From Ruminococcus sp. (lineage in GTDB: Bacteria > Bacillota > Clostridia > Oscillospirales > Ruminococcaceae): a DNA stretch of 64,000 nucleotides. Within the stretch, counting starts at the first letter, position 1; each line of letters opens with the position of its first letter. The DNA lies in the NCBI GenBank assembly GCA_014799805.1, contig JAAVHJ010000076.1, forward strand, positions 62,001 to 126,000, in the 5' to 3' direction. Position numbers and translations under genes: made by a program. Under the pieces are notes generated by a model. It made no database searches. It worked only from the letters and a program-made list of their open reading frames with translations, and was not told the origin of the DNA. Shown here in pieces: positions 1 to 64,000 of this stretch.

Positions 1-2
1 TC

Positions 3-1532
3 ACGCCTGCAACTTTTGAGCAGTTTTATATTCATAACAGCATGATTGCACAACTCTGTAGTCAATGCTGGAATCCGTTGCCAGAGCGTTTTTATGATTA
101 TGACGCAGTTGTCACAATTTATTTCTTCGGAAATTCTAATGCTGGCAAAACAGTTCTGCTTTGTTCGGGTTATAATACGATTCAAGATGATAATCAAAAT
201 AAAAAGCCTCAGGATAGAATGTTAAATAAATTTAATATTATTTATTTAAATACTGGCAAAAATATTTCTGCCTATGAAGCAAAAGCAAATGCTTTGCGAA
301 CAGGTAATTTTCCTGCTGGTACAAGTCAAAATGATGCAATCCCAGGTAAATTATCCAGTGCAAAAATTTATCATAATGAAGTACATTGTCAGTATATGTT
401 TAACTGCTGTGATATGCCTGGTGTAAAATCTGTTGAAAATTGGGCATCTTTCCGTAATTTTGCCTATGTACATACTTTATTAGATGATGTATTATCTTTG
501 GGGGAAAATAGTTTTTATCATACGCTGTCAGGCATTGTCCCTGTCGGCATATTAGGTGATGAAAACGTAGATGCAAGAGTTTATAATATGCAATTATATC
601 TGACAAAAATTGATGAATATCCATTATTTTTGTATCAAAAAATTAACAAGCTAAATCAAGATTGGGCAGAATGGCAGAAAAAAGGCTTATTTGGCAATTA
701 TTTAAAAAATACGCTGATTTATACAGTGAAATTGCTTGAACTGTTAGAACAGGAATTAAAGCAAGATTTCAGAACCAGATGTGCAGATGAAATTATACCT
801 GAAAAAATTCAGGCATGTATCAAAGCAATTCCTAGTGAAAAACTAAAAAAATTGGATTTTTCTAAAAATTATTATCAGATTCATGAAATCATCATTTCAG
901 AATGTATTGACAGAAAAGAAATTCAAGCAGTTACTGTGCTGAATTATTTGCATGGTTTAGATGTTATCAGAGACAATTATATGAAATTCAGAATGCTGAT
1001 GAAATTGACAATTTCAAATATGCAAAGCAATGCTTGGAATAATTGCTATAGTAATTATTTTTTCTGTGTGTATGCCGTTTCTGCAACAGGTTATAGTGCA
1101 GTAGAAACAAATAGTAATTTAAAACCAGAATATCATTCTGAATTTGTCAAAGAATCTCATATAATGCTTCAGCATACAACATATGAATTTGAAATGGATA
1201 ATCGGGAAATGCAAAAAAATATGACTGCTATTTCTAAAGATGATGCTTTTATAATTAGTAAATGCAGAAAATATTTATTTTCTGAATTTTCTATTAAAAG
1301 TCCCGATTTTCAGCATGAAAATAATCAATCAGAAAATACAGATTCTGTTGCAGAACGAATTTTAAAACTCTATGAACAGCCGTTTCCGCATAGTGATTTA
1401 TATGCTGATGATTTTGAAACGCTTATGAGAAAATTAGAAATTTCTGCACAGCCAGATTCTGTGAAAAAATTATATCAGTGGTATGCAAGTTTACATTTTG
1501 CCCCTGAAGATAATAAGGCGGTTCTCACATGA
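3..1532 (+). CDS. P-loop GTPase, 5' end cut by the window edge
   Basis: This is a cytosolic GTPase-like protein of unknown target. Numbering from the ATG at 42, a G1 loop (GNSNAGKT) lies at residues 30-37, a G3 DMPG at 124-127 and a G4 TKID at 188-191, so nucleotide binding looks intact. A CxxC pair just before the P-loop (CSQC) may be half of a zinc ribbon. The frame is open to the window edge and the ATG at 42 has no ribosome binding site, so the true start probably lies upstream. The last bases overlap the next gene (ATGA). The arrangement of a short zinc element, a GTPase and a large downstream partner recalls the double-GTPase/GAP1 conflict systems described by the Aravind group; that family link is inference. 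Confidence 0.75.
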   Translation, partial: TPATFEQFYIHNSMIAQLCSQCWNPLPERFYDYDAVVTIYFFGNSNAGKTVLLCSGYNTIQDDNQNKKPQDRMLNKFNIIYLNTGKNISAYEAKANALRTGNFPAGTSQNDAIPGKLSSAKIYHNEVHCQYMFNCCDMPGVKSVENWASFRNFAYVHTLLDDVLSLGENSFYHTLSGIVPVGILGDENVDARVYNMQLYLTKIDEYPLFLYQKINKLNQDWAEWQKKGLFGNYLKNTLIYTVKLLELLEQELKQDFRTRCADEIIPEKIQACIKAIPSEKLKKLDFSKNYYQIHEIIISECIDRKEIQAVTVLNYLHGLDVIRDNYMKFRMLMKLTISNMQSNAWNNCYSNYFFCVYAVSATGYSAVETNSNLKPEYHSEFVKESHIMLQHTTYEFEMDNREMQKNMTAISKDDAFIISKCRKYLFSEFSIKSPDFQHENNQSENTDSVAERILKLYEQPFPHSDLYADDFETLMRKLEISAQPDSVKKLYQWYASLHFAPEDNKAVLT

Positions 1533-3829
1533 AAGAATTATTATATACAAAATATAAATTAGATTATGCCTATTTTTTACTGGAAAATGGCGAAAAAAAA
1601 CAAGTAGATGCATTTTTGTTCAGTCCATTGGAAAATAAATTATTACAGACTGAAAATTTAAACTTGCCGTTTGATGCTAGTATTAATCATACAAAAGCAA
1701 TTTATTTTGAAGTTGAATCAGGAATTTTAAAATTTGTCAACTGGAATTATGCCATTGAAGCAGATACTAGAGGCTATGTAGAATCTAGATTTCAGGAAAT
1801 TGAGAATATCAATTCAGAAGATTTTTATTTAAATGCGATATTATTAGAAAAATTAAAGCAATTATTATTTTTTACTTACACGATTTGTATGGAAAAATCT
1901 TCTGCGTTTTTAAAATTTGATATGAATCAATTATTTACAAGCTTGCCAGAAGAAAAATTATTATATTATTTTTTAAAATTATATTATTTTTTCCTGCCGA
2001 CAGAATTCGCAAATAAAGTAATTTTTATGAATCAATATAGTGATACTGTGCAAAATCTGGGAGAGTTTCCTGTTTGTGAAGAAAATTCAATTTCAGTAAA
2101 AGATTTTTCAGAATTCAGTCCCTATTTAATGCAATTATTGCATCAAAGCGAAAATCCGATAGAATATAAGATTATGCTGAAATTTACCTGGAAAGAATTT
2201 TTTAATTATGAATTTAAATTGCCATCTTTTTATAATTACCCTGATTTTATTCAAGAATGTCACGAAATGATAAAATTATGGAATAAAATTCAAGAATCAG
2301 CAAAAGAATTTCAATTATCTGATATAGAACTAGGCTATCATAAAAAATTAAATAATTTAATAATTTATTTAATGCAGTATTCGATTCAGAAATTATATGA
2401 CGAAGAAAATTTTTCAAAATTATTAGATGATTATAAAAAAATTTTAAATCTATTTCAAAAAAATGAAAATACGGAAATTTATCATGCTTTATATGATTAT
2501 TTATATTTTCAAAGCATGCATAAAAAAACAAATGAACTTGCTTATTTACAAGAAAGTTTTCATATTTTGAGCGATGCCAGAACGAATTATTTGCCAGAAG
2601 ATAAAACATATTATACGCAAGTTTGTTTTGCATATATCAGAGTTGCCAAAAACGGCTTAGAATTAGAAAATTTAATTCATGATATTACACTTGGAAATAT
2701 TCCCGAATTTTTTAAAAATATTTCTTTTTCTAGTCTTAATCAAAAAGAATTAGGTATTCTATATCAGCGAATTGCACAACATGCTTTGCAGAATTTACAA
2801 AATTATCAAGGCTATGGTCAAGATGCAGAATTTCAAAATCTTGAGAAAGAATTAAAATTTGTGATAACATTTTCTGAACATACTGGATTTGATTTTCAAA
2901 AAATGCTTTTTCATCAATATGCCAAAATTTCTAAAAATTATATGCAATTACAGCATTTTGCAAATTATTTTCTAACTAAAAATATTAATTTAACAGAATT
3001 ATTAAATTTCATTCATGACTGGAAATTAGAAGATTTTTATACAAAAATAAATCTTGCTATTTTTGATGCTTTGCTTCTGGCAATTAAAAATTATCATTTG
3101 CCAGAAGAAGAATCTAAAAATTTAATGCTATTATTACAGAAATTTAAATCTTTTCGTGAAAATTATGAAAATCTGCTGGAACAACAGGAAAAATTGCAAA
3201 ATTTAGATGCAAGTATTGAAAAATTCTGCAATCAGAATTTAGAATTAATTCTGGCACATGTGAATGCCTATAATGCTTGTCGTTCTGCACAGGCAAAGCA
3301 AGTATTATTATTTATTAATAAAAATATCATAGGCAATCCTGTGATTTTATTATGCATGTTACAGATTTATGCAGAAAAATTTCTTGGTAAATCTGACCAG
3401 AATAAATATAGCTATTATTATCAATTTTTTGAATTATTATTCCTGCCTTTTATCAAAGAAGATAATTTTTCCATGCAGGATATCAAATATTTAATTTGGA
3501 TGTTTGAAAAAAATAATTTTTTACTCAAAAATCAATTTAAAACGATAAAATTATTACAGGATTTAGAGAAAAAAATTAATAAAACTTTTTCTGAAATTTT
3601 ATTGCAGACACAAGAAGAAAAAATTAAAAATTTTAAAGAATTATTAATCAATAAGCTTTGTCTGAAATATAAATTGCAAAATCAGGCAAGTCAGGCTTTG
3701 CGAAAAGAAATTGAAATTTATAATCAAAAATATGTGAATTTTATTAATGCAAGTATGCTAAAAGAATATTATCATGATTATATTTCTTGGCTGAAAAAAT
3801 ATATGAATCATATTATTAAAAAATTCTAG
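1529..3829 (+). CDS. Large GTPase-partner protein, function unknown
   Basis: A 766-residue protein without signal peptide or membrane segment. The first 200 residues look mixed alpha/beta; the rest is strongly helical, rich in Lys, Glu, Asn and Leu, and could form a TPR-like or helical solenoid. Its ATG lies inside the stop of the GTPase gene (ATGA overlap), so the two are probably translationally coupled and act together. In the GAP1/double-GTPase systems a large GTPase-associated protein sits in this position. I do not see a catalytic motif and would not name it from sequence alone. Base composition is very AT-rich, like the rest of this operon. Confidence 0.6.
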   Translation: MKELLYTKYKLDYAYFLLENGEKKQVDAFLFSPLENKLLQTENLNLPFDASINHTKAIYFEVESGILKFVNWNYAIEADTRGYVESRFQEIENINSEDFYLNAILLEKLKQLLFFTYTICMEKSSAFLKFDMNQLFTSLPEEKLLYYFLKLYYFFLPTEFANKVIFMNQYSDTVQNLGEFPVCEENSISVKDFSEFSPYLMQLLHQSENPIEYKIMLKFTWKEFFNYEFKLPSFYNYPDFIQECHEMIKLWNKIQESAKEFQLSDIELGYHKKLNNLIIYLMQYSIQKLYDEENFSKLLDDYKKILNLFQKNENTEIYHALYDYLYFQSMHKKTNELAYLQESFHILSDARTNYLPEDKTYYTQVCFAYIRVAKNGLELENLIHDITLGNIPEFFKNISFSSLNQKELGILYQRIAQHALQNLQNYQGYGQDAEFQNLEKELKFVITFSEHTGFDFQKMLFHQYAKISKNYMQLQHFANYFLTKNINLTELLNFIHDWKLEDFYTKINLAIFDALLLAIKNYHLPEEESKNLMLLLQKFKSFRENYENLLEQQEKLQNLDASIEKFCNQNLELILAHVNAYNACRSAQAKQVLLFINKNIIGNPVILLCMLQIYAEKFLGKSDQNKYSYYYQFFELLFLPFIKEDNFSMQDIKYLIWMFEKNNFLLKNQFKTIKLLQDLEKKINKTFSEILLQTQEEKIKNFKELLINKLCLKYKLQNQASQALRKEIEIYNQKYVNFINASMLKEYYHDYISWLKKYMNHIIKKF

Positions 3830-3861
3830 TAATTTTATAATAGAAAGGAAACAGTCTGTCT

Positions 3862-5664
3862 ATGACAAATTTATTGATTATTGTAATATTATTAATAATT
3901 ACGCTTGTAACAACAGGCTGGTTATTTTCATTGTCTTATATTCTTGGATTTATTTTTTTGATGTTAATGCTAGTCTCTGCATTTAGTATTATATTTGCCA
4001 GACCAGTTATCAAAGTGACAATTAAAGCTGAGAAATTTAATTCTAATATAAATTTAACAGGTGATTTAAAACCAGTAGAAATAGAATTAAATGAAGATAC
4101 TGGCTATATACAGGAAATTAATTTTGCTGATTTTTTAGAAAGTGATTCTATTTTATTGTCTCTTGATACGTCACAACAGAGTTATTATGATAAATACGGA
4201 AATATTAAAATTCAAGTGAGAAGAAGTTTTTTACAGGGGGTTCGCTGTGAAATTCTAAATGAAATAAATGGTGCTAATTTAGGCAATTATTTAAGATTTT
4301 CTTCCAGTGTTGCGGAAAAGCATAATAAAATTATCGTAGCATTTATTACACTTTTTGTGATAATTACGGCAATTGCATTCTGTGATATTTGCAATAAAAA
4401 ATATCATGAAAATAAACAGGCAATTCAAGAAAATTTAACACAGAATATTTCCGCAATTTCTCTTGGTGAGAATATTATGTTACAAGCAGAACCTGAAACA
4501 GATGAGCAATTATATTATTCTGAATTACCAGATATTAATTTAGTAATTATTACGAAAGATAAAAATATTTTTTATGACCCTGAAGAAAATTTTTATAATC
4601 CTGAAATTGTTAACACTGTGCTAATGCTTTATGAAGATAATTTATCAGGACAAAGAAATATAGATTCAGAAGATTTGGAATCAGAAAATTTAGACACAGA
4701 AGAAAATATGATTCATAAAAATTATTATAATATTACAGAATTATATTTAAATATTCCAATTTTATTAGAAGATAATCAAATTTATACAATGGGAGAATTA
4801 TTTCAGGGAACTGTTTCTTATCAAAATCAAACAGGTTATAACGCCGTAAAATCATGGTTTTGTGATAGTTATCATGTGAATATTGCCTCTGTGACAGAAA
4901 TTCCAGAGAATTTATTTTCCAGTTGCTATGGTACGGAACATGCGATAGCAGTAAATTTAAATCAGGATTTTGTGAAATTTTTATATGATAATTATTATCA
5001 GGATTCTGAAAATCATTATGCAAGTTTTTCTATTAAGGAAATGCTTGCAGAAGATAAGCCCTATTTTTCACAAACAATGCGAAAAAATGTGAAAGAATTA
5101 TACGACCAGTTGGAAAAAAATAAGACTTTGAACAGAATGCTAATTATGGACGGTGATGCAATTGTTGCATTTGGCAATACAGTTCGTATGACAGAAACAA
5201 GCGAATATTATTTTTTAAGAAATAAAGGCTATTATCAAGATATTTCTAATTTTCCGCCTTTGGAATGGGACACGGTGCATTTAGATAGTATTGTACATAG
5301 TAATTGGGATATTGTTCTGGCAGATGTATTAGAAAGCATTTCTAATATGAATAATAGCATGTATGAAATATTTTGTAAAGAAAATCATGTAGATTTATTT
5401 GGGAATATTAAAACTTCTCTTACACAAGAAGAATTAAATCAGTTTTTGTATTCACTTTGTAAAGCGAATGATGTTCTGGGAGATGAACTCACACAGCAGA
5501 ATCAATATTTATTTTATGTCAGAAATTTAAAATTTAATGTCACAACAACACTAGGAGAAGCAAATATCTATATTTTAAATTATCCGCTATCTATCACACC
5601 CTATACAAACAGACAAGTAAAACGTGCATTATATTATTGCCTGAGAGAAGAAAAGGAGGTGTGA
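3862..5664 (+). CDS. Membrane protein with large extracytoplasmic domain
   Basis: A 600-residue membrane protein of no recognised family. Two hydrophobic segments lie at about residues 4-22 and 26-48, a soluble stretch of about 100 residues follows, then a third membrane segment at about 158-178. The remaining 420 residues are acidic and probably outside the cell. Start is the ATG after an AGAAAGGAA site. It sits 32 bp after the helical partner gene and runs up to the next membrane-protein gene, so it belongs to the same operon. It may be the surface or sensory component of the system, but nothing in it identifies a ligand. Confidence 0.6.
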   Translation: MTNLLIIVILLIITLVTTGWLFSLSYILGFIFLMLMLVSAFSIIFARPVIKVTIKAEKFNSNINLTGDLKPVEIELNEDTGYIQEINFADFLESDSILLSLDTSQQSYYDKYGNIKIQVRRSFLQGVRCEILNEINGANLGNYLRFSSSVAEKHNKIIVAFITLFVIITAIAFCDICNKKYHENKQAIQENLTQNISAISLGENIMLQAEPETDEQLYYSELPDINLVIITKDKNIFYDPEENFYNPEIVNTVLMLYEDNLSGQRNIDSEDLESENLDTEENMIHKNYYNITELYLNIPILLEDNQIYTMGELFQGTVSYQNQTGYNAVKSWFCDSYHVNIASVTEIPENLFSSCYGTEHAIAVNLNQDFVKFLYDNYYQDSENHYASFSIKEMLAEDKPYFSQTMRKNVKELYDQLEKNKTLNRMLIMDGDAIVAFGNTVRMTETSEYYFLRNKGYYQDISNFPPLEWDTVHLDSIVHSNWDIVLADVLESISNMNNSMYEIFCKENHVDLFGNIKTSLTQEELNQFLYSLCKANDVLGDELTQQNQYLFYVRNLKFNVTTTLGEANIYILNYPLSITPYTNRQVKRALYYCLREEKEV

Positions 5665-5669
5665 GGCAA

Positions 5670-7088
5670 TTGGTTCTTGGTTTTATAAAAGCTGTTTTGA
5701 ATTATCATAGAAATTATTATTTATATGATATAATTATAATTGGCATTAGTTTGCTATTAGGAATCATTATTGCTTTGCTTAAGAAAAAATTTCATAAAGA
5801 ATCCTGCAATACAAGATATCTTCAGCAAGATATGGCATTTTTTTGTCTGACCCAACTTGCAGGAAATATTATGCTGTTAATTTTCCAGCAAGAAATGAAA
5901 TTTTTAGTAATTAGTATTTTATTATTTTTAATTGCATTGCTATTATTAAGAAATTTATCATTTTCTATTATTTCTATGATAGTTAGTTTAATGTGTGTTG
6001 CAATTCTGTTTTGTTGTCTGAAATTATTTAATTTCAATATGTTCTGGATATATTCTATTTTGAGAGTTTGCAGTATTTGTGTGAATATTTTAATTAGCTC
6101 TGATTTGTTATTATTTTTGTTATCCAGAAAATCTAAGAAAAATGCAGAATTAAAACATGTATTTTTTCAAAGTTTACTAATTATATTATGTTTTCTTGTA
6201 TTTATTATGCCGTCTGATTTGAATTTTGTGAATGCTTCTGGTTATCATTATGGTGATTTAATTAATATAATTTTTAATAATAATAATAAATCTCAAAATC
6301 CAGTTGAAAATCCAAATCCTGATTCTAATCCTGATAATTCACCAGAAAACTCACCAGATATGCTTGTAATTGATAAAAATCAAATTTTAACTGAGAAAGC
6401 GGATTATATTTATGAGTATAGTACAGAAAATTTATCAGAATATAGCACAGCACATTTAAATTGTCATGAATTTAAAACATGGTATTTAAATGATTCTGAT
6501 TATCAAAATCAAATTTTAAATTCTGTGATAGATTTAACAAAAAATTACCAGATTAATCCAAGTTATTTATTTAATTATATTTTAAAATATAATTCTGAAA
6601 AATCGAAAGCAATACCTGTTAGCAATGATGAGACAAATCATTTTAATTTTGATATTAATTTTGATAAATTTGATGCACAAGCATTGGAATCTGATGTGTA
6701 TGCATCTGAAATTTATGGCGAACTTATGAAAAATTTTTCTATGCTATCAGAAGAAAATACAACTTTTCCGTTAAGCAAAGATGAAAATCCATTTTATAGT
6801 TATTTTGCATTCTGTGATGAACAAGCAATTTATTATATTACACTGTATTTAACACTTGATGAAAATAATCAAATCATAGCATCTGAATATAGTATCTTGC
6901 AATTTATTGATTTTAATCAAGAGACAGAACTAATTACAATGAAAGATTATGCAACAGAATTACAAGCAATTTATGATACAGCTTTTGAAAATGATTTTAT
7001 TAAAAATTCAGGAAGATACGATATGATTTTAAAACAGGATGATAACACAGTTTATTTCAGACAGTATTATTGCAATTATAAAAAATAA
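5670..7088 (+). CDS. Polytopic membrane protein with C-terminal outer domain
   Basis: The reading frame opens earlier, but the perfect site AAGGAGGT at 5653-5660 puts the start at TTG 5670, nine bases downstream. The protein has about six hydrophobic segments in the first 200 residues, then an Asn/Pro/Asp-rich linker (repeated NP and SP pairs), then a soluble domain of about 240 residues that is probably extracytoplasmic. No family recognised. The layout resembles the preceding 600-residue protein, membrane anchor first and an acidic outer domain after it, and the two may form a complex. The ribosome binding site lies inside the end of the upstream gene. Confidence 0.6.
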   Translation: MVLGFIKAVLNYHRNYYLYDIIIIGISLLLGIIIALLKKKFHKESCNTRYLQQDMAFFCLTQLAGNIMLLIFQQEMKFLVISILLFLIALLLLRNLSFSIISMIVSLMCVAILFCCLKLFNFNMFWIYSILRVCSICVNILISSDLLLFLLSRKSKKNAELKHVFFQSLLIILCFLVFIMPSDLNFVNASGYHYGDLINIIFNNNNKSQNPVENPNPDSNPDNSPENSPDMLVIDKNQILTEKADYIYEYSTENLSEYSTAHLNCHEFKTWYLNDSDYQNQILNSVIDLTKNYQINPSYLFNYILKYNSEKSKAIPVSNDETNHFNFDINFDKFDAQALESDVYASEIYGELMKNFSMLSEENTTFPLSKDENPFYSYFAFCDEQAIYYITLYLTLDENNQIIASEYSILQFIDFNQETELITMKDYATELQAIYDTAFENDFIKNSGRYDMILKQDDNTVYFRQYYCNYKK

Positions 7089-7113
7089 TTTTTTGGATTT
7101 AAGAGGTAATACT

Positions 7114-7998
7114 ATGCAGAAAAATAAATTATTGATTTCAAGTATTATGTTATTATGCTGTTTGCTATTTCTGGGATTAAGCATATTTTTTTCATGGCGT
7201 ATCATAAAAAATAATGCAAAATCAAATATTATCACTGTTTGTATGCCCTTGCCTGATAGAATGACAGAACAGGAAGCACAAACGACTTTTGAGAAATTAA
7301 CAGAAAATTTTGAAAAACAATATCCCAATTATGGTATTAATCTGTTAATTTATGCAGGAGATTATGAAAAAATTCTTGATTCGCAATCTCAAACAGAAGA
7401 GATTCCTGTTGTATTCATGGGTATTTCTGAAATCAATCAAATTCAAAATTTAGATTTAATAGATTTATCAAAATTGACGAAAAAATTAAATGCGAATTAT
7501 CTCACGGATATGACAAAATTTGATAATTTGATTCCGTTGTCATTTAGCATTCCTGTTATTTATACAGGTGATAATAATATAATTACTAATAATATTATCA
7601 TGCAAAAAGAAAATCTGCCTGAAAATATATCAGAGATTTCTAATTTTTATGATTTTTTGGAAAATCCAGAAATTAATATATTATCAGAAAGTGCAAATCT
7701 TGCATTAATAGAAAATTATCCCCAGATTTCTGGAGCTGTGCATATGATTCCTGTTTCAGAAAATAATCAATTTCAAATGATTTATCATGATTATTGCTGT
7801 ATCAATGCCAATGCGGATAAAACAAGTCAAAAAATTGGCATGCTTTGGATAGGCTATTTATTATCAGAAGAAGCACAGAATATTTTATTTACAGAGCATT
7901 TTGGCAATTTGCCTTTGCAGGAATCTGCTTTTGAATTAGTTACTAGTCAACATCAGGAGCTTGCTGTTTTAACAGAAATCAAGGGGGATATTACATGA
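7114..7998 (+). CDS. Membrane-anchored solute-binding-like protein
   Basis: About 294 residues. The frame extends upstream to 7039, but AAGAGG at 7101-7106 supports the ATG at 7114, which gives a clean N-terminal membrane anchor (residues about 6-29). The body resembles an extracellular solute-binding protein of an ABC importer: an early beta-alpha unit (TVCMPLP, then a helix and INLLIYAG) and a C-terminal LSEEAQNILFTEHFGNLPL stretch like the end of family 1/8 binding proteins. No importer permease or ATPase is nearby, so the protein may have been reused as a sensor domain. It is shorter than the usual 400 or more residues. It overlaps the pseudokinase gene by four bases. Confidence 0.55.
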   Translation: MQKNKLLISSIMLLCCLLFLGLSIFFSWRIIKNNAKSNIITVCMPLPDRMTEQEAQTTFEKLTENFEKQYPNYGINLLIYAGDYEKILDSQSQTEEIPVVFMGISEINQIQNLDLIDLSKLTKKLNANYLTDMTKFDNLIPLSFSIPVIYTGDNNIITNNIIMQKENLPENISEISNFYDFLENPEINILSESANLALIENYPQISGAVHMIPVSENNQFQMIYHDYCCINANADKTSQKIGMLWIGYLLSEEAQNILFTEHFGNLPLQESAFELVTSQHQELAVLTEIKGDIT

Positions 7999-10040
7999 AT
8001 TTTTATTTTGCAACGGAATCAGAAATCCCAGAAAATATTAAAAATATATTATGCAAGCCAGATAGTAAAATTAAAAATTATTATCAAATTCAGGAAATTT
8101 TATATTTAAGTGGCAATGAAGTTTATTATCTCGCATTAGATTTAAAAAAATCAAAAAAACAAGTGCTGTTATGTGAGTTATTGCCTTTGCAATTTATGTT
8201 TCAAGATGGAAGCGAATCCCAATGGAATGAAACTTGTAGAAACGCATTTGCAAGATTAGAAATTTTAAAAAATGTTTTAGGAAATTCAGCAGTTCCAGAA
8301 ATACAAGATATATTTTCTTATCAAAATACTATCTGGTATGTGGCAAATTATAAAAATATACAGGCTATTTCAGGTGTATTCACTCCTAAACAAGCAATTT
8401 TGTTATTCATACCTGTCATGGATTTATTAATTCACCTGCATGAACAAAATATCATACATGGTGCAATTCATGCAAATGCAATTTATTTTCGTGAAAATTT
8501 TTGTCAGTTACGTGACTGGAATGCTTTTCAAAATCAGAATAATGCAGAATTAGAAATCATACAAGATATAAAAGCTATCAGTCAATTATTACTGGATTTA
8601 ATTGCAAATTCTGAAATAAAAAATCATGCTGTGAATCAAATTTTATTACAGGGCATAAATGGCGAAATTACCAGCATGAAAAAATTAAAAAAATTATTAT
8701 ATTCTGCCATTACAAGACGTATTCCTGTAAAATCTAGACATGCAAAAAAATTTGCAGAAAAGCAAGTATCAAATAAATATTTATCTAGTATGCTAATATT
8801 TACGATGATATTTTGTGTAATCTGCTGTATGATTCCATTAGGTTTATTATTAAAATATTCTGTTCCGAAAATGATTACAGATATAAAATATACCCCTGAA
8901 GATGCGATTATTTTACCAGAAGTATTATATTTACCATCAGAAGAAGCGATATTACAATTAGAAACATTAGGCTTACAAGTAAATTTAAATTCTAAAACAC
9001 ATAATCCTGTCATTCCTGAAAATCAGGTATTAACGCAAAGTCCTACAGCAGGTAGTGTATTACAGGTTGGTGATGTGGTTACTTTAACCGTAAGTGATGG
9101 TTGGACGGAGTACGTTCCTGATATGCGTAATATGCTATTAGAAGACGCAACAGAAATTCTTGAAAAATTGGGCTTTGTTGTGGATTATGAAGAAAAATCA
9201 AGTGATAATAATGCCCCTGATACTGTGATTTCACAAGGTGTTATGCCAGATAGTAAATTAATGATTGGGAGTACTGTGCATTTGGTGATTTCTAGTGGTC
9301 GTGAAAATTTGGACAAGTCAAAATTAGAAACTGTTGCTAATTATATTGGCATGGATTTTGAAGAAGCCAAAGCGTTATTATCAGAATTATATTTATATGC
9401 CCTGCAAGTCGATACGGCATATTATCCGAATATTCCAAATGGAACGATTGTTTCACAAGATATTTCAGCAGGTGAACAAGTTCCACAAGGCACAAGTATT
9501 CGTATGGTGGTTAGTTTAGGACAAGAAGTTGCAAGAGTGCCTGACTGTGTGAATCAAAATGCCGAAACTGCTAAAACTTTACTTGAAAATGCTGGATTTT
9601 ATTGCGTTCTCACATATGTGCCTAGTATTTATGCATTGGATACTATTTTAGAACAAAGTGTACAGCCTGATACAAAATTTCCTGTTGGTAGCCAAGTAAA
9701 ATTAACAGCTAGCGTTGGTGCAAATAGTTATGTCATTAGCACTGGCGGTTGGTCAGGAAATCCTTTGCCAACGTTTACGACAGATGAAACAGAAATAGAT
9801 ACAACAGAAACGGATACAACAGAAATAACTACTGAAATAATAGAAATAACAGCAGAAACTGCACCTATTGATGTTATCATAGAAACTGCTCCAGAACCAG
9901 TGACAGAACCGCAAGAGCCTGATATTTCAACAATGCCAATTGAAATCCCAACAGCTCCGCCAGTGCAACCAGAATCTACAACGACAGAACAAGACCCAAA
10001 TCAAGAATATCAGGATGCCCCGCAAACAGCTCCATTTTAA
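7995..10040 (+). CDS. PASTA-domain Ser/Thr pseudokinase
   Basis: A PrkC/PknB-like architecture: cytoplasmic kinase fold (about residues 25-240), one membrane segment (263-287), four extracellular PASTA repeats (about 305-576) and a Thr/Glu/Pro-rich tail. The kinase active site is gone. The beta-3 lysine is replaced by Cys60 (VLLCELLP in place of a VAIKEYFP-type motif), the catalytic loop reads HGAIHANAI instead of HRDxxxxNI (Asp to Ala157, Asn to Ala162), and DFG reads DWN at 174-176. PASTA repeats usually bind muropeptides or lipid II, so this looks like a wall-sensing, non-phosphorylating receptor. Start is ATG with AAGGGGG upstream, overlapping the previous gene; it is the last gene of the operon. 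Confidence 0.8.
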   Translation: MNFYFATESEIPENIKNILCKPDSKIKNYYQIQEILYLSGNEVYYLALDLKKSKKQVLLCELLPLQFMFQDGSESQWNETCRNAFARLEILKNVLGNSAVPEIQDIFSYQNTIWYVANYKNIQAISGVFTPKQAILLFIPVMDLLIHLHEQNIIHGAIHANAIYFRENFCQLRDWNAFQNQNNAELEIIQDIKAISQLLLDLIANSEIKNHAVNQILLQGINGEITSMKKLKKLLYSAITRRIPVKSRHAKKFAEKQVSNKYLSSMLIFTMIFCVICCMIPLGLLLKYSVPKMITDIKYTPEDAIILPEVLYLPSEEAILQLETLGLQVNLNSKTHNPVIPENQVLTQSPTAGSVLQVGDVVTLTVSDGWTEYVPDMRNMLLEDATEILEKLGFVVDYEEKSSDNNAPDTVISQGVMPDSKLMIGSTVHLVISSGRENLDKSKLETVANYIGMDFEEAKALLSELYLYALQVDTAYYPNIPNGTIVSQDISAGEQVPQGTSIRMVVSLGQEVARVPDCVNQNAETAKTLLENAGFYCVLTYVPSIYALDTILEQSVQPDTKFPVGSQVKLTASVGANSYVISTGGWSGNPLPTFTTDETEIDTTETDTTEITTEIIEITAETAPIDVIIETAPEPVTEPQEPDISTMPIEIPTAPPVQPESTTTEQDPNQEYQDAPQTAPF

Positions 10041-10075
10041 ATTATTTAAATTATTAAAAATTATATAAATTTGCT

Positions 10076-10117
10076 AAATCTGCATGAAGAAATTTTAAAA
10101 TCTTTGTGCAGATTTTT
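10076..10117 (+). terminator. Terminator of the GTPase/pseudokinase operon
   Basis: Arms at 10076-10090 and 10101-10115 pair over 15 positions with one wobble and one mismatch; TTTTT follows. It separates the first operon from the sigma-factor operon. Confidence 0.75.
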
Positions 10118-10193
10118 CCATAAATTAAATGCTAATCATTCGTATATAGATTAGACAGTTAGAAATAGCTGTATACGGAGAGGAGGAAACTGC

Positions 10194-10742
10194 TTGACAG
10201 ATGCGGAATTTGAAACCGCTGTCGAAAAAATCAGAAATGGAGATAAAACAGGCTTGCGTGATATTTACGATGCGTACGGCGATAAAATCTACAGACTGTT
10301 TTTGAATCGCATTCATAATCATCAGGACGCTGAGGATTTGACTTCTGATTTTTTCTTAAAAATTTGGGAATGTGTAAGCTTTTATCAAGCAGGGCAAGGC
10401 CACCGCTGTTGGCTAGCAACAATTGCCAGAAATATGGCAATTGATTATCAGCGGAAAGCTGGAAAGAATATCCCTGTGGAACAAGAAAAAATTGTTAATT
10501 CTAATACATTCACTGAATATACAACAGCGGAAGATATGACAGTTGGAAAATTGCATATGAAACAATTATTAAATTCTCTTTCACAAGAAGAACAGGAAAT
10601 TGTACAAATGCATATTGGAGCAGAGCTGACTTTTCGGGAAATTGCGTCTATTTTAAAGCGACCTCTTGGAACAGTGGCTTGGAAGTACCGGAATGCTATC
10701 GGTAAATTACAAAAACTGGCAAAGGAGGGACAGCTAATATGA
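10194..10742 (+). CDS. ECF-type RNA polymerase sigma factor
   Basis: A 182-residue sigma-70 family factor of the extracytoplasmic-function type. Region 2 is visible as DAEDLTSDFFLKIWE with a following aromatic-rich helix, and region 4 as a helix-turn-helix (LTFREIASILKRPLGTVAWK). The start is TTG at 10194, chosen because AGGAGG lies seven bases upstream. It overlaps the next gene (ATGA), which encodes a membrane protein in the usual anti-sigma position. The pair probably senses an envelope signal and controls at least this operon, though I found no convincing ECF promoter upstream. Confidence 0.9.
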   Translation: MTDAEFETAVEKIRNGDKTGLRDIYDAYGDKIYRLFLNRIHNHQDAEDLTSDFFLKIWECVSFYQAGQGHRCWLATIARNMAIDYQRKAGKNIPVEQEKIVNSNTFTEYTTAEDMTVGKLHMKQLLNSLSQEEQEIVQMHIGAELTFREIASILKRPLGTVAWKYRNAIGKLQKLAKEGQLI

Positions 10743-11593
10743 CAAGAAAAGAAATAGAAAAGCGGTGTCGGGAAGAAATGCAAGAACATATTCCAGACAA
10801 AGAAGCCCTTTGGCAGAAAATTGAATCTGGTTTACCAGAAAAACCAAATTTGCAACCCCAAAAGCCTAATATTAAGCTAACGTCTATGCGAAATGTGATG
10901 AAAGCCGTTGCATGTTTTTTAATAATTATAGGCGGATTGCGAATCTGGAGTAACATAACAAAATTGGAAATAAACAAAAATGATAATTCCAGTTATGCAA
11001 GTGAAGATGATAATGCTGATTCTGATGATAGTGTAAAAACAGATAATATACCAGAACAAAATATAATATATTATAAAGATTTGGCTGTGCCTATGAATCA
11101 GGATTTAAAAAATTCTATTGATTTGTCTAAATTAGGTGTGCAGGACGAATATTTTAACGAATCAGATGTACTTGCCAAAACAGAATTATTTGTTGATGTA
11201 CAAGTATTAAACGGCTTTCAAGAGGAAACAACTGGTGCAATGCAATATATTTTGAAAATTATTGATGTATATGGCGGAAAGCTTGATGAACAAGAATTAA
11301 TTATTATAACAAATTCGGCTTATATTTTAGAAAAAAATCATGAATATCTATTGCCAATTTATCAAGATAATTCTAATTGGGAGCTGTCTTATGCATGTGC
11401 ACCACAGATTGAAAAAACACAAGATAATCAAATTATTTTTCACAACGGTTGGCAAAGTGTCATGTCTGAAACTACAGATTGTGAATCTGTTATGTATGAT
11501 AGTTATGGAAAAGATGATTATTTTTATGACAGAATGTATCTGACAGGAGATACAGCAATTGCAATTTTAGTTCAGAAATGGCAAAATCTATAA
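10739..11593 (+). CDS. Membrane protein in anti-sigma position
   Basis: A 284-residue protein with a short cytoplasmic N-terminus (about 55 residues), one membrane segment (FLIIIGG region) and an acidic extracytoplasmic part. This topology and the four-base overlap with the sigma gene fit an anti-sigma factor. No zinc-binding HxxxCxxC anti-sigma motif is present, so the assignment rests on context and topology. The ribosome binding site AAAGGAGGG lies inside the sigma gene. Confidence 0.65.
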   Translation: MTRKEIEKRCREEMQEHIPDKEALWQKIESGLPEKPNLQPQKPNIKLTSMRNVMKAVACFLIIIGGLRIWSNITKLEINKNDNSSYASEDDNADSDDSVKTDNIPEQNIIYYKDLAVPMNQDLKNSIDLSKLGVQDEYFNESDVLAKTELFVDVQVLNGFQEETTGAMQYILKIIDVYGGKLDEQELIIITNSAYILEKNHEYLLPIYQDNSNWELSYACAPQIEKTQDNQIIFHNGWQSVMSETTDCESVMYDSYGKDDYFYDRMYLTGDTAIAILVQKWQNL

Positions 11594-11611
11594 TTAGGAG
11601 GATTGATTTTT

Positions 11612-13639
11612 ATGAAAAAATTCAGAAAAACAGCATTATTTATGACAGTTGTTTTAACAGCTGTATTTTATGCCTCGTGTGGTGAGGTAAAAAATGATGG
11701 TAGTTATATGAACTATGAAAATTATACATCAAAGCAAATTTATGCTGATAATGATATGGCAGCTGATGAAGATGGTCTTGCTGAAGAAAATATATCTGAT
11801 ATGGAGCTTCAAAATTCAGAAGAATATGCACAGATTATTGAAAATAGTTTTGTGAATACCAGTGAAGAATCTGTTAGTACGTTTTCCATTGATGTTGATA
11901 CAGCATCTTATTCTAATATTAGACGTATGATTCAAAATAATTATACAAGCATTCCAGAAAATGCAGTACGTATTGAAGAAATGATTAATTATTTTAGTTA
12001 TGATTATCCATCTCCAGAAGATAATTCACCATTTTCAGTGACAACAGAATTATACCAATGCCCTTGGAATGAAAATAATCAATTATTTTTGATTGGCTTG
12101 CAAGCTGATAAAATTGAATTGGAACAAAGACCACCAATTAATTTAGTATTTTTAATTGATGTCAGTGGTTCTATGAATGGCGATGATAGACTAGGACTTG
12201 TAAAAAAATCTATTACTATGCTTGCAGAAAATTTAAATGAAAATGATAGAGTTTCTATTGTGACTTATGCAGGACGGGAATCTGTGATATTAGAGGGTGT
12301 TTCAGGAGATGAAACCAAAAAAATTACAAAGGCAATTAATAAATTAACTGCTGGCGGTTCAACTGCTGGTGGTGCAGGCATTATAAAAGCTTATGAAATT
12401 GCTCAGAAATATTTTATAGATGGTGGTAATAATCGTGTATTATTGGCAACAGATGGGGATTTAAATGTTGGGTTATCCAGTGCAGAAGAATTAACGGCTT
12501 TAGTAGAAGAAAAACGAGAATCTGGTGTGAATTTATCTGTTTTAGGCTTTGGTTCAGGCAATTTAAAAGACGCACGTTTAGAGGCTTTAGCAGATAACGG
12601 AAATGGGAATTATGCCTATATTGACAGTGAATTAGAGGCAAAAAAAGTACTTGTAAATGAAATGTGCAGTATGCTTTATACAGTCGCAAAAGATGTGAAA
12701 TTGCAATTAGAATTTGCACCTGAAACTGTACAGAGTTACAGATTAATTGGCTATGAAAATCGAGTGCTTGCCAATGAAGATTTTAATAATGACCAAGTAG
12801 ATGCAGGGGAAATTGGTTCAGGACATTGTGTAACGGCTTTATATGAAATTGTTCCGACTGCATCACAAGAATCAGATAATTTTATGAAATTATCCATGCG
12901 TTATAAAGAACCAAACGGCGACCAGAGTTTATTAAAAGAATATCAAATTACTGTTTCAGGCAGTCAGACAGAACAAATCAGCAAAAATCTTGCATTTGCA
13001 GGAGCTGTTGCAGAATTTGGCATGTTATTAAGAAAAAGTTCTTATGCAGGAACTTCCAGTTATACGGAAATTATGGATTTATTGGGGAAAACAGATGTGC
13101 AAGATGATTATAGAATAGAATTTCAAAATTTAGTAACAAATGCGAAAAATTTTAACATGATTCCAGAATATGTTGACCGTGCAGATATTCCAGTAACAGA
13201 AGCTATCACAGAAGTAATTCCAGAACAGGATAATTATAATGCCATTACAACTGCAAATGATTTTATATTAACAACTTGCTATTTAGGAAATATGGTTGAT
13301 TTACCAGAGGGAAAAAGCTTTGTAGAATGTGCGGAAAAATATTTAAATTTAGATAATAAAATCAAAGATGTTGCTGATAGTGCAGAAGAATATTCCGCAC
13401 AGCAAAACGGAATTTATGTAGATATTTTCTATGATGAAGAAGTCTATGGAAAAGAAGGTAAGAAATTAATTCTTGAATATGAAGAAGAAGTTTATGTATA
13501 TGGCATGTCAATGTTTATAGATGGTGATATCGCACAATTAATTGTTAATATTGACGGCTATCGTCAAGTATATGAATTACCAGAAACGATTAAAAATGAA
13601 TTAAAACATAGAGTGTATTTGCTAGACGAAGAGACTTAA
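11612..13639 (+). CDS. von Willebrand A domain lipoprotein (YfbK-like)
   Basis: A surface lipoprotein of about 675 residues. The start is ATG 11612, ten bases after AGGAGG at 11596-11601; the frame is open to a TTG at 11603 that is too close to that site. A signal peptide ends in a lipobox with Cys at residue 23 (YASC). A YfbK-type N-terminal domain precedes the vWA domain, whose metal site DVSGS lies at 183-187 and is intact. A C-terminal DUF3520-like region follows. Known YfbK-like proteins carry this layout; their function is not settled. Third gene of the sigma/anti-sigma operon, so its expression may depend on that sigma factor. Confidence 0.88.
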   Translation: MKKFRKTALFMTVVLTAVFYASCGEVKNDGSYMNYENYTSKQIYADNDMAADEDGLAEENISDMELQNSEEYAQIIENSFVNTSEESVSTFSIDVDTASYSNIRRMIQNNYTSIPENAVRIEEMINYFSYDYPSPEDNSPFSVTTELYQCPWNENNQLFLIGLQADKIELEQRPPINLVFLIDVSGSMNGDDRLGLVKKSITMLAENLNENDRVSIVTYAGRESVILEGVSGDETKKITKAINKLTAGGSTAGGAGIIKAYEIAQKYFIDGGNNRVLLATDGDLNVGLSSAEELTALVEEKRESGVNLSVLGFGSGNLKDARLEALADNGNGNYAYIDSELEAKKVLVNEMCSMLYTVAKDVKLQLEFAPETVQSYRLIGYENRVLANEDFNNDQVDAGEIGSGHCVTALYEIVPTASQESDNFMKLSMRYKEPNGDQSLLKEYQITVSGSQTEQISKNLAFAGAVAEFGMLLRKSSYAGTSSYTEIMDLLGKTDVQDDYRIEFQNLVTNAKNFNMIPEYVDRADIPVTEAITEVIPEQDNYNAITTANDFILTTCYLGNMVDLPEGKSFVECAEKYLNLDNKIKDVADSAEEYSAQQNGIYVDIFYDEEVYGKEGKKLILEYEEEVYVYGMSMFIDGDIAQLIVNIDGYRQVYELPETIKNELKHRVYLLDEET

Positions 13640-13676
13640 TTAAAAAACAGGGGCGATACTCATATAGAAATTTTTA

Positions 13677-13721
13677 GCCATAGTATTTTTGATTATAAGT
13701 TTAAAATACTATGGCTTTTTT
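13677..13721 (+). terminator. Strong terminator of the sigma/vWA operon
   Basis: A perfect 13-bp stem, arms 13677-13689 and 13703-13715, followed by TTTTTT. Confidence 0.9.
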
Positions 13722-13752
13722 ATATAATATTAGTAAAATAAAGGAGTGATAT

Positions 13753-14046
13753 GTGTTGGCTCGAAAAAAAGCAATTAAAATAGTAATTATTATATTGTTA
13801 TTGTGGATTAGTATCTTTGCTATTGATTGGTTTACAATTGCTTGTCTTGAGCATTCGCCTATATTTTGTATTAAGAACAAGGACAAGACTCACTTTAGTG
13901 GATTGGGGTATTCTTACGATGCATATCCACACCCTATAAGCGGAGAATTTGAATATTGCTTATATGTTTTCGGCTTTGAAACTAAATCAACATTTACAAA
14001 TGAAGTCAGTCCAATAATAAATAGTAACACAAATTCTGATTTATAA
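13753..14046 (+). CDS. Small single-pass membrane protein, unknown
   Basis: About 97 residues with one N-terminal membrane segment (residues about 8-30) and a small outer domain containing CLYVFGFETKS. Start is GTG 13753 or, equally likely, TTG 13756; AAGGAG at 13741-13746 is six or nine bases upstream. It follows directly after the vWA operon terminator. No family recognised. Confidence 0.6.
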   Translation: MLARKKAIKIVIIILLLWISIFAIDWFTIACLEHSPIFCIKNKDKTHFSGLGYSYDAYPHPISGEFEYCLYVFGFETKSTFTNEVSPIINSNTNSDL

Positions 14047-14058
14047 GAATAAACAAAT

Positions 14059-14100
14059 AATTAAAATAAACCCGAAAGCAGTTGAAAAACTACTTGCGGG
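14059..14100 (-). terminator. Terminator for the HAD/hypothetical pair
   Basis: A stem of about 13 bp at 14071-14100 with two mismatches. On the minus strand it is followed by a T-rich tail (14059-14070), so it ends the leftward genes; it also separates them from the small membrane protein gene. Confidence 0.65.
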
Positions 14101-14125
14101 CATTACTTCTATATGAATATCACTC

Positions 14126-14410
14126 TTACCAGCTCCTGTTTTTTGTAGTATTATCATAAATATCAGTCAGCCAATTTAGCAAAGCCTGATGTCCTGATTC
14201 TGATAATTCAAAAGTTTCTGTTTGTTCGATTTCTGCAAGTTCAGAACAAAGAAATCCATGCCAAATTTGAATGATTAAATTTTCTTTTTCAGGTGTAATT
14301 TTAAAATTAAGTGTTTTTTTACTCCCTGTGAAAAAATTCCCTGATTCAAAATAATAAATTCCAGGAATGTCAAATTGATTAAATTTTAATTCTTTTTTGA
14401 GATGTTCCAT
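14126..14410 (-). CDS. Hypothetical protein, 94 residues
   Basis: A short soluble protein with no recognised domain. It lies six bases after the HAD phosphatase gene on the same strand and is probably co-transcribed with it. The sequence has an alternating beta pattern in the middle (LNFKITPEKENLIIQIW) and a C-terminal helix. The ATG start has AGAAAGGAA upstream. Confidence 0.55.
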   Translation of the reverse strand: MEHLKKELKFNQFDIPGIYYFESGNFFTGSKKTLNFKITPEKENLIIQIWHGFLCSELAEIEQTETFELSESGHQALLNWLTDIYDNTTKNRSW

Positions 14411-14416
14411 AGTAAA

Positions 14417-15067
14417 TTAATTCCTTTCTAATAAATCAATTACACAAGATAAATCAGGTACACAAGCATATAGTTTATGTTTTAAATCATCATCAGGTTG
14501 TGATAAATCTGGAATCATAACTGATTTGCAACCTGCTTGAAATGCTGATAAAATGCCATTGGGAGAATCTTCTAAAGCCATGCATTGTGCAGGCAATAAA
14601 TTTAATTCATGACATGCAGTCAAATAAATTTCAGGGTCAGGCTTGCCTTTTTTGACCATATCGCCACAAATAAATTTATCAAAATAATCATAGACTTGCA
14701 CTTGTTTTAAATATAATTCTGTTCGTTTATAGTCAGTTGCTGTTGCAACAGCAATTTGATAATTATTTTCATGTAAATATATTAATAATTTATCTAGTCC
14801 AGATTTTTTTTCAATGCCGTATGTTTCTAAATGCTGTGTTGTTAATTCTCTGCGTCTAGCTCTAATTTGTTCATAATTAAAATTTTTGCCAAAAATCGCC
14901 TGTAATTTTGGCTTTGCATAAATGGCTGATAAACTGCGAATGCCTAACACATGCTCTAATTGCATAGGAAATCCAAATTCTTGACTTGCTTGTATCCAGT
15001 ATTTCGCAAGTAATGTTTCAGTATCCAGCATTAAGCCGTCCATGTCAAAAATAATGCCTTTTATCAT
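14417..15067 (-). CDS. HAD-superfamily phosphatase, beta-phosphoglucomutase-like
   Basis: A soluble hydrolase of 216 residues that probably dephosphorylates a small phosphorylated sugar or related metabolite. Motif I is FDMDGLMLDTE with both aspartates; a Thr motif (ATAT) and Lys motif (KGKPDPEIY) follow, then the acidic motif (ALEDSPNG). These are the four HAD motifs of the DxD/PgmB-like subfamily. The open frame extends to 15199 but the ATG at 15067 has CAGGAG just upstream and gives the typical N-terminus. Downstream of the ClC channel gene on the same strand. Substrate not predictable. Confidence 0.85.
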   Translation of the reverse strand: MIKGIIFDMDGLMLDTETLLAKYWIQASQEFGFPMQLEHVLGIRSLSAIYAKPKLQAIFGKNFNYEQIRARRRELTTQHLETYGIEKKSGLDKLLIYLHENNYQIAVATATDYKRTELYLKQVQVYDYFDKFICGDMVKKGKPDPEIYLTACHELNLLPAQCMALEDSPNGILSAFQAGCKSVMIPDLSQPDDDLKHKLYACVPDLSCVIDLLERN

Positions 15068-15092
15068 GAAAGAATTCTCCTGTTTTAAAATT

Positions 15093-16403
15093 TTACTCTC
15101 TAGTTTTATGGTGGATATGTTCATCTGTGAATTTAGAATAATAAAACTGCTGTTCTTTGTATAAGCCATAATAGCCAGATAATAAATAACTGACTGCAAT
15201 TACAAGTAAACAATATGGCACATAGCTTAATCCAAATAATTCTGCTGAAATAAACAAAGACGCTAGCGGACAATTTGTCACACCACAGAATAACGCTATC
15301 ATGCCAACGCCTGCACATAATGACGGCGATAATCCAGTTATCTGACCAAATAAACAGCCAAACGTTGCACCAACAAAGAATGACGGTACTATCTCACCGC
15401 CTTTGAATCCGCCACCTAATGTAATCGCTGTGAATAGCATTTTTAATAAAAATGCATACCAGATAGTTTCACCTTGAATGGCTTTATGAATCATAGCTCC
15501 ACCTGTGCCGTAAAAATCTGTTGTCTGAAATAGCAAGCCTAATAAAATTAAAATTATACTTGCTATTAAAATTCTCAAATAGGCATTTTTAATAGCATGT
15601 TTCATGAAATATTCTGTTTTATGTAGAATAATGCAAAATAAAATACTTAATCCTGCACAGAATATGCCTAATACTAAAATCTGTAATGCTGTAACAGGTG
15701 AAATTTCTGGAGCTGTACTCACATCATAAGATTCTGTTGGGAGTCCTAATTTTGTTGCAAGATAAGACGCTGTCAAAGATGATACCACACAAGGCACAAG
15801 CGAAGCATATTGCATTGTTCCCACACAGCCGACTTCCATCGCAAAAATTGAAGCAGCAATTGGTGTGCGAAAAATTGCGGAAAACGCTGCACTCATACCA
15901 CTCATAATTAAAATATGTTTATCTTTTTCACGAAGTTTTACAAATCTAGCTAAAATATTTCCTAATCCGCCTCCAAGTTGCAAAGCTGCTCCCTCACGTC
16001 CTGCACTTCCTCCGCAAAAATGTGTAATAATCGTTGAGATAAAAATTAAGGGTGCCATTTGCATCGGGAGCTGTGCCTCTGAACGCAAAGAGGATAATAC
16101 CATATTTGTGCCTTTATCATGTTTATCATGCGTGACACGGTAAAGCCAAATAATTAAAATGCCTCCCAATGGCAATAAGGCATAGCACCAGATATGCGTA
16201 TTTCTGAATTCTGTACTCCAGTTAATACTTTTTACAAATTCAGCTCCGACAAAGCCTAATACTAAGCCTAGTATCACAGCTAATACTATCCAACGGATTA
16301 ATAGTCTGATATGCAACAATGCATGCATTAAGAATCTTAAAAATTTTCCTCGGAAATAATAGAATGTTTCAGAAGTTTTATGCTGAAAAGAAAATTTCGG
16401 CAA
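15093..16403 (-). CDS. ClC-family chloride channel or H+/Cl- antiporter
   Basis: A 436-residue polytopic membrane protein. The chloride-filter and gating motif GGSAGREGAALQ is present, with the gating glutamate in GREG, and the second conserved region GGGFKGGEIVPSF is intact. It most likely moves chloride or fluoride in exchange for protons. The start is TTG at 16403: GAGGTG lies eight bases upstream and the reading begins MPKFSF. The nuclease gene upstream ends only 28 bp away. Confidence 0.88.
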   Translation of the reverse strand: MPKFSFQHKTSETFYYFRGKFLRFLMHALLHIRLLIRWIVLAVILGLVLGFVGAEFVKSINWSTEFRNTHIWCYALLPLGGILIIWLYRVTHDKHDKGTNMVLSSLRSEAQLPMQMAPLIFISTIITHFCGGSAGREGAALQLGGGLGNILARFVKLREKDKHILIMSGMSAAFSAIFRTPIAASIFAMEVGCVGTMQYASLVPCVVSSLTASYLATKLGLPTESYDVSTAPEISPVTALQILVLGIFCAGLSILFCIILHKTEYFMKHAIKNAYLRILIASIILILLGLLFQTTDFYGTGGAMIHKAIQGETIWYAFLLKMLFTAITLGGGFKGGEIVPSFFVGATFGCLFGQITGLSPSLCAGVGMIALFCGVTNCPLASLFISAELFGLSYVPYCLLVIAVSYLLSGYYGLYKEQQFYYSKFTDEHIHHKTRE

Positions 16404-16431
16404 ATCGCAATCACCTCTTTATGATATTACA

Positions 16432-17892
16432 TTAAATTGCAATGCTACTTAAATTCTTATGCCCTGATAATCGCATCACTTCCCTATCATGCAACATTTT
16501 GAAATCCTCAAATCTTGCATGACATTTTTCTATATCAAATGTCTTTAAATCACTATTTACATTCATAATCAGAAAAGCACTATACATATCACGTTGTACT
16601 CGTATTCCGTCAACGGTAGTCCATCTTTGAGAAAGTTTCTTTTTTTGATACGTTCCGTCAACATGATTAAATTGACTAGCTCTTGCTTCAAATGTATTAA
16701 TTTCTACTAGCTCTTTGCCAAAATAGCCCAATTTTCGATGAATAATTTCTAATAACATTGCAGGGGCTTTATTTGCAAGGGATTTTCCGAAACGTTTTTT
16801 GCGTTTGAATTTGCCCTTTGTATTTTTTTCAGTTTTTTTCGCACGTTTTTGTAATCCAGCAAAATTCATTTTTTCCACACAGATTTTATCACCAAGAGAA
16901 ATAATAGCATTTGCTAAACATTCGTGCTGATATTTTCTGACATCAGCTTGTTTGCGATAAATTTCTTTTAGTTGATTTTGACAGTTTAAATAATGATTGG
17001 ATTTTTTCCAAATCACTTTTTGATTGCCCTGTTTCTTAATTGTCCCGTCTGGATTGTAATTTTGCGGATTCATGGCACGTCTGCTTCTATCCATTTTTCT
17101 AAGAATCACACGTTTTTCATTTTCAAGGCGTTGCACTTTGTCGGCAAGTTCTAATATTTTTACGTCAGTCTGGCTTGCAATGGCAATTGTTGATGTGCCA
17201 ATATCAAGCCCAACATCACCCTTTCCGATAGGGTGTTTTGACATGCCTGTTTTTTCATTAATTTTTACAGGGGGATTGCCCTTGAAAACAATTTGAAGAT
17301 AATACTTAAATTTATTACGAATATATTTTCTGATAATTCGGCAATAAGCAATGGGATTCTGTAAGGCTTGCTGTTCATAAGTATTATTATTATCAATTGC
17401 AACTGGAATGTCAAGACCATTCCAAAGAATCCTATCTTTTCTAAAACGAATACCTTGTAAATTTGAATTAGATTCAAGAGAATTTAATTCGCCGTAACGC
17501 TTGTAATGAATTTTTTCACCATTTCCATAAAATAATTTTTCATATGCTTTCCAAACGGAAGCTGCTATTTTCTGTGCTGTTTGGGAATCAATATTTTTTT
17601 TGAAATGTTTCTGCATGTTTTTTACGTCTTTTAAAAATTCTTTCTTTGTCATGCGATATTCTTCACGAATTTCATTAATTTTTTTCCAAATTGGCTTATC
17701 CTTTTTTTCGTTATGTGTTAAATTAGCAATAAGTTCTCTATATCTTTTCGTTTTAATCATCTCGTGATAACGTTTTTGCGTCACATTAGCAATCGCATTA
17801 TAAATCTGTCTGCCTATCTCAAAACGTTTATTTAAAATATGTTCCTGATATATTTCTGTTTTCAAGTGAAGTTGTAATACAAAATACGCCAA
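16432..17892 (-). CDS. TnpB/Cas12-like RuvC nuclease lacking zinc ribbon
   Basis: A 486-residue protein of the IS605 OrfB/TnpB superfamily, ancestor of Cas12 effectors. The RuvC triad is intact: Asp230 (GLDIGTSTIAIAS), Glu340 (ICVEKMNF) and Asp435 (QRDMYSAFLIMN). A Lys/Arg-rich bridge-like segment lies at 346-371. The four-cysteine zinc ribbon that TnpB and Cas12f carry before the last Asp is absent; that stretch (400-434) has no cysteine. TTG start with AGGAGGTG upstream. It is not flanked by a TnpA gene, and no omegaRNA-like end follows its 3' side, where only 28 bp separate it from the channel gene. A CRISPR-like mini-array and a structured leader lie directly upstream on the same strand, so it may be an RNA-guided nuclease. 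A domesticated TnpB is the alternative. Confidence 0.8.
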   Translation of the reverse strand: MAYFVLQLHLKTEIYQEHILNKRFEIGRQIYNAIANVTQKRYHEMIKTKRYRELIANLTHNEKKDKPIWKKINEIREEYRMTKKEFLKDVKNMQKHFKKNIDSQTAQKIAASVWKAYEKLFYGNGEKIHYKRYGELNSLESNSNLQGIRFRKDRILWNGLDIPVAIDNNNTYEQQALQNPIAYCRIIRKYIRNKFKYYLQIVFKGNPPVKINEKTGMSKHPIGKGDVGLDIGTSTIAIASQTDVKILELADKVQRLENEKRVILRKMDRSRRAMNPQNYNPDGTIKKQGNQKVIWKKSNHYLNCQNQLKEIYRKQADVRKYQHECLANAIISLGDKICVEKMNFAGLQKRAKKTEKNTKGKFKRKKRFGKSLANKAPAMLLEIIHRKLGYFGKELVEINTFEARASQFNHVDGTYQKKKLSQRWTTVDGIRVQRDMYSAFLIMNVNSDLKTFDIEKCHARFEDFKMLHDREVMRLSGHKNLSSIAI

Positions 17893-17918
17893 AATAACAC
17901 ACCTCCTAAATTGATACT

Positions 17919-18069
17919 CCTAACACCTACAAGCACGAGGGCGAAACCTTTTACATCAACAGGAGATTTAACATTCCATACTGACACCCACACGTACAAG
18001 GGCGAAACTAGTAATTCCAGAGATACTCAATTTCCCTTCGACTGACACCCACACGTACAAGGGCGAAAC
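17919..18069 (-). CRISPR. CRISPR-like mini-array, 3 repeats and 2 spacers
   Basis: Three 29-bp repeats at 18041-18069, 17980-18008 and 17919-17947, separated by two unrelated 32-bp spacers, give an exact 61-bp period. The first two are identical; the third matches 23 of 29. Read on the minus strand a repeat begins GTTTCGCCC and ends GGGTGTCAGT. The degenerate copy is farthest from the promoter, as expected for the leader-distal end of a CRISPR. The repeat can form a weak hairpin (CCC with GGG around a UACG loop). The nuclease gene starts 27 bp downstream. Size matches type I-E units rather than the longer type V repeats. Confidence 0.75.
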
Positions 18070-18243
18070 CCTCTTTAGTGTATTAAAATATAGGCTATTC
18101 GCCACCTAAAACATATGGTTCTTATGTAGCTAAATTTCCAGATATTCTCGAAAGAATATAAGACTGATTTAGTTCTATAAGAATTTACTGCCAAAGATAC
18201 TGTTGTATCCATTAACGACAGCATTAGGTCGTGTCGAAACCTT
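18070..18243 (-). ncRNA. Structured leader upstream of the mini-array
   Basis: About 174 nt between the predicted transcription start (near 18243) and the first repeat. It holds no gene. On the minus strand it contains a perfect 7-bp hairpin closed by a UUCG loop (18142-18159), a CGACA/TGTCG stem near the 5' end (within 18215-18240) and a GGC/GCC stem near 18092-18102. It begins GTTTCG, the same six bases as the repeat. It could be a CRISPR leader, a tracrRNA-like scaffold or an omegaRNA-like scaffold; complementarity to the repeat is only 5-6 bases in any one place. Confidence 0.45.
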
Positions 18244-18249
18244 AACTTT

Positions 18250-18279
18250 ATTATAGCATAATTTGCATGGATTTGTCAA
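18250..18279 (-). promoter_or_regulatory. Promoter of the mini-array and nuclease
   Basis: On the minus strand TTGACA (18274-18279), 18-bp spacer and TATAAT (18250-18255), both perfect consensus. Confidence 0.8.
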
Positions 18280-18386
18280 ATCTTTTTGAAAATGATTTTA
18301 TTTGTGAAAAAATCGTGTTTTTTCACTTTTTTGAGGTAGAATTTTTCGCATTTTTATCTAATTTGTAAGAATTTGTTGCAGTACTG

Positions 18387-18415
18387 TTTACAGATTGTCA
18401 TTTTTGTGTTATAAT
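18387..18415 (+). promoter_or_regulatory. Promoter of the VanY-like gene
   Basis: TTTACA (18387-18392), 17-bp spacer, TATAAT (18410-18415). The 18280-18386 stretch before it is AT-rich with no feature seen. Confidence 0.75.
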
Positions 18416-18452
18416 TAAACAATAAAGCTCTCACAGAAAGGACATGCAGACA

Positions 18453-19397
18453 TTGGCAAAAAAACGTAATTATAAGATTAGGTATGATAGAATACTTGGT
18501 GCATTTGCAATTATAATAATTATTATTATTTTATTAATTACAGGTTGTTCTAAACGAAATAAAACCAAAAAAGAGAATACAAATACAACAGAACCGATTT
18601 CATTCTCAATTGATGATGCAGATGTGAACCAAGCCTATATGAATGTTTCGATAGAGACAAGAAAACTTCATGCAGGGAATTTAATTTTAGTCAATGAAAA
18701 AAATCCTTGTTTGTTTGATACACAGGCAGTTGAAGACGGTACATCAACGGAGATTAATTTTGTGACAATTAAGAGTATGTTAGATGCGAAAAATACCAGT
18801 GTAAAACCTTATACAGCGTCTGATTGGGAAGTTGGACTTGATAGAGAAACTGCTGTTGCAATGGATAATTGGTTTACAGCATTTTATCAGGAAACAGGCT
18901 TAAATGATTTGCGAATGATAGGCGGTTACAAGCCTGAATCAGCAGATTTAGATTTTCAGACGGGACGGACAATCACAATTGGCATTTTCCCAGAAATAGG
19001 AAGCTCTTATGCATATAAACCAGAGGGCAATTATGCATGGTTACAGGAACATGCCCAAGAATATGGTTTTATCTTGCGTTATCCTGAAAATAAAGAAATT
19101 TATTTTGATGAAACAATTACAGAACGCAGAACAGCAACATTTCGTTATGTTGGCATTCCAAGTGCAATTTATATGACACAGAAAAATATTTGCTTAGAAG
19201 AATTTTTAGAAGAAATCAAAGAATATACGCTTGAAAATATGCTTATGATAACAAATGCTGATAAAACCTATCACATGTATTATATACCAGCGAATATGAA
19301 TGATACCGTTACAACATTTCGGATTCCAGATGATAGAATTTATTATGAAGTATCTGGCAATAATATAGACGGCTTTATTGTGACAATTTTTCAGTAA
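18453..19397 (+). CDS. VanY-like lipoprotein, probable inactive peptidase
   Basis: About 314 residues: positively charged N-terminus, long hydrophobic segment ending in LLITGC (lipobox), then a D,D-carboxypeptidase (M15/VanY) fold. Fold markers are DRETAVAMDNWF, YGFILRYPENKE and FRYVG. The zinc ligands are missing: the SxHxxGxAxD region reads DFQTGRTITI, so the His is Phe, and the EPWHFRYVG region reads RTATFRYVG, so the second His is Thr. It therefore cannot be a normal peptidase and may bind peptidoglycan instead. AAAGGA at 18437-18442 fits TTG 18453 (ten-base spacing) better than ATG 18444 (one base). Confidence 0.75.
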   Translation: MAKKRNYKIRYDRILGAFAIIIIIIILLITGCSKRNKTKKENTNTTEPISFSIDDADVNQAYMNVSIETRKLHAGNLILVNEKNPCLFDTQAVEDGTSTEINFVTIKSMLDAKNTSVKPYTASDWEVGLDRETAVAMDNWFTAFYQETGLNDLRMIGGYKPESADLDFQTGRTITIGIFPEIGSSYAYKPEGNYAWLQEHAQEYGFILRYPENKEIYFDETITERRTATFRYVGIPSAIYMTQKNICLEEFLEEIKEYTLENMLMITNADKTYHMYYIPANMNDTVTTFRIPDDRIYYEVSGNNIDGFIVTIFQ

Positions 19398-20297
19398 TTA
19401 TTTAATAACACCCTGTAAATTAAAATCAGGTGTATAATTAGAATTTGCAGAAGATTTATCTTGTGAATAGCCTAAAAAATTTAAATCTTGTGCAATTTTT
19501 AAAACGCTGTTATATTCCATTTTAGTGACATGGCGGTTCAGTTCTGGAAAATCAGATTTTTGCATAGGGGTATACTGTGCCATGAGACTTAATAAAAATT
19601 GCTGTTTATTAAAATTTTTATCAAGAAAATATAATAAATTAATAGACTCCTGTCTATGTGCTGGCATAACTAGATGCCGAATCATACAGCCTTTTTTTAA
19701 TAAATTCTGTTCAGAATCAAAAACAGGCCTGCCTGTTTGACGAATCATTTCAGAAATTGCTTTTTTTGCAATTTCAGGATAATCAGGGGCATTGGCATAT
19801 AATTTCGCTGTTTCGGAGCTGAAAAATTTAAAATCTGGCAAATAAATATCTATTAACCCATCTAGCATACGCAAATTTTCTGCAAATTCATAGCTACTGG
19901 TATTATAAATAACTGGAATTATTAATTTATGTCTGACTAATTCCAGAGCAGAAATCACCCATGGCAAATCATGCGTTGCTGTTACCAGATTAATATTATG
20001 TGCATTTTGTTCCTGCAATTCTAAGAAAATTTCAGCAAGGCGTTGTGTTGTGATTTCTAAACCGAAATTTTGAGCAGAAATTTGATAATTCTGACAAAAA
20101 CAGCATTGTAAATTACAGCCTGAAAAAAAAATTGCACCAGAGCCATTTTTGCCACTAATACAAGGCTCTTCCCAAAAATGCAGAGAGGCACGAGCAATTT
20201 TAATTTTGTTTCCAGCTCCGCAGAATCCAGTGATTTGATTGCGATTGGCATGGCAATTTCTAGGGCATAATGTGCATTGATTAGAATCAAATTGCAT
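19398..20297 (-). CDS. PflX-like radical SAM protein
   Basis: A 299-residue radical SAM enzyme. The cluster motif CNLQCCFC (CxxxCxxC) is intact and is preceded by an N-terminal cysteine set (CTLCPRNCHANR and GFCGAG) typical of the PflX/COG1313 group related to pyruvate formate-lyase activases. The substrate of that group is not established. Its stop codon abuts the stop of the convergent VanY-like gene. ATG start with AAGGAG upstream. No glycyl-radical enzyme is encoded nearby. Confidence 0.82.
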   Translation of the reverse strand: MQFDSNQCTLCPRNCHANRNQITGFCGAGNKIKIARASLHFWEEPCISGKNGSGAIFFSGCNLQCCFCQNYQISAQNFGLEITTQRLAEIFLELQEQNAHNINLVTATHDLPWVISALELVRHKLIIPVIYNTSSYEFAENLRMLDGLIDIYLPDFKFFSSETAKLYANAPDYPEIAKKAISEMIRQTGRPVFDSEQNLLKKGCMIRHLVMPAHRQESINLLYFLDKNFNKQQFLLSLMAQYTPMQKSDFPELNRHVTKMEYNSVLKIAQDLNFLGYSQDKSSANSNYTPDFNLQGVIK

Positions 20298-20452
20298 GTT
20301 AAAAATACTCCTTTTTATTTTAATTTTATTTTATTTTATTTTAAAATATATTAATATAATTATAGCATATTTTTTTATGCCTGACAAGTGCAATGCTGAC
20401 GAATGAAAAAAATTAATCATCAAAAATAATATTATGGAGGATTTGATTTCAC

Positions 20453-21025
20453 ATGAATATGAAAAAAGCCTTTGATACATTTTTTGAAGAAATGACACAA
20501 AACTGTATCAATAACAAGATGATTCCTTTTAAAGCACCTTGTATTGAAAATAACTATCCAACAGGATTATTTTTACTGCATACATTAGATGAGGAGGGCT
20601 ATGCCCAATGGAAACCAAAATTGCAAGATAAAATAGTTTCTTTTAATACTATTGAAAAAGAACTGGGATTTTCTATTCATCCGCAAATTAAAGCATTTTT
20701 ATCTACCTATTGGTTTCTTGCTTTAGAGGGAATACTACAAAATTCAAGAGGCAAAGTCCATTTAAGGTTAGACGGAATAACACCTTATGTTATTCTGGAT
20801 ACACTTATAAGAAATAATTTTGATAATGAAGAAACACATTTTTTACATGGACATAAATATTTTCTTATTGGTACTTACTGCATGATAAATGGTAATGACA
20901 GCTATCTTGTTCAAGTCAATAATGATACGGGAGAAGTTACCGCTGTTGATGTTATGGAAAAGATTTCTGTTAAACTTGCTGATTCCATTGAAGAACTGCT
21001 TATCAACATGAAAGGAATATGGTAA
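20453..21025 (+). CDS. Syd/SUKH-superfamily protein
   Basis: A 190-residue soluble protein resembling Syd: a helical start, PCIENNYPTGLF, a segment like the FDIVIQPTIHTFY region of E. coli Syd (LGFSIHPQIKAFLSTYWF), and a C-terminal VQVNNDTGEVTAVDV strand pair. E. coli Syd interacts with SecY; in many Gram-positive and polymorphic-toxin loci members of this superfamily act as immunity proteins. No toxin gene is next to it, so it may be an orphan immunity gene. ATG 20453 is placed twelve bases after GGAGG. Confidence 0.75.
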   Translation: MNMKKAFDTFFEEMTQNCINNKMIPFKAPCIENNYPTGLFLLHTLDEEGYAQWKPKLQDKIVSFNTIEKELGFSIHPQIKAFLSTYWFLALEGILQNSRGKVHLRLDGITPYVILDTLIRNNFDNEETHFLHGHKYFLIGTYCMINGNDSYLVQVNNDTGEVTAVDVMEKISVKLADSIEELLINMKGIW

Positions 21026-21122
21026 CTAAATGAATAGCCATGTCAGAGCCACTACAAATAACGCTTTTTAATTATTTCTAATAAGTTTTGAATTTTTTTA
21101 AAAAACTACAAGATTCTGTTTA

Positions 21123-23882
21123 TCATTTTAAGTCTGTTGGAGAAATATTTCCTGAGAGATATTGAAATTTAATATCATGCATACACAGACCACTTTGTGC
21201 AAAATATAATCTTATTGCATTAAATTTTGAAAATAATGGTATTTTTTTTGAGAATGTGACTGGTTTACCGTCTGTACCATTCCAGGTAAATGTACCATTT
21301 GCAGTCCCTGTTATAAACAGTGTCATAGGAATCTGTGCGAGTGTACTCTGGGTACTAGATGCTGTGATTGTTACCTGATACCAACCGGTCTGTTTTGTAT
21401 TCAGACCAAATGCATAGTTTGTATTCTTATCTGTACAGATATGGGAAAGATTCAATGTGAAATCTCTCTCAATATCATAGAAAATCACAGGTACATCATG
21501 CGAATTTTCTTCTTCAGGACGATTTATAATGATAACTGGGATTTCTTCGCCCAGTAATCGTTTCATGGCGTTGGTATACATAAGAAATTCACAGATATGA
21601 ACTGCATTTCTCTGTAATTCCGCACGAGTCAGTGTTTTATCCGCAATAGATGTTAGAATATTGTCTTCATGATTCACACAGTCCGCACAGACCATATAGA
21701 GATCATTCTGTGCTTTAATCATAGAGGAAAAATCTTTTGTATTAGGAGCTGTTCCCCTGCAATTCAGATCTGCCCACCAGTCGGTCATTACAATACCATT
21801 GAATCCCCATTCATTTCTTAAAATTTCTGTACAGAGATCATAACTGCAAGCTGTCCAAAGACCATTGACAGCCCCGTATGTTGTCATAATTGATTTGGCA
21901 TGCCCTTCTTTGACAGCAATTTCAAAGCCTTTCAGATAAATTTCACGCAATGCTCTTTCTGATACAATAGAATCTAATTGATGTCGTTTTGTTTCCTGGT
22001 TATTAGCACAGAAATGCTTCATTGTTCCAGTGACACTAGATTGATGTAATCCTTCTAATTCTGCCACTGCCATTGTCCCTGTCAAATAGGGATCTTCTGA
22101 GAAATATTCAAAATTTCTGCCATTAAGCGGATGTCTGTGAATATTCATACCAGGTCCTAAGAGACAGTCTACATGATTAGCTTTCATTTCCAAACCAAGG
22201 CAAGCAAATAGTTCTGTAACTAATTCTACGTTGAAAGTTGACGCAATCATTGTACCATTCGGCAGACTAAATGCTTTTGTTCCACAATCCATACGCATTC
22301 CAGATGGTCCATCTGCACAGCATGCCGTTGGAATCCCATATGCCTGCAATGCATCAGAAACACCACCGAATGCAGAAGCTGTCCCTGCGGTTACTCTTGG
22401 GCTACCCATGCCCTCTCCTCTAACAAGCTGTGCAAGTTCCGGATTAGAAAGCTGTGCAATGAATGTTTGCATTGTAATCTTCCCAGATAATACATCACTA
22501 AGCATGAATCTTTGATTTTTACATGAAATTTCTGGAAATTCTTCTGGCAGAGATTCTATTCTTCGGGTTTCTTCATCAAAATTTAACAATGGAACGGATT
22601 CTATATATTCTCCAGCTTCTGTCATTCGCAAAAACGATTCTACAGGTGCAAGTGCCTGTCGTCTCTGAGCAATTACAATTACTTCAGGGATTATCATTTC
22701 TGTGACATATTCTGCTGACCGAACATCAGAACCAATATAGAACTGGTATTTACCTTTTTGAATGATTTCACAATGCGGATATCCTGTCACACCAGAATCA
22801 TCATAGGAAGTCACAGGTTTCAGAACAAATTCCAGACTTTGCGATTCTCCTGAACGAAGTAGTTTTGTTTTTTGATAGGCAATTAAAATCCGTGGTGGGT
22901 TACTAAGTGCTGTTCCCTGTGGCGGTTTGCAATAGACCTGAATGACTTCTTTTCCAGCATATTTTCCAGTATTTTTGACACACAGTGTGATTTTTTTCTG
23001 ATGATTCTGATCTTGTTCACTGCAATACTGAATTTTTTGTATGAAACTAGTATAACTAAGTCCGTAACCAAACGGATAGCGTACATGTTTTTGAAATGCT
23101 TCCCGCTCAAAATGCCGATAGCCGATATAAATATCTTCCTGATAGTAATTTTTATCAGTATTACCGAAATTTCGGCATGATGGATAATCAGAGACACAAT
23201 ACGCAATCGTATCTGTTAGTTTACCACTGGGAGAGATTTTCCCTGTAAGCACTTTTGCTGTGCCTGTACCTCCAGTCATACCACCTTGCCAAACATATAA
23301 AACAGCATCTGGCTTATAAAGATCCATGAACTGCATATCAATTAGATTACCTGTATTCAATAAAATAGCCACTTTCTGGAAATACTTCCTTACAAGTGAA
23401 ATCATCTGTTGTTCTTCGTCTGTAAGCAGATAAGAACCTTTTACAAGTGTGTTGTCCTGTTCTTCGCCAGCAGTTCTTCCAATAATAATAATTGCTGTCT
23501 CACAGAACTCCGAAATTTCTTGTACAATAGATTCATTCAATGGCATTTCTTTCTGTGACCATGGTTCATCACCCCAGCCACTGCCCAAATCATAAGGATT
23601 CTGGGAATCCCATTCTTGATAGAGTTTCAATAATTTTTGGTTGATTTTCACGCCTGCATCTTGCAAGCCATCTAAGATAGTCACAACTTTAGAAACATTT
23701 ACCATTCCTCCTGAACCTGTGCCAGATTTGTAATAATGCAATTGCATTCTGCCAAAAAGAGCAATTTCTTTCTTTGGGTCAAGCGGTAAAGTGTAATTTT
23801 TATTCTCCAACATCACAATACCTTCTGCAACTGTCTGTACTGCCGTATCAAGGTATACCTGCCAGTTGAGTATATTTTTCAT
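21123..23882 (-). CDS. Beta-glucosidase, GH3, domain-permuted
   Basis: A 919-residue glycoside hydrolase family 3 enzyme, probably cytoplasmic (no signal peptide), releasing glucose or a related sugar from beta-linked oligosaccharides. The domain order is reversed: the GH3 C-terminal alpha/beta domain comes first (about 15-280), then a fibronectin III-like domain (about 290-400), then the GH3 barrel (about 450-790), then a beta-sandwich (800-919) that may bind carbohydrate. The nucleophile is Asp701 in VMTDWW. The same permutation is known from Ruminococcus albus beta-glucosidase. Its own promoter lies upstream; no transport gene is adjacent. Confidence 0.92.
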   Translation of the reverse strand: MKNILNWQVYLDTAVQTVAEGIVMLENKNYTLPLDPKKEIALFGRMQLHYYKSGTGSGGMVNVSKVVTILDGLQDAGVKINQKLLKLYQEWDSQNPYDLGSGWGDEPWSQKEMPLNESIVQEISEFCETAIIIIGRTAGEEQDNTLVKGSYLLTDEEQQMISLVRKYFQKVAILLNTGNLIDMQFMDLYKPDAVLYVWQGGMTGGTGTAKVLTGKISPSGKLTDTIAYCVSDYPSCRNFGNTDKNYYQEDIYIGYRHFEREAFQKHVRYPFGYGLSYTSFIQKIQYCSEQDQNHQKKITLCVKNTGKYAGKEVIQVYCKPPQGTALSNPPRILIAYQKTKLLRSGESQSLEFVLKPVTSYDDSGVTGYPHCEIIQKGKYQFYIGSDVRSAEYVTEMIIPEVIVIAQRRQALAPVESFLRMTEAGEYIESVPLLNFDEETRRIESLPEEFPEISCKNQRFMLSDVLSGKITMQTFIAQLSNPELAQLVRGEGMGSPRVTAGTASAFGGVSDALQAYGIPTACCADGPSGMRMDCGTKAFSLPNGTMIASTFNVELVTELFACLGLEMKANHVDCLLGPGMNIHRHPLNGRNFEYFSEDPYLTGTMAVAELEGLHQSSVTGTMKHFCANNQETKRHQLDSIVSERALREIYLKGFEIAVKEGHAKSIMTTYGAVNGLWTACSYDLCTEILRNEWGFNGIVMTDWWADLNCRGTAPNTKDFSSMIKAQNDLYMVCADCVNHEDNILTSIADKTLTRAELQRNAVHICEFLMYTNAMKRLLGEEIPVIIINRPEEENSHDVPVIFYDIERDFTLNLSHICTDKNTNYAFGLNTKQTGWYQVTITASSTQSTLAQIPMTLFITGTANGTFTWNGTDGKPVTFSKKIPLFSKFNAIRLYFAQSGLCMHDIKFQYLSGNISPTDLK

Positions 23883-23933
23883 GTTATGTCTCTCCTTTTA
23901 AAAACTTCAGAATTTATCCTACTGAGTATGCTT

Positions 23934-23962
23934 ATTATAGCATAAAATAACAAGACTGTCAA
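23934..23962 (-). promoter_or_regulatory. Promoter of the GH3 gene
   Basis: On the minus strand TTGACA (23957-23962), 17-bp spacer, TATAAT (23934-23939). Confidence 0.8.
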
Positions 23963-24095
23963 TTTCAAAATCGTAATATCATGATTATTATAATAGAATC
24001 ATGACCAAATATTTTATAGCATTATTTCAAAGATTAGTTAGAATTTTTCCAAAAATGTATAAATTAAATTAATCATAGAAACAGCCAAAATTGTA

Positions 24096-24124
24096 TTGAC
24101 AATATTATAAAAAACTGGTATGAT
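24096..24124 (+). promoter_or_regulatory. Promoter of the phosphoesterase gene
   Basis: TTGACA (24096-24101), 17-bp spacer, TATGAT (24119-24124). The rest of the 334-bp divergent region (23883-24216) is AT-rich with nothing else seen. Confidence 0.75.
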
Positions 24125-24216
24125 AACAGTATACCATGAAGCGAATCTAAACAGAAAGAGAGACATTTTTTATTAAAATTTTGAATATATTTTATGATGA
24201 TTGCAGGTGAAATAAA

Positions 24217-24885
24217 GTGATTTATATTACAGGGGATACCCATGGACAGTATGAAGATTTTCTAAACAGGGTTTATCAAGCAGGCGTAAAAAAAGATGAT
24301 ATTGTCATTGTATGCGGAGATTTTGGTTTTGTCTGGAATACACCAGTACATCGTTTTTTTCTTGCAAAATTGACAAATGAGCCATTTACAATTGCTTTTG
24401 TAGATGGAAATCATGAAGATTTTAATTTGCTTTATGCCTATCCGGTTGAGGAATGGAATGGCGGAAAAGTTCATAGAATTTCAGATAATATTTATCATCT
24501 CATGAGGGGACAAATTTTTACCATAGAAAATAAGATATTTTTTGCAATGGGTGGGGCATATTCTATTGATAAAGCTATGCGGAAAGAGGGATTCAGTTGG
24601 TGGAAACAGGAACTTCCAGATTATAAAGAATACAAAACTGCTTCTGAAAATCTTGAAAAATACGGGTATGTGTTAGATTATGTTCTAACACATACGATTC
24701 CACAAGGTATCATTCACTATATTGGCAAAATTCCCGATTCTCATGACGCTGAACTGACAGGATATTTTGAATGGCTCTACCAAAATCTGAATTTTAAAAA
24801 ATGGTTTGCGGGGCATTTTCATATCAATCGTCTTGTAAAAGAAAATGTACAAATTTTATTTGATGAAGTAATAAAATTAATTTGA
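24217..24885 (+). CDS. Calcineurin-like metallophosphoesterase
   Basis: A 222-residue cytosolic hydrolase with all metallophosphoesterase motifs: GDTHG at residues 6-10, CGDFG, GNHED, LTH and GHFH near the C-terminus. These bind two metal ions and hydrolyse a phosphomonoester or diester; the substrate cannot be told. GTG start with CAGGTGAA upstream. It stands alone between a promoter and a 600-bp intergenic region. Confidence 0.87.
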   Translation: MIYITGDTHGQYEDFLNRVYQAGVKKDDIVIVCGDFGFVWNTPVHRFFLAKLTNEPFTIAFVDGNHEDFNLLYAYPVEEWNGGKVHRISDNIYHLMRGQIFTIENKIFFAMGGAYSIDKAMRKEGFSWWKQELPDYKEYKTASENLEKYGYVLDYVLTHTIPQGIIHYIGKIPDSHDAELTGYFEWLYQNLNFKKWFAGHFHINRLVKENVQILFDEVIKLI

Positions 24886-25512
24886 CCCATTCTATTATAC
24901 TATCATAAAATTCAATGATATTTAATATTTTCTTTTGGGGGATAAAAGAAAAATTCAGTGAAAAGCTGGATTTTTTAACTCTGTTTAAAAAATTTTATGT
25001 CAGATAATTATTTTAATAATTTAATGCTGAATGGGTGAATATTACTTTGGTATGTCAAACCATATAACAAAGGCAGATTTTCAAACGATTTTACTATAAT
25101 TTTTGGGTATTCTGCGAATAGATTTTTTGTATTGGATATGGTATAATTCTTTTTTAGGAATGAAGCATTTTAAATATCGAATCTTTTTTTTGACAAAACG
25201 ACTAATCAGGATGCTAGGAATTATCTTCTAAAAAATGTCGTTTAAATAAAGACTGTCATGGTATCAAAGTAAATTAAAAACTAAGCATAATTATTTTGGC
25301 GAATTAGTAAGAAAGGAAATGTTACTGGCACGATATTCATCCACGGGTAATGGTGTTTATCGTGTGTACCCGTATATTAGCGGGGAATTTACGCCTTTGG
25401 AGTGTCACGCCAAACATGAATAGATGATGACTTTTCATATCGAAAATGGACACGTTGAACAAGGAATCAAATATAAAAGTTATTTTATAATTTTTTAGTA
25501 ACAATAAGAGCA
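24886..25512 (+). other. Intergenic region with a possible decayed gene
   Basis: A 627-bp region without a good gene. A 34-codon ORF at 25319-25423 has an AAAGGAA site, contains VYRVYPYISGEFTP, and is followed in the same frame by another 24 open codons after a single TAG, so it may be a short gene broken by a stop. The earlier part is AT-rich and contains broken frames but no recognised remnant. Confidence 0.35.
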
Positions 25513-28500
25513 ATGCAAACTGAAAACAAAGTATATCTAAAAATAATCACTGCATTTATGACATGCTTAATCTTTTTAATATCCAATTTTTTCATAACAG
25601 TATCAGCCGATAGCAATCGGACAGTCAAAGCTGGTATTTTTTTCTTTGAGGGTTATCACATGAAAGATGAAAATGACAATTTGACTGGCTATGGTATAGA
25701 GTTTCTCAACTTAGTTTCAGAATATTCGCATTTGAATTTTGAATACACAGGCTATGACGAATCATGGAATGAAATGCTCAATATGTTAAAAAATGGCGAG
25801 ATTGATATAGTGACTTCTGCCCGAAGAACTTCAGAACGTGAAGATGATTTTGCTTTTTCCTCCCCCATTGGCAGAAATAATACTGTTCTATCCATTAAGC
25901 TCGATAATATGCAGTTGCACAGCAATGATTACAAAACCTATGATGGAATGGTTGTCGGACAGCTTACGGGAAGCAGTCAGAATCAAAGTCTGGTAGAATT
26001 TGCAGAAGAAAAGGGCTTTTCCTACCTGATAAAAGAATACAATGATTCAGATGTTCTTACTACTGCTTTGCAGAAAGGCGAGGTTGATGCAATCCTTTCC
26101 AGTAATCTGAGAAAAGCAGAAAATGAAAGAACATTAGACATCATTGAGGAAGATAATTTCTATGCGATTGTCAGAAAAGAAGATACAGAATTACTTAATG
26201 AAATCAATTATGCGATTGAGCAGATGGATTTAAATGAGGGTGATTGGAAAAATGTACTGTTTTACCAATATTATGGTCCAGTCTATTCTTCTGAACTTAC
26301 CTTTACAGAGCGTGAAAAAGAATATATTCGTGAAATCGTCTCAGGAGAAAAGAAAATCACTGTTACTGCATTCGGCGATAGAACACCCTATTCCTATGTA
26401 GAGAATGGGGAATTAAAAGGTATTCTTCCGGATTATTTTGCCTATGTCATGGAACTTGTCGGACTGCCCTATGAAGTTGTGATTCCGGAGAACAAAGAGG
26501 ATTATTATAATATAGCAAGCACGAATGGCGTTGATGTTGTCATTGACAGTATTATTCCCATTTCCACTACGGAGGAAGCCAATTATCGTGGATTCAATAC
26601 GGATATCTATATGACAACGGGAATGGCAAGAGTGATACGGCAGGATTTTGTTGGAGATATCAAAACAGTTGCAGTATCTGATTCTCAGAGTAAATCTCTC
26701 ATTGTTCAGGAACTTTATGGAGATATTGAATTTTTGAGTTATCCCACCAGAGAAGATGCTATGCAGGCTGTTTTGGATCGGAAAGCGGATGCTGCATATG
26801 TGTATGCCTATGCAGCACAACTGTTTGTAAATAATGATATAACCAATTCTTTATATTATAGCATTGCAAATAATATGAACACAGATTTCCGAATGTATGT
26901 CCGTGACAGTACAGATCATGAACTGATAACGATACTGAATAAGTGTATCGAGCAGGTTCCTAATGATATGCTGAATCAATTTGTTTCAAAATATACTACT
27001 TATACCATTGGAGATATGAGTTTTCTGCAATATTTGCAAGCTAATCCAAAAATAGTGCTGATTGTTACTTTGATTACTGCTTTGCTTGCCTGCATTGTTC
27101 TGACACTCTATTTAAAAATACGGTGGAACAAAAAGCTTCTGAATGCTACCGAGCAATCAAACAAAGAAATGAGCGAGCAACTTGCGATTGTAGAAGCACT
27201 GAGTCGGGATTATACAAATGTTTTTGCTGTTAATGGAGAAAAGGGAACCGCCAGAATTATAAAATTGGAAGGTTATGTGACAGAAGGACTGAAAAAGGAT
27301 TCTGTGGAAGAACAGCCCTATGAGCCAATTTTGAAACAGTATATTCGTGATCGTGTTCACCCAGAGGATCGGCAGTATCTCACTGAAAAACTTTCTCTGG
27401 ATAAAGTCAGGGAGCAATTGAATGTGAATAAAGAATATACGGGAAGCTATCGTATACAAGCAGACGGGGAAAACCATCATTTTCAATATACTTATGTGAA
27501 AGTTAGAGAAAATAGTTTTGAGAAAAACGGCTTCATTCTTGCGGGATTTCGGAATATTGACGAGATGATTCGCAGTGAACAGGAACAGAAGGAAGTTCTG
27601 GCGGAGGCACTTGCTCAGGCTCAGTATGCCAATAATGCCAAAACTACTTTTCTTAATAACATGTCGCATGATATCCGCACGCCGATGAATGCTATTATTG
27701 GCTTTACATCACTGGCGGTAACTCATATCGACAACAAGACACAGGTGCAGGACTATCTGGGCAAAATTTTGACTTCCAGCAATCATCTGTTAAGTTTGAT
27801 TAATGATGTGTTAGATATGAGCCGAATCGAGAGCGGAAAAGTCAAGATTGAAGAAAATGAAGTCAGCCTTCCAGATATCATGCATGATCTTAAAACTATC
27901 GTTCAAGCTGACGTGAAAGCAAAGCAATTGGAATTTTACATAGATACTTTAGATGTAGTAAATGAGACAATTATTTGCGATAAGCTTCGTCTGAATCAAG
28001 TACTTTTGAATATTCTAAGTAATGCTATGAAATATACAAAACCTGGCGGTATGGTCAGCGTTCGTGTTATTCAGACTTCTGAAGCACAGGAGGACTATGC
28101 TTCGTATGAATTTAGAATTAAAGATACTGGTATTGGCATGAGTCCAGAGTTTTTGAAACATGTCTTTGAACCATTTGAGAGAGAACAGACTGCTACTGTA
28201 AGTGGTATTCAGGGAACTGGTCTTGGACTTGCTATTACTAAAAATATCGTAGATATGATGAATGGTATTATCACGGTTGACAGCGAAGAAGGAAAGGGGT
28301 CGGAATTTATTGTAACGTTCCGTTTCAGAGTTGCTGACAGCCCTGTAAAATCCCAGCAACTGGAACAATTAGTAGATCTTAGAGCACTAGTGGTAGACGA
28401 TGACGTGAACACTTGTGTCAGTGTCAGCAAAATGCTTTCCACTATTGGAATGCACCCCGACTGGACTACTTTGGGAAAAGAAGCTCTTATTCGTATAGAG

Positions 28501-29172
28501 TTTGCACTGGATCAAAACGAACCTTACAGTGTATATATCATTGACTGGCTAATGCCAGATATGAACGGAATTGAACTTGTTCGCCGAATTCGCAAAGTAA
28601 TCGGAGATGTGACACCAATTATTATACTTACCGCTTACGATTGGACAGATATTGAAGAGGAGGCTAAGGAAGCTGGTGTTACGGCATTTTGCTCTAAGCC
28701 AATCTTCTTCTCGGAATTACAAGAAGTGTTAGCTGCACCTTATATCAGTCAAGAAAGTTCAGAAGAACCGGAAACATCTGGATTACGCTTTGACGGCAGA
28801 AAAATCCTGTTGGTGGAAGATAATGAGCTGAATCAGGAGATTGCTCGGGCTATTCTGGAGAATGTTGGATTCATCATTGATACGGCTGATGACGGAACCA
28901 TAGCTGTAGATATGATGAAAGAGATGTCCGCAGACACTTATGACCTGATTCTGATGGATATTCAGATGCCTATTATGAACGGCTATCAAGCTACAAGAGC
29001 TATTCGGGCACTTGATGACCCCATTAAAGCGGATATTCCTATTGTGGCAATGACCGCCAATGCTTTTGAAGAAGATAAACAGCAGGCTATAGATGCTGGA
29101 ATGAATGGGCATGTAGCAAAGCCTATCAATATAGAAAAACTAATGGAAACGCTGAAAGATATTTTAAAATAA
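25513..29172 (+). CDS. Hybrid sensor histidine kinase, two SBP_bac_3 domains
   Basis: A 1219-residue BvgS-like sensor. Order: signal peptide or anchor (13-30), two tandem family 3 solute-binding domains outside the cell (about 35-260 and 270-500), membrane segment (about 512-533), PAS-like region (560-690), HisKA with His719 (MSHDIRTPMN), HATPase domain with GTGLGLAI, then two receiver domains with phosphoacceptors Asp1011 (IIDWLMP) and Asp1149 (LMDIQMP). No DNA-binding output domain is fused and no HPt or partner regulator gene lies next to it, so the output is unknown. The ligand is probably an amino acid or other small polar molecule. The start has only a weak ribosome binding site. Confidence 0.92.
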   Translation: MQTENKVYLKIITAFMTCLIFLISNFFITVSADSNRTVKAGIFFFEGYHMKDENDNLTGYGIEFLNLVSEYSHLNFEYTGYDESWNEMLNMLKNGEIDIVTSARRTSEREDDFAFSSPIGRNNTVLSIKLDNMQLHSNDYKTYDGMVVGQLTGSSQNQSLVEFAEEKGFSYLIKEYNDSDVLTTALQKGEVDAILSSNLRKAENERTLDIIEEDNFYAIVRKEDTELLNEINYAIEQMDLNEGDWKNVLFYQYYGPVYSSELTFTEREKEYIREIVSGEKKITVTAFGDRTPYSYVENGELKGILPDYFAYVMELVGLPYEVVIPENKEDYYNIASTNGVDVVIDSIIPISTTEEANYRGFNTDIYMTTGMARVIRQDFVGDIKTVAVSDSQSKSLIVQELYGDIEFLSYPTREDAMQAVLDRKADAAYVYAYAAQLFVNNDITNSLYYSIANNMNTDFRMYVRDSTDHELITILNKCIEQVPNDMLNQFVSKYTTYTIGDMSFLQYLQANPKIVLIVTLITALLACIVLTLYLKIRWNKKLLNATEQSNKEMSEQLAIVEALSRDYTNVFAVNGEKGTARIIKLEGYVTEGLKKDSVEEQPYEPILKQYIRDRVHPEDRQYLTEKLSLDKVREQLNVNKEYTGSYRIQADGENHHFQYTYVKVRENSFEKNGFILAGFRNIDEMIRSEQEQKEVLAEALAQAQYANNAKTTFLNNMSHDIRTPMNAIIGFTSLAVTHIDNKTQVQDYLGKILTSSNHLLSLINDVLDMSRIESGKVKIEENEVSLPDIMHDLKTIVQADVKAKQLEFYIDTLDVVNETIICDKLRLNQVLLNILSNAMKYTKPGGMVSVRVIQTSEAQEDYASYEFRIKDTGIGMSPEFLKHVFEPFEREQTATVSGIQGTGLGLAITKNIVDMMNGIITVDSEEGKGSEFIVTFRFRVADSPVKSQQLEQLVDLRALVVDDDVNTCVSVSKMLSTIGMHPDWTTLGKEALIRIEFALDQNEPYSVYIIDWLMPDMNGIELVRRIRKVIGDVTPIIILTAYDWTDIEEEAKEAGVTAFCSKPIFFSELQEVLAAPYISQESSEEPETSGLRFDGRKILLVEDNELNQEIARAILENVGFIIDTADDGTIAVDMMKEMSADTYDLILMDIQMPIMNGYQATRAIRALDDPIKADIPIVAMTANAFEEDKQQAIDAGMNGHVAKPINIEKLMETLKDILK

Positions 29173-29294
29173 ATTCCAGAAATGACTTTGATTATATGAT
29201 TAAGAATAAAATAGAATTAAAAACTATTATTTGATATTTTATCATAAAATAATAATTACTGAATTATTTCTTAACTTGACGAATGTAACAAAAA

Positions 29295-29341
29295 CTCAAG
29301 TATATTTTGTAAGTATTTAACAAAATATGCTTGGGTTTTTT
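29295..29341 (+). terminator. Terminator between kinase and lipoprotein genes
   Basis: A stem of about 16 bp (arms 29295-29310 and 29320-29335) and TTTTTT. It lies within the segment duplicated upstream of the next lipoprotein gene, where the left arm is altered. Confidence 0.6.
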
Positions 29342-29416
29342 GTGCAGTATACACCCATAAAAACAGTTTGTCCAATTCGTATTAATCATAAAAGCATTCC
29401 CAAGGAGGAAAATTTT

Positions 29417-30190
29417 ATGAGAAAAAAGTTAATTTTATTTATGGGACTAGGTATTTTATGCTGTTGCTGTTCATCGTGTGGAATAATAACAGAATTAGCA
29501 CTTGCAGGTTATGAATTAACAAAAGATAATACTTCTGAAACTAAAATCAGCTATGAAGAAGAACAATTTGAAAATTATGTAGAAGAACAATTTGCTGAAA
29601 AATATGGGAAAGAATTTGAATTACTAGATTTTAAATGGGGGCTTATGGCTGCTGTAAAAAATTGTAATATGAAATGTCTTGATGACGGAATAGAATTTCA
29701 GGCACATGTTTCTGTTGATACTAATCAAGTAGAAGAGGAAAATTATTTGCTACAAAAATATTTTGATGATGTACAAAATGATGTGATTGATTATGTGAAT
29801 CAATATTTTGATGGATATAAATTAGTTAAAATGATGGGCATATCTAAGTATTTACCTTTTGAAACTTCTTCAAATTTATCTTATGAAGAATTAAAAAAAC
29901 TAGGACATTTTACAACAAAATTTTATATACTCATTCCAGAAGATACTGTTTTTTCAGATGAAGAATGGTCTATGATTACAGAAAAAATTGCCAGCTCTAA
30001 TGAATATACAGAAGATGATGATAAGAGAAGTCCATATAAAGAAGATATTAATTTAAAAATTGATTTCAGCGTGTATTGTCTTCCAAATGATGTGTATCAT
30101 GACTTAGAGTTTGTGATTAATATTATTGAATTTAGAAAATTATTAGAGGAAAATACAGATTGTGATTGCGAAATTACAAGAATGTTATAA
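29417..30190 (+). CDS. Lipoprotein, tandem paralog 1
   Basis: About 257 residues. The frame opens at 29327 but AAGGAGG just before ATG 29417 fixes the start. A signal peptide with a run of cysteines ends in a lipobox (CCCCSSCG). The mature part is acidic and carries the motif EEQFAEKYGKEFELL, a cysteine pair in NCNMKCLDDGIEFQA and the ILIPEDTVFSDEEW segment shared with paralog 3. No family recognised. First of three tandem copies downstream of the hybrid kinase. Confidence 0.75.
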   Translation: MRKKLILFMGLGILCCCCSSCGIITELALAGYELTKDNTSETKISYEEEQFENYVEEQFAEKYGKEFELLDFKWGLMAAVKNCNMKCLDDGIEFQAHVSVDTNQVEEENYLLQKYFDDVQNDVIDYVNQYFDGYKLVKMMGISKYLPFETSSNLSYEELKKLGHFTTKFYILIPEDTVFSDEEWSMITEKIASSNEYTEDDDKRSPYKEDINLKIDFSVYCLPNDVYHDLEFVINIIEFRKLLEENTDCDCEITRML

Positions 30191-30364
30191 AATAAGTAAA
30201 TTATGATTCTTGGAAAATTTTTCCACTTGACGAATTAGGAAATATATTATTATTTTGTAAGTATTTAACAAAATATACTTGGAATTTTTGTGCAGTATAC
30301 GTCCATAAAAACAGCTTGTCCAATTCGTATTAATCATAGAAGCATTCTCAAGGAGGAAAATTTT

Positions 30365-31114
30365 ATGAGAAAAAAATTAATTTTATTTTTAGGGCTAGGT
30401 ATTTTATGCTGTTGCTGTTCATCATGTGGAATAATAGCAGAATTAGCACTTACAGGTTATGAATTAACAAAAGATAATACTTCTGAAACTAAAATCAGTT
30501 ATGAAGAAAAATTTGCAAATTATGTAGAAGAACAATTTGCTGAAAAATATGGAAAAGAGTTTGAATTACTAAATTTTCATTCGCCGTTTATGTCAGTCAG
30601 AAAAAGTTGTAATATGAAATGTGTTGATGATGGGATAGAATTTCAGGCAACAGTTTACAGTAAGGATTACTATGAGGTGGAAAGCGAAAACTATCTGTGT
30701 TACAAATATATGAATGAGATAGAGAATGATGTTGATAGTTATGTTAGTGAATATTTCACAGATTTTAAGCTTGCAAACTTTGGCACGGTCGGCGGTAAAC
30801 TTAATTTTGATACTGATGCTAATTCCAGTTATGAAGAATTAAAAGACGCTTTGGTCAAAGATAGTGTTCGCTTTCAATTCTGGATTTTGATTCGTGAAGA
30901 TTGTGAAATCTCTGAAGAGATTTGGGAAAGAGTAGCACAAGATATCTATAGCCGTTATGAGGAACATGTAGATGTAAATGCATACAAATCTGATATAAAT
31001 TTGTTGCTCAATTTTACTATTGATAAAATTTCAAGTGATTTTTATGAGATTTTACCAAAACACATTGATAGAGAACAGTATTATCAGTATAAAAATGAAA
31101 TTTCTACTACATAA
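30365..31114 (+). CDS. Lipoprotein, tandem paralog 2 (mosaic)
   Basis: About 249 residues from ATG 30365, again after AAGGAGG. The first 95 or so codons are almost identical in DNA to paralog 1, including the signal peptide and EEQFAEKYGKEFELL. After about position 30660 the sequence changes to a distinct C-terminal half (FWILIREDCEISEEIWERV) with less AT-rich codons. This suggests gene conversion or recombination between family members. Function unknown. Confidence 0.75.
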   Translation: MRKKLILFLGLGILCCCCSSCGIIAELALTGYELTKDNTSETKISYEEKFANYVEEQFAEKYGKEFELLNFHSPFMSVRKSCNMKCVDDGIEFQATVYSKDYYEVESENYLCYKYMNEIENDVDSYVSEYFTDFKLANFGTVGGKLNFDTDANSSYEELKDALVKDSVRFQFWILIREDCEISEEIWERVAQDIYSRYEEHVDVNAYKSDINLLLNFTIDKISSDFYEILPKHIDREQYYQYKNEISTT

Positions 31115-31158
31115 ATTATCTATAATTTAGTTTAGACGTTCTTAAGAAGGAAAATTTT

Positions 31159-31944
31159 ATGAGAAAAAAATTAATGTTATTTATGGTACTAGGTGTTTTG
31201 TGTTGGTGCTGTTCATCATGTGGAACCATAGGAAGAATGGCACAATTAGTACTTATAGGTTATGAATCAACATATGAATCTACAAAAGATAACACTTCTG
31301 AAACAAAAAGGGATAAACAAGATGAAGCGTTAGCTATTTATGTAGAAGAACAATTTGCAGAAAAATACGGAAAAGAATTTGAATTTTTAAATGTTTACTC
31401 CTATAATTTTATGTTTTCAAGAGATTGTAATATCAAGTGTGTTGATGATGGAATAGAATTTCAAGCACATGTTTATATCTATGATGATTATGAGGTACAA
31501 AAAGAAAATCATTTGTTATATAAATATTTTGATGAGATACAAAATGATGTAATTGATTATGTAGACCAATATTTTGAAGATTATAAGCTAGTTACAAAGG
31601 ATAGAACGGAAAGAATAACTGAGGATTTGCCTTTTGATATTCCTGCTGATTTGTCCTATGAAGAATTAAAAGAAGAGGGATTTTTATCACCAAGCTTTCA
31701 TATACTGATTCCAGAAGATACTGTTTTTTCAGATGAAGAATGGTCTATACTTACAGAAAAAATTGCTAGCTCTAATGAATATACAGATGATGATTATATT
31801 AGGGGTGCATACAAAAAAGATATTAATTTTGGTGTTTATTTTATGGTATACCGCATTCCAAATGAAATGTATAACGATTTAGAATTTATGACTGATTTTG
31901 TTGAATTCGGAAAATTAGGAAAAAATGCTACAAAAATTTTATAA
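31159..31944 (+). CDS. Lipoprotein, tandem paralog 3
   Basis: A 261-residue lipoprotein starting at ATG 31159 with AAGAAGGAA upstream. It has the same signal peptide type (CSSCG), the EEQFAEKYGKEFEFL motif and the ILIPEDTVFSDEEWS segment of paralog 1. It lies 44 bp after paralog 2 without the duplicated leader, so it is probably co-transcribed. Function unknown. Confidence 0.75.
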   Translation: MRKKLMLFMVLGVLCWCCSSCGTIGRMAQLVLIGYESTYESTKDNTSETKRDKQDEALAIYVEEQFAEKYGKEFEFLNVYSYNFMFSRDCNIKCVDDGIEFQAHVYIYDDYEVQKENHLLYKYFDEIQNDVIDYVDQYFEDYKLVTKDRTERITEDLPFDIPADLSYEELKEEGFLSPSFHILIPEDTVFSDEEWSILTEKIASSNEYTDDDYIRGAYKKDINFGVYFMVYRIPNEMYNDLEFMTDFVEFGKLGKNATKIL

Positions 31945-32023
31945 AACAAGTAAATTATGATTTTTGTAAAAAAATATGCATTTCAACATAAAAATTTTGT
32001 TAGATTTTTTCGCGAATAAGGAC

Positions 32024-32052
32024 TTGCTTTTTTTCGGAAAATATGGTATAAT
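32024..32052 (+). promoter_or_regulatory. Promoter of rpsB-tsf
   Basis: TTGCTT (32024-32029), 17-bp spacer, TATAAT (32047-32052). The leader to rpsB is about 110 nt and contains the palindrome TCTAAATTTTAGA; I do not recognise a known ribosomal-protein leader motif in it. Confidence 0.8.
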
Positions 32053-32167
32053 TTCTAAGATTTCGCACGGTTGTGATTCTGAAAGCGGGGTGTCTAAATT
32101 TTAGATTGGTTTCAGTCAGCAATCGGAGGATTCAATAACCAAATTTTATATTATAGGAGGAACTACC

Positions 32168-32920
32168 ATGGGCGTAGTATCTATGAAACAACTGCTGGAA
32201 GCAGGTGTACACTTTGGTCATCAGACCAGAAGATGGAATCCGAAAATGGCTCAGTACATTTTCACAGAACGTAATGGCATTTATATCATTGATTTGCAGA
32301 AAACAGTGAAGAAACTGGAAGAAGCATATCGTTTTATTTATGATATTTCTGTTGAAGGCAAAGAAGTTCTGTTTGTTGGTACAAAGAAACAAGCAAGCGA
32401 ATCTATCAAAGAAGAAGCACTTCGTGCAGGTGCACATTATGTCAATGCTAGATGGCTTGGCGGTATGATGACAAATTTCAAGACCATTCAGAGAAGAATC
32501 CAGAGATTAGAGCAATTGCATACAATGGCAGAAGATGGCACTTTTGCATTACTGCCAAAGAAAGAAGTTGTGAAATTAAATCTTGAAATTGAGCGTCTGG
32601 AAAAATTCTTAGGCGGTATCAAGAACATGAAGAAACTCCCAGGAGCTTTATTCATTGTTGACCCACGCAAAGAAAAAATTGCAGTTGCAGAAGCAAAGAA
32701 ATTAAATATTCCGATTGTAGCAATTGTAGATACAAACTGTGACCCTGATGAAGTGGATTTTGTAATTCCTGGTAATGATGATGCGATTCGTGCTGTAAAA
32801 TTAATTGCTGGCACAATTGCAAATGCGATTATTGAGGGCAGACAGGGTTCAGACGCTGAAGAAGCAGAAGCTGCAAATGCTGTAGAAGCTGTTGCAGAAG
32901 AAGCAACCGAGGCTGAATAA
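32168..32920 (+). CDS. rpsB: 30S ribosomal protein S2
   Basis: A 250-residue S2 protein. The N-terminal signature ([20 protein letters not shown]) and the [10 protein letters not shown] and [12 protein letters not shown] segments are typical. The C-terminus has an Ala/Glu-rich tail of about 25 residues, a common extension in Clostridia. AGGAGG lies upstream of the ATG. S2 is a late-assembling small-subunit protein; tsf follows 35 bp downstream in the usual rpsB-tsf operon. Confidence 0.98.
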
Positions 32921-32955
32921 TATAAATAATTAATTCCAGAAAAGAGGTTTTTGAT

Positions 32956-33879
32956 ATGGCAATTACTGTTGCAGATATTAATGAACTGCGTCAAATGACA
33001 GGCGCAGGCATTATGGCTTGTAAAAAAGCGCTGACAGAAGCAGAGGGCGATAAAGATAAAGCAGTGCAGTTACTCCGTGAACAAGGACTTGCAACACAGG
33101 CAAAAAAAGCTGGTCGTGTTGCTGCTGAAGGTTTGGCTTTGGCTCTTGTTAATGAAGAGAATACAATTGGTGCTGTTGTAGAAGTCAATATTGAAACAGA
33201 CTTTGCAGCAAAAAATCCAAAGTTTAAAGAATTTGTAGAAAATGTTGCAAAGACTGTCATTGAACAGAATCCAGCTGATGTAGAAGCTTTGAAAAATACT
33301 GTTATCAGTGGCGGTGAAGTCACTGTTGCAGAAGCTTTGCAAGAATTGTTCTTGTCTGTTCGTGAAAATATTCAAATCCGCCGTTTCCAAAGATTAGAGG
33401 GTGATGCAGTTGTTGCATATGTACACCAAGGCGGTCAGGCAGGTGTTTTGACTTCTGCTAAGACAACAGCAGGTGCAGCTCCAGCTGTTCTGGAAGCTTT
33501 GAAAGACTGTGATTTCCAAGTTGCAGCTATGCACCCAGATTATTTAGTACGTGAAGATGTTCCGGAATCCAGAATTGAAGAAGAAAGAGAAATTATTCTC
33601 AAGCAAATGGAAGAAGACCCAAAAATGGCAGGTAAACCTGAACAGGTAAAAGCAGGTATTGCTAAGGGCAAGTTGGGCAAAATTTATTCTGAATTGTGCC
33701 TTATGGAACAGACTTTTGTAAAAGATAATAAACTGACTGTAAAACAGTATGTTGACAGCAAGGCAAAAGAAGCTGGTGCAGATATTACAATTACAGGTTA
33801 TGTTTGTTTTGAACTCGGTGAAGGCATTGAGAAAAAGTCTGATGATTTTGCAGCTGAAGTTGCAAGCATGATTGGCTAA
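32956..33879 (+). CDS. tsf: Translation elongation factor Ts
   Basis: A 307-residue guanine nucleotide exchange factor for EF-Tu. The N-terminal UBA-like domain (LRQMTGAGIMACKKAL) and the core signature IETDFAAKNPKF are intact, and length is normal. Second gene of the rpsB operon, ending at a strong terminator. Confidence 0.98.
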   Translation: MAITVADINELRQMTGAGIMACKKALTEAEGDKDKAVQLLREQGLATQAKKAGRVAAEGLALALVNEENTIGAVVEVNIETDFAAKNPKFKEFVENVAKTVIEQNPADVEALKNTVISGGEVTVAEALQELFLSVRENIQIRRFQRLEGDAVVAYVHQGGQAGVLTSAKTTAGAAPAVLEALKDCDFQVAAMHPDYLVREDVPESRIEEEREIILKQMEEDPKMAGKPEQVKAGIAKGKLGKIYSELCLMEQTFVKDNKLTVKQYVDSKAKEAGADITITGYVCFELGEGIEKKSDDFAAEVASMIG

Positions 33880-33904
33880 TTTTCAAGATTTTATTGCGTA
33901 TGAT

Positions 33905-33934
33905 AAAAGACGGCAGTTTTTGCCGTCTTTTTTT
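33905..33934 (+). terminator. Terminator of rpsB-tsf
   Basis: A perfect stem AAAAGACGGCA / TGCCGTCTTTT with a GTTTT loop and a T-run. Confidence 0.92.
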
Positions 33935-33943
33935 GTAAAAGTC

Positions 33944-33972
33944 TTGCAAAATATTTTAGAATGTGATATAAT
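33944..33972 (+). promoter_or_regulatory. Promoter of the signal-peptidase-like gene
   Basis: TTGCAA (33944-33949), 17-bp spacer, TATAAT (33967-33972). Confidence 0.8.
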
Positions 33973-34016
33973 AAAAATAATTATTAAATTTTTATCACAG
34001 AAGGAGCAAAATTTTT

Positions 34017-35162
34017 ATGAAAGCAAAAAAACATGGTTCTATTTTTGCAGGTTTACTTGTATTTGTATTATTTATCATTGTTGCTGGAACGATTTTTTCT
34101 AATTTAATTTTTTCTGGAGAACGTGTTCCTAAAATTGCTGGCTATTATTTGCATTTGCAGGACTCTGACGAAATGGAGCCTGATATCCCGGCAAAGTCAC
34201 TTATTTTTGCAAAGTCGTTAGAAATTTCAGAAGAATTGCAAGAGGGAAATAAAGTACTTTGCTATTTAGTAGATGGGACACTGGTTGTGAGAAATATTTA
34301 TAAAATTGAACAAACAGAAGATGGTGTCATAAATTATTATCCTGGTACATCACAGGAACAAGGCATTGATTATGTGATTCCCAGAACGAATATTTTTGCT
34401 GTCTGCACATGGACAAGTGCTGAATTATATCAGTATGTGAATTTTGCAACATCTGTTGCTGGATTAATGGTATTACTTGTTGTACCTTGTGTGATTTTAA
34501 TTATTATGTTGCTTGCGAAGATTGCCAAAAATGGCAGTGATGACATGGAAGATGAACAGTTCATGTTTAAAGAAACAGAGCCAACACCTAAGAAAAAGAA
34601 AAAAGTAGCTTCTGAACATCCGTTATATAATCCAGATGATGTCTCAACTCCAGATTCTTTAGAAAAGAAAAAATCTACTATTTCAGAAAATTTTTCTGCA
34701 AAGCCTGTCAATGAAAATTCACCATATCAAAAAGCGGTACAAGAACGTGAAAAAACTATGAAATTCCGCCGTCAGGAAATCGAAGAAGAAGCTTTAAAAG
34801 CATTTGATACCCCCCTTAAAAAGAAACAACAGACAAATACACAAGTATATTCTACAGAAGAAATCAAGGCAAAGGCAAAAGAAATGCAACAATCTGAACC
34901 AGTCATAAAAGCAAAGCCTGAACCTGTTGTACCAGAGCCACCTGTTCAAAAACCAGAACCTGTTGCAAAGCCTGTGCCAAAACCAGCATCAAAGCCAGCT
35001 TATAAAAGTACAAGCCCAAATATTGATGATATTTTAAATCCGCCGAATCAAGTTTCTAAAACTAGTTTTGATGCTAATTCTAAAAAAGATTCTAGTATTT
35101 CTTCAACAGGTTCCATTGATGATTTAATTAAAATACTGGAAAAGCAGAAAAAGAAATTATAA
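34017..35162 (+). CDS. Signal-peptidase-like membrane protein, no catalytic Ser
   Basis: A 381-residue membrane protein. An N-terminal membrane segment (9-30) is followed by a domain resembling type I/SipW signal peptidases (EMEPDIPAKSLIFAK, like SMEPTIPVGS), a second membrane segment (about 140-168) and a long Lys/Pro-rich cytoplasmic tail with PKPEPV-type repeats. The catalytic Ser before MEP is Glu52, and the position of the base has no Lys or His (LVVRNIYKI instead of LVTHRIV). It is therefore probably not a peptidase. The long tail suggests a scaffold or regulatory role. AAGGAGC site, ATG start, own promoter and terminator. Confidence 0.7.
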   Translation: MKAKKHGSIFAGLLVFVLFIIVAGTIFSNLIFSGERVPKIAGYYLHLQDSDEMEPDIPAKSLIFAKSLEISEELQEGNKVLCYLVDGTLVVRNIYKIEQTEDGVINYYPGTSQEQGIDYVIPRTNIFAVCTWTSAELYQYVNFATSVAGLMVLLVVPCVILIIMLLAKIAKNGSDDMEDEQFMFKETEPTPKKKKKVASEHPLYNPDDVSTPDSLEKKKSTISENFSAKPVNENSPYQKAVQEREKTMKFRRQEIEEEALKAFDTPLKKKQQTNTQVYSTEEIKAKAKEMQQSEPVIKAKPEPVVPEPPVQKPEPVAKPVPKPASKPAYKSTSPNIDDILNPPNQVSKTSFDANSKKDSSISSTGSIDDLIKILEKQKKKL

Positions 35163-35173
35163 AAATGATAATC

Positions 35174-35202
35174 AAAAAGCCCTTGCATTGCAGGGGCTTT
35201 TG
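35174..35202 (+). terminator. Terminator after the signal-peptidase-like gene
   Basis: Stem AAAAGCCCTTGC / GCAGGGGCTTTT with one mismatch and ATT loop. It lies just before the next ribosome binding site, so some read-through into the small zinc-ribbon gene is possible. Confidence 0.8.
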
Positions 35203-35220
35203 ATGATGAAAGGAGTATCT

Positions 35221-35505
35221 ATGAAAAAAATTAAAATTGGCACATTATTAGATGGATATCATTACTTATTTTCTTGCGTCAAATGTCAAAAGAAAATAGA
35301 GTTGATTACTGGAATGGGAAGATATGGTAATCTTGGAGAATTTTATTGTCCATATTGTTCAAAAAAATATTATGCTACGATAGATGATCATCAGAAACCA
35401 AAGTGCTATATTTTTGAAATTGGGGAACAACCTTCTTCTATGCTGGATTCGGAGGGCAGGAAACATGGCATTACTTTAGAACAATATGGAGAAATAAAAA
35501 ATTAG
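35221..35505 (+). CDS. Small zinc-ribbon protein
   Basis: A 94-residue protein starting at ATG 35221 after AAAGGAG; the earlier in-frame start at 35188 lies inside the terminator. Two CxxC knuckles (CVKC and CPYC) 26 residues apart make a probable zinc ribbon. The C-terminal part holds no known domain. It may bind nucleic acid or a protein; function unknown. Confidence 0.6.
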   Translation: MKKIKIGTLLDGYHYLFSCVKCQKKIELITGMGRYGNLGEFYCPYCSKKYYATIDDHQKPKCYIFEIGEQPSSMLDSEGRKHGITLEQYGEIKN

Positions 35506-35547
35506 ATAGCGTTTTATTTATATATTTGCATATATTTAATTATAATA

Positions 35548-36468
35548 TTAATAACAAAATTGTCCATTGCCAATAAATTCGCAAATTAAAGAATCTGATG
35601 TGATTTCTTCAGGGCGAAGCGGAGCTGTATGCTCTAAAAATTCTAATATATCATGAATGATTTTATCATTTGAAATTTTACGCAAAGATTCCAGTAAAAG
35701 GCTTCTGTAAGCACAGATTTCATATGCCATAAATGTATCTACATCATAAGTAGAACGATATTTATAAGGCATAATATATTGGTTTTCGCCGTTTTCTACA
35801 CTGTCAAACATTCTAAGCGTATCTTGAAAAGAACGTTTTCTGAATAAATTATCACGCACCAATCTTCGCATTAATCTAATTTTAGATGGGTGTAATTCTG
35901 TATTATTTAGCATGATTCTAGTACGGACACTGACATAAATTTTTGCTGTGCGAGAGTCTTTAAAATCTATAATATCTGGATTTAAACTATGAATACCCTC
36001 TAAAATAACTAATTCTCCTGCTTTTCTATGTAAAATTTTTCCACTGTGTATTCTGACAGAGTTTTTAAAATCATAAACTGGCAATTCTACAGGTCTGCAA
36101 TGATAAATTTCACGGAGCTGTTGTGTTAAAAATTCGCTGTCAACCCGATTGGGAGATTCTAAATCTAGTTTACCAAAAGCAAGTAATTTTTTTTCTTGTT
36201 CCGTAAGAGAACGAAAATAATTATCCAATGAAAGTGTATGTGTTTTAATGCCCTGCTGATTTAAAATTTTTTCAAGCATCAATGCAGATGTTGTTTTACC
36301 AGACCCCGATGGACCAGATAATAAAATAATAGGTGTTTTTTTCCGATGTAAAATAATATCATCAGCAATTTCAGATAATCTGTTAAAATAAATTTGATTT
36401 GTTTCACGGATAAAAGCAGACGGATTTTCAGCAGTATGTACGTTAATATGATGTAATTCTATTTGCAT
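35548..36468 (-). CDS. Uridine kinase-like P-loop kinase
   Basis: A 306-residue cytosolic protein of the uridine kinase/phosphoribulokinase family. Walker A is GPSGSGKTT, followed by LSLDNYF (the usual substrate-binding DxFY region) and the ILEGIHSLNP motif. An N-terminal extension of about 45 residues precedes the P-loop. The family phosphorylates uridine, cytidine or related compounds with ATP or GTP; homologs of this longer form are common in Clostridia with no tested substrate. ATG start with AAGGAG upstream and a consensus promoter. Confidence 0.82.
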   Translation of the reverse strand: MQIELHHINVHTAENPSAFIRETNQIYFNRLSEIADDIILHRKKTPIILLSGPSGSGKTTSALMLEKILNQQGIKTHTLSLDNYFRSLTEQEKKLLAFGKLDLESPNRVDSEFLTQQLREIYHCRPVELPVYDFKNSVRIHSGKILHRKAGELVILEGIHSLNPDIIDFKDSRTAKIYVSVRTRIMLNNTELHPSKIRLMRRLVRDNLFRKRSFQDTLRMFDSVENGENQYIMPYKYRSTYDVDTFMAYEICAYRSLLLESLRKISNDKIIHDILEFLEHTAPLRPEEITSDSLICEFIGNGQFCY

Positions 36469-36503
36469 GTAAATTTCTCCTTGTCATGTAAATTATTATT
36501 ATA

Positions 36504-36532
36504 ATTATACTATATTTTATGAAAAAAGTCAA
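36504..36532 (-). promoter_or_regulatory. Promoter of the uridine kinase-like gene
   Basis: On the minus strand TTGACT (36527-36532), 17-bp spacer, TATAAT (36504-36509). Confidence 0.78.
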
Positions 36533-36568
36533 TATTTTTTGTGATATTTATAAAATTTTTCTGAGAGC

Positions 36569-36597
36569 TTTACAAAAGATGAAAAATATGCTATGAT
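36569..36597 (+). promoter_or_regulatory. Promoter of the EamA transporter operon
   Basis: TTTACA (36569-36574), 17-bp spacer, TATGAT (36592-36597); divergent from the kinase promoter. Confidence 0.75.
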
Positions 36598-36623
36598 TAA
36601 TTTACAGAGGAGATGTTTTTTTC

Positions 36624-37550
36624 ATGAATCAAAAATTAACAAATATTGGAATTGTGGCTTTGATTGCGTTATTATGCTGTATTCTTTGGGGGAGTGCTTT
36701 TTCTGGTGTGAAATTAGGCTATGCACAAATGCAGATTTCACAAAATGACTGGGCATCACAAATGCTGTTTGCAGGGATAAGATTTTTTCTTGCAGGATTA
36801 ATGGCTTTATTTGCAGGAAGCATTGCAGGAAAAAAATTATTATTTCCTGAAAAAAAAACAATTCCCAAAATTGGAATTATCAGCTTATTTCAGACAATAT
36901 TGCAGTATTTTTTTTATTATATCGGCTTGGCACATACAACAGGTGTCAAAGCATCTATTATCGTTGCAGCAAATGTTTTTGTAGCAATTTTAATTGCAGG
37001 CATATTAAAACAAGAAATAGTAATTACTAAAAAAATCATAGGCTGTATGATTGGCTTTGCAGGAATTATTCTTGTAAATTTTTCTTCTGATATGGATTTG
37101 CATGTCAATTTATTAGGCGATGGATTTATTTTGCTTTGTACAATTGCAAGCGGTTTTTCCAGTGTTTTTATGAAAATCTACACAAAACAAGGCGAAAATC
37201 CAGTTTTATTAAGCGGTTGGCAATTTACATTTGGCGGAGCTGTTATGTGGCTGATTGGCATACTTGCTGGAGGAAATTTATTTATGACAAATAAAGCTTT
37301 TATCATTTTAATTTATTTGGCATTTGTATCTGCCTGTGCGTATTCGCTTTGGGCAATATTATTAAAATATAATCCTGTGTCAAAAGTAACTGTATTTGGA
37401 TTTTTAAACCCTTTGTGTGGTGTTATTATTTCTAGTATCGTATTACATGAAACAGGGGTTTTTAATTGGCAAGGCATAACAGCTTTAATTTTAGTATGCA
37501 CAGGTATTTTTATTGTAAATTTTGAGAAAAAAAAGGAGAATAATTTATGA
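36624..37550 (+). CDS. EamA/DMT-family transporter
   Basis: A 308-residue protein with ten membrane segments in two EamA repeats. Markers are WGSAFSGVKLG near the N-terminus and the GFLNPLCGVIISSIVL stretch near the end of the second repeat. These transporters move amino acids, nucleobases or other metabolites, usually outward. Start ATG with AGAGGAGA upstream. It overlaps the lipoprotein gene by four bases, so the two are co-transcribed. Confidence 0.88.
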   Translation: MNQKLTNIGIVALIALLCCILWGSAFSGVKLGYAQMQISQNDWASQMLFAGIRFFLAGLMALFAGSIAGKKLLFPEKKTIPKIGIISLFQTILQYFFYYIGLAHTTGVKASIIVAANVFVAILIAGILKQEIVITKKIIGCMIGFAGIILVNFSSDMDLHVNLLGDGFILLCTIASGFSSVFMKIYTKQGENPVLLSGWQFTFGGAVMWLIGILAGGNLFMTNKAFIILIYLAFVSACAYSLWAILLKYNPVSKVTVFGFLNPLCGVIISSIVLHETGVFNWQGITALILVCTGIFIVNFEKKKENNL

Positions 37551-38428
37551 AAAAAATTTTAATGGCTTGTTTGTTAGCAAGTATCGTATTAACAGGCTGT
37601 AGTAAATCCAATACAGATATTCCAACTAGTTTAGAAGACGAATCAGAACAGGAACAGTCGGAAACACAGTCAACAACAGAACCAGTGCCAAGAAATTTAT
37701 ATTATATTACAAGTAATCATACACAGGATATTTCTGGTTTAAATGCTTTTGTAGATAAAATTAAAACAGATGGCTATGAATTTCATGAAATTACAATTTC
37801 AGAACTTCCTGAAGATGCAGAAGCTGTGATATATAATTCACCTGAAGAAGATATGACTTCTGAAGAATATGCAATATTAGATAATTACATGAATACTGGC
37901 GGTCATATGCTGATATTACTTCCTGCTTCTGAGAGTGAAACAAGATATAAATATCTTGGCAGATTATTAGAACAATTTTATATTAGACTGGATTATGATT
38001 TAATTACAGATAATGCAAATGCACAAGATAATAATTATATTCAAATACAGGCAATTAATTATCCTGATAGATTTGTATTTACAGATAATTCTATGGAAAA
38101 CGGCATTGTATATTTAAGAAATTCCAGAAGTTTTCATCATATGCCACAAGGAGAAAATACATATTATGACTCTATGTTGCAAAGTTTTGAAACGGCAATT
38201 GGAACGCCTTGGGGTGGAATACAAGACGACCCTGAAACTTATGAAGAAGAAAATTTGCCTGTGATGATTTATTGTCGTGAGGAAGAACGAAATAATGCTT
38301 GTCTGATTGCAATGGGAAGTTCTGATTTTTTACTAGATGAAAATTATGAAGATACATTCGCAAAATCTGCTCAGAATTGGGCATATAGTGCGATTGATTG
38401 GCTTTATAATTATTCTCGTATTTACTAA
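37547..38428 (+). CDS. Lipoprotein with GldG-like alpha/beta domain
   Basis: A 293-residue lipoprotein: signal peptide with lipobox LTGC, an acidic Ser/Thr/Glu linker, then a domain resembling the soluble part of GldG-type ABC auxiliary proteins (NLYYITSN, GYEFHEITISELPEDAEAVI, YMNTGGHMLILLP). In GldG systems this domain accompanies an ABC transporter, but here the partner gene is a DMT transporter. Role unknown. ATG overlaps the stop of the transporter gene. Confidence 0.68.
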   Translation: MKKILMACLLASIVLTGCSKSNTDIPTSLEDESEQEQSETQSTTEPVPRNLYYITSNHTQDISGLNAFVDKIKTDGYEFHEITISELPEDAEAVIYNSPEEDMTSEEYAILDNYMNTGGHMLILLPASESETRYKYLGRLLEQFYIRLDYDLITDNANAQDNNYIQIQAINYPDRFVFTDNSMENGIVYLRNSRSFHHMPQGENTYYDSMLQSFETAIGTPWGGIQDDPETYEEENLPVMIYCREEERNNACLIAMGSSDFLLDENYEDTFAKSAQNWAYSAIDWLYNYSRIY

Positions 38429-38437
38429 ATAATTTAT

Positions 38438-38473
38438 AAAAAACGGCTTTGATTTTTTCAAAGCCGTTTTTTT
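38438..38473. terminator. Bidirectional terminator
   Basis: A perfect 13-bp stem AAAACGGCTTTGA / TCAAAGCCGTTTT with T-runs on both strands, between the convergent lipoprotein and dockerin genes. Confidence 0.92.
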
Positions 38474-38496
38474 ATTAATTAAATATTTAAATTATT

Positions 38497-39837
38497 TTAA
38501 GAAATTAATTCATTCCAATCAACAGTATGTCCTGAACCTGTTAAGGCTGAATATTGCAAGATAAAAGTCGCATCAGAAGCATCTAATTCTGAACCGTCCT
38601 GTCCTGAATTTTTGGATTCACCATTCACATCGCCTAAAAAATATGCAAAATTTTCCATTGTGTTATCTGTATTATCTGTTAAATAATAGTCATTGCCCGC
38701 ACCACGTTCCGCAGAATATATTAAAATAATTGTCGCATCTTCTGCGTCGACAACACCATCACGATTCACATCGCCTTTTTGTCCAATATAATATGTTAAA
38801 GCAACTTGTTGATTGGCATCGTTTTCAAGAGGCACTCCGCTAACAGTTAAAAAATTTTCACTTGTGACAACTGGTGTTTTTGAATAAATACTTTCGGGAT
38901 TTCCAGCAGTGAATGTTTCCAGCAAATTGGACACATTTTCTGTGATTTCATCTTCACCATAACGAAAAACAATTTCTGGTAAAAAATCTTCTACAGAAAA
39001 ATCAGTCGTATCATGTGAATACCGAAAACAATTCATAGATTCTGAATTTATCACTTCTGTCTGTATAATGGGATTTGTTTCAGCAATAACAATTTCAAGT
39101 GGTTTTAGAGTTGGAACAAGACTGTTGTAAACACTGATATATTTACCAGGATTTTCTTCATCGGGAATGCTGTCATCACTGGTAAGATAAGTCGAACCAA
39201 CAACAAAACTATCTTTTACCACAAAATTTATTGGGTAAATACCAGCTGATGTTTCTGGTGCAATCTGCATATCAAAATCTACAAAACTTAATTCATCAGA
39301 ACTACTGCCGAAAAATTCTGCTGACCAAGTTTCTTGATTTTTTAAATCATATTGCCATGTTGCAGTAAAAAGCAATTCCTGTATATTGGCATCAAAAGCA
39401 TAACTTCCAGTTTCATAACGATTCATGCTGTTGATTCTGCCAAAACAGAACGGTTTGAATCTAGTAGAAAAACTTGTGCCATCAGATAATATAAACTCTT
39501 GTGCTTCCTCATATGCATAAGAAACTGGTGTCTGGAATGTTTCTTTTTGAAATATAATATTTTCATTTTCAGATTGCAGAACAGCAGAAATATAGGACAA
39601 ATCTGCATAATCTGCTTCAATATACATGCCAGCATGTATTGTTGTGCCATTTTTAGCCTGTTCTGGGCTAATATAAATTTTATTCGGATTATCTTTAGAA
39701 ATATAACCGCCAGTCATGCTCCGTAAACTAAATGTAATTTCATCTGCACTATGATAAGCACTATGTACAGGCATTGCATTTGTTAAACCAGATAAACATA
39801 ATGCAATTGCAGGAATTTTAAAAATGATTTTTTTCAT
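38497..39837 (-). CDS. Secreted dockerin-containing protein
   Basis: A 446-residue exported protein. Signal peptide (1-27), a 300-residue beta-rich region of unknown fold that may be a divergent cohesin-like or beta-sandwich module, then a C-terminal dockerin (about 345-440). The first calcium loop is canonical (GDVNRDGVVDAEDA); the second is split by about seven inserted residues (GDVNGESKNSGQDGSELDASDA). Dockerins bind cohesins in cellulosome-type assemblies, so the protein is probably attached to a scaffold or the cell surface. No cohesin scaffold is in the window. ATG with AAGAGGT upstream. Confidence 0.85.
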   Translation of the reverse strand: MKKIIFKIPAIALCLSGLTNAMPVHSAYHSADEITFSLRSMTGGYISKDNPNKIYISPEQAKNGTTIHAGMYIEADYADLSYISAVLQSENENIIFQKETFQTPVSYAYEEAQEFILSDGTSFSTRFKPFCFGRINSMNRYETGSYAFDANIQELLFTATWQYDLKNQETWSAEFFGSSSDELSFVDFDMQIAPETSAGIYPINFVVKDSFVVGSTYLTSDDSIPDEENPGKYISVYNSLVPTLKPLEIVIAETNPIIQTEVINSESMNCFRYSHDTTDFSVEDFLPEIVFRYGEDEITENVSNLLETFTAGNPESIYSKTPVVTSENFLTVSGVPLENDANQQVALTYYIGQKGDVNRDGVVDAEDATIILIYSAERGAGNDYYLTDNTDNTMENFAYFLGDVNGESKNSGQDGSELDASDATFILQYSALTGSGHTVDWNELIS

Positions 39838-39896
39838 GATATAACCTCTTTTATTCAGATTTTTTTCCAGATTTTTTTAGATATTTATTTTATTAT

Positions 39897-39925
39897 ATTA
39901 TATCACAAAAAAAAAGGCTTGTCAA
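39897..39925 (-). promoter_or_regulatory. Promoter of the dockerin gene
   Basis: On the minus strand TTGACA (39920-39925), 17-bp spacer containing a T-run, TATAAT (39897-39902). Confidence 0.78.
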
Positions 39926-40025
39926 GTTCAAAAATCTTCCCAAACAGGGAATATGAAATTACAATGATATGGTTTTTGAATTTTATGCACAGGATAATAC
40001 ACGAAATCTTTTAAAAAATGATTCA

Positions 40026-40496
40026 TCAATTTAAAACTAAAAATCCTACTGTAAGATAAGTTGCAAAAGCTGTCCATAAAAAATAAGGCAAATTAAGCAA
40101 TGCTGCAGATTTTTTGATTTTCCAGAAATAAATTAGCATGATAATAATTAATATATCAAGTATAAAAATAATTACTGTTGCTCCAATAAGGGATTTGCAT
40201 CGAAAAAATACAGGACTCCAAAGAAAATTGACAAATAACTGTGCTACATAAATTCCAAATGCTATTTTTTTGTTAGCATGTTTTGCTTCAGAAATTAAAT
40301 AGATTGATATGCCCATAAGTGCATATAAAATCCCCCATGCAACTGGAAAAAGCCAACCTGGTGGTGCAAATGGTGGTTGATTGAGCGATTGATAAAAAGT
40401 TTTAAAATTTTTTCCTGAAACAATGCCAGATAATGCACCTATTAATTCTGTGCCAATGATAAAAATAAATAAATTAGTTAATTTTTGCTTTTTTAT
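40026..40496 (-). CDS. tspO: TspO/MBR family protein
   Basis: A five-helix membrane protein of the TspO family, which binds porphyrins and other hydrophobic ligands. Markers are LNQPPFAPPGWLFPVAWGIL and FLWSPVFF. The frame is open to 40586, but AAGAAGGAA at 40502-40510 points to the ATA codon at 40496 as start; no ATG, GTG or TTG lies in frame between that site and the conserved core. Starting there gives 156 residues, the family length. Either ATA is used, or the upstream ATG pair without a ribosome binding site is. An error in one base is the third option. Confidence 0.82.
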   Translation of the reverse strand: MKKQKLTNLFIFIIGTELIGALSGIVSGKNFKTFYQSLNQPPFAPPGWLFPVAWGILYALMGISIYLISEAKHANKKIAFGIYVAQLFVNFLWSPVFFRCKSLIGATVIIFILDILIIIMLIYFWKIKKSAALLNLPYFLWTAFATYLTVGFLVLN

Positions 40497-40575
40497 AAAA
40501 ATTCCTTCTTTCTGTATGATTTTATATAATATATGCAATTTATTATATTTTATTACTAATATGCATGAAATTATC

Positions 40576-40614
40576 AAAAACATCAACGGTAAATTAAAAT
40601 CCGTTGATGTTTTT
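40576..40614 (-). terminator. Terminator of the Bce module
   Basis: A perfect 14-bp stem (40576-40589 and 40601-40614), with T-runs on both strands, just after the BceB-like permease gene. Confidence 0.88.
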
Positions 40615-40626
40615 AATATATTTATT

Positions 40627-42663
40627 TTAATTTTTGGTTTTAATAATATTTTTACTGCAAAAATAAGTGATTAAAAAATATCCGCCATAAATTAATAAAA
40701 TAATCACACATGTTGAAAAAATAGATTCTGTTAATTTTGTTGTGCCGAATACTTCTAATATAATAGTAGAAAATTTCATGCCAAATATAGAATGAATACT
40801 TGCTAATACTAATGGCAATAAGAAAAAGATACCAGTTTGTGCAAATAATGATTTAGAAATATCAGATTCTTCTACACCGATTTTTCTTAACATAGTATAT
40901 CTGGAAATACTGTCAACACTATCAGAAAGTTGTTTCAATGCCAGAATCACACCACAGGAAATTAAAAATACTAAGCCTATATAAAGCCCTAAAAATGTTA
41001 CAATTGCTCCAAGTCCTATGGTTGCCTCTGAAATATCAATTTTCGTATTTGCACTAATATAAAAGCCGTCTTTTTGTTCTTGAGATAATCCTTTTACAAC
41101 AGAATTATAATTTTCTATAAAAATTTTTTCGATATTATTTTTATCTTCTTTGGAATCAGCTTTATAATTTCCGATAAGATAATTAGAACTTTTACAATTT
41201 TCATCAACTGCATTATCAGGAACAATAAATATACCTGCATTGATTGGCTGTGATGAAATATCAATAAATCCGTCCTGACAGGCATCATATTTAGATTTTA
41301 AAACATTCCCAAACACTGTAATTTCATCATTAGTATTTAAATATTCATCATAGACAGCCTTTGAAGAATTATAATTGCAAATAATCATAAATTCATCATC
41401 ATTTAGTGAAATTTTTTCTCTGCCATACAGCTCCATTAATATATTATAATCACTTAATTTGACAAGTGGTTCTTTCACATAAAAATCTAACAGTGGGAAA
41501 ACTTCTCTTATTGCATCACAGTTTTCACCAAAAAAAGTTTCCATTGTGAAATTTTCATCTAAATAATCATAAAAATTTACATAATCTGCAACATGTGCAG
41601 TCATATCATAGCCCAAACTTGCATAAATTTCCTCAATATTTCCAGTTGTGGCTGTTTCTGTTTCCCTGTATTCTATCTCAAAATCTGCGGGACAAAGTTC
41701 TTTTAAATTCGCATTCATAGAATTTCTAATAGACAAAGCAGAAGATAATGCACAGATTGTAATAAATAACATTAAGCAAATCACACTCATGGATAAAACT
41801 GTTGTATTGACTTTACTGCTGATTTGTCTGAATGTAAAGCTATTTAAATTTTTATAATACATTTTTTTCATCGACATGACAACTCGTAATAGCATACCAG
41901 ATACAGACCAGAAAATGAAAACTGTTGTCACTAAACCAATTGCAATCATGATTAAAAATTTCTTTTGGTCTAATTGATTAAAATTCCAGCCGACTTGATA
42001 ATAAGCAAATCCAAGCCCTGCTACTGAAAGCAGAAAAATCAATACACATAAAATAGGTGATTTTAATTTAATATTTTCTGTTTTTTTACCAGATTGAATT
42101 AAATCTATTAATTTTAATTTTGTGATAATCATGCTATTAAAAATCATAACAACTAAATACATGATAGCAAAATATAATACTGTCTTGCCAATCGCTTCAC
42201 TGGAAATTGAAAATTTATAAGCTGACATGTCTGCTTCAAATAAATTCACTACCAAAGCACTCATTAATTGTGATAATCCAATGCCAACTAATAAACCTAC
42301 TCCCAGAGAACCAATGCCAATAATAATTGTTTCTATTAATAAAATAGCTGAAATTTTACCTTTGCCCATACCTAGAATTAAATATAATGCAAATTCTTTA
42401 TTTCGTCGTTTCATTAAAAACCGACTTGCATAGACAATTAATAAACCTAATACAATTGCAACAAAAATACTCACACTAGATAATACACTAGTTAATAATT
42501 CTATTACATCTGTTCGGCTATCCATTACTTGCAAATAACTTGCTTGTGTACCGATTGCATTAAATACATAAAATACAGAAACACCTATAATTAGCGTGAA
42601 AAAATAAATTGCATAATCCCGTAAACTTTTACGGATATTATTAACAGAGAGTTTAAAGAGCAT
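40627..42663 (-). CDS. BceB-like ABC permease (FtsX family)
   Basis: A 678-residue permease with about ten membrane segments and one large extracellular domain (about residues 315-545) between segments 7 and 8, the BceB layout. In known modules this domain recognises antimicrobial peptides such as bacitracin and the permease both signals to the kinase and removes the peptide from its lipid target. The gene overlaps the ATPase gene by 11 bases. Start ATG with GAGAG upstream inside the ATPase gene. Target peptide unknown. Confidence 0.88.
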   Translation of the reverse strand: MLFKLSVNNIRKSLRDYAIYFFTLIIGVSVFYVFNAIGTQASYLQVMDSRTDVIELLTSVLSSVSIFVAIVLGLLIVYASRFLMKRRNKEFALYLILGMGKGKISAILLIETIIIGIGSLGVGLLVGIGLSQLMSALVVNLFEADMSAYKFSISSEAIGKTVLYFAIMYLVVMIFNSMIITKLKLIDLIQSGKKTENIKLKSPILCVLIFLLSVAGLGFAYYQVGWNFNQLDQKKFLIMIAIGLVTTVFIFWSVSGMLLRVVMSMKKMYYKNLNSFTFRQISSKVNTTVLSMSVICLMLFITICALSSALSIRNSMNANLKELCPADFEIEYRETETATTGNIEEIYASLGYDMTAHVADYVNFYDYLDENFTMETFFGENCDAIREVFPLLDFYVKEPLVKLSDYNILMELYGREKISLNDDEFMIICNYNSSKAVYDEYLNTNDEITVFGNVLKSKYDACQDGFIDISSQPINAGIFIVPDNAVDENCKSSNYLIGNYKADSKEDKNNIEKIFIENYNSVVKGLSQEQKDGFYISANTKIDISEATIGLGAIVTFLGLYIGLVFLISCGVILALKQLSDSVDSISRYTMLRKIGVEESDISKSLFAQTGIFFLLPLVLASIHSIFGMKFSTIILEVFGTTKLTESIFSTCVIILLIYGGYFLITYFCSKNIIKTKN

Positions 42664-43417
42664 CGCTCACATCACCCCCTAGCAGTGTTACGACATTAAT
42701 AATTTTATTAAAAAATACTTTTCTAGTGTCATGTGCTTTACTAATTTCATTAAAAATTTTGCCGTCTTTGATAAATATGACACGGCTGGCATAACTTGCT
42801 GTAAAGCTATCATGTGTGACCATCATAATAGTTGCTTTATAATCATGATTTAAATACTGAAATCTTTCTAACAGCATTTTTGCTGATTTAGAATCTAATG
42901 CCCCTGTTGGCTCATCTGCAAGAATTAATTTCGGATTCGTTACAATTGCCCTTGCAGAAGCAACTCTTTGTTTTTGACCGCCTGACATTTGATAGGGATA
43001 TTTTTGCAAAATTTCTGTAATACCTAATTGTTGTGCAACATTTCTAACAGATTTGTCAATCATACTGGCAGGAATTTTTTTAATCGATAACGCAAGGGAA
43101 ATATTTTCATAAGCCGTTAGTGTGTCCAATAAATTAAAATCTTGAAAAATAAAGCCTAATTTTTCACGCCTGAATTGATTTAAATGCTTGCCTTTCAGTG
43201 TTGTAATATCTGTATTCTCCAGATAAATATGCCCTGCTGTGACACGGTCAATGGTAGAAATGCAATTTAACAAAGTAGTTTTTCCACTGCCTGACGCTCC
43301 CATAATTGCGACAAATTCGCCCTCCTCGACTGTAAAAGAAATATCATTAATTGCTTTGGTAAGACTAGATTTATTACCATAATATTTCTCAATTTGCTGT
43401 ATTTTTAATAAATCCAT
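42653..43417 (-). CDS. BceA-like ABC ATPase
   Basis: A 254-residue ATP-binding subunit. Walker A GASGSGKT, signature MSGGQKQR, Walker B LILADEPTGAL and the following D-loop are intact. It belongs to the FtsE/MacB/BceA group and pairs with the overlapping permease. Start ATG with AAAGGAG upstream, transcribed from the BceR-type promoter in the gap to the kinase gene. Confidence 0.92.
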   Translation of the reverse strand: MDLLKIQQIEKYYGNKSSLTKAINDISFTVEEGEFVAIMGASGSGKTTLLNCISTIDRVTAGHIYLENTDITTLKGKHLNQFRREKLGFIFQDFNLLDTLTAYENISLALSIKKIPASMIDKSVRNVAQQLGITEILQKYPYQMSGGQKQRVASARAIVTNPKLILADEPTGALDSKSAKMLLERFQYLNHDYKATIMMVTHDSFTASYASRVIFIKDGKIFNEISKAHDTRKVFFNKIINVVTLLGGDVSDAL

Positions 43418-43442
43418 AATTAACAGCTCCTTTCTGAATATT

Positions 43443-43505
43443 ATTATACAGCATTTTTTTTAACTTGTCGCTATTTTAATCTTACAGAACATTACAGTTT
43501 TGTAA
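43443..43505 (-). promoter_or_regulatory. BceR-type operator and promoter of the ABC genes
   Basis: On the minus strand TTACAAAACTGTAA (43492-43505) fits the known BceR box TNACA-N4-TGTAA exactly. Downstream lie a weak -35 (GCGACA), 17-bp spacer and TATAAT (43443-43448). A weak -35 next to the box fits activation by the neighbouring response regulator. Confidence 0.78.
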
Positions 43506-43515
43506 GATTAGAATT

Positions 43516-44520
43516 TTAAAATTTTAGAAAATTATTTTTTCCAAATATAATCATAATTTCAGTAAATTTATCTTGTTCTGATTCTGCCAGAATACAATGC
43601 CCTAATTTATCACATAATTTTTTTATAATATATAAGCCCATGCCTGTAGATTTGGCATACATGCGACCATTTTCGCCAGTAAAAGATTTTTCAAAAATAT
43701 ACGGCAAATCACTTTCAGGAATTCCAATGCCATTATCTCGAAAATGTAAGATTTGCTGATTGGGTAAATCTTCTATGAAAATTAATATTTCAGGTTCACG
43801 CTTCGACGAAAAATATTTCAAACTATTGCCCATTAATTGCCCTAGTATATAGGCAAGCCATTTACTATCTGTCATAATAGTAACATCTAAATTTTCTGTT
43901 TTAAGATTCACATTTCTTTGCTGTAAATCTTCACGGTTTTTAATCGCAATATCTGCAAAAATTCGTTTGACAGAAACTTCTTTGATAATATAATCTTTTT
44001 CAGCATTTTCACTTCTGGCATAATATAATACATTTTCTATATCATTATCAATTCTTTGCAACTGTTCAGAATATTTCCTATTATTATCATTATGACACAT
44101 CAATTGCAAGCTTGCCACGGGTAATTTAATTTCATGCACCCATAATTCAATATATTCACGAAATTCTATATTCTGGTGACGATATTCCGCAATATGTTCA
44201 CACATTGATTTATTAGATTCCTGTAATGCTTCAAATAATACTTGTCCATCATAAAAATTAGGTGATTCTATCATTTCAGAAATTAAATATTTTTTATCCA
44301 GTTCGTTCAGACAAGTTTTTAATTTATCATAATAATTTTTTCTTCTGAAAAATTCCCATAGTTCTATCACAATAACTGCAAATAATATAATAATATTTAA
44401 AATAACAATTGTCTGTAAACTAATTTTAAACGCTAGCATAAAAATTAATAATAATACACCCATAAAAATATAAATAAAATATATCACTAATCTATCTTTT
44501 AAAAAATCTAATACACTCAT
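43516..44520 (-). CDS. BceS-like intramembrane-sensing histidine kinase
   Basis: A 334-residue kinase: two membrane helices (about 11-55) with almost no extracellular loop, a HisKA-like helix with the phospho-His in WVHEIKLPVA, and a HATPase domain with RDNGIGIPESD and STGMGLYI. Kinases of this type do not bind the peptide themselves but are driven by the BceAB-type transporter. Overlaps the regulator gene by four bases. Confidence 0.92.
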   Translation of the reverse strand: MSVLDFLKDRLVIYFIYIFMGVLLLIFMLAFKISLQTIVILNIIILFAVIVIELWEFFRRKNYYDKLKTCLNELDKKYLISEMIESPNFYDGQVLFEALQESNKSMCEHIAEYRHQNIEFREYIELWVHEIKLPVASLQLMCHNDNNRKYSEQLQRIDNDIENVLYYARSENAEKDYIIKEVSVKRIFADIAIKNREDLQQRNVNLKTENLDVTIMTDSKWLAYILGQLMGNSLKYFSSKREPEILIFIEDLPNQQILHFRDNGIGIPESDLPYIFEKSFTGENGRMYAKSTGMGLYIIKKLCDKLGHCILAESEQDKFTEIMIIFGKNNFLKF

Positions 44521-45179
44521 GTTAAAATATATCCTTGTTTTTTTCTTGTTTCAATTGCATCAGGCAACCCAAATTCGGCTAATTTTGCTCTCAATCTGCT
44601 AATATTAACTGACAATGCATTATCATTGATAAATTCGTCATTATCCCATAAAGCTGTCATTAATTCATTGCGTGTCACAATTCGCCCTTGGGCATCTAGC
44701 AATAACTGAAAAATAATCATCTCATTTTTGGTTAATACTTGTTCAGCATTATTTTTGATTAAACTGCCTTTTACAGTACTAACTTGTATATCATGATAAT
44801 TCTGCACAGGACTTAATTTTGCATAGCGTTTCAAAACAGCTGAAATTCGTAATACTAAAACAGTCGGATGATAAGGCTTTGTAATATAATCATCTGCTCC
44901 ATAACTCATAGATAATACTTCATCAAGTTCAGAAGTTCGACTTGTTAGCATGATTACTGGAATATCACTGGATTTTCTAAAATCTTGTAATAAAATTTCT
45001 CCATTGACTTCAGGCAGATTAATATCTAATAAAATTAAATTTGCATTTGCCTGTAACATTTGCTGTAATATATCTTGAAATTTTGTTACACAAATTACTT
45101 CATAGCCGGAATTCTTTAGTAAAATTGCTAATTCTGTGCATAATACTTTATCATCTTCAATTACTAAAATTTTATTCAT
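44517..45179 (-). CDS. BceR-like OmpR-family response regulator
   Basis: A 220-residue regulator. The receiver domain has the acidic pair (IEDD), phosphoacceptor Asp in LILLDINLPEVNG and the Lys in TKPYHP; the C-terminal half is a winged helix of the OmpR type. It probably binds the TNACA-N4-TGTAA box upstream of the ABC genes. Start ATG with GGGAGAGGG upstream. First gene of the module. Confidence 0.93.
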   Translation of the reverse strand: MNKILVIEDDKVLCTELAILLKNSGYEVICVTKFQDILQQMLQANANLILLDINLPEVNGEILLQDFRKSSDIPVIMLTSRTSELDEVLSMSYGADDYITKPYHPTVLVLRISAVLKRYAKLSPVQNYHDIQVSTVKGSLIKNNAEQVLTKNEMIIFQLLLDAQGRIVTRNELMTALWDNDEFINDNALSVNISRLRAKLAEFGLPDAIETRKKQGYILT

Positions 45180-45222
45180 GTTACCCTCTCCCGTCGATTT
45201 TATTTTTCTATTTTTTTATCTT

Positions 45223-45251
45223 ATTTTAGCATAAGGGTTCTGTCCTGTCAA
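45223..45251 (-). promoter_or_regulatory. Promoter of the BceRS-like genes
   Basis: On the minus strand TTGACA (45246-45251), 17-bp spacer, TAAAAT (45223-45228). Its -35 lies in CTGTCAAG, the mirror of CTTGACAG at the divergent CRISPR promoter. Confidence 0.75.
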
Positions 45252-45281
45252 GGGAAAAAATATGAAATTCGTTCACTATAC

Positions 45282-45310
45282 TTGACAGAATTCATTTTTT
45301 ATGATATACT
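45282..45310 (+). promoter_or_regulatory. CRISPR leader promoter
   Basis: TTGACA (45282-45287), 17-bp spacer, TATACT (45305-45310). The predicted start near 45317 lies about 155 nt before the first repeat, so the whole leader would be transcribed. Confidence 0.8.
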
Positions 45311-45347
45311 ATTCTTGTAGGGTTGGAGTAGTTGCAAAGGATAGAGT

Positions 45348-45376
45348 CTTTTTTCCGCATATGCAGGAGTGAGCCT
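45348..45376 (+). repeat. CRISPR-repeat-like element in the leader
   Basis: This 29-bp stretch matches the array repeat at 22 of 29 positions without a gap (shared CTTTT start, CCGCAT, GTGA and GCCT or TCCT end). It starts 125 bp before the first repeat, about two repeat-spacer units. The 6-bp stem of the true repeat is broken here, so Cas6 processing is doubtful. Confidence 0.65.
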
Positions 45377-45472
45377 TTTGGATCGTAAGCTGACCTGTTA
45401 GGTCTTTGAAAAGTTAAAGAAAATTTGAGATGTGGTTTTTTATAAACCGCTATTTTTCACAACTTTTTTAGT

Positions 45473-46846
45473 CTTTTCCCCGCATGCGCGGGGGTGATCC
45501 TTATATCTCGATAACCGAGTCTACCTGCTCTCTGCTTTTCCCCGCATGCGCGGGGGTGATCCTCCCGTCCGCATGTGAGCTGATAGGGAAAACAACTTTT
45601 CCCCGCATGCGCGGGGGTGATCCTTTTTTTTACTCCAGCCCCTCTTGTTCGCTTTCCTTTTCCCCGCATGCGCGGGGGTGATCCTCGACGTACAACGTCT
45701 TCTTATAACGCAAATGGGCTTTTCCCCGCATGCGCGGGGGTGATCCTGACGCTGTGGATTCTTGGAACGTTGGGGAAAACTTTTCCCCGCATGCGCGGGG
45801 GTGATCCTGATGTGGCAAAAATCAGCTTGACTTGGAATTTCTTTTCCCCGCATGCGCGGGGGTGATCCTCGTATAAATTTGGTTTACTTGCACAAAATTA
45901 CCCTTTTCCCCGCATGCGCGGGGGTGATCCTAAAAGCGGACGCAAATCGGGATGGCGAAATCGCTTTTCCCCGCATGCGCGGGGGTGATCCTATAACTGC
46001 ACAGAATCGCATAAATAGCCTAATCTTTTCCCCGCATGCGCGGGGGTGATCCTTTCTGTTGGCGTGGTACTCCCCCAAAGACTCTCTTTTCCCCGCATGC
46101 GCGGGGGTGATCCTATGCCAAAGAGAGATTTGAAACCATTAATAAACTTTTCCCCGCATGCGCGGGGGTGATCCTTTCGCAGCACGCACGTACCAACCAA
46201 CAGCAGCCTTTTCCCCGCATGCGCGGGGGTGATCCTTACGCATAATATCAACAAGAGAAGTCCGAGCTCTTTTCCCCGCATGCGCGGGGGTGATCCTAGT
46301 ATCAGGCGGTTGTGTATCTGGTGGAGCGGCTTTTCCCCGCATGCGCGGGGGTGATCCCTGAATAACCAGGAATAATATCGGTGGCAAACACTTTTCCCCG
46401 CATGCGCGGGGGTGATCCGTGTGGAGGGCTTAGCTATGGACATGCTTTTTTCTTTTCCCCGCATGCGCGGGGGTGATCCTATTTCCAGAAGAATCCGAAA
46501 TAACATAATACTCTTTTCCCCGCATGCGCGGGGGTGATCCTGATGGGACATGCTTTATAGGCATAAGGGAGTCCTTTTCCCCGCATGCGCGGGGGTGATC
46601 CTGAGTTGATAGAAATTTTACTGGGAGCAACAATCTTTTCCCCGCATGCGCGGGGGTGATCCGTACCACACCAACAGAAATTTTAAAAAATTTTTCTTTT
46701 CCCCGCATGCGCGGGGGTGATCCTATAGCCTACTTTTTGCAGGACATGACGCATTTCTTTTCCCCGCATGCGCGAGGGTGATCCTCATAGGTTATGCACT
46801 TGATGAGAACGGGGACACTTTTCCCCGCATGCGCGGGGATGATTCA
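45473..46846 (+). CRISPR. Type I-E-like CRISPR array, 23 repeats, 22 spacers
   Basis: Repeats of 29 bp begin CTTTTCCCC, contain the palindromic GCATGC and end GGGTGATCCT; first copy 45473-45501, last 46818-46846. Period is 61 or 62, so spacers are 32-33 bp. The repeat makes a 6-bp CCCCGC/GCGGGG hairpin, as in type I-E repeats recognised by Cas6e. Copies 22 and 23 carry substitutions (GCGAGGGTG; GGGGATGATTCA), and a worn remnant may follow at 46879, exactly 61 bp on. This places the leader at the left, where promoter and leader are found. No cas1, cas2 or Cascade gene lies in the window. Confidence 0.97.
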
Positions 46847-46966
46847 TGTTCTATGAACTGTGCAAGCACACAGTAAGACTTTTTCTGCATGCACATTCCG
46901 TTACATGGAAATGTAGCCAACCATAAAGTCTTGCATCTGAAAAAAGCAGTCAGGAGGCATTTTATT

Positions 46967-48205
46967 ATGAATATTACGGTCGCTGGAACAGGTTATGTTG
47001 GGCTATCTATTGCAGTGCTTCTCGCACAAAATAACCATGTCATTGCAATGGATATTGTTCCTGAAAAAATAAATTTGATAAATCAGAAAAAATCGCCCAT
47101 TCAAGATGAATATATAGAAAAATATCTTGCAGAAAAAAAACTTGATTTAACAGCAACACTAAATGCGGAAATTGCTTATAAAAATGCAGATTTTGTGATT
47201 GTTGCTGCACCAACGAATTATAATAGCAAAAAAAATTTCTTTGATACATCAGCTGTAGAAAATGTGATTCAGCTTGTGATGAAATATAATCCTGATGCAA
47301 TGATAGTAATAAAATCTACTGTTCCTGTTGGCTATACGCAAGCAATTCGTGAGAAAACAGGCAATAGAAATATTATATTCAGTCCAGAATTTCTTCGGGA
47401 ATCAAAGGCATTATATGATAATCTCTATCCGTCAAGAATTATTGTTGGCATAGATACACAGGACGAACGACTTGTAAATATGGCTCATAAATTTGCGGAA
47501 TTACTTGAGCAAGGTGCAGTAAAGCAAAATATTAATACACTGTTTATGGGGTTTACAGAAGCAGAAGCTGTTAAATTATTTGCAAATACGTATCTTGCAT
47601 TACGTGTTAGTTATTTCAATGAATTAGATACTTACTCTGAATTGAAAGGCTTAAACACGCAACAAATTATTAATGGAGTTTGTCTTGACCCAAGAATTGG
47701 AAGTCATTATAATAATCCAAGTTTCGGCTATGGTGGTTACTGTTTGCCAAAAGATACAAAACAATTACTTGCTAATTATGAAAATATTCCACAAAATATG
47801 ATGACAGCAATTGTAGAATCCAATCGGACACGAAAAGATTTTATTGCGGATAGAGTACTTGAAATGGCAGATTATTATAATTACAGTGGAAATAGTGACT
47901 GGAATGCGGAACATGAACGTTCTGTTACAATTGGTGTATACCGGCTTACAATGAAATCTAACAGTGATAATTTTCGACAGTCTTCTGTGCAGGGAATTAT
48001 GAAGCGTATTAAAGCAAAGGGAGCAACAGTAATTATTTACGAACCTACTTTAAAAAATGGTGAAACATTTTTTGGTAGTGTTGTTGTAAATCATCTTGAA
48101 GAATTTAAACAAAAATCAGATGCAATTATTGCAAATAGATATGATGCCTGTCTTGATGATGTTTCGGAAAAAGTTTATACAAGGGATATTTTTAGGAGAG
48201 ATTAA
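46967..48205 (+). CDS. ugd: UDP-glucose 6-dehydrogenase
   Basis: A 412-residue NAD-dependent sugar-nucleotide dehydrogenase that makes UDP-glucuronate for capsule or exopolysaccharide. Rossmann start [12 protein letters not shown], the central STVPVGYT and [13 protein letters not shown] motifs and the catalytic Cys in GGYCLPKDT are all present. The frame opens at 46889 but CAGGAGG before ATG 46967 fixes the start. It stands alone, without glycosyltransferases nearby. Confidence 0.93.
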
Positions 48206-48229
48206 GGCAAATCGCATAATAAAAACAAA

Positions 48230-48326
48230 ATGGAGCAGGGACTGTCCAAATTTACGCCTGTGGAGACTAAGGTTACGAGGTCAACGAAGCAGGAAACCCA
48301 TTGGTTTTAGACAATGGGTAGTCCAC
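48230..48326 (+). ncRNA. OmegaRNA-like remnant of an IS605/TnpB element
   Basis: The stretch has the look of the 3' end of a TnpB omegaRNA: TGGAGACTAAGG, GAAGCAGGAAA, a CCCATTG / CAATGGG stem with a TTTTAGA-type loop (48297-48318) and GTCCAC at 48321-48326, after which a guide would begin. No TnpA or TnpB frame remains next to it. The rest of 48327-48606 is AT-rich with nothing recognised. Confidence 0.5.
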
Positions 48327-48606
48327 TATAGCACTAAACTTTTGATAAATCTTACAGTTTTCACCCCTTTTTCTGATTAAAATTTTTTGATTATTATAAT
48401 TTTTTATAAAATTATTTCAGATTTTAAAAATCTCATTATTTATTGGTAAAATTTTACATATTTCTGTTACTTGCTTTTCTATTATTATACATTGTTTGGC
48501 TTGTAAATGCGAGTAGGGAAATCAATTTTTAAAATATCATTCAAAAACAGATTTGTTTAATTTCTTTTAAATAAAAATAATTTCTGTGTATATATTTCAT
48601 TCGCTA

Positions 48607-48694
48607 TTGACAAAGTAGAAAAAATATGTTATGATAAAAAAACAAGATAAGCTGACAATTCGTTTGCACTATCCTGTCATAAAATAAAACTAGG
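48607..48694 (+). promoter_or_regulatory. Orphan promoter and decayed preQ1-I riboswitch
   Basis: TTGACA (48607-48612), 17-bp spacer, TATGAT (48630-48635), then a preQ1-I-like aptamer at 48652-48694 ending AAAATAAAACTAGGG. It is a near copy of the functional unit at 49800-49888, but the P1 stem has lost one pair and the loop reads GCACTATC instead of GCACCATC. No gene follows on this strand; the next gene is the oppositely oriented hydrolase. Confidence 0.7.
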
Positions 48695-48738
48695 GCATCA
48701 CTTTAATTATTCAATTGCTTGCTAAGATAAATAAGAAT

Positions 48739-49503
48739 TTATTGCATTAGAAAATCCAAACTTATGTTATAAAACTTTTCAAAGTTTGTAATCATAGCAG
48801 GGTGGTCACCTATATCAAACAGAAACATTTTGCCGTGTCCGATTTTTTTTAGCATTTCTCCGTAAACATTTTCAAAGTAATTATCAGACAAGCTATACAT
48901 GAACTTATCTTCTTTGCTACCTGTTAGAAGAATGTCGGCTTTCAACAAATTCAATGGTTTGTGAAAAAAACAACCTGTTTCATTTTTATGCCTTATAATA
49001 GTAGCAGTATCGTTGTCCACGACCTTTTCCCAATCAGAACCATGCATATATGCGTAGAACGCTCTTGCATTACTATCCGCTTTAGCTTTTTCACGGTCTT
49101 TCAGAAGATTTACGATAAAATCTTTATTTGCATTTTCGCCCTCAAAACTATCAGCAATAACTTTGCTTACAAACTCTGATGCTTCCAAAGCAACATTAAT
49201 AGCAACAATAGCTCCACCGCTACTGCCTATTATGCTAACGTCTGTATATTGTTTTTCCTTTAGAAAAGCAATAACCTGCTGTGCTTCATAAAACCATAAA
49301 TCTGTGGGAAATTTACTTAATCTGTCCGATTTGCCGTGACCTAGGAAGTCGATAAGTATTACCTTAAAATTTTGGCTATATTTTTTTGAAACTTCTGCAT
49401 ACATATTTGAAGATGCTGTATTTCCGTGAAGAAAAAGCAAAGGTGTTCCACTGCCAATTTCGTTATAAAAGATATGTTTATTGTTATAAACAAAATAGCT
49501 CAT
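48739..49503 (-). CDS. Alpha/beta hydrolase
   Basis: A 254-residue soluble hydrolase. Oxyanion-hole motif LFLHGNTAS, LIDFLGHGKSDR, nucleophile elbow GSSGGA (Ser), an acidic residue in TGSKEDKF and a late His in DIGDHPAM form the usual catalytic set. Substrate unknown. Start ATG with AGGAGG upstream. It is flanked by direct copies of the preQ1 promoter-riboswitch segment, as if inserted behind the original regulatory region. Confidence 0.85.
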   Translation of the reverse strand: MSYFVYNNKHIFYNEIGSGTPLLFLHGNTASSNMYAEVSKKYSQNFKVILIDFLGHGKSDRLSKFPTDLWFYEAQQVIAFLKEKQYTDVSIIGSSGGAIVAINVALEASEFVSKVIADSFEGENANKDFIVNLLKDREKAKADSNARAFYAYMHGSDWEKVVDNDTATIIRHKNETGCFFHKPLNLLKADILLTGSKEDKFMYSLSDNYFENVYGEMLKKIGHGKMFLFDIGDHPAMITNFEKFYNISLDFLMQ

Positions 49504-49799
49504 ATATATCCTCCTTAAAAGTTATCATATTGCGTTTAAAGTCTGAACTATAACTCATATCTCTATTTTATCATATTCTAATTTTAGTGAGTTAATTTCT
49601 TGTATACAAACTGTGAATAAATTATAAACTTATTAAATAAACTGCTCTAAATTTCTATACTAATCAGAAATATAGGATAAGAAATTATGATTTTCACCTG
49701 CTTATGCCTATCAAAATACTCATTTCATAACAGTGAAAATAGAATTTGTTCATAATTTGTTTACTCGTTGAAATACCGTGATATTAATATCAAACACTA

Positions 49800-49828
49800 T
49801 TGACAAAACAAAAAAAATGTGTTATGAT
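49800..49828 (+). promoter_or_regulatory. Promoter of the preQ1 operon
   Basis: TTGACA (49800-49805), 17-bp spacer, TATGAT (49823-49828). Confidence 0.82.
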
Positions 49829-49844
49829 AAAAAAGTAAGATAAA

Positions 49845-49888
49845 CTGACAGTTCGCTTGCACCATCCTGTCACAAAATAAAACTAGGG
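49845..49888 (+). promoter_or_regulatory. preQ1-I riboswitch
   Basis: Compact aptamer upstream of the que genes. P1 is GACAG / CTGTC, the loop holds TTCGCTTGCACCATC, and the A-rich tail ACAAAATAAAACTAGG would fold back as the pseudoknot. Size, motif and context match class I preQ1 riboswitches, which shut down preQ1 synthesis genes when preQ1 is abundant. Confidence 0.87.
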
Positions 49889-49936
49889 CATTTTAATTTT
49901 GATAAATTAATAAAAATAATGATATTAAAATTAAGA

Positions 49937-49969
49937 TGCAGTCAAATTAAAATTGGCTGTATTTTTTTA
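49937..49969 (+). terminator. Riboswitch-controlled terminator
   Basis: Stem CAGTCAA / TTGGCTG (49939-49945 and 49953-49959) followed by ATTTTTTTAA, between aptamer and queD; likely the expression platform. Confidence 0.75.
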
Positions 49970-50000
49970 ATTTTTAAGATTAAGAAAGGAGTTGTTGTTC

Positions 50001-50420
50001 ATGTATCAGTTAAAAACTTCAGCATGTTTTGATAGCGCACATTTTTTATCTGGCTATCAAGGAAAATGTGCAAACTTGCATGGGCACCACTGGATATTAG
50101 AAGTCTGTATTCAGAATGAAAATTTACAGGAACAAGGCGAAAAAAAAGGCATGTTATTAGATTTTGGAGAATTTAAAAAAATTATCAGAAATTTAGCAGA
50201 TGATTTTGATCATGCGTTTATTTATGAAGAAAATTCACTGAAATTAGCAACAATTTCAGCATTGGAACAAGAAAATTTTAAATTAATTCCTGTTGCGTTT
50301 CGTCCAACAGCTGAAAATTTTGCGAAATATTTTTTTGAATTATTATCAAAACAAGGATTGCCTGTTTGTGCTGTGACAGTTTATGAAACGCCTGATAATT
50401 GTGCGGTGTATCAATTATGA
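50001..50420 (+). CDS. queD: 6-carboxytetrahydropterin synthase QueD
   Basis: A 139-residue enzyme turning dihydroneopterin triphosphate into 6-carboxytetrahydropterin, second step to preQ1. Zinc-binding histidines lie in DSAHF and HGHHW, the catalytic Cys in GKCANLHGH, and the C-terminal YETPDNCAVY strand is typical. Upstream TTG codons exist but AAAGGAG at 49985-49991 is nine bases from ATG 50001. Overlaps queE by four bases. Confidence 0.95.
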   Translation: MYQLKTSACFDSAHFLSGYQGKCANLHGHHWILEVCIQNENLQEQGEKKGMLLDFGEFKKIIRNLADDFDHAFIYEENSLKLATISALEQENFKLIPVAFRPTAENFAKYFFELLSKQGLPVCAVTVYETPDNCAVYQL

Positions 50421-51094
50421 ATCTACATGAAATTATGTATCCTGTAGCTGAAAAATTTATTAGTATTAACGGTGAGGGTCAGTTTGCTGGAGAATTAGCT
50501 GTATTTATCAGATTTAGAACATGTAATTTAACTTGTTCTTATTGTGACACACGTTGGGCAAATTCTGAAAATTCCCCTGCTGAATTAATTCGTTTAGAAG
50601 ATTTAATTTGTTTTGTGAAAAATTCTGGTATACAGCGTGTGACGCTGACAGGAGGGGAGCCATTATTACAGAAAAATCTTGATAAATTAATAGAAGAATT
50701 AATAAAAAATCATAATTTAGTAGAAATTGAAACAAATGGCAGTATTGCAATTAAAAAATTTGCAGAATCAGAATATAGACCAAATTTTACGCTAGATTAT
50801 AAATTGCCATCCAGCAACATGGAAAATTATATGCTCACTGAAAATTATGAATATATAAATTCACAAGATGTCATAAAATTTGTTATCGGCAGTCAGGAAG
50901 ATTTAGAAAAAGCATTATTTATTATCAAAAAATATCAGCTTTTAAAGCGTTGCAAAATTTATGTTAGCCCTGTGTATAATAAAATTCAACCAGCAGAAAT
51001 CGTTAATTTTATGAAAAAAAATAATTTAAATCAAATCAAACTGCAATTGCAATTGCATAAATATATTTGGAATCCAGAAAAAAAGGGGGTTTAG
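50417..51094 (+). CDS. queE: 7-carboxy-7-deazaguanine synthase QueE
   Basis: A 225-residue radical SAM enzyme that rearranges 6-carboxytetrahydropterin to 7-carboxy-7-deazaguanine. Markers are FISINGEGQFAGELAVFIRF, the cluster motif CNLTCSYC and LTGGEPLLQ. ATG 50417 overlaps the queD stop (ATGA); an earlier GTG at 50399 is unlikely. Confidence 0.95.
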   Translation: MNLHEIMYPVAEKFISINGEGQFAGELAVFIRFRTCNLTCSYCDTRWANSENSPAELIRLEDLICFVKNSGIQRVTLTGGEPLLQKNLDKLIEELIKNHNLVEIETNGSIAIKKFAESEYRPNFTLDYKLPSSNMENYMLTENYEYINSQDVIKFVIGSQEDLEKALFIIKKYQLLKRCKIYVSPVYNKIQPAEIVNFMKKNNLNQIKLQLQLHKYIWNPEKKGV

Positions 51095-51096
51095 TT

Positions 51097-51660
51097 TTGG
51101 ATCAGGAAAAAATAAAATATCATGTCAGAGGTTTACTGGAAGCGATTGGCGAAAATCCTGACCGTGAGGGATTACAGGAAACGCCAGACCGTGTTGCAAG
51201 AATGCTGTCTGAAGTACTTGCAGGTACAGCTTACAGTAATCATGAAATTGCCGAAATGTTTGGAAAAACATTTGCTTTAACAGATTCTGAACAGATAGAA
51301 TCTGCTGTTGTGATGAAAGATATTCAAATATTTAGCTATTGCGAACATCATATGGCTTTGATGTATGACATGTATGTCAATGTTGCCTATATTCCCAAAA
51401 ATAAAGTCATTGGCTTGAGCAAAATTGCCAGAATCTGTGACATGGCATCAAAAAGACTGCAATTACAAGAGCGTCTGGGAAAAGATATTGCAGAAATTAT
51501 TTCAGAAGCAACAGGGTCACCAGATGTTGGGGTGTTAATTACAGGCTCACATAGTTGCATGACAGCAAGAGGCATTCGAAATACATCTGCTAAAACAACG
51601 ACGAAAACGCTTATGGGAAAATTCAGAACAGATAAAAATTTACAGGAGTTGATTTTATGA
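51097..51660 (+). CDS. folE: GTP cyclohydrolase I FolE
   Basis: A 187-residue enzyme making dihydroneopterin triphosphate from GTP, the first step for both folate and queuosine. Zinc-site motifs YCEHHMALM and SHSCMTARG are intact, as is NPDREGLQETPDRVARM. The frame opens upstream at 51067, but AAAAGGGGG at 51081-51089 is seven bases from TTG 51097, just after the queE stop. Its place inside the que operon suggests it feeds preQ1 synthesis specifically. Confidence 0.93.
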   Translation: MDQEKIKYHVRGLLEAIGENPDREGLQETPDRVARMLSEVLAGTAYSNHEIAEMFGKTFALTDSEQIESAVVMKDIQIFSYCEHHMALMYDMYVNVAYIPKNKVIGLSKIARICDMASKRLQLQERLGKDIAEIISEATGSPDVGVLITGSHSCMTARGIRNTSAKTTTKTLMGKFRTDKNLQELIL

Positions 51661-52337
51661 AGGCATTAGTATTATGCAGTGGTGGTGTGGACAGTGCAAC
51701 TTGTTTGGCTCTTGCAGTAGAACAATATGGTGCAGAAGAAGTGCTTGCACTTGCGATTTATTACGGTCAAAAGCACCAGAAAGAGTTAGAAGCGTCTCAA
51801 AAATTAGCTGAATATTATCATGTGAAATTTAAAATTTTAGATTTATCGATTATTTTTGCAGATTCTGATTGTTCGCTTTTAACGCATTCAAAAACAGAGA
51901 TTCCAAAAGAAACTTATGCAGAACAGCTCCAGAAAACAAAGGGCAAACCTGTTTCTACTTATGTACCGTTTAGAAATGGTTTATTTTTATCATCAGCAGC
52001 AAGTATTGCATTAGCAAATCACTGTGAAGTAATTTATTATGGTGCTCATAGTGATGATTCTGCTGGTAATGCCTATCCTGATTGCAGTGATGCGTTTCAT
52101 CAGGCTATGAAGCAAGCGATTTATTTAGGCAGTGGCAATCAGCTCCAGATTAAAGCACCGTTTGTAAATTTAACAAAGGCACAAGTCGTTGCAACAGGAT
52201 TAAAATTGCAAGTTCCTTATGAATACACATGGAGCTGTTACGAAGGCGGAGAAAAACCATGTGGCACATGTGGTACTTGTCTTGACAGAGCAAAAGCATT
52301 TTATTTAAACGGTGTGGAAGATAAAATTTTATTTTAA
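51657..52337 (+). CDS. queC: 7-cyano-7-deazaguanine synthase QueC
   Basis: A 226-residue ATP-dependent enzyme converting 7-carboxy-7-deazaguanine and ammonia to preQ0. PP-loop LCSGGVDSAT at the N-terminus, HSDDSAGNAYPDC in the middle and the zinc motif CGTCGTCLDR at the C-terminus are all present. ATG overlaps the folE stop. Confidence 0.96.
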   Translation: MKALVLCSGGVDSATCLALAVEQYGAEEVLALAIYYGQKHQKELEASQKLAEYYHVKFKILDLSIIFADSDCSLLTHSKTEIPKETYAEQLQKTKGKPVSTYVPFRNGLFLSSAASIALANHCEVIYYGAHSDDSAGNAYPDCSDAFHQAMKQAIYLGSGNQLQIKAPFVNLTKAQVVATGLKLQVPYEYTWSCYEGGEKPCGTCGTCLDRAKAFYLNGVEDKILF

Positions 52338-52367
52338 GATTATTAGAATCAGAAAGGTATTAATTTT

Positions 52368-52859
52368 ATGCGTACAGAACAAGAACAGGGCAATATTAGC
52401 CTATTAGGCAATCAGAATACAAGCTATGATTTTAATTATAAACCAGAAGTATTAGAAACGTTTCCTAATAAGCACCCAGACAGGGATTATTTTGTAAAAT
52501 TTAACTGTCCAGAATTTACTGCTCTTTGTCCGATTACAGGACAACCAGATTTTGCAACTTTATATATTTCTTATGTTCCAGATGAAATCATGGTAGAAAG
52601 TAAATCATTGAAATTATATTTATTTAGTTTCAGAAATCATGGTGATTTTCATGAAGATTGTGTAAATATTATCATGAATGATTTGATTCGTCTTATGAAT
52701 CCTAGATATATCGAAGTTTGGGGAAAATTTTTGCCAAGAGGCGGTATTTCTATAGAGCCTTATTGCAATTATGGAAAAGCTGGCACAAAATGGGAACAAG
52801 TTGCTTGGGAAAGACTCACACAACATGATATGTATCCTGAAAATATAGATAATAGATAA
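52368..52859 (+). CDS. queF: NADPH-dependent preQ0 reductase QueF
   Basis: A 163-residue enzyme reducing preQ0 to preQ1. It is the short unimodular form. The active-site Cys lies in [14 protein letters not shown] and the QueF motif [20 protein letters not shown] is intact. AGAAAGG upstream of ATG. Last gene of a complete preQ1 operon; the tRNA-inserting enzymes Tgt and QueA are not in the window. Confidence 0.96.
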
Positions 52860-52876
52860 TACAAAAAATAAATCAG

Positions 52877-52914
52877 AACTCGGATTTGTTTAAAAAACAG
52901 ATTCGGGTTTTTTT
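52877..52914 (+). terminator. Terminator of the que operon
   Basis: A stem of about 13 bp with several G-T pairs (AACTCGGATTTGTTT against AAACAGATTCGGGTT) and a run of seven T. Confidence 0.75.
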
Positions 52915-52956
52915 ATTTTGCTAAGCAAAAATTAGTGCTTAACAAGTTTTGTTAGT

Positions 52957-53406
52957 TTAATCTCTGCTTTGTTTCAGATATTCTTCCTCAAACTCACACA
53001 TTATAGCAAGCAATTTAAATTGTTCTTTCATGGGAAGTCTATGGAGTATGTTTAATGCCTCGCCATCTAAACTATTGATTTTAAGTAAATTTTCATGATT
53101 TTGGGTGTTAGAATTATCTTTACTATCAGTATGAATATTTACAGTTCCCTGAGAACTTTCTCCAACGGCTCCAACTGCTGAGTGCGATATATCAAAGGCA
53201 GTATTCTTTTCTTCACCTGTAAGTAAATAATCAGTTGTCACACCCAAACAATCTGAAATTTCATATATTTTATCAACAGGTGGAAGAGAATTATTCTTTT
53301 TCCATGCAGACACTGTTTTTTCATTCACCTCAATTCTTTTAGCAAATTCTTTCTGAGACATTTTTTTTTGTGCTAATACAACAAAAATTCTTTCTGTAAT
53401 TGTCAA
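52957..53406 (-). CDS. XRE-family transcriptional regulator
   Basis: About 149 residues with an N-terminal helix-turn-helix (KEFAKRIEVNEKTVSAWKK) of the phage repressor type and a C-terminal helical part ending EEEYLKQ. The start is probably TTG 53406, eight bases after AAGGAG; GTG 53415 touches that site. Two near-identical operator-like palindromes lie just upstream, so it probably represses the divergent promoter and itself. Confidence 0.82.
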   Translation of the reverse strand: MTITERIFVVLAQKKMSQKEFAKRIEVNEKTVSAWKKNNSLPPVDKIYEISDCLGVTTDYLLTGEEKNTAFDISHSAVGAVGESSQGTVNIHTDSKDNSNTQNHENLLKINSLDGEALNILHRLPMKEQFKLLAIMCEFEEEYLKQSRD

Positions 53407-53439
53407 TTTAGTCACTCCTTTTTGTGCAATTTCTAAAAT

Positions 53440-53486
53440 AATCTAAAAAATTAGATTTTATCTTGACAAATCTTAAATATCAGATT
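53440..53486 (+). promoter_or_regulatory. Twin 18-bp operators of the XRE regulator
   Basis: Sites 53440-53457 (AATCTAAAAAATTAGATT) and 53469-53486 (AATCTTAAATATCAGATT) share 15 of 18 bases and the inverted arms AATCT/AGATT; centres are 29 bp apart. The second fills the spacer between the -35 and -10 of the promoter at 53463. Confidence 0.78.
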
Positions 53487-53491
53487 ATAAT
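53463..53491 (+). promoter_or_regulatory. Repressible promoter facing the efflux operon
   Basis: TTGACA (53463-53468), 17-bp spacer, TATAAT (53486-53491), overlapped by the second XRE operator. Confidence 0.82.
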
Positions 53492-53583
53492 ATAATTAGC
53501 ACGGATAGTTTATATTACAACAAGTCTTAGTATAATCATAACATAAAAAGATTAAAAAGTAAACAGAAAGGAGTAATTTTTTT

Positions 53584-53631
53584 ATGACAATCGGACAGGA
53601 AATATTGATATATTTAAAAATCATGAAATAA
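53584..53631 (+). CDS. Possible 15-residue peptide
   Basis: A 15-codon ORF (MTIGQEILIYLKIMK) starting ATG 53584 with AAAGGAG upstream, in the transcript of the XRE-controlled promoter and before the efflux operon. The start resembles the beginning of a longer HTH protein, so it could be a leader peptide, a short signal or the stump of a broken gene. Confidence 0.4.
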   Translation: MTIGQEILIYLKIMK

Positions 53632-53644
53632 TTTTAAAAAGCTC

Positions 53645-53679
53645 TTGACAATGAAAGTCAAATATGATATAATATCATA
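53645..53679 (+). promoter_or_regulatory. Promoter with 17-bp palindrome, efflux operon
   Basis: TTGACA (53645-53650), 17-bp spacer, TATAAT (53668-53673). The -10 sits inside the perfect palindrome TATGATATAATATCATA (53663-53679), a likely operator for a regulator not identified here. Confidence 0.78.
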
Positions 53680-53775
53680 TGTACTAGAATTAATAATACA
53701 GATAATTCAAAGAAATACAATTCTGAGTACAAGTATTTCTTAATTCAACAAAAGAAAGGAGTTCCTAAGATAATT

Positions 53776-55275
53776 ATGGGACAGGTGAAAAAGAAAAAAC
53801 GCACAATTATTACAATCATTGTGATTGCCCTGATTTTGGGAGGTGGAGCTGTTGGTATTACAGCGTGTAACAAAAATCTTTCACAGTTACAGGATTTTTC
53901 AGATAATGCAGTTGAAATTGCCAAAATAGAATATCATGATATTTCTAATCATATCAATGTTTCTGGTAATGTCGAAAGTGAAAATTTAATTAAAATTACA
54001 AGCAAACTGACTGCAAAAGTTGCGACTTTGAATGTAGAATTAGGAAGTCATGTCAATGAAGGTGATGTACTTTGTGTATTTGACAGCTCTGAATTACAGC
54101 AACAATATGATAATTTGCTGAAAACACAGGAAAATTCACAAAATCAGAGTGAAAATACACATAAGATTAATGAACGTAATCTTGCAAATGCAAAACGGGA
54201 TAAAGAAATTAATCTTGCACAGGCACAGCGGGCAATTAATGATGCAATTAATGCACAGAATAAAGCTTATGAAAAAGAAAGTAATCTAATCGATGAAATT
54301 AATAATGAAATTGTTCGCCGTGATGAGGCAAAAAATACAATGAATACAACAGATGACCCTCAAAAATATGCGGAAGCATCACAGACCTATCAGGAAGCTG
54401 AAATGAATGTCCAGACAAAACAATCTTCTCTGGAGGCAATTCGTGAACAATTTAGTACTTATGATAGTGCTGTGCAATCTGCACAAGATGCTTATGCTGC
54501 TGCGGAACGCAGTGCAGATATGACAATTCAGAATTATCAAGATATTTTAGATGCGGAACAGTTTCAGCAAGATAATAATTCTAAAACAGAACTCGAAAAA
54601 CTTGCTGATTCAATTGCAGAATGTACAGTGAAAGCTCCCAAGAGTGGTGTGATTACTTCTCTGAATATTGCTGAAGGAAGTATTCCGACAACAGACGCAC
54701 TTATGACAATTGAAGACACGGATTCTTTAAAAATCAAAGTGCAAATCAGTGAGGCAGATATTTTAAATATTCAGGAGGGTATGCCTGCAATTGTGAAAAC
54801 TTCAGCAACTGGTGATAAAGAATTTAATGCTACTGTCAGTCGTGTGGTAAATATTTATGATACATCTGCACAGGGAGCATCTGCAACAGGAACAGCAACA
54901 GGCGGTTATTCGGCAGAAATTACAGTAAATGACAGTGAATCTGAATTATTAATTGGCATGAACGCCAAAGTAAAAATTGTGCTAAATGAAAAAAAAGATG
55001 TATTAGCCGTCCCTTATGATTCGATTATCACAGACGAAGATGAAAAGAGTCATGTATTACTTGCTGTCAAGGGAGCTGACGGTGTAACAAAAGCAAAATC
55101 TGTTATAGTTGAAAAAGGTATGGAGGGTACTTATTATACAGAAATTACTTCTTCTGAAATCAAAGAAGGTGATATGATTGTCATGAATCCTAATAATTAT
55201 CAAGATGGTGATGTTTTGCCAATTTCTGATATCGATACTGCTGTACAGGGAAATGGAGCTGACAGCGATGCGTAA
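53776..55275 (+). CDS. MacA-like membrane fusion protein
   Basis: A 499-residue adaptor: N-terminal anchor (about 10-31, ending ITAC), first half of a biotinyl-lipoyl domain (TSKLTAKVATLNVELGSHV), a long Ala/Gln/Glu-rich coiled coil (about 115-270), the second lipoyl half (VKAPKSGVITSLNIAEGS), then a beta-barrel and membrane-proximal domain. In Gram-positive bacteria such adaptors work with MacB-like ABC exporters for peptides or drugs. ATG with AAAGGAG upstream; overlaps the ATPase gene by eight bases. Confidence 0.9.
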   Translation: MGQVKKKKRTIITIIVIALILGGGAVGITACNKNLSQLQDFSDNAVEIAKIEYHDISNHINVSGNVESENLIKITSKLTAKVATLNVELGSHVNEGDVLCVFDSSELQQQYDNLLKTQENSQNQSENTHKINERNLANAKRDKEINLAQAQRAINDAINAQNKAYEKESNLIDEINNEIVRRDEAKNTMNTTDDPQKYAEASQTYQEAEMNVQTKQSSLEAIREQFSTYDSAVQSAQDAYAAAERSADMTIQNYQDILDAEQFQQDNNSKTELEKLADSIAECTVKAPKSGVITSLNIAEGSIPTTDALMTIEDTDSLKIKVQISEADILNIQEGMPAIVKTSATGDKEFNATVSRVVNIYDTSAQGASATGTATGGYSAEITVNDSESELLIGMNAKVKIVLNEKKDVLAVPYDSIITDEDEKSHVLLAVKGADGVTKAKSVIVEKGMEGTYYTEITSSEIKEGDMIVMNPNNYQDGDVLPISDIDTAVQGNGADSDA

Positions 55276-55978
55276 AACAGTAATCTCTATGAGAAATATC
55301 ATCAAACGTTATTATATTGGCAAACCAAATGAATTGCAAATTTTAAACGGCATTTCGCTTGATGTTCATGAGGGTGAATTTGTTTCCATTGTCGGGCAGT
55401 CAGGTTCTGGTAAGAGTACACTCATGAATATCATTGGTGCATTAGACAGACCCACAGAGGGAACTTATCTATTGAATGGTGTCGATATCAGCACATTAGA
55501 TGACACAGAATTAAGTCGTATCAGAAATAGAGAAATTGGCTTTGTATTTCAGACGTTTAATTTAATTTCTAGAACAGATGCCATTAAAAACGTAGAAATG
55601 CCTATGATGTATGCTGGTGTACCAAGAAAGCAGCGTTTAGAAAGAACAATGCAATTATTAGAAATTGTCGGTATGTCAGAACGTGCCTATCATCAGCCAA
55701 ATGAACTCTCTGGCGGTCAGAAACAACGTGTTGCCATTGCCCGTGCTATGGCAAACAAGCCTTCTATCTTGCTGGCAGATGAACCAACAGGTGCATTAGA
55801 TACTAAAACAGGGCGTATGATTATGGATTTGTTTCATAAGCTTCATCAAGAGGAAGGCACGACGATTGTATTAATTACACATAGTCCAGAACTTGCCGAA
55901 GAAACACAGCGTATGATTACTATCAGTGATGGCAGTATCATTGCAGATACGGAGGTGAATAATCGTGCAGTTTCTTGA
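55268..55978 (+). CDS. MacB-like ABC ATPase
   Basis: A 236-residue ATPase. Walker A GQSGSGKST, signature LSGGQKQRVAIARA and Walker B ILLADEPTGALD are intact. The frame opens earlier, but ATG 55268 gives the normal N-terminus and has GGAG upstream. Middle gene of the adaptor-ATPase-permease operon; overlaps the permease gene by 14 bases. Confidence 0.93.
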   Translation: MRKTVISMRNIIKRYYIGKPNELQILNGISLDVHEGEFVSIVGQSGSGKSTLMNIIGALDRPTEGTYLLNGVDISTLDDTELSRIRNREIGFVFQTFNLISRTDAIKNVEMPMMYAGVPRKQRLERTMQLLEIVGMSERAYHQPNELSGGQKQRVAIARAMANKPSILLADEPTGALDTKTGRMIMDLFHKLHQEEGTTIVLITHSPELAEETQRMITISDGSIIADTEVNNRAVS

Positions 55979-57299
55979 AAATATCCGTCTTGCATTTACT
56001 TCTATTTTGGCAAATAAAATGCGTGCATTACTGACAATGTTAGGTATTATTATTGGTATCAGCTCTGTTATTACAATTACAACAATTGGCTCGTCTATTC
56101 AGAAAACACTGACAAATACATTTAATTCCATGGGTTCTATGAACTATTTTGAAGTCTATTCACAAATTGATTTTTCAAATTATGAAGAAGATGACGACTC
56201 ACAAATTTATACTTACAGAGACGAAGATATGATTTCCCGTCAGATGCTTGATGAATTAGTGCAGACATATCCTGATTATTTCAGTTTAAGTCTAAGTGAA
56301 AATTATGGCAGTTCAGGAATGCGTAACTGGAAAGACCAGTCTATGAGTGTTACTATCAGTGGGGTTTTGAATTTTGATAATCTGGGAGATATTAAATTTA
56401 TATCTGGCAGAGCCATTCATTATCAGGATAATTTAAATCTAAAACAGACAATTGCTGTATCAGATTTATTTGTATCACAATATTTTGCACCAGATGTGAA
56501 TCCAATCGGACAAACAGTGACATTGGAGCTGGAAGCAACTGGTCAAACAGAAGATTTTATTATTGTAGGTGTATTTGAACTACCAGCAGCTTATTTGAAT
56601 TATGCTTATAAGCCTGGTATGAAAGAGATTGAAAAAGTAACACCTGTCTATGTGCCTTTAGATACTATGATGCATTTACTTCATCAGGAAAATAGTTATC
56701 GCTATTGGGTAGATATTTATTATAATATAAATTATGATATTGATATGCAGGAACAAGTATTACGTGATTTCTTTACAGAACAGTATCAACAAGCTGAAAA
56801 ACCATATATGACTGTTGAAATTGTCAATATGCAGTCACAACTTGGCATGATTAATGCGGTTGTCAATGTGATTACCATTGCAATTTCTGTGATTGCAGCC
56901 ATTTCATTGATTGTCGGCGGTGTGGGTGTCATGAATATTATGCTTGTCAGTATTACGGAACGTACCAAAGAAATTGGCATCAGAAAAGCACTCGGTGCAC
57001 AGAATTCTTATATCAGAATGCAATTTGTTGTAGAAGCAATTTTAATTTGTCTGATTGGCGGTATTATTGGCATTCTAATTGGTATCATGAATGGCATGTT
57101 AATTGGCTATATTGCAAAAACAGTTGTCACAAATATGTATCCATCTTATGCGTCTTTATTCTCAATCACAGTACAACCATCGATACCAGCAATTATTATT
57201 TCTGTCATGTTCTCTATTATAACAGGTGTTTTCTTCGGTTACTATCCAGCAAATAAAGCTGCCAAAATGAATCCGATTGACGCACTTCGTTATGATTAA
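55965..57299 (+). CDS. MacB-like ABC permease
   Basis: A 444-residue FtsX/MacB-type permease with one N-terminal membrane helix, an extracellular domain of about 240 residues and three C-terminal helices. RALLTMLGIIIGISSVI and the TERTKEIGIRKALGA motif are typical. GTG start with GGAGGTGA upstream. It completes a tripartite-like exporter without an outer membrane partner, as expected in a Gram-positive. Confidence 0.93.
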   Translation: MQFLENIRLAFTSILANKMRALLTMLGIIIGISSVITITTIGSSIQKTLTNTFNSMGSMNYFEVYSQIDFSNYEEDDDSQIYTYRDEDMISRQMLDELVQTYPDYFSLSLSENYGSSGMRNWKDQSMSVTISGVLNFDNLGDIKFISGRAIHYQDNLNLKQTIAVSDLFVSQYFAPDVNPIGQTVTLELEATGQTEDFIIVGVFELPAAYLNYAYKPGMKEIEKVTPVYVPLDTMMHLLHQENSYRYWVDIYYNINYDIDMQEQVLRDFFTEQYQQAEKPYMTVEIVNMQSQLGMINAVVNVITIAISVIAAISLIVGGVGVMNIMLVSITERTKEIGIRKALGAQNSYIRMQFVVEAILICLIGGIIGILIGIMNGMLIGYIAKTVVTNMYPSYASLFSITVQPSIPAIIISVMFSIITGVFFGYYPANKAAKMNPIDALRYD

Positions 57300-57305
57300 A
57301 TTAAC

Positions 57306-57344
57306 AAAAAAGCTGTTGCATATTTCTTTGTGACAGCTTTTTTT
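57306..57344 (+). terminator. Terminator of the efflux operon
   Basis: Stem AAAAAAGCTGT / ACAGCTTTTTT with a 16-base loop and T-run. Confidence 0.82.
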
Positions 57345-57421
57345 ATTATTGTCAGCCTTTTGATGCCAGCATGAAAATTTTTTTATAGAATAAAATAATA
57401 TTGAAATTACCAAAAAATTGG

Positions 57422-57450
57422 TTGACATTTTAATAAAATTCTGTTATAAT
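57422..57450 (+). promoter_or_regulatory. Promoter of the YbjN-ClpP-TraG operon
   Basis: TTGACA (57422-57427), 17-bp spacer, TATAAT (57445-57450). Confidence 0.85.
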
Positions 57451-57521
57451 AATATTATGAGATAAACTCATACAGACGAATTACATAATTAATATGTATA
57501 TTTTCAAATGGAGGTAATATT

Positions 57522-58010
57522 ATGGAAGATAGAGTTTATTCTAATGACATTGCAGATGCTATCACTGATTTTCTTAATGATGATGACTGGAATTTTGATT
57601 TTGATGATGAGAAAGGTGTATTTAGATTTTCACTTAGTTTGAAAAATAAGATGAAAAAAATTAGCTATATTATTAGTGTTAAGGAAGAAGAATATAGCGT
57701 TTATGCGGTTTCTCCAATTGGGGCTGATGAAGATGATGAAAGAATGATGCAGAATATGTCTGAATTCATATGCAGAGCCAATTATGGCTTGAGAATGGGC
57801 AATTTTGAGCTTGACCACAGAGATGGGGAAATTCGTTACAAAGTTAATGTCTGTTGTGATGATATCATTCCTACAAGGGGAATGATTGCAAGAAGTATTT
57901 ATTGTCCTGCATCAATGTTTGAACGTTATGGCCCTGGTATTATAAATGTTATTTTCAATGATGCAGAAGCGAAATATGCGGTTGAAACATGTGAAAATGA
58001 TGCTGATTAA
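57522..58010 (+). CDS. YbjN-like protein, paralog 1
   Basis: A 162-residue soluble protein with the alpha-beta-beta pattern of the YbjN/type III chaperone-like fold: N-terminal helix (ADAITDFLNDDDW), three to four strands (GVFRFSLSL, YIISVKEEEYSVYAVSP), a helix (MSEFICRANYGLRMGNFELD) and paired strands. YbjN proteins are thought to assist or regulate other proteins; no specific role can be assigned. ATG with GGAGGTAA upstream. Confidence 0.65.
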   Translation: MEDRVYSNDIADAITDFLNDDDWNFDFDDEKGVFRFSLSLKNKMKKISYIISVKEEEYSVYAVSPIGADEDDERMMQNMSEFICRANYGLRMGNFELDHRDGEIRYKVNVCCDDIIPTRGMIARSIYCPASMFERYGPGIINVIFNDAEAKYAVETCENDAD

Positions 58011-58060
58011 TAATATTTTATAAAAACAGGAAAAAGCATGTATGATAGGAGGTAATATCA

Positions 58061-58744
58061 GTGGAAAAAAAGAGTTATTCTAATGATATTGCAAATGCCA
58101 TTAGCAGTTTTCTTGAAGAAGATAACTGGATTTTTAGTTTTGATGAGAAAAAAGGCGTATTTAAATTTATGCTTAGTTTAAAAAACAAGATTAAAAATAT
58201 CAATTATATTATTAACGTTATGGAAGAAGAATATAGTGTTTATGCGACTTCTTCAATTGGGGCTGATGAAAATGATGAGAAGATAATGCGAAACATGGCT
58301 GAATTTCTATGCAGGGTGAACTACGGTTTGAGGACAGGCAATTTTGAACTTGACCATACAGATGGTGAAATTAGTTATAAAGTTCATATTTGCTGTGAAG
58401 GTATTATTCCTACAAGAAAAATGATAAAAAAAAGTATTTATTGTCCTGCATCAATGTTTGAACGTTATGGCTCTGGCATAGTCGCTATTATTTTCAGTGA
58501 TGCTGTCCCAAAAAATGCAGTTGAAACATGTGAAAGGTCTAACGAAGAAACAGCACATCATAGCGTTTCTCATGTTGTCAGCAGTGAAAATGGCAGTAGT
58601 ACAGATGCAATGCTGGCTAGACTTGCTGCCCGTTTTGGTTCCAGCAGTGATGAATCTAATCAAGATTCTAAACATACAGCCAGTGATGCGTCAGAAATTG
58701 TCATACATACTGATTTGTTTAGAAAGAAAGGTGGTGTTTCCTAA
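58061..58744 (+). CDS. YbjN-like protein, paralog 2 with tail
   Basis: A 227-residue paralog of the preceding gene, about two thirds identical over 155 residues, with an added Ser-rich tail of about 65 residues (ending DLFRKKGGVS) that has a short amphipathic helix (DAMLARLAARFG). GTG start with AGGAGGTAA upstream. The tail is absent from paralog 1 and may be a docking segment. Its stop overlaps the ATG of the ClpP-like gene by one base. Confidence 0.65.
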   Translation: MEKKSYSNDIANAISSFLEEDNWIFSFDEKKGVFKFMLSLKNKIKNINYIINVMEEEYSVYATSSIGADENDEKIMRNMAEFLCRVNYGLRTGNFELDHTDGEISYKVHICCEGIIPTRKMIKKSIYCPASMFERYGSGIVAIIFSDAVPKNAVETCERSNEETAHHSVSHVVSSENGSSTDAMLARLAARFGSSSDESNQDSKHTASDASEIVIHTDLFRKKGGVS

Positions 58745-59331
58745 TGAATGTTCAAGTAAAGTCAAGTAATGGTATTGCACTAGTACCACTGGAAACACGC
58801 CTGCTTGCAGAGAGAAAAATTTTTATTGAGGGTGAAATTAATCAGGAAAAAGCTTGTGAGTTTGTCAAAAAAGTAATGCTTTTGTATAAAGAAGACAATC
58901 ACAAATCTATTGATGTGCTAATTAACAGTCCAGGTGGAGAGATTAATTCGGGTCTTCTCATGTATGATTGTATTCAAGCTTGTAAAGCTCCTATTCGTAT
59001 GTTCTGTATGGGGAATGCATATAGTATGGGGGCTTTGTTATTTTCTTGTGGAAATCATGGGCGATACATGTTTCCACATAGCGAATTGATGATACATGAA
59101 CCGCTATTAGGAAGTCGTGTCAGTGGCAATGCGTCATCAATCAAATCTATTTCAGATAGTCTTATGGAAACAAGAAAAAAAATGAATCAAATTCTTGCGA
59201 AACATACTGGAAAGACAGAAGAAGAAATCGAAGAAGCAACTAGTTATAATCATTATTATAATCCAGAAGAAAGTGTGGAATTTGGTCTGGCTGATGAGAT
59301 TGTAAGTTTTGATATGGTTATGGAGGGATAA
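58744..59331 (+). CDS. ClpP-like protease with Asp to Asn in the triad
   Basis: A 195-residue ClpP/enoyl-CoA-isomerase-fold protease. The Ser94 (NAYSMGA) and His118 (LMIHEPL) catalytic residues are present, as is INSPGGEINSG. By alignment to E. coli ClpP through HTG and EYGL(V)D, the catalytic Asp is Asn169. Not the housekeeping ClpP: no clpX or trigger factor gene follows. It is translationally coupled to the second YbjN gene and is followed by a TraG-like ATPase, which might unfold or deliver substrate in place of ClpX; that is inference. Confidence 0.78.
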   Translation: MNVQVKSSNGIALVPLETRLLAERKIFIEGEINQEKACEFVKKVMLLYKEDNHKSIDVLINSPGGEINSGLLMYDCIQACKAPIRMFCMGNAYSMGALLFSCGNHGRYMFPHSELMIHEPLLGSRVSGNASSIKSISDSLMETRKKMNQILAKHTGKTEEEIEEATSYNHYYNPEESVEFGLADEIVSFDMVMEG

Positions 59332-59337
59332 GCATAC

Positions 59338-60627
59338 ATGGAAATGGATAGAATGATTCTTGGAGAAGGCGCTGTATACAGCACAAACTGTAATGAAACT
59401 GGTCTGAATAATAATGTAATTGTATGTGCCAGCAGTGGCGGTGGCAAAACAATGTCAATTATGGAACCTCGACTTCTTGAAACATTCCATTCCAGTCTTG
59501 TTGTTACTGTCACTAAACGGAAACTGGTAAATAAATATAAAACAGTGTTCTCAAAAAGGGGCTACAATGTCCTTGACCTTAATTTTGTAAAGCCAATAGA
59601 GAGTAATATTGCATATGATCCCCTTGAGTATGTAGCAAGCTATTCAGATATTAGTTTTTTGTCTGAATCTATTGTGAAAGCAAATCCACGTAAAGAAAAT
59701 TCAACTGCTGACCCTTATTGGGACGATGCTGCGATTAGTCTTCTTTCGGCTTTAATTGCATATGTACTTATGATAGAAGATAAACCCACTTTTGCTGATG
59801 TTCTGAAATTAAATGATACTCTTACTATCAAAGAAAATGCTGGCGGTTCTATTACAACTACTCTTGACCGTAAATTTAATATGATTGCACAGAAAAGTCC
59901 AACCTGTTTTGCGGTGACCTGCTGGAATTCGTTTAAAGTTTTACCGTTTAAAACTGCAAGTTGTGTTTATGGTGCATTAAATACAACAATTGATACAATA
60001 TTTTCTCCTGAACTCAGGACAATGATTACGGAGAAAAACAAAGTAGATTTCAAAGAACTTTCCAGTCAGAAAACGGTTCTTTTTATTTCTACATCTGCAG
60101 TAAATCCAGCTTTAAGTTGTTTTATTAATATGTTCTATGCACAGATGTTTAAACAGCTTTTTGAATTTGCAGAATCATTGCCAACTGGTACACTTCCAAT
60201 TCCTGTTTCTGTTTTATGTGATGATTTTGCCACAGGTTCAAGAATACTTAATTTTCCAGAGTATATCTCTATTTTCAGAGAAAAACAAATTAGTGTAATG
60301 TTGCTTTTACAATCTGAAAGCCAACTTGAACGCATGTATGGGCATGAAGATTCTGTAACAATTATTAATAATTGTGATACCTATGTTTATATGGGCGGAA
60401 TGGATTTAAGAACATGCCGTAATATTAGCGAACGTCTCAATGTACCGCTTGATGAAGTATTATATATGCCTTTAGGTCAAGAAGTAATTTTCAGACGGGG
60501 ACAAAGACCGATTGTTACACAAAGATATAATGTTCTAACTGACAATACATATTTAGAAATTACAGAACAATATGAAAAAAATATGCAGGAAGCTGAAAAA
60601 AATGAGGAAATTATTACTGAATTTTAA
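59338..60627 (+). CDS. Soluble TraG/VirD4-like ATPase
   Basis: A 429-residue ATPase of the type IV coupling protein family. Walker A is ASSGGGKTM (residues 31-39), Walker B SVLCDDFA, and the later LLLQSESQLERMYG and NNCDTYVYMGG stretches match TraG/VirD4 proteins. The N-terminal membrane helices of coupling proteins are missing, and no relaxase, mating-pair or excision gene is nearby, so it is not part of a visible conjugative element. Seven bases after the ClpP-like gene with GGAGGG upstream. Likely a partner of that protein. Confidence 0.8.
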   Translation: MEMDRMILGEGAVYSTNCNETGLNNNVIVCASSGGGKTMSIMEPRLLETFHSSLVVTVTKRKLVNKYKTVFSKRGYNVLDLNFVKPIESNIAYDPLEYVASYSDISFLSESIVKANPRKENSTADPYWDDAAISLLSALIAYVLMIEDKPTFADVLKLNDTLTIKENAGGSITTTLDRKFNMIAQKSPTCFAVTCWNSFKVLPFKTASCVYGALNTTIDTIFSPELRTMITEKNKVDFKELSSQKTVLFISTSAVNPALSCFINMFYAQMFKQLFEFAESLPTGTLPIPVSVLCDDFATGSRILNFPEYISIFREKQISVMLLLQSESQLERMYGHEDSVTIINNCDTYVYMGGMDLRTCRNISERLNVPLDEVLYMPLGQEVIFRRGQRPIVTQRYNVLTDNTYLEITEQYEKNMQEAEKNEEIITEF

Positions 60628-60656
60628 ATAAAAACATAGCAATTTTGTCTATAAAT

Positions 60657-60693
60657 TAAAAGCTGTTGCATTTTAACTTGCAACAGCTTTTTT
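60657..60693. terminator. Bidirectional terminator
   Basis: A perfect stem AAAAGCTGTTGCA / TGCAACAGCTTTT with T-runs on both strands, between the TraG-like gene and carB. Confidence 0.92.
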
Positions 60694-60705
60694 AAATTCA
60701 ATTCA

Positions 60706-63700
60706 TTATTTTATTTCATCATGATGTGCCTGTAATGATTTTACACCAAAATGTTTATTTTCTTTAATCGCACGAATACCCTCAACACTTGCCTTAGCCG
60801 CAGCCATAGTTGTAATATATGGAATTCTATGCTTAATGGCAGCTTTGCGAATATAACTATCATCATGCATACTTGCTTTGCCAATAGGAGTATTAATAAT
60901 CAACTGAATTTGACTATTTGCAATAAAATCACCAACATTTGGTCTGCCCTCATACATTTTGTAAACACGTTCACAAGGAATATTCTGTGCCTGTAAAAGT
61001 TTATAGCATTTATGTGTTGCAAGAATTTTAAATCCAAGTTCATGGAATGCTTTTGCAATTTCTGGTAATTCTGCTTTGTCACGTTCACAGACACTTAATA
61101 AAACAGTTCCCTCAGATGGCAATCTTGTTTGTGTTGCTTCTTCTGCTTTATAATATGCTTCTCCAAAAGATTCTGAAATGCCAAGTACTTCGCCTGTAGA
61201 ACGCATTTCTGGCCCTAAAATTGGGTCTACTTCCTGGAACATATTAAATGGGAAAACGGCTTCTTTTACGCCATAATGTTTAATTTCTCTGTCTTTCAGC
61301 TCTGGCACTGGAGACGGCTTGCCTGTAATATCAGAAGTAATAATTTGCGTTGCAATTTGCACCATGTTAATACTGCAAACTTTAGATACTAACGGTACTG
61401 TACGGGAGGCTCTTGGATTTGCTTCCAGTACATAGACAGTATCACCTTCAATTGCATATTGCATGTTCATTAAACCGCAGACATTCATTTCAACAGCAAT
61501 TTTTCTAGTATAATCTTTGATAGTAGCAATCTGTTTTTCTGTTAAATTTTTAGACGGTAGAATACATGCGGAGTCACCAGAATGTACACCAGCTAATTCG
61601 ATATGTTCCATCACAGCAGGAACAAAGCAATTCGTACCATCAGAAATGGCATCTGCTTCACATTCTGTTGCATGGTTCAAAAATCTGTCGATTAAAATTG
61701 GTCTGTCTGGTGTCACACCAACTGCGGCGGACATGTAAACTTTCATCATTTCGTCATCATGAACAATTTCCATGCCACGACCACCCAACACATAAGAGGG
61801 ACGTACCATAACAGGATAGCCAATTTTGTTTGCAATGGCAAGTGCTTCTTCTACATTGACAGCCATTCCAGATTCTGGCATTGGAATATTTAATTTTTCC
61901 ATCATTGCTCTGAAATGGTCTCTGTCTTCGGCAAGGTCAATTGTTTCAGGAGACGTGCCTAAAATTCTCACACCATATTTTTTCAAATCATTGGCAAGAT
62001 TCAAAGGTGTCTGACCACCAAACTGTGCAATCACACCAACTGGTTTTTCTTTGTCATAAATGCTAAGTACATCTTCTAATGTCAATGGCTCAAAATAAAG
62101 CTTATCCGATGTATCATAGTCTGTAGAAACTGTTTCTGGGTTACAGTTTACAATAATAGATTCAAAACCAAGTTTTTTCAGTGCCAATGCTGCATGTACA
62201 CAGCAATAGTCAAATTCAATTCCTTGTCCAATTCTGTTAGGACCACCGCCCAGAATCATAATTTTTGGTTTATTACTGCATGGGCTGTTATCTTCCTGTA
62301 AATGATAAGTAGAATAATAATAAGCAGAATTTTCAGTGCCACTTACATGAACGCCCTCCCATGCTTCACGGATATTAAATTTCAGACGTTCTGCACGGAT
62401 TTCTTCTTCTGATATTTCAAGTAACTGGCTTAAATATCTATCACTGAATCCATCTAATTTCGCTTGTTTCAGAATCGGCATTTCTGGAACAGAGCCTTTG
62501 AGTTTTAAAAGCTGTTCTTCTTCCTGCACTAATTCTAACATTTCTTGCAGGAAATAATGCTTGATTTTTGTCAATTCATAAATTTCTTCAATGCTTGCAC
62601 CTTTTCGCAACGCTTCATAAATAATAAATTGACGTTCACTGGTTGGGCAATTCAGCATAGTTAATAATTCTTCTTTTGATTTCTCATGAAAATCTTTTGC
62701 AAAGCCTAAGCCATATCGACCTGTTTCCAAACTTCTGATTGCTTTTTGAAAAGCTTCTTTATAAGTTTTGCCAATGCTCATCACTTCGCCGACAGCTTTC
62801 ATTTGTGTGCCAAGTTTATCTTCTGCACCCTTGAATTTTTCAAATGCCCATCTTGCGAATTTAATCACGACATAATCGCCATCTGGCTGATATTTGTCAA
62901 GTGTGCCATATTTTCCGCAAGGAATTTCGTCCAATGTCAAACCACATGCAAGCATTGCAGAAACTAATGCAATTGGGAAACCTGTTGCTTTAGAAGCTAA
63001 TGCAGAAGAACGTGAAGTTCTTGGATTAATTTCAATCACAACAATTCTGTCAGATACAGGGTCATGGGCAAATTGACAATTACAACCGCCGATAACTTCA
63101 ATTGCTTCTACAATTTTATAAGAATATTCCTGCAATTTTTTCTGAACTTCTTCAGAAATTGTCAGCATAGGAGCTGAACAGAAGGAATCCCCTGTATGTA
63201 CGCCAATTGGGTCTATATTTTCAATAAAACATACTGTGATAATATTATTATTTGCATCACGAACAACTTCCAGCTCTAATTCTTCCCAACCGCCAATGCA
63301 TTCTTCAACAAGTACTTGATTGACAAGACTTGCTTGCAGACCTCTTGCACAGACTGTTTTTAATTCATCTACGTTATAGACCATACCGCCACCGGCACCG
63401 CCCATTGTATAGGCTGGACGTAATACAACTGGATATTTTAATTCTTCTGCAATTTTAACGGCTTCTTCTACTGTATAAGCAACTTGACTGCGTGGCATTT
63501 CAATGCCAAGCTTTGCCATGGTATTTTTAAATTCAATACGGTCTTCGCCTCTCTCAATGGCATCTACTTGTACACCGATAACTTGTACCTGATATTTTTC
63601 CAGTACACCAGCTTCTGACAACTCTGAACAAAGATTTAAACCAGACTGTCCGCCAAGATTTGGCAATAACGCATCAGGACGTTCTTTTTCAATAATCTGT

Positions 63701-63924
63701 GTCAGTCTTGTCAGATTCAACGGTTCAATATATGTAATATCTGCAACATCTGGGTCAGTCATAATTGTTGCGGGATTGGAATTGACTAAAACAACTTCAT
63801 AACCAAGCTTGCGAAGTGCTTTACAAGCTTGTGTGCCAGAATAGTCAAATTCGCATGCTTGTCCAATAATAATAGGACCTGAACCAATAATCATAATCTT
63901 GTGAATATCTTGCTTTTTTGGCAT
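60706..63924 (-). CDS. carB: Carbamoyl-phosphate synthase large subunit
   Basis: A 1072-residue enzyme making carbamoyl phosphate from bicarbonate, ammonia and ATP for arginine and pyrimidine synthesis. Two homologous ATP-grasp halves begin [20 protein letters not shown] and [20 protein letters not shown]; the oligomerisation region and the C-terminal MGS-like allosteric domain follow. The frame opens at 63993, but AGGAGAGA before ATG 63924 fixes the start. carA would be expected upstream and is not visible in the remaining 76 bp, which hold no other feature. Confidence 0.97.
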   Translation of the reverse strand: [1072 protein letters not shown]

Positions 63925-64000
63925 GTTATCTCTCCTACCTGCACTAAGTGCAAAAATTTTTTTCGCATGAATCAATATGCTTATACTAATCATAACATAA

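Follow-up and report, generated by a model that had tools for sequence, protein, structure and literature searches.

The window, by which we mean the whole 64-kb stretch of DNA that was analysed, belongs to the incomplete draft genome (G000) of a gut bacterium. On its minus strand, from position 18279 to position 16432, it carries a promoter, a leader, three repeats with two spacers, a ribosome-binding site and the gene for a TnpB-like RuvC nuclease, in this order. The individual features, together with a second type I-E array elsewhere in the window, are the following.

18274..18279, minus strand: −35 box TTGACA; 12/12 over both hexamers with a spacer of 18, and identical boxes in the congener loci L014 and L028
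18250..18255, minus strand: −10 box TATAAT, preceded by TG (promoter scoring)
18117..18241, minus strand: scaffold (leader), tracrRNA-like and homologous to IS605 omega RNA by covariance model R1
18142..18159, minus strand: hairpin with UUCG cap, within the scaffold (sequence and fold)
18097..18119, minus strand: anti-repeat, predicted to pair with the CRISPR repeat (duplex of −23.2 kcal/mol)
18042..18069, minus strand: repeat 1, leader-proximal, 28 nt, with the 3' end GTGTCAG as in omega RNAs
18009..18041, minus strand: spacer 1, 33 nt
17981..18008, minus strand: repeat 2, identical to repeat 1
17948..17980, minus strand: spacer 2, 33 nt
17920..17947, minus strand: repeat 3, leader-distal, worn (79% over 29 nt)
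17902..17907, minus strand: ribosome-binding site AGGAGG (sequence)
16432..17892, minus strand: TnpB-like RuvC nuclease, 486 aa, TTG start, D230/E340/D435 intact
45473..46845, plus strand: second type I-E array, 23 repeats, period 61-62

The promoter matches the sigma-70 consensus at all 12 positions, with an 18-nt spacer and a TG ahead of the −10 box, and it is the sole 12/12 match among 12 promoter-like sites (9.4 expected). An earlier note on this DNA, made from the sequence alone, had described this promoter as perfect and had placed a UUCG hairpin in the leader. Both descriptions hold, the loop of the hairpin (18152-18149) having been read as well as folded. The same note had reported three repeats in an exact 61-bp register, with a 29/32 split between repeat and spacer. 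Counted as 29 nt, the copies indeed lie at 17919-17947 (79%), 17980-18008 and 18041-18069, with intervals of 61 and 61. The natural unit is, however, a repeat of 28 nt and a spacer of 33 nt, because a T that is common to both spacers had been counted in the repeat. The worn copy (17920-17947) lies at the leader-distal end, as had been stated. The equally spaced triple of 28-mers has at least 23 of 28 positions in common here, as compared to a maximum of 16/28 in 1000 dinucleotide shuffles, and other such triples within the 64-kb window were found solely in the type I-E array at 45.5-46.8 kb. The near-identical repeats, their regular spacing and the unlike spacers are those of a CRISPR array.

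In the IS605 relatives of the nuclease, the omega RNA is a single RNA of about 155 nt that lies downstream of tnpB and has the 3' end GTGTCAG or a close variant of it. A covariance model (R1) was built from 14 such omega RNAs, all from loci without arrays, which were chosen from the matches with omission of longer, shorter and near-identical ones. This model matches the leader of the window at 18117-18241 with 101.6 bits (E 4.9e-17), and it also matches the leaders of two congeners (L014/G428, 104.4 bits, E 1.4e-17; L028/G400, 96.0 bits, E 5.8e-16). The scaffold structure comprises 25 pairs, of which 14 are changed on both sides. Among 16 sequences, two leaders included, 98.2% of the cells are paired and 58 cells are changed on both sides, the mean for shuffles being 15; none of 500 shuffles reached this level of covariation. 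Versions in which the partners were slid scored far lower, although this comparison is biased against them by the derivation of the structure from the same sequences. Leader and repeat 1 fold as a single unit (z −3.98), and none of 200 shuffles was equally stable. A search of 16300-18500 against Rfam gave one sub-threshold match, which we judged to be due to chance. By its homology, the leader is a TnpB omega RNA that was moved upstream of the gene. The earlier note had listed it as a structured leader, and in view of the match to R1 it is more than a CRISPR leader, namely a relocated omega RNA and a candidate tracrRNA.

An ordinary omega RNA ends in a hairpin that is directly followed by the guide, as exemplified by L045 (CCCCACGCC-UUUA-GGCGUGG-AAGUGUCAG). 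In the window, the scaffold extends into the anti-repeat, and the repeat starts 27 nt further 3', giving the other arm and the GTGTCAG ahead of the spacer. When 145 leader windows were compared, the anti-repeat gave the strongest pairing with the repeat (−23.2 kcal/mol). Of 1000 shuffled repeats, only 2 paired as well in G000, 7 and 10 in G428 (for its two repeat versions) and 8 in G400. Over its final 14 nt, the repeat agrees with all nine omega RNA ends that were tried at 10-11 of 14 positions. A potential for pairing between anti-repeat and repeat and a repeat end in common with omega RNAs are both evident. Homology to an omega RNA, combined with an anti-repeat to the CRISPR repeat, is also what marks the tracrRNA of TranC.

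The nuclease has the RuvC triad and the TnpB fold, with an NCBIfam score that is under the curated cut-off. Its residues D230, E340 and D435, which had been noted as intact in this TnpB/Cas12-like protein, are invariant in an alignment of 19 homologs. With a dN/dS of 0.26, the nuclease is under purifying selection. PADLOC profiles match it weakly (V-U4, Cas12u4, 6.6e-10; V-F, Cas12f, 1.3e-8). A sequence search of the PDB with the single nuclease protein gave no match, and a profile search reached LaTranC (9jfo, 9jfp and 9jfq) with an E-value of 1.9e-6. The zinc-ribbon CxxC pairs are absent, as the earlier note had claimed, but this is not particular to the array system: they are also missing in the IS605 relatives L073, L015, L002 and L030, and their loss is therefore older than the array.

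The closest array-less relatives of the nuclease are about 70% identical to it and include IS200/IS605 elements. For a tree with SH-aLRT support, 79 proteins were collected and 13 near-identical ones were dropped. Among the remaining 66, the proteins of the window and of G428 form a pair (support of 100) within a six-row clade (100) that they share with L015, L092, L073 and L093, and a crude motif scan pointed to TnpA upstream of L015 and L092. The window locus itself does not have the layout of an IS200/IS605 element, in which a transposon end or TnpA would be accompanied by a 3' omega RNA. Its RNA lies upstream, and no TnpA was found among the neighbouring ORFs, as judged by reading. A candidate left-end remnant following a TTAC at 18368-18365 was not supported (mean-score P of 0.22; P <0.05 for just one of eight left ends). 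This TTAC is situated roughly where the likeness to the vacant sites of congeners stops. Since a TTAC also precedes the eight left ends of the IS605 relatives, it may represent the original insertion site.

To follow the array through the homologs, 78 loci were searched for three or more repeats no farther than 900 bp from the gene. An upstream array was detected in one of them (L014), downstream repeats in eight (L042 and its near-copy L116, L029, L044, L046, and the distant L140, L144 and L150) and none in 69. The proposal that homologs should carry 61-bp repeats upstream with different spacers is thus borne out for L014, the protein of which is 84% identical, but not for more distant homologs. 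These have no upstream array, a sign that the earlier note had listed as refuting its reading and that ancestry in transposons explains.

The locus could further be followed in 61 related genomes. The leader is present in three of these, namely G000, G428 and G400, and 22 others gave short, weak matches; the protein was found at E <1e-30 in G000, G428 and G440. In G428, a metagenome assembly of 310 contigs that is 79% complete, the gene for the 84%-identical protein on contig L014 is preceded by the leader and by four repeats at intervals of 61, 61 and 61 with three spacers. Leader and repeats are thus kept between the two genomes, and none of the spacers is common to the window (two) and G428 (three). 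Repeats 1 and 2 of G428 have a variant that is missing from repeats 3 and 4, and the distal repeat is worn in both G428 and the window. This pattern is consistent with growth of the array at its leader end, as read from the standing repeats rather than from any observed acquisition. In G400 (L028; G400:C103, minus strand, approximately 500-1930 of the reverse complement), one repeat is left, and of the gene there remain only some 50 codons at the start and a few at the end, with another TnpB element that has a zinc-ribbon motif occupying the gap. Twelve further congener loci were inspected: at eight (L166-L172 and L176) both neighbour genes lie side by side and the system is absent, i.e. the site is vacant, and at the other four only one neighbour gene was found. 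Accordingly, two intact members are found in one genus (window and G428), and the third member (G400) is broken.

The state of the G400 locus, with its one repeat and its gene mostly replaced by another TnpB element, raises the question of whether we are dealing with decayed remains, namely transposon end hairpins that were duplicated and stranded beside tnpB along with an omega RNA, and that look like an array but are no longer, or never were, used as one. The resemblance of the repeats to IS605 end hairpins, the tiny size of the array and its worn distal repeat would fit such a history. This explanation is nevertheless improbable in view of the 61-bp spacing in all five intervals of two species, the fact that all spacers differ, the 12/12 promoter and the phage match of a G428 spacer described below. 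It is also difficult to reconcile with an intact triad, a dN/dS of 0.26 and the anti-repeat pairing in three species.

The leader-proximal spacer of G428 matches phage PV036449 (NatCom_35866) at 29 of 29 aligned bases (positions 2-30; E 1e-6; 30/33 overall). At E ≤1, it matches 14 of 50,697 phage records, at least nine of which are from human feces. Seven IMG/VR contigs were retrieved by means of its first 18 bases, and six of them agree with it at 28-30 of 33 positions, all scans of viral contigs having required an exact match of the first 18-20 spacer bases. The phage protein encoded at the matching site belongs to the helicase family phrog_62 (2.2e-169), a conserved gene. Across the two species, one of five spacers thus has a convincing phage match. 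The search for protospacers that had been proposed for the two spacers of the window gave no convincing target, and it was the ortholog in G428 that provided one: window spacer 1 had no match among phage records, viral contigs and plasmids, and spacer 2 had at most weak or partial matches in the same collections (Klebsiella phages, E 0.3), the plasmid search being confined to these two spacers. For the other two of the three G428 spacers, no convincing target was found among phages and viral contigs (spacer 3 against an Escherichia phage, E 0.3). Within the 64-kb window, the window spacers have no match elsewhere at up to 9 mismatches.

These results bear on a further possibility. TldR-like proteins are regulatory RNA-guided DNA-binding proteins, and the small number of guides and the fixed chromosomal site would suit a protein of this or another regulatory type with array guides aimed at host genes. 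We consider this very improbable. The catalytic triad is intact and invariant, all five spacers of the two species are different, one of them matches phage DNA, and those of the window lack a second match in the window with 9 mismatches or fewer.

With regard to the flanking motif, left ends were recognised by a pattern in 8 of 18 loci tried, and in 8/8 of them a TTAC precedes one and the same point of the left-end hairpin by 29-34 bases. In the IS605 family, the sequence before the left end is the flanking motif of TnpB, and TTAC would therefore be the motif to be expected for the ancestral TnpB. Directly before the phage matches, TTAC was observed in 0/11 cases and a T at that place in 11/11, all of which are copies of one helicase site.

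The locus has no cas1 and cas2 of its own, and this focuses attention on the resident type I-E system. The array at 45473-46845 has its own copy of the I-E leader, without cas genes alongside. An apparently complete type I-E operon with an array is located on another contig (L036); its Cas1 was identified by TIGR03638 (2.4e-108), and the other genes of the operon were assigned by order and size. In the I-E operon on contig C29, the Cas2 ORF has 287 aa, which is enough length for an added nuclease domain. The mini-repeats, i.e. those of the short arrays beside the nuclease gene, have the length of the I-E repeats. Intervals of I-E arrays are 61 in 92/97 cases (four arrays, one 122-bp gap set aside) and those of the mini-arrays are 61 in 5/5, as opposed to 65-69 in three arrays that we take to be of type I-C from the look of their repeats (one 202-bp gap set aside) and 65-68 in other TnpB arrays (two 133-bp gaps set aside). 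Compared with the I-E repeat of the same genome, the mini-repeat is identical at 15/28 positions in G000 (P 0.011), 17/28 in G428 (P 0.004) and 15/28 in G400 (P 0.027), these P-values being hairpin-preserving and uncorrected. The mini-repeats of G000 and G428 agree with the I-E repeat of G400 at 13-14 of 28 positions (uncorrected P of about 0.07). I-E repeats were found in six of the 38 genomes of the genus, including all three carriers of the mini-array, which are close kin and hence not independent.

The identity of the 61-bp period with that of the resident I-E system suggests, but does not prove, that I-E Cas1-Cas2 supplies the spacers. We regard it as fairly probable that new spacers of the mini-array are inserted by the type I-E Cas1-Cas2 of the same cell. 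Alternatively, the system may have obtained its spacers by another route, such as an adaptation module since lost, recombination or another Cas1, with the 61-bp period being a coincidence or inherited. The end of the mini-array leader shows no significant likeness to I-E leader ends (P 0.13-0.71), the likeness of the repeats is modest, and Cas1 was not found in the 79%-complete, 310-contig assembly of G428, in which I-E repeats were found. Likewise, in a second group of array-bearing TnpBs described below, no Cas1 was found in G440 and G770, whereas G612 has two and G520 has one in array-less surroundings. We consider this alternative the less probable of the two, given the contrast between the 61-bp intervals of the I-E and mini-arrays and the 65-69 or 65-68 bp of the others, and the occurrence of I-E repeats in all three, albeit closely related, carriers.

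Starting from the favoured supply by I-E Cas1-Cas2, we tentatively propose, as an idea with somewhat less than an even chance, that the repeat is of hybrid nature: it would owe its 3' end to the end of the omega RNA and would imitate the resident I-E repeat in length, in the position of the hairpin and in its 5' part, such that the TnpB shares I-E Cas1-Cas2 and uses its first unit in cis as a natural single guide. If this were true, the geometry of any TnpB capture should be foreseeable from that of the resident system, namely I-E here and I-C in the other group.

Taken together, our findings are best explained by a recently domesticated IS200/IS605 TnpB that has become a minimal dual-RNA, type V-like CRISPR effector, of the TranC class but of a separate lineage. 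We assign this reading a probability of roughly 85%, with the I-E Cas1-Cas2 step excluded from the figure. Counting against it are the small number of members, the failure to find a convincing target for the window spacers, the location of the one phage match in a conserved gene, and the absence of TTAC directly before the phage matches. One promoter would transcribe the scaffold, i.e. the relocated omega RNA that now serves as tracrRNA, together with the short array and the nuclease. The hairpin in which the omega RNA used to end would have been opened, so that its 5' arm now closes the leader as the anti-repeat and its 3' arm is contained in the CRISPR repeat. Each repeat-spacer unit could then pair with the scaffold and rebuild an omega-RNA-like guide, with which the nuclease may cut DNA that matches the spacer, given some flanking motif. 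For the first unit, folding with the scaffold is predicted to be possible in cis, which would resemble a natural single guide, and the units after it would depend on a scaffold supplied in trans. Spacer insertion would be carried out by the type I-E Cas1-Cas2 of the same cell. We infer transcription, RNA processing, cleavage and immunity for this system.

Class 2 CRISPR effectors derive from transposon nucleases, and the steps of this transition are seldom preserved. In the present case, sequence comparison still covers most of them: there are transposon relatives that are about 70% identical, vacant sites, two species in which the locus looks functional and a third in which it is broken. The cutting of an omega RNA into tracrRNA and crRNA, and its placement before the gene, are visible at this locus. 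In addition, it becomes testable how spacers reach a system that lacks cas1 and cas2 genes of its own.

Of the two options that the earlier note had offered, a TnpB recruited to a crRNA-like RNA agrees with the ortholog, which has the leader, 61-bp repeats, other spacers and one phage match. A wholly new kind of system does not, since associations of TnpB with CRISPR arrays or adaptation modules have reportedly arisen about 50 times, such candidates being grouped as V-U (PMC12669027). Capture has been proposed to proceed via chance insertion into existing CRISPR loci (PMC6452270). With these associations and with TranC, the kind of system was thus already known.

A second group of TnpBs (L029, L042, L044 and L046, from G440, G520, G770 and G612) resembles the window in having a related TnpB (41-45% identical by blastp) and several repeats, at least 17 in G770. 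In this group, the RNA and the array lie downstream of the gene, at the ancestral place of the omega RNA, whereas they lie upstream in the window. The repeats are 32-33 nt long with a period of 65-68. R1 detects an omega-like RNA ahead of the first repeat in G520, G612 and G440, and it has no match in G770. The array label requires at least four changes on the 66-protein tree, three array-less rows fall among the downstream-array rows, and L140, L144 and L150 carried the label 'none' in these tests despite their downstream periodic repeats. One clade of six array-bearing rows that had been named beforehand was rejected (AU p-value of 0.0006 on a quick tree), and the two captures therefore look independent.

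The proteins of L140, L144 and L150 are 30-34% identical to the window nuclease. In L140 (4060-4290; IMG/VR contig 3300042731_008413), a TnpB that is about 34% identical is followed by what looks by eye like an omega RNA (no match to R1), and then by an I-E-like repeat, CATTTCCCCACAGGTGTGGGGGTGGTCCG, in three copies and a worn fourth with a period of 62, with a possible anti-repeat, TTTGGGGAAT. Perhaps this is a third, separate capture. In L150 (4030-4450), a TnpB that is about 30% identical is followed by a canonical omega RNA end, identified by eye, and 16 bases further on by CRISPR-like repeats of 36 nt with a period of about 66, an arrangement that would fit an insertion of the element next to an array.

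Among the known systems, the TnpBs of IS200/IS605 elements (L015, L092 and L073; ISDra2 TnpB, 8exa) use a single guide from the flank of the element, with the RNA downstream of the gene and no array; in these relatives the left end is present, as is TnpA in L015 and L092. The type V-U4 and V-F effectors (Cas12u4 and Cas12f) share with the window a compact RuvC effector, but the window protein is without the zinc-ribbon CxxC pairs. Type V-F works with a tracrRNA plus a crRNA. The TranC paper reportedly describes TnpBs that use a tracrRNA plus a crRNA as intermediates between transposon and CRISPR. LaTranC has only a remote similarity to the window clade (profile E 1.9e-6). The lineage of the window would further differ from TranC in falling inside an IS605 TnpB clade and in having its tracrRNA and array upstream of the gene with a period of 61 bp. 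As far as literature searches show, the TranC paper itself lying outside them, what is new about the present system is its lineage, its recency, the movement of the RNA to a position before the gene, and an array geometry that is that of the resident system.
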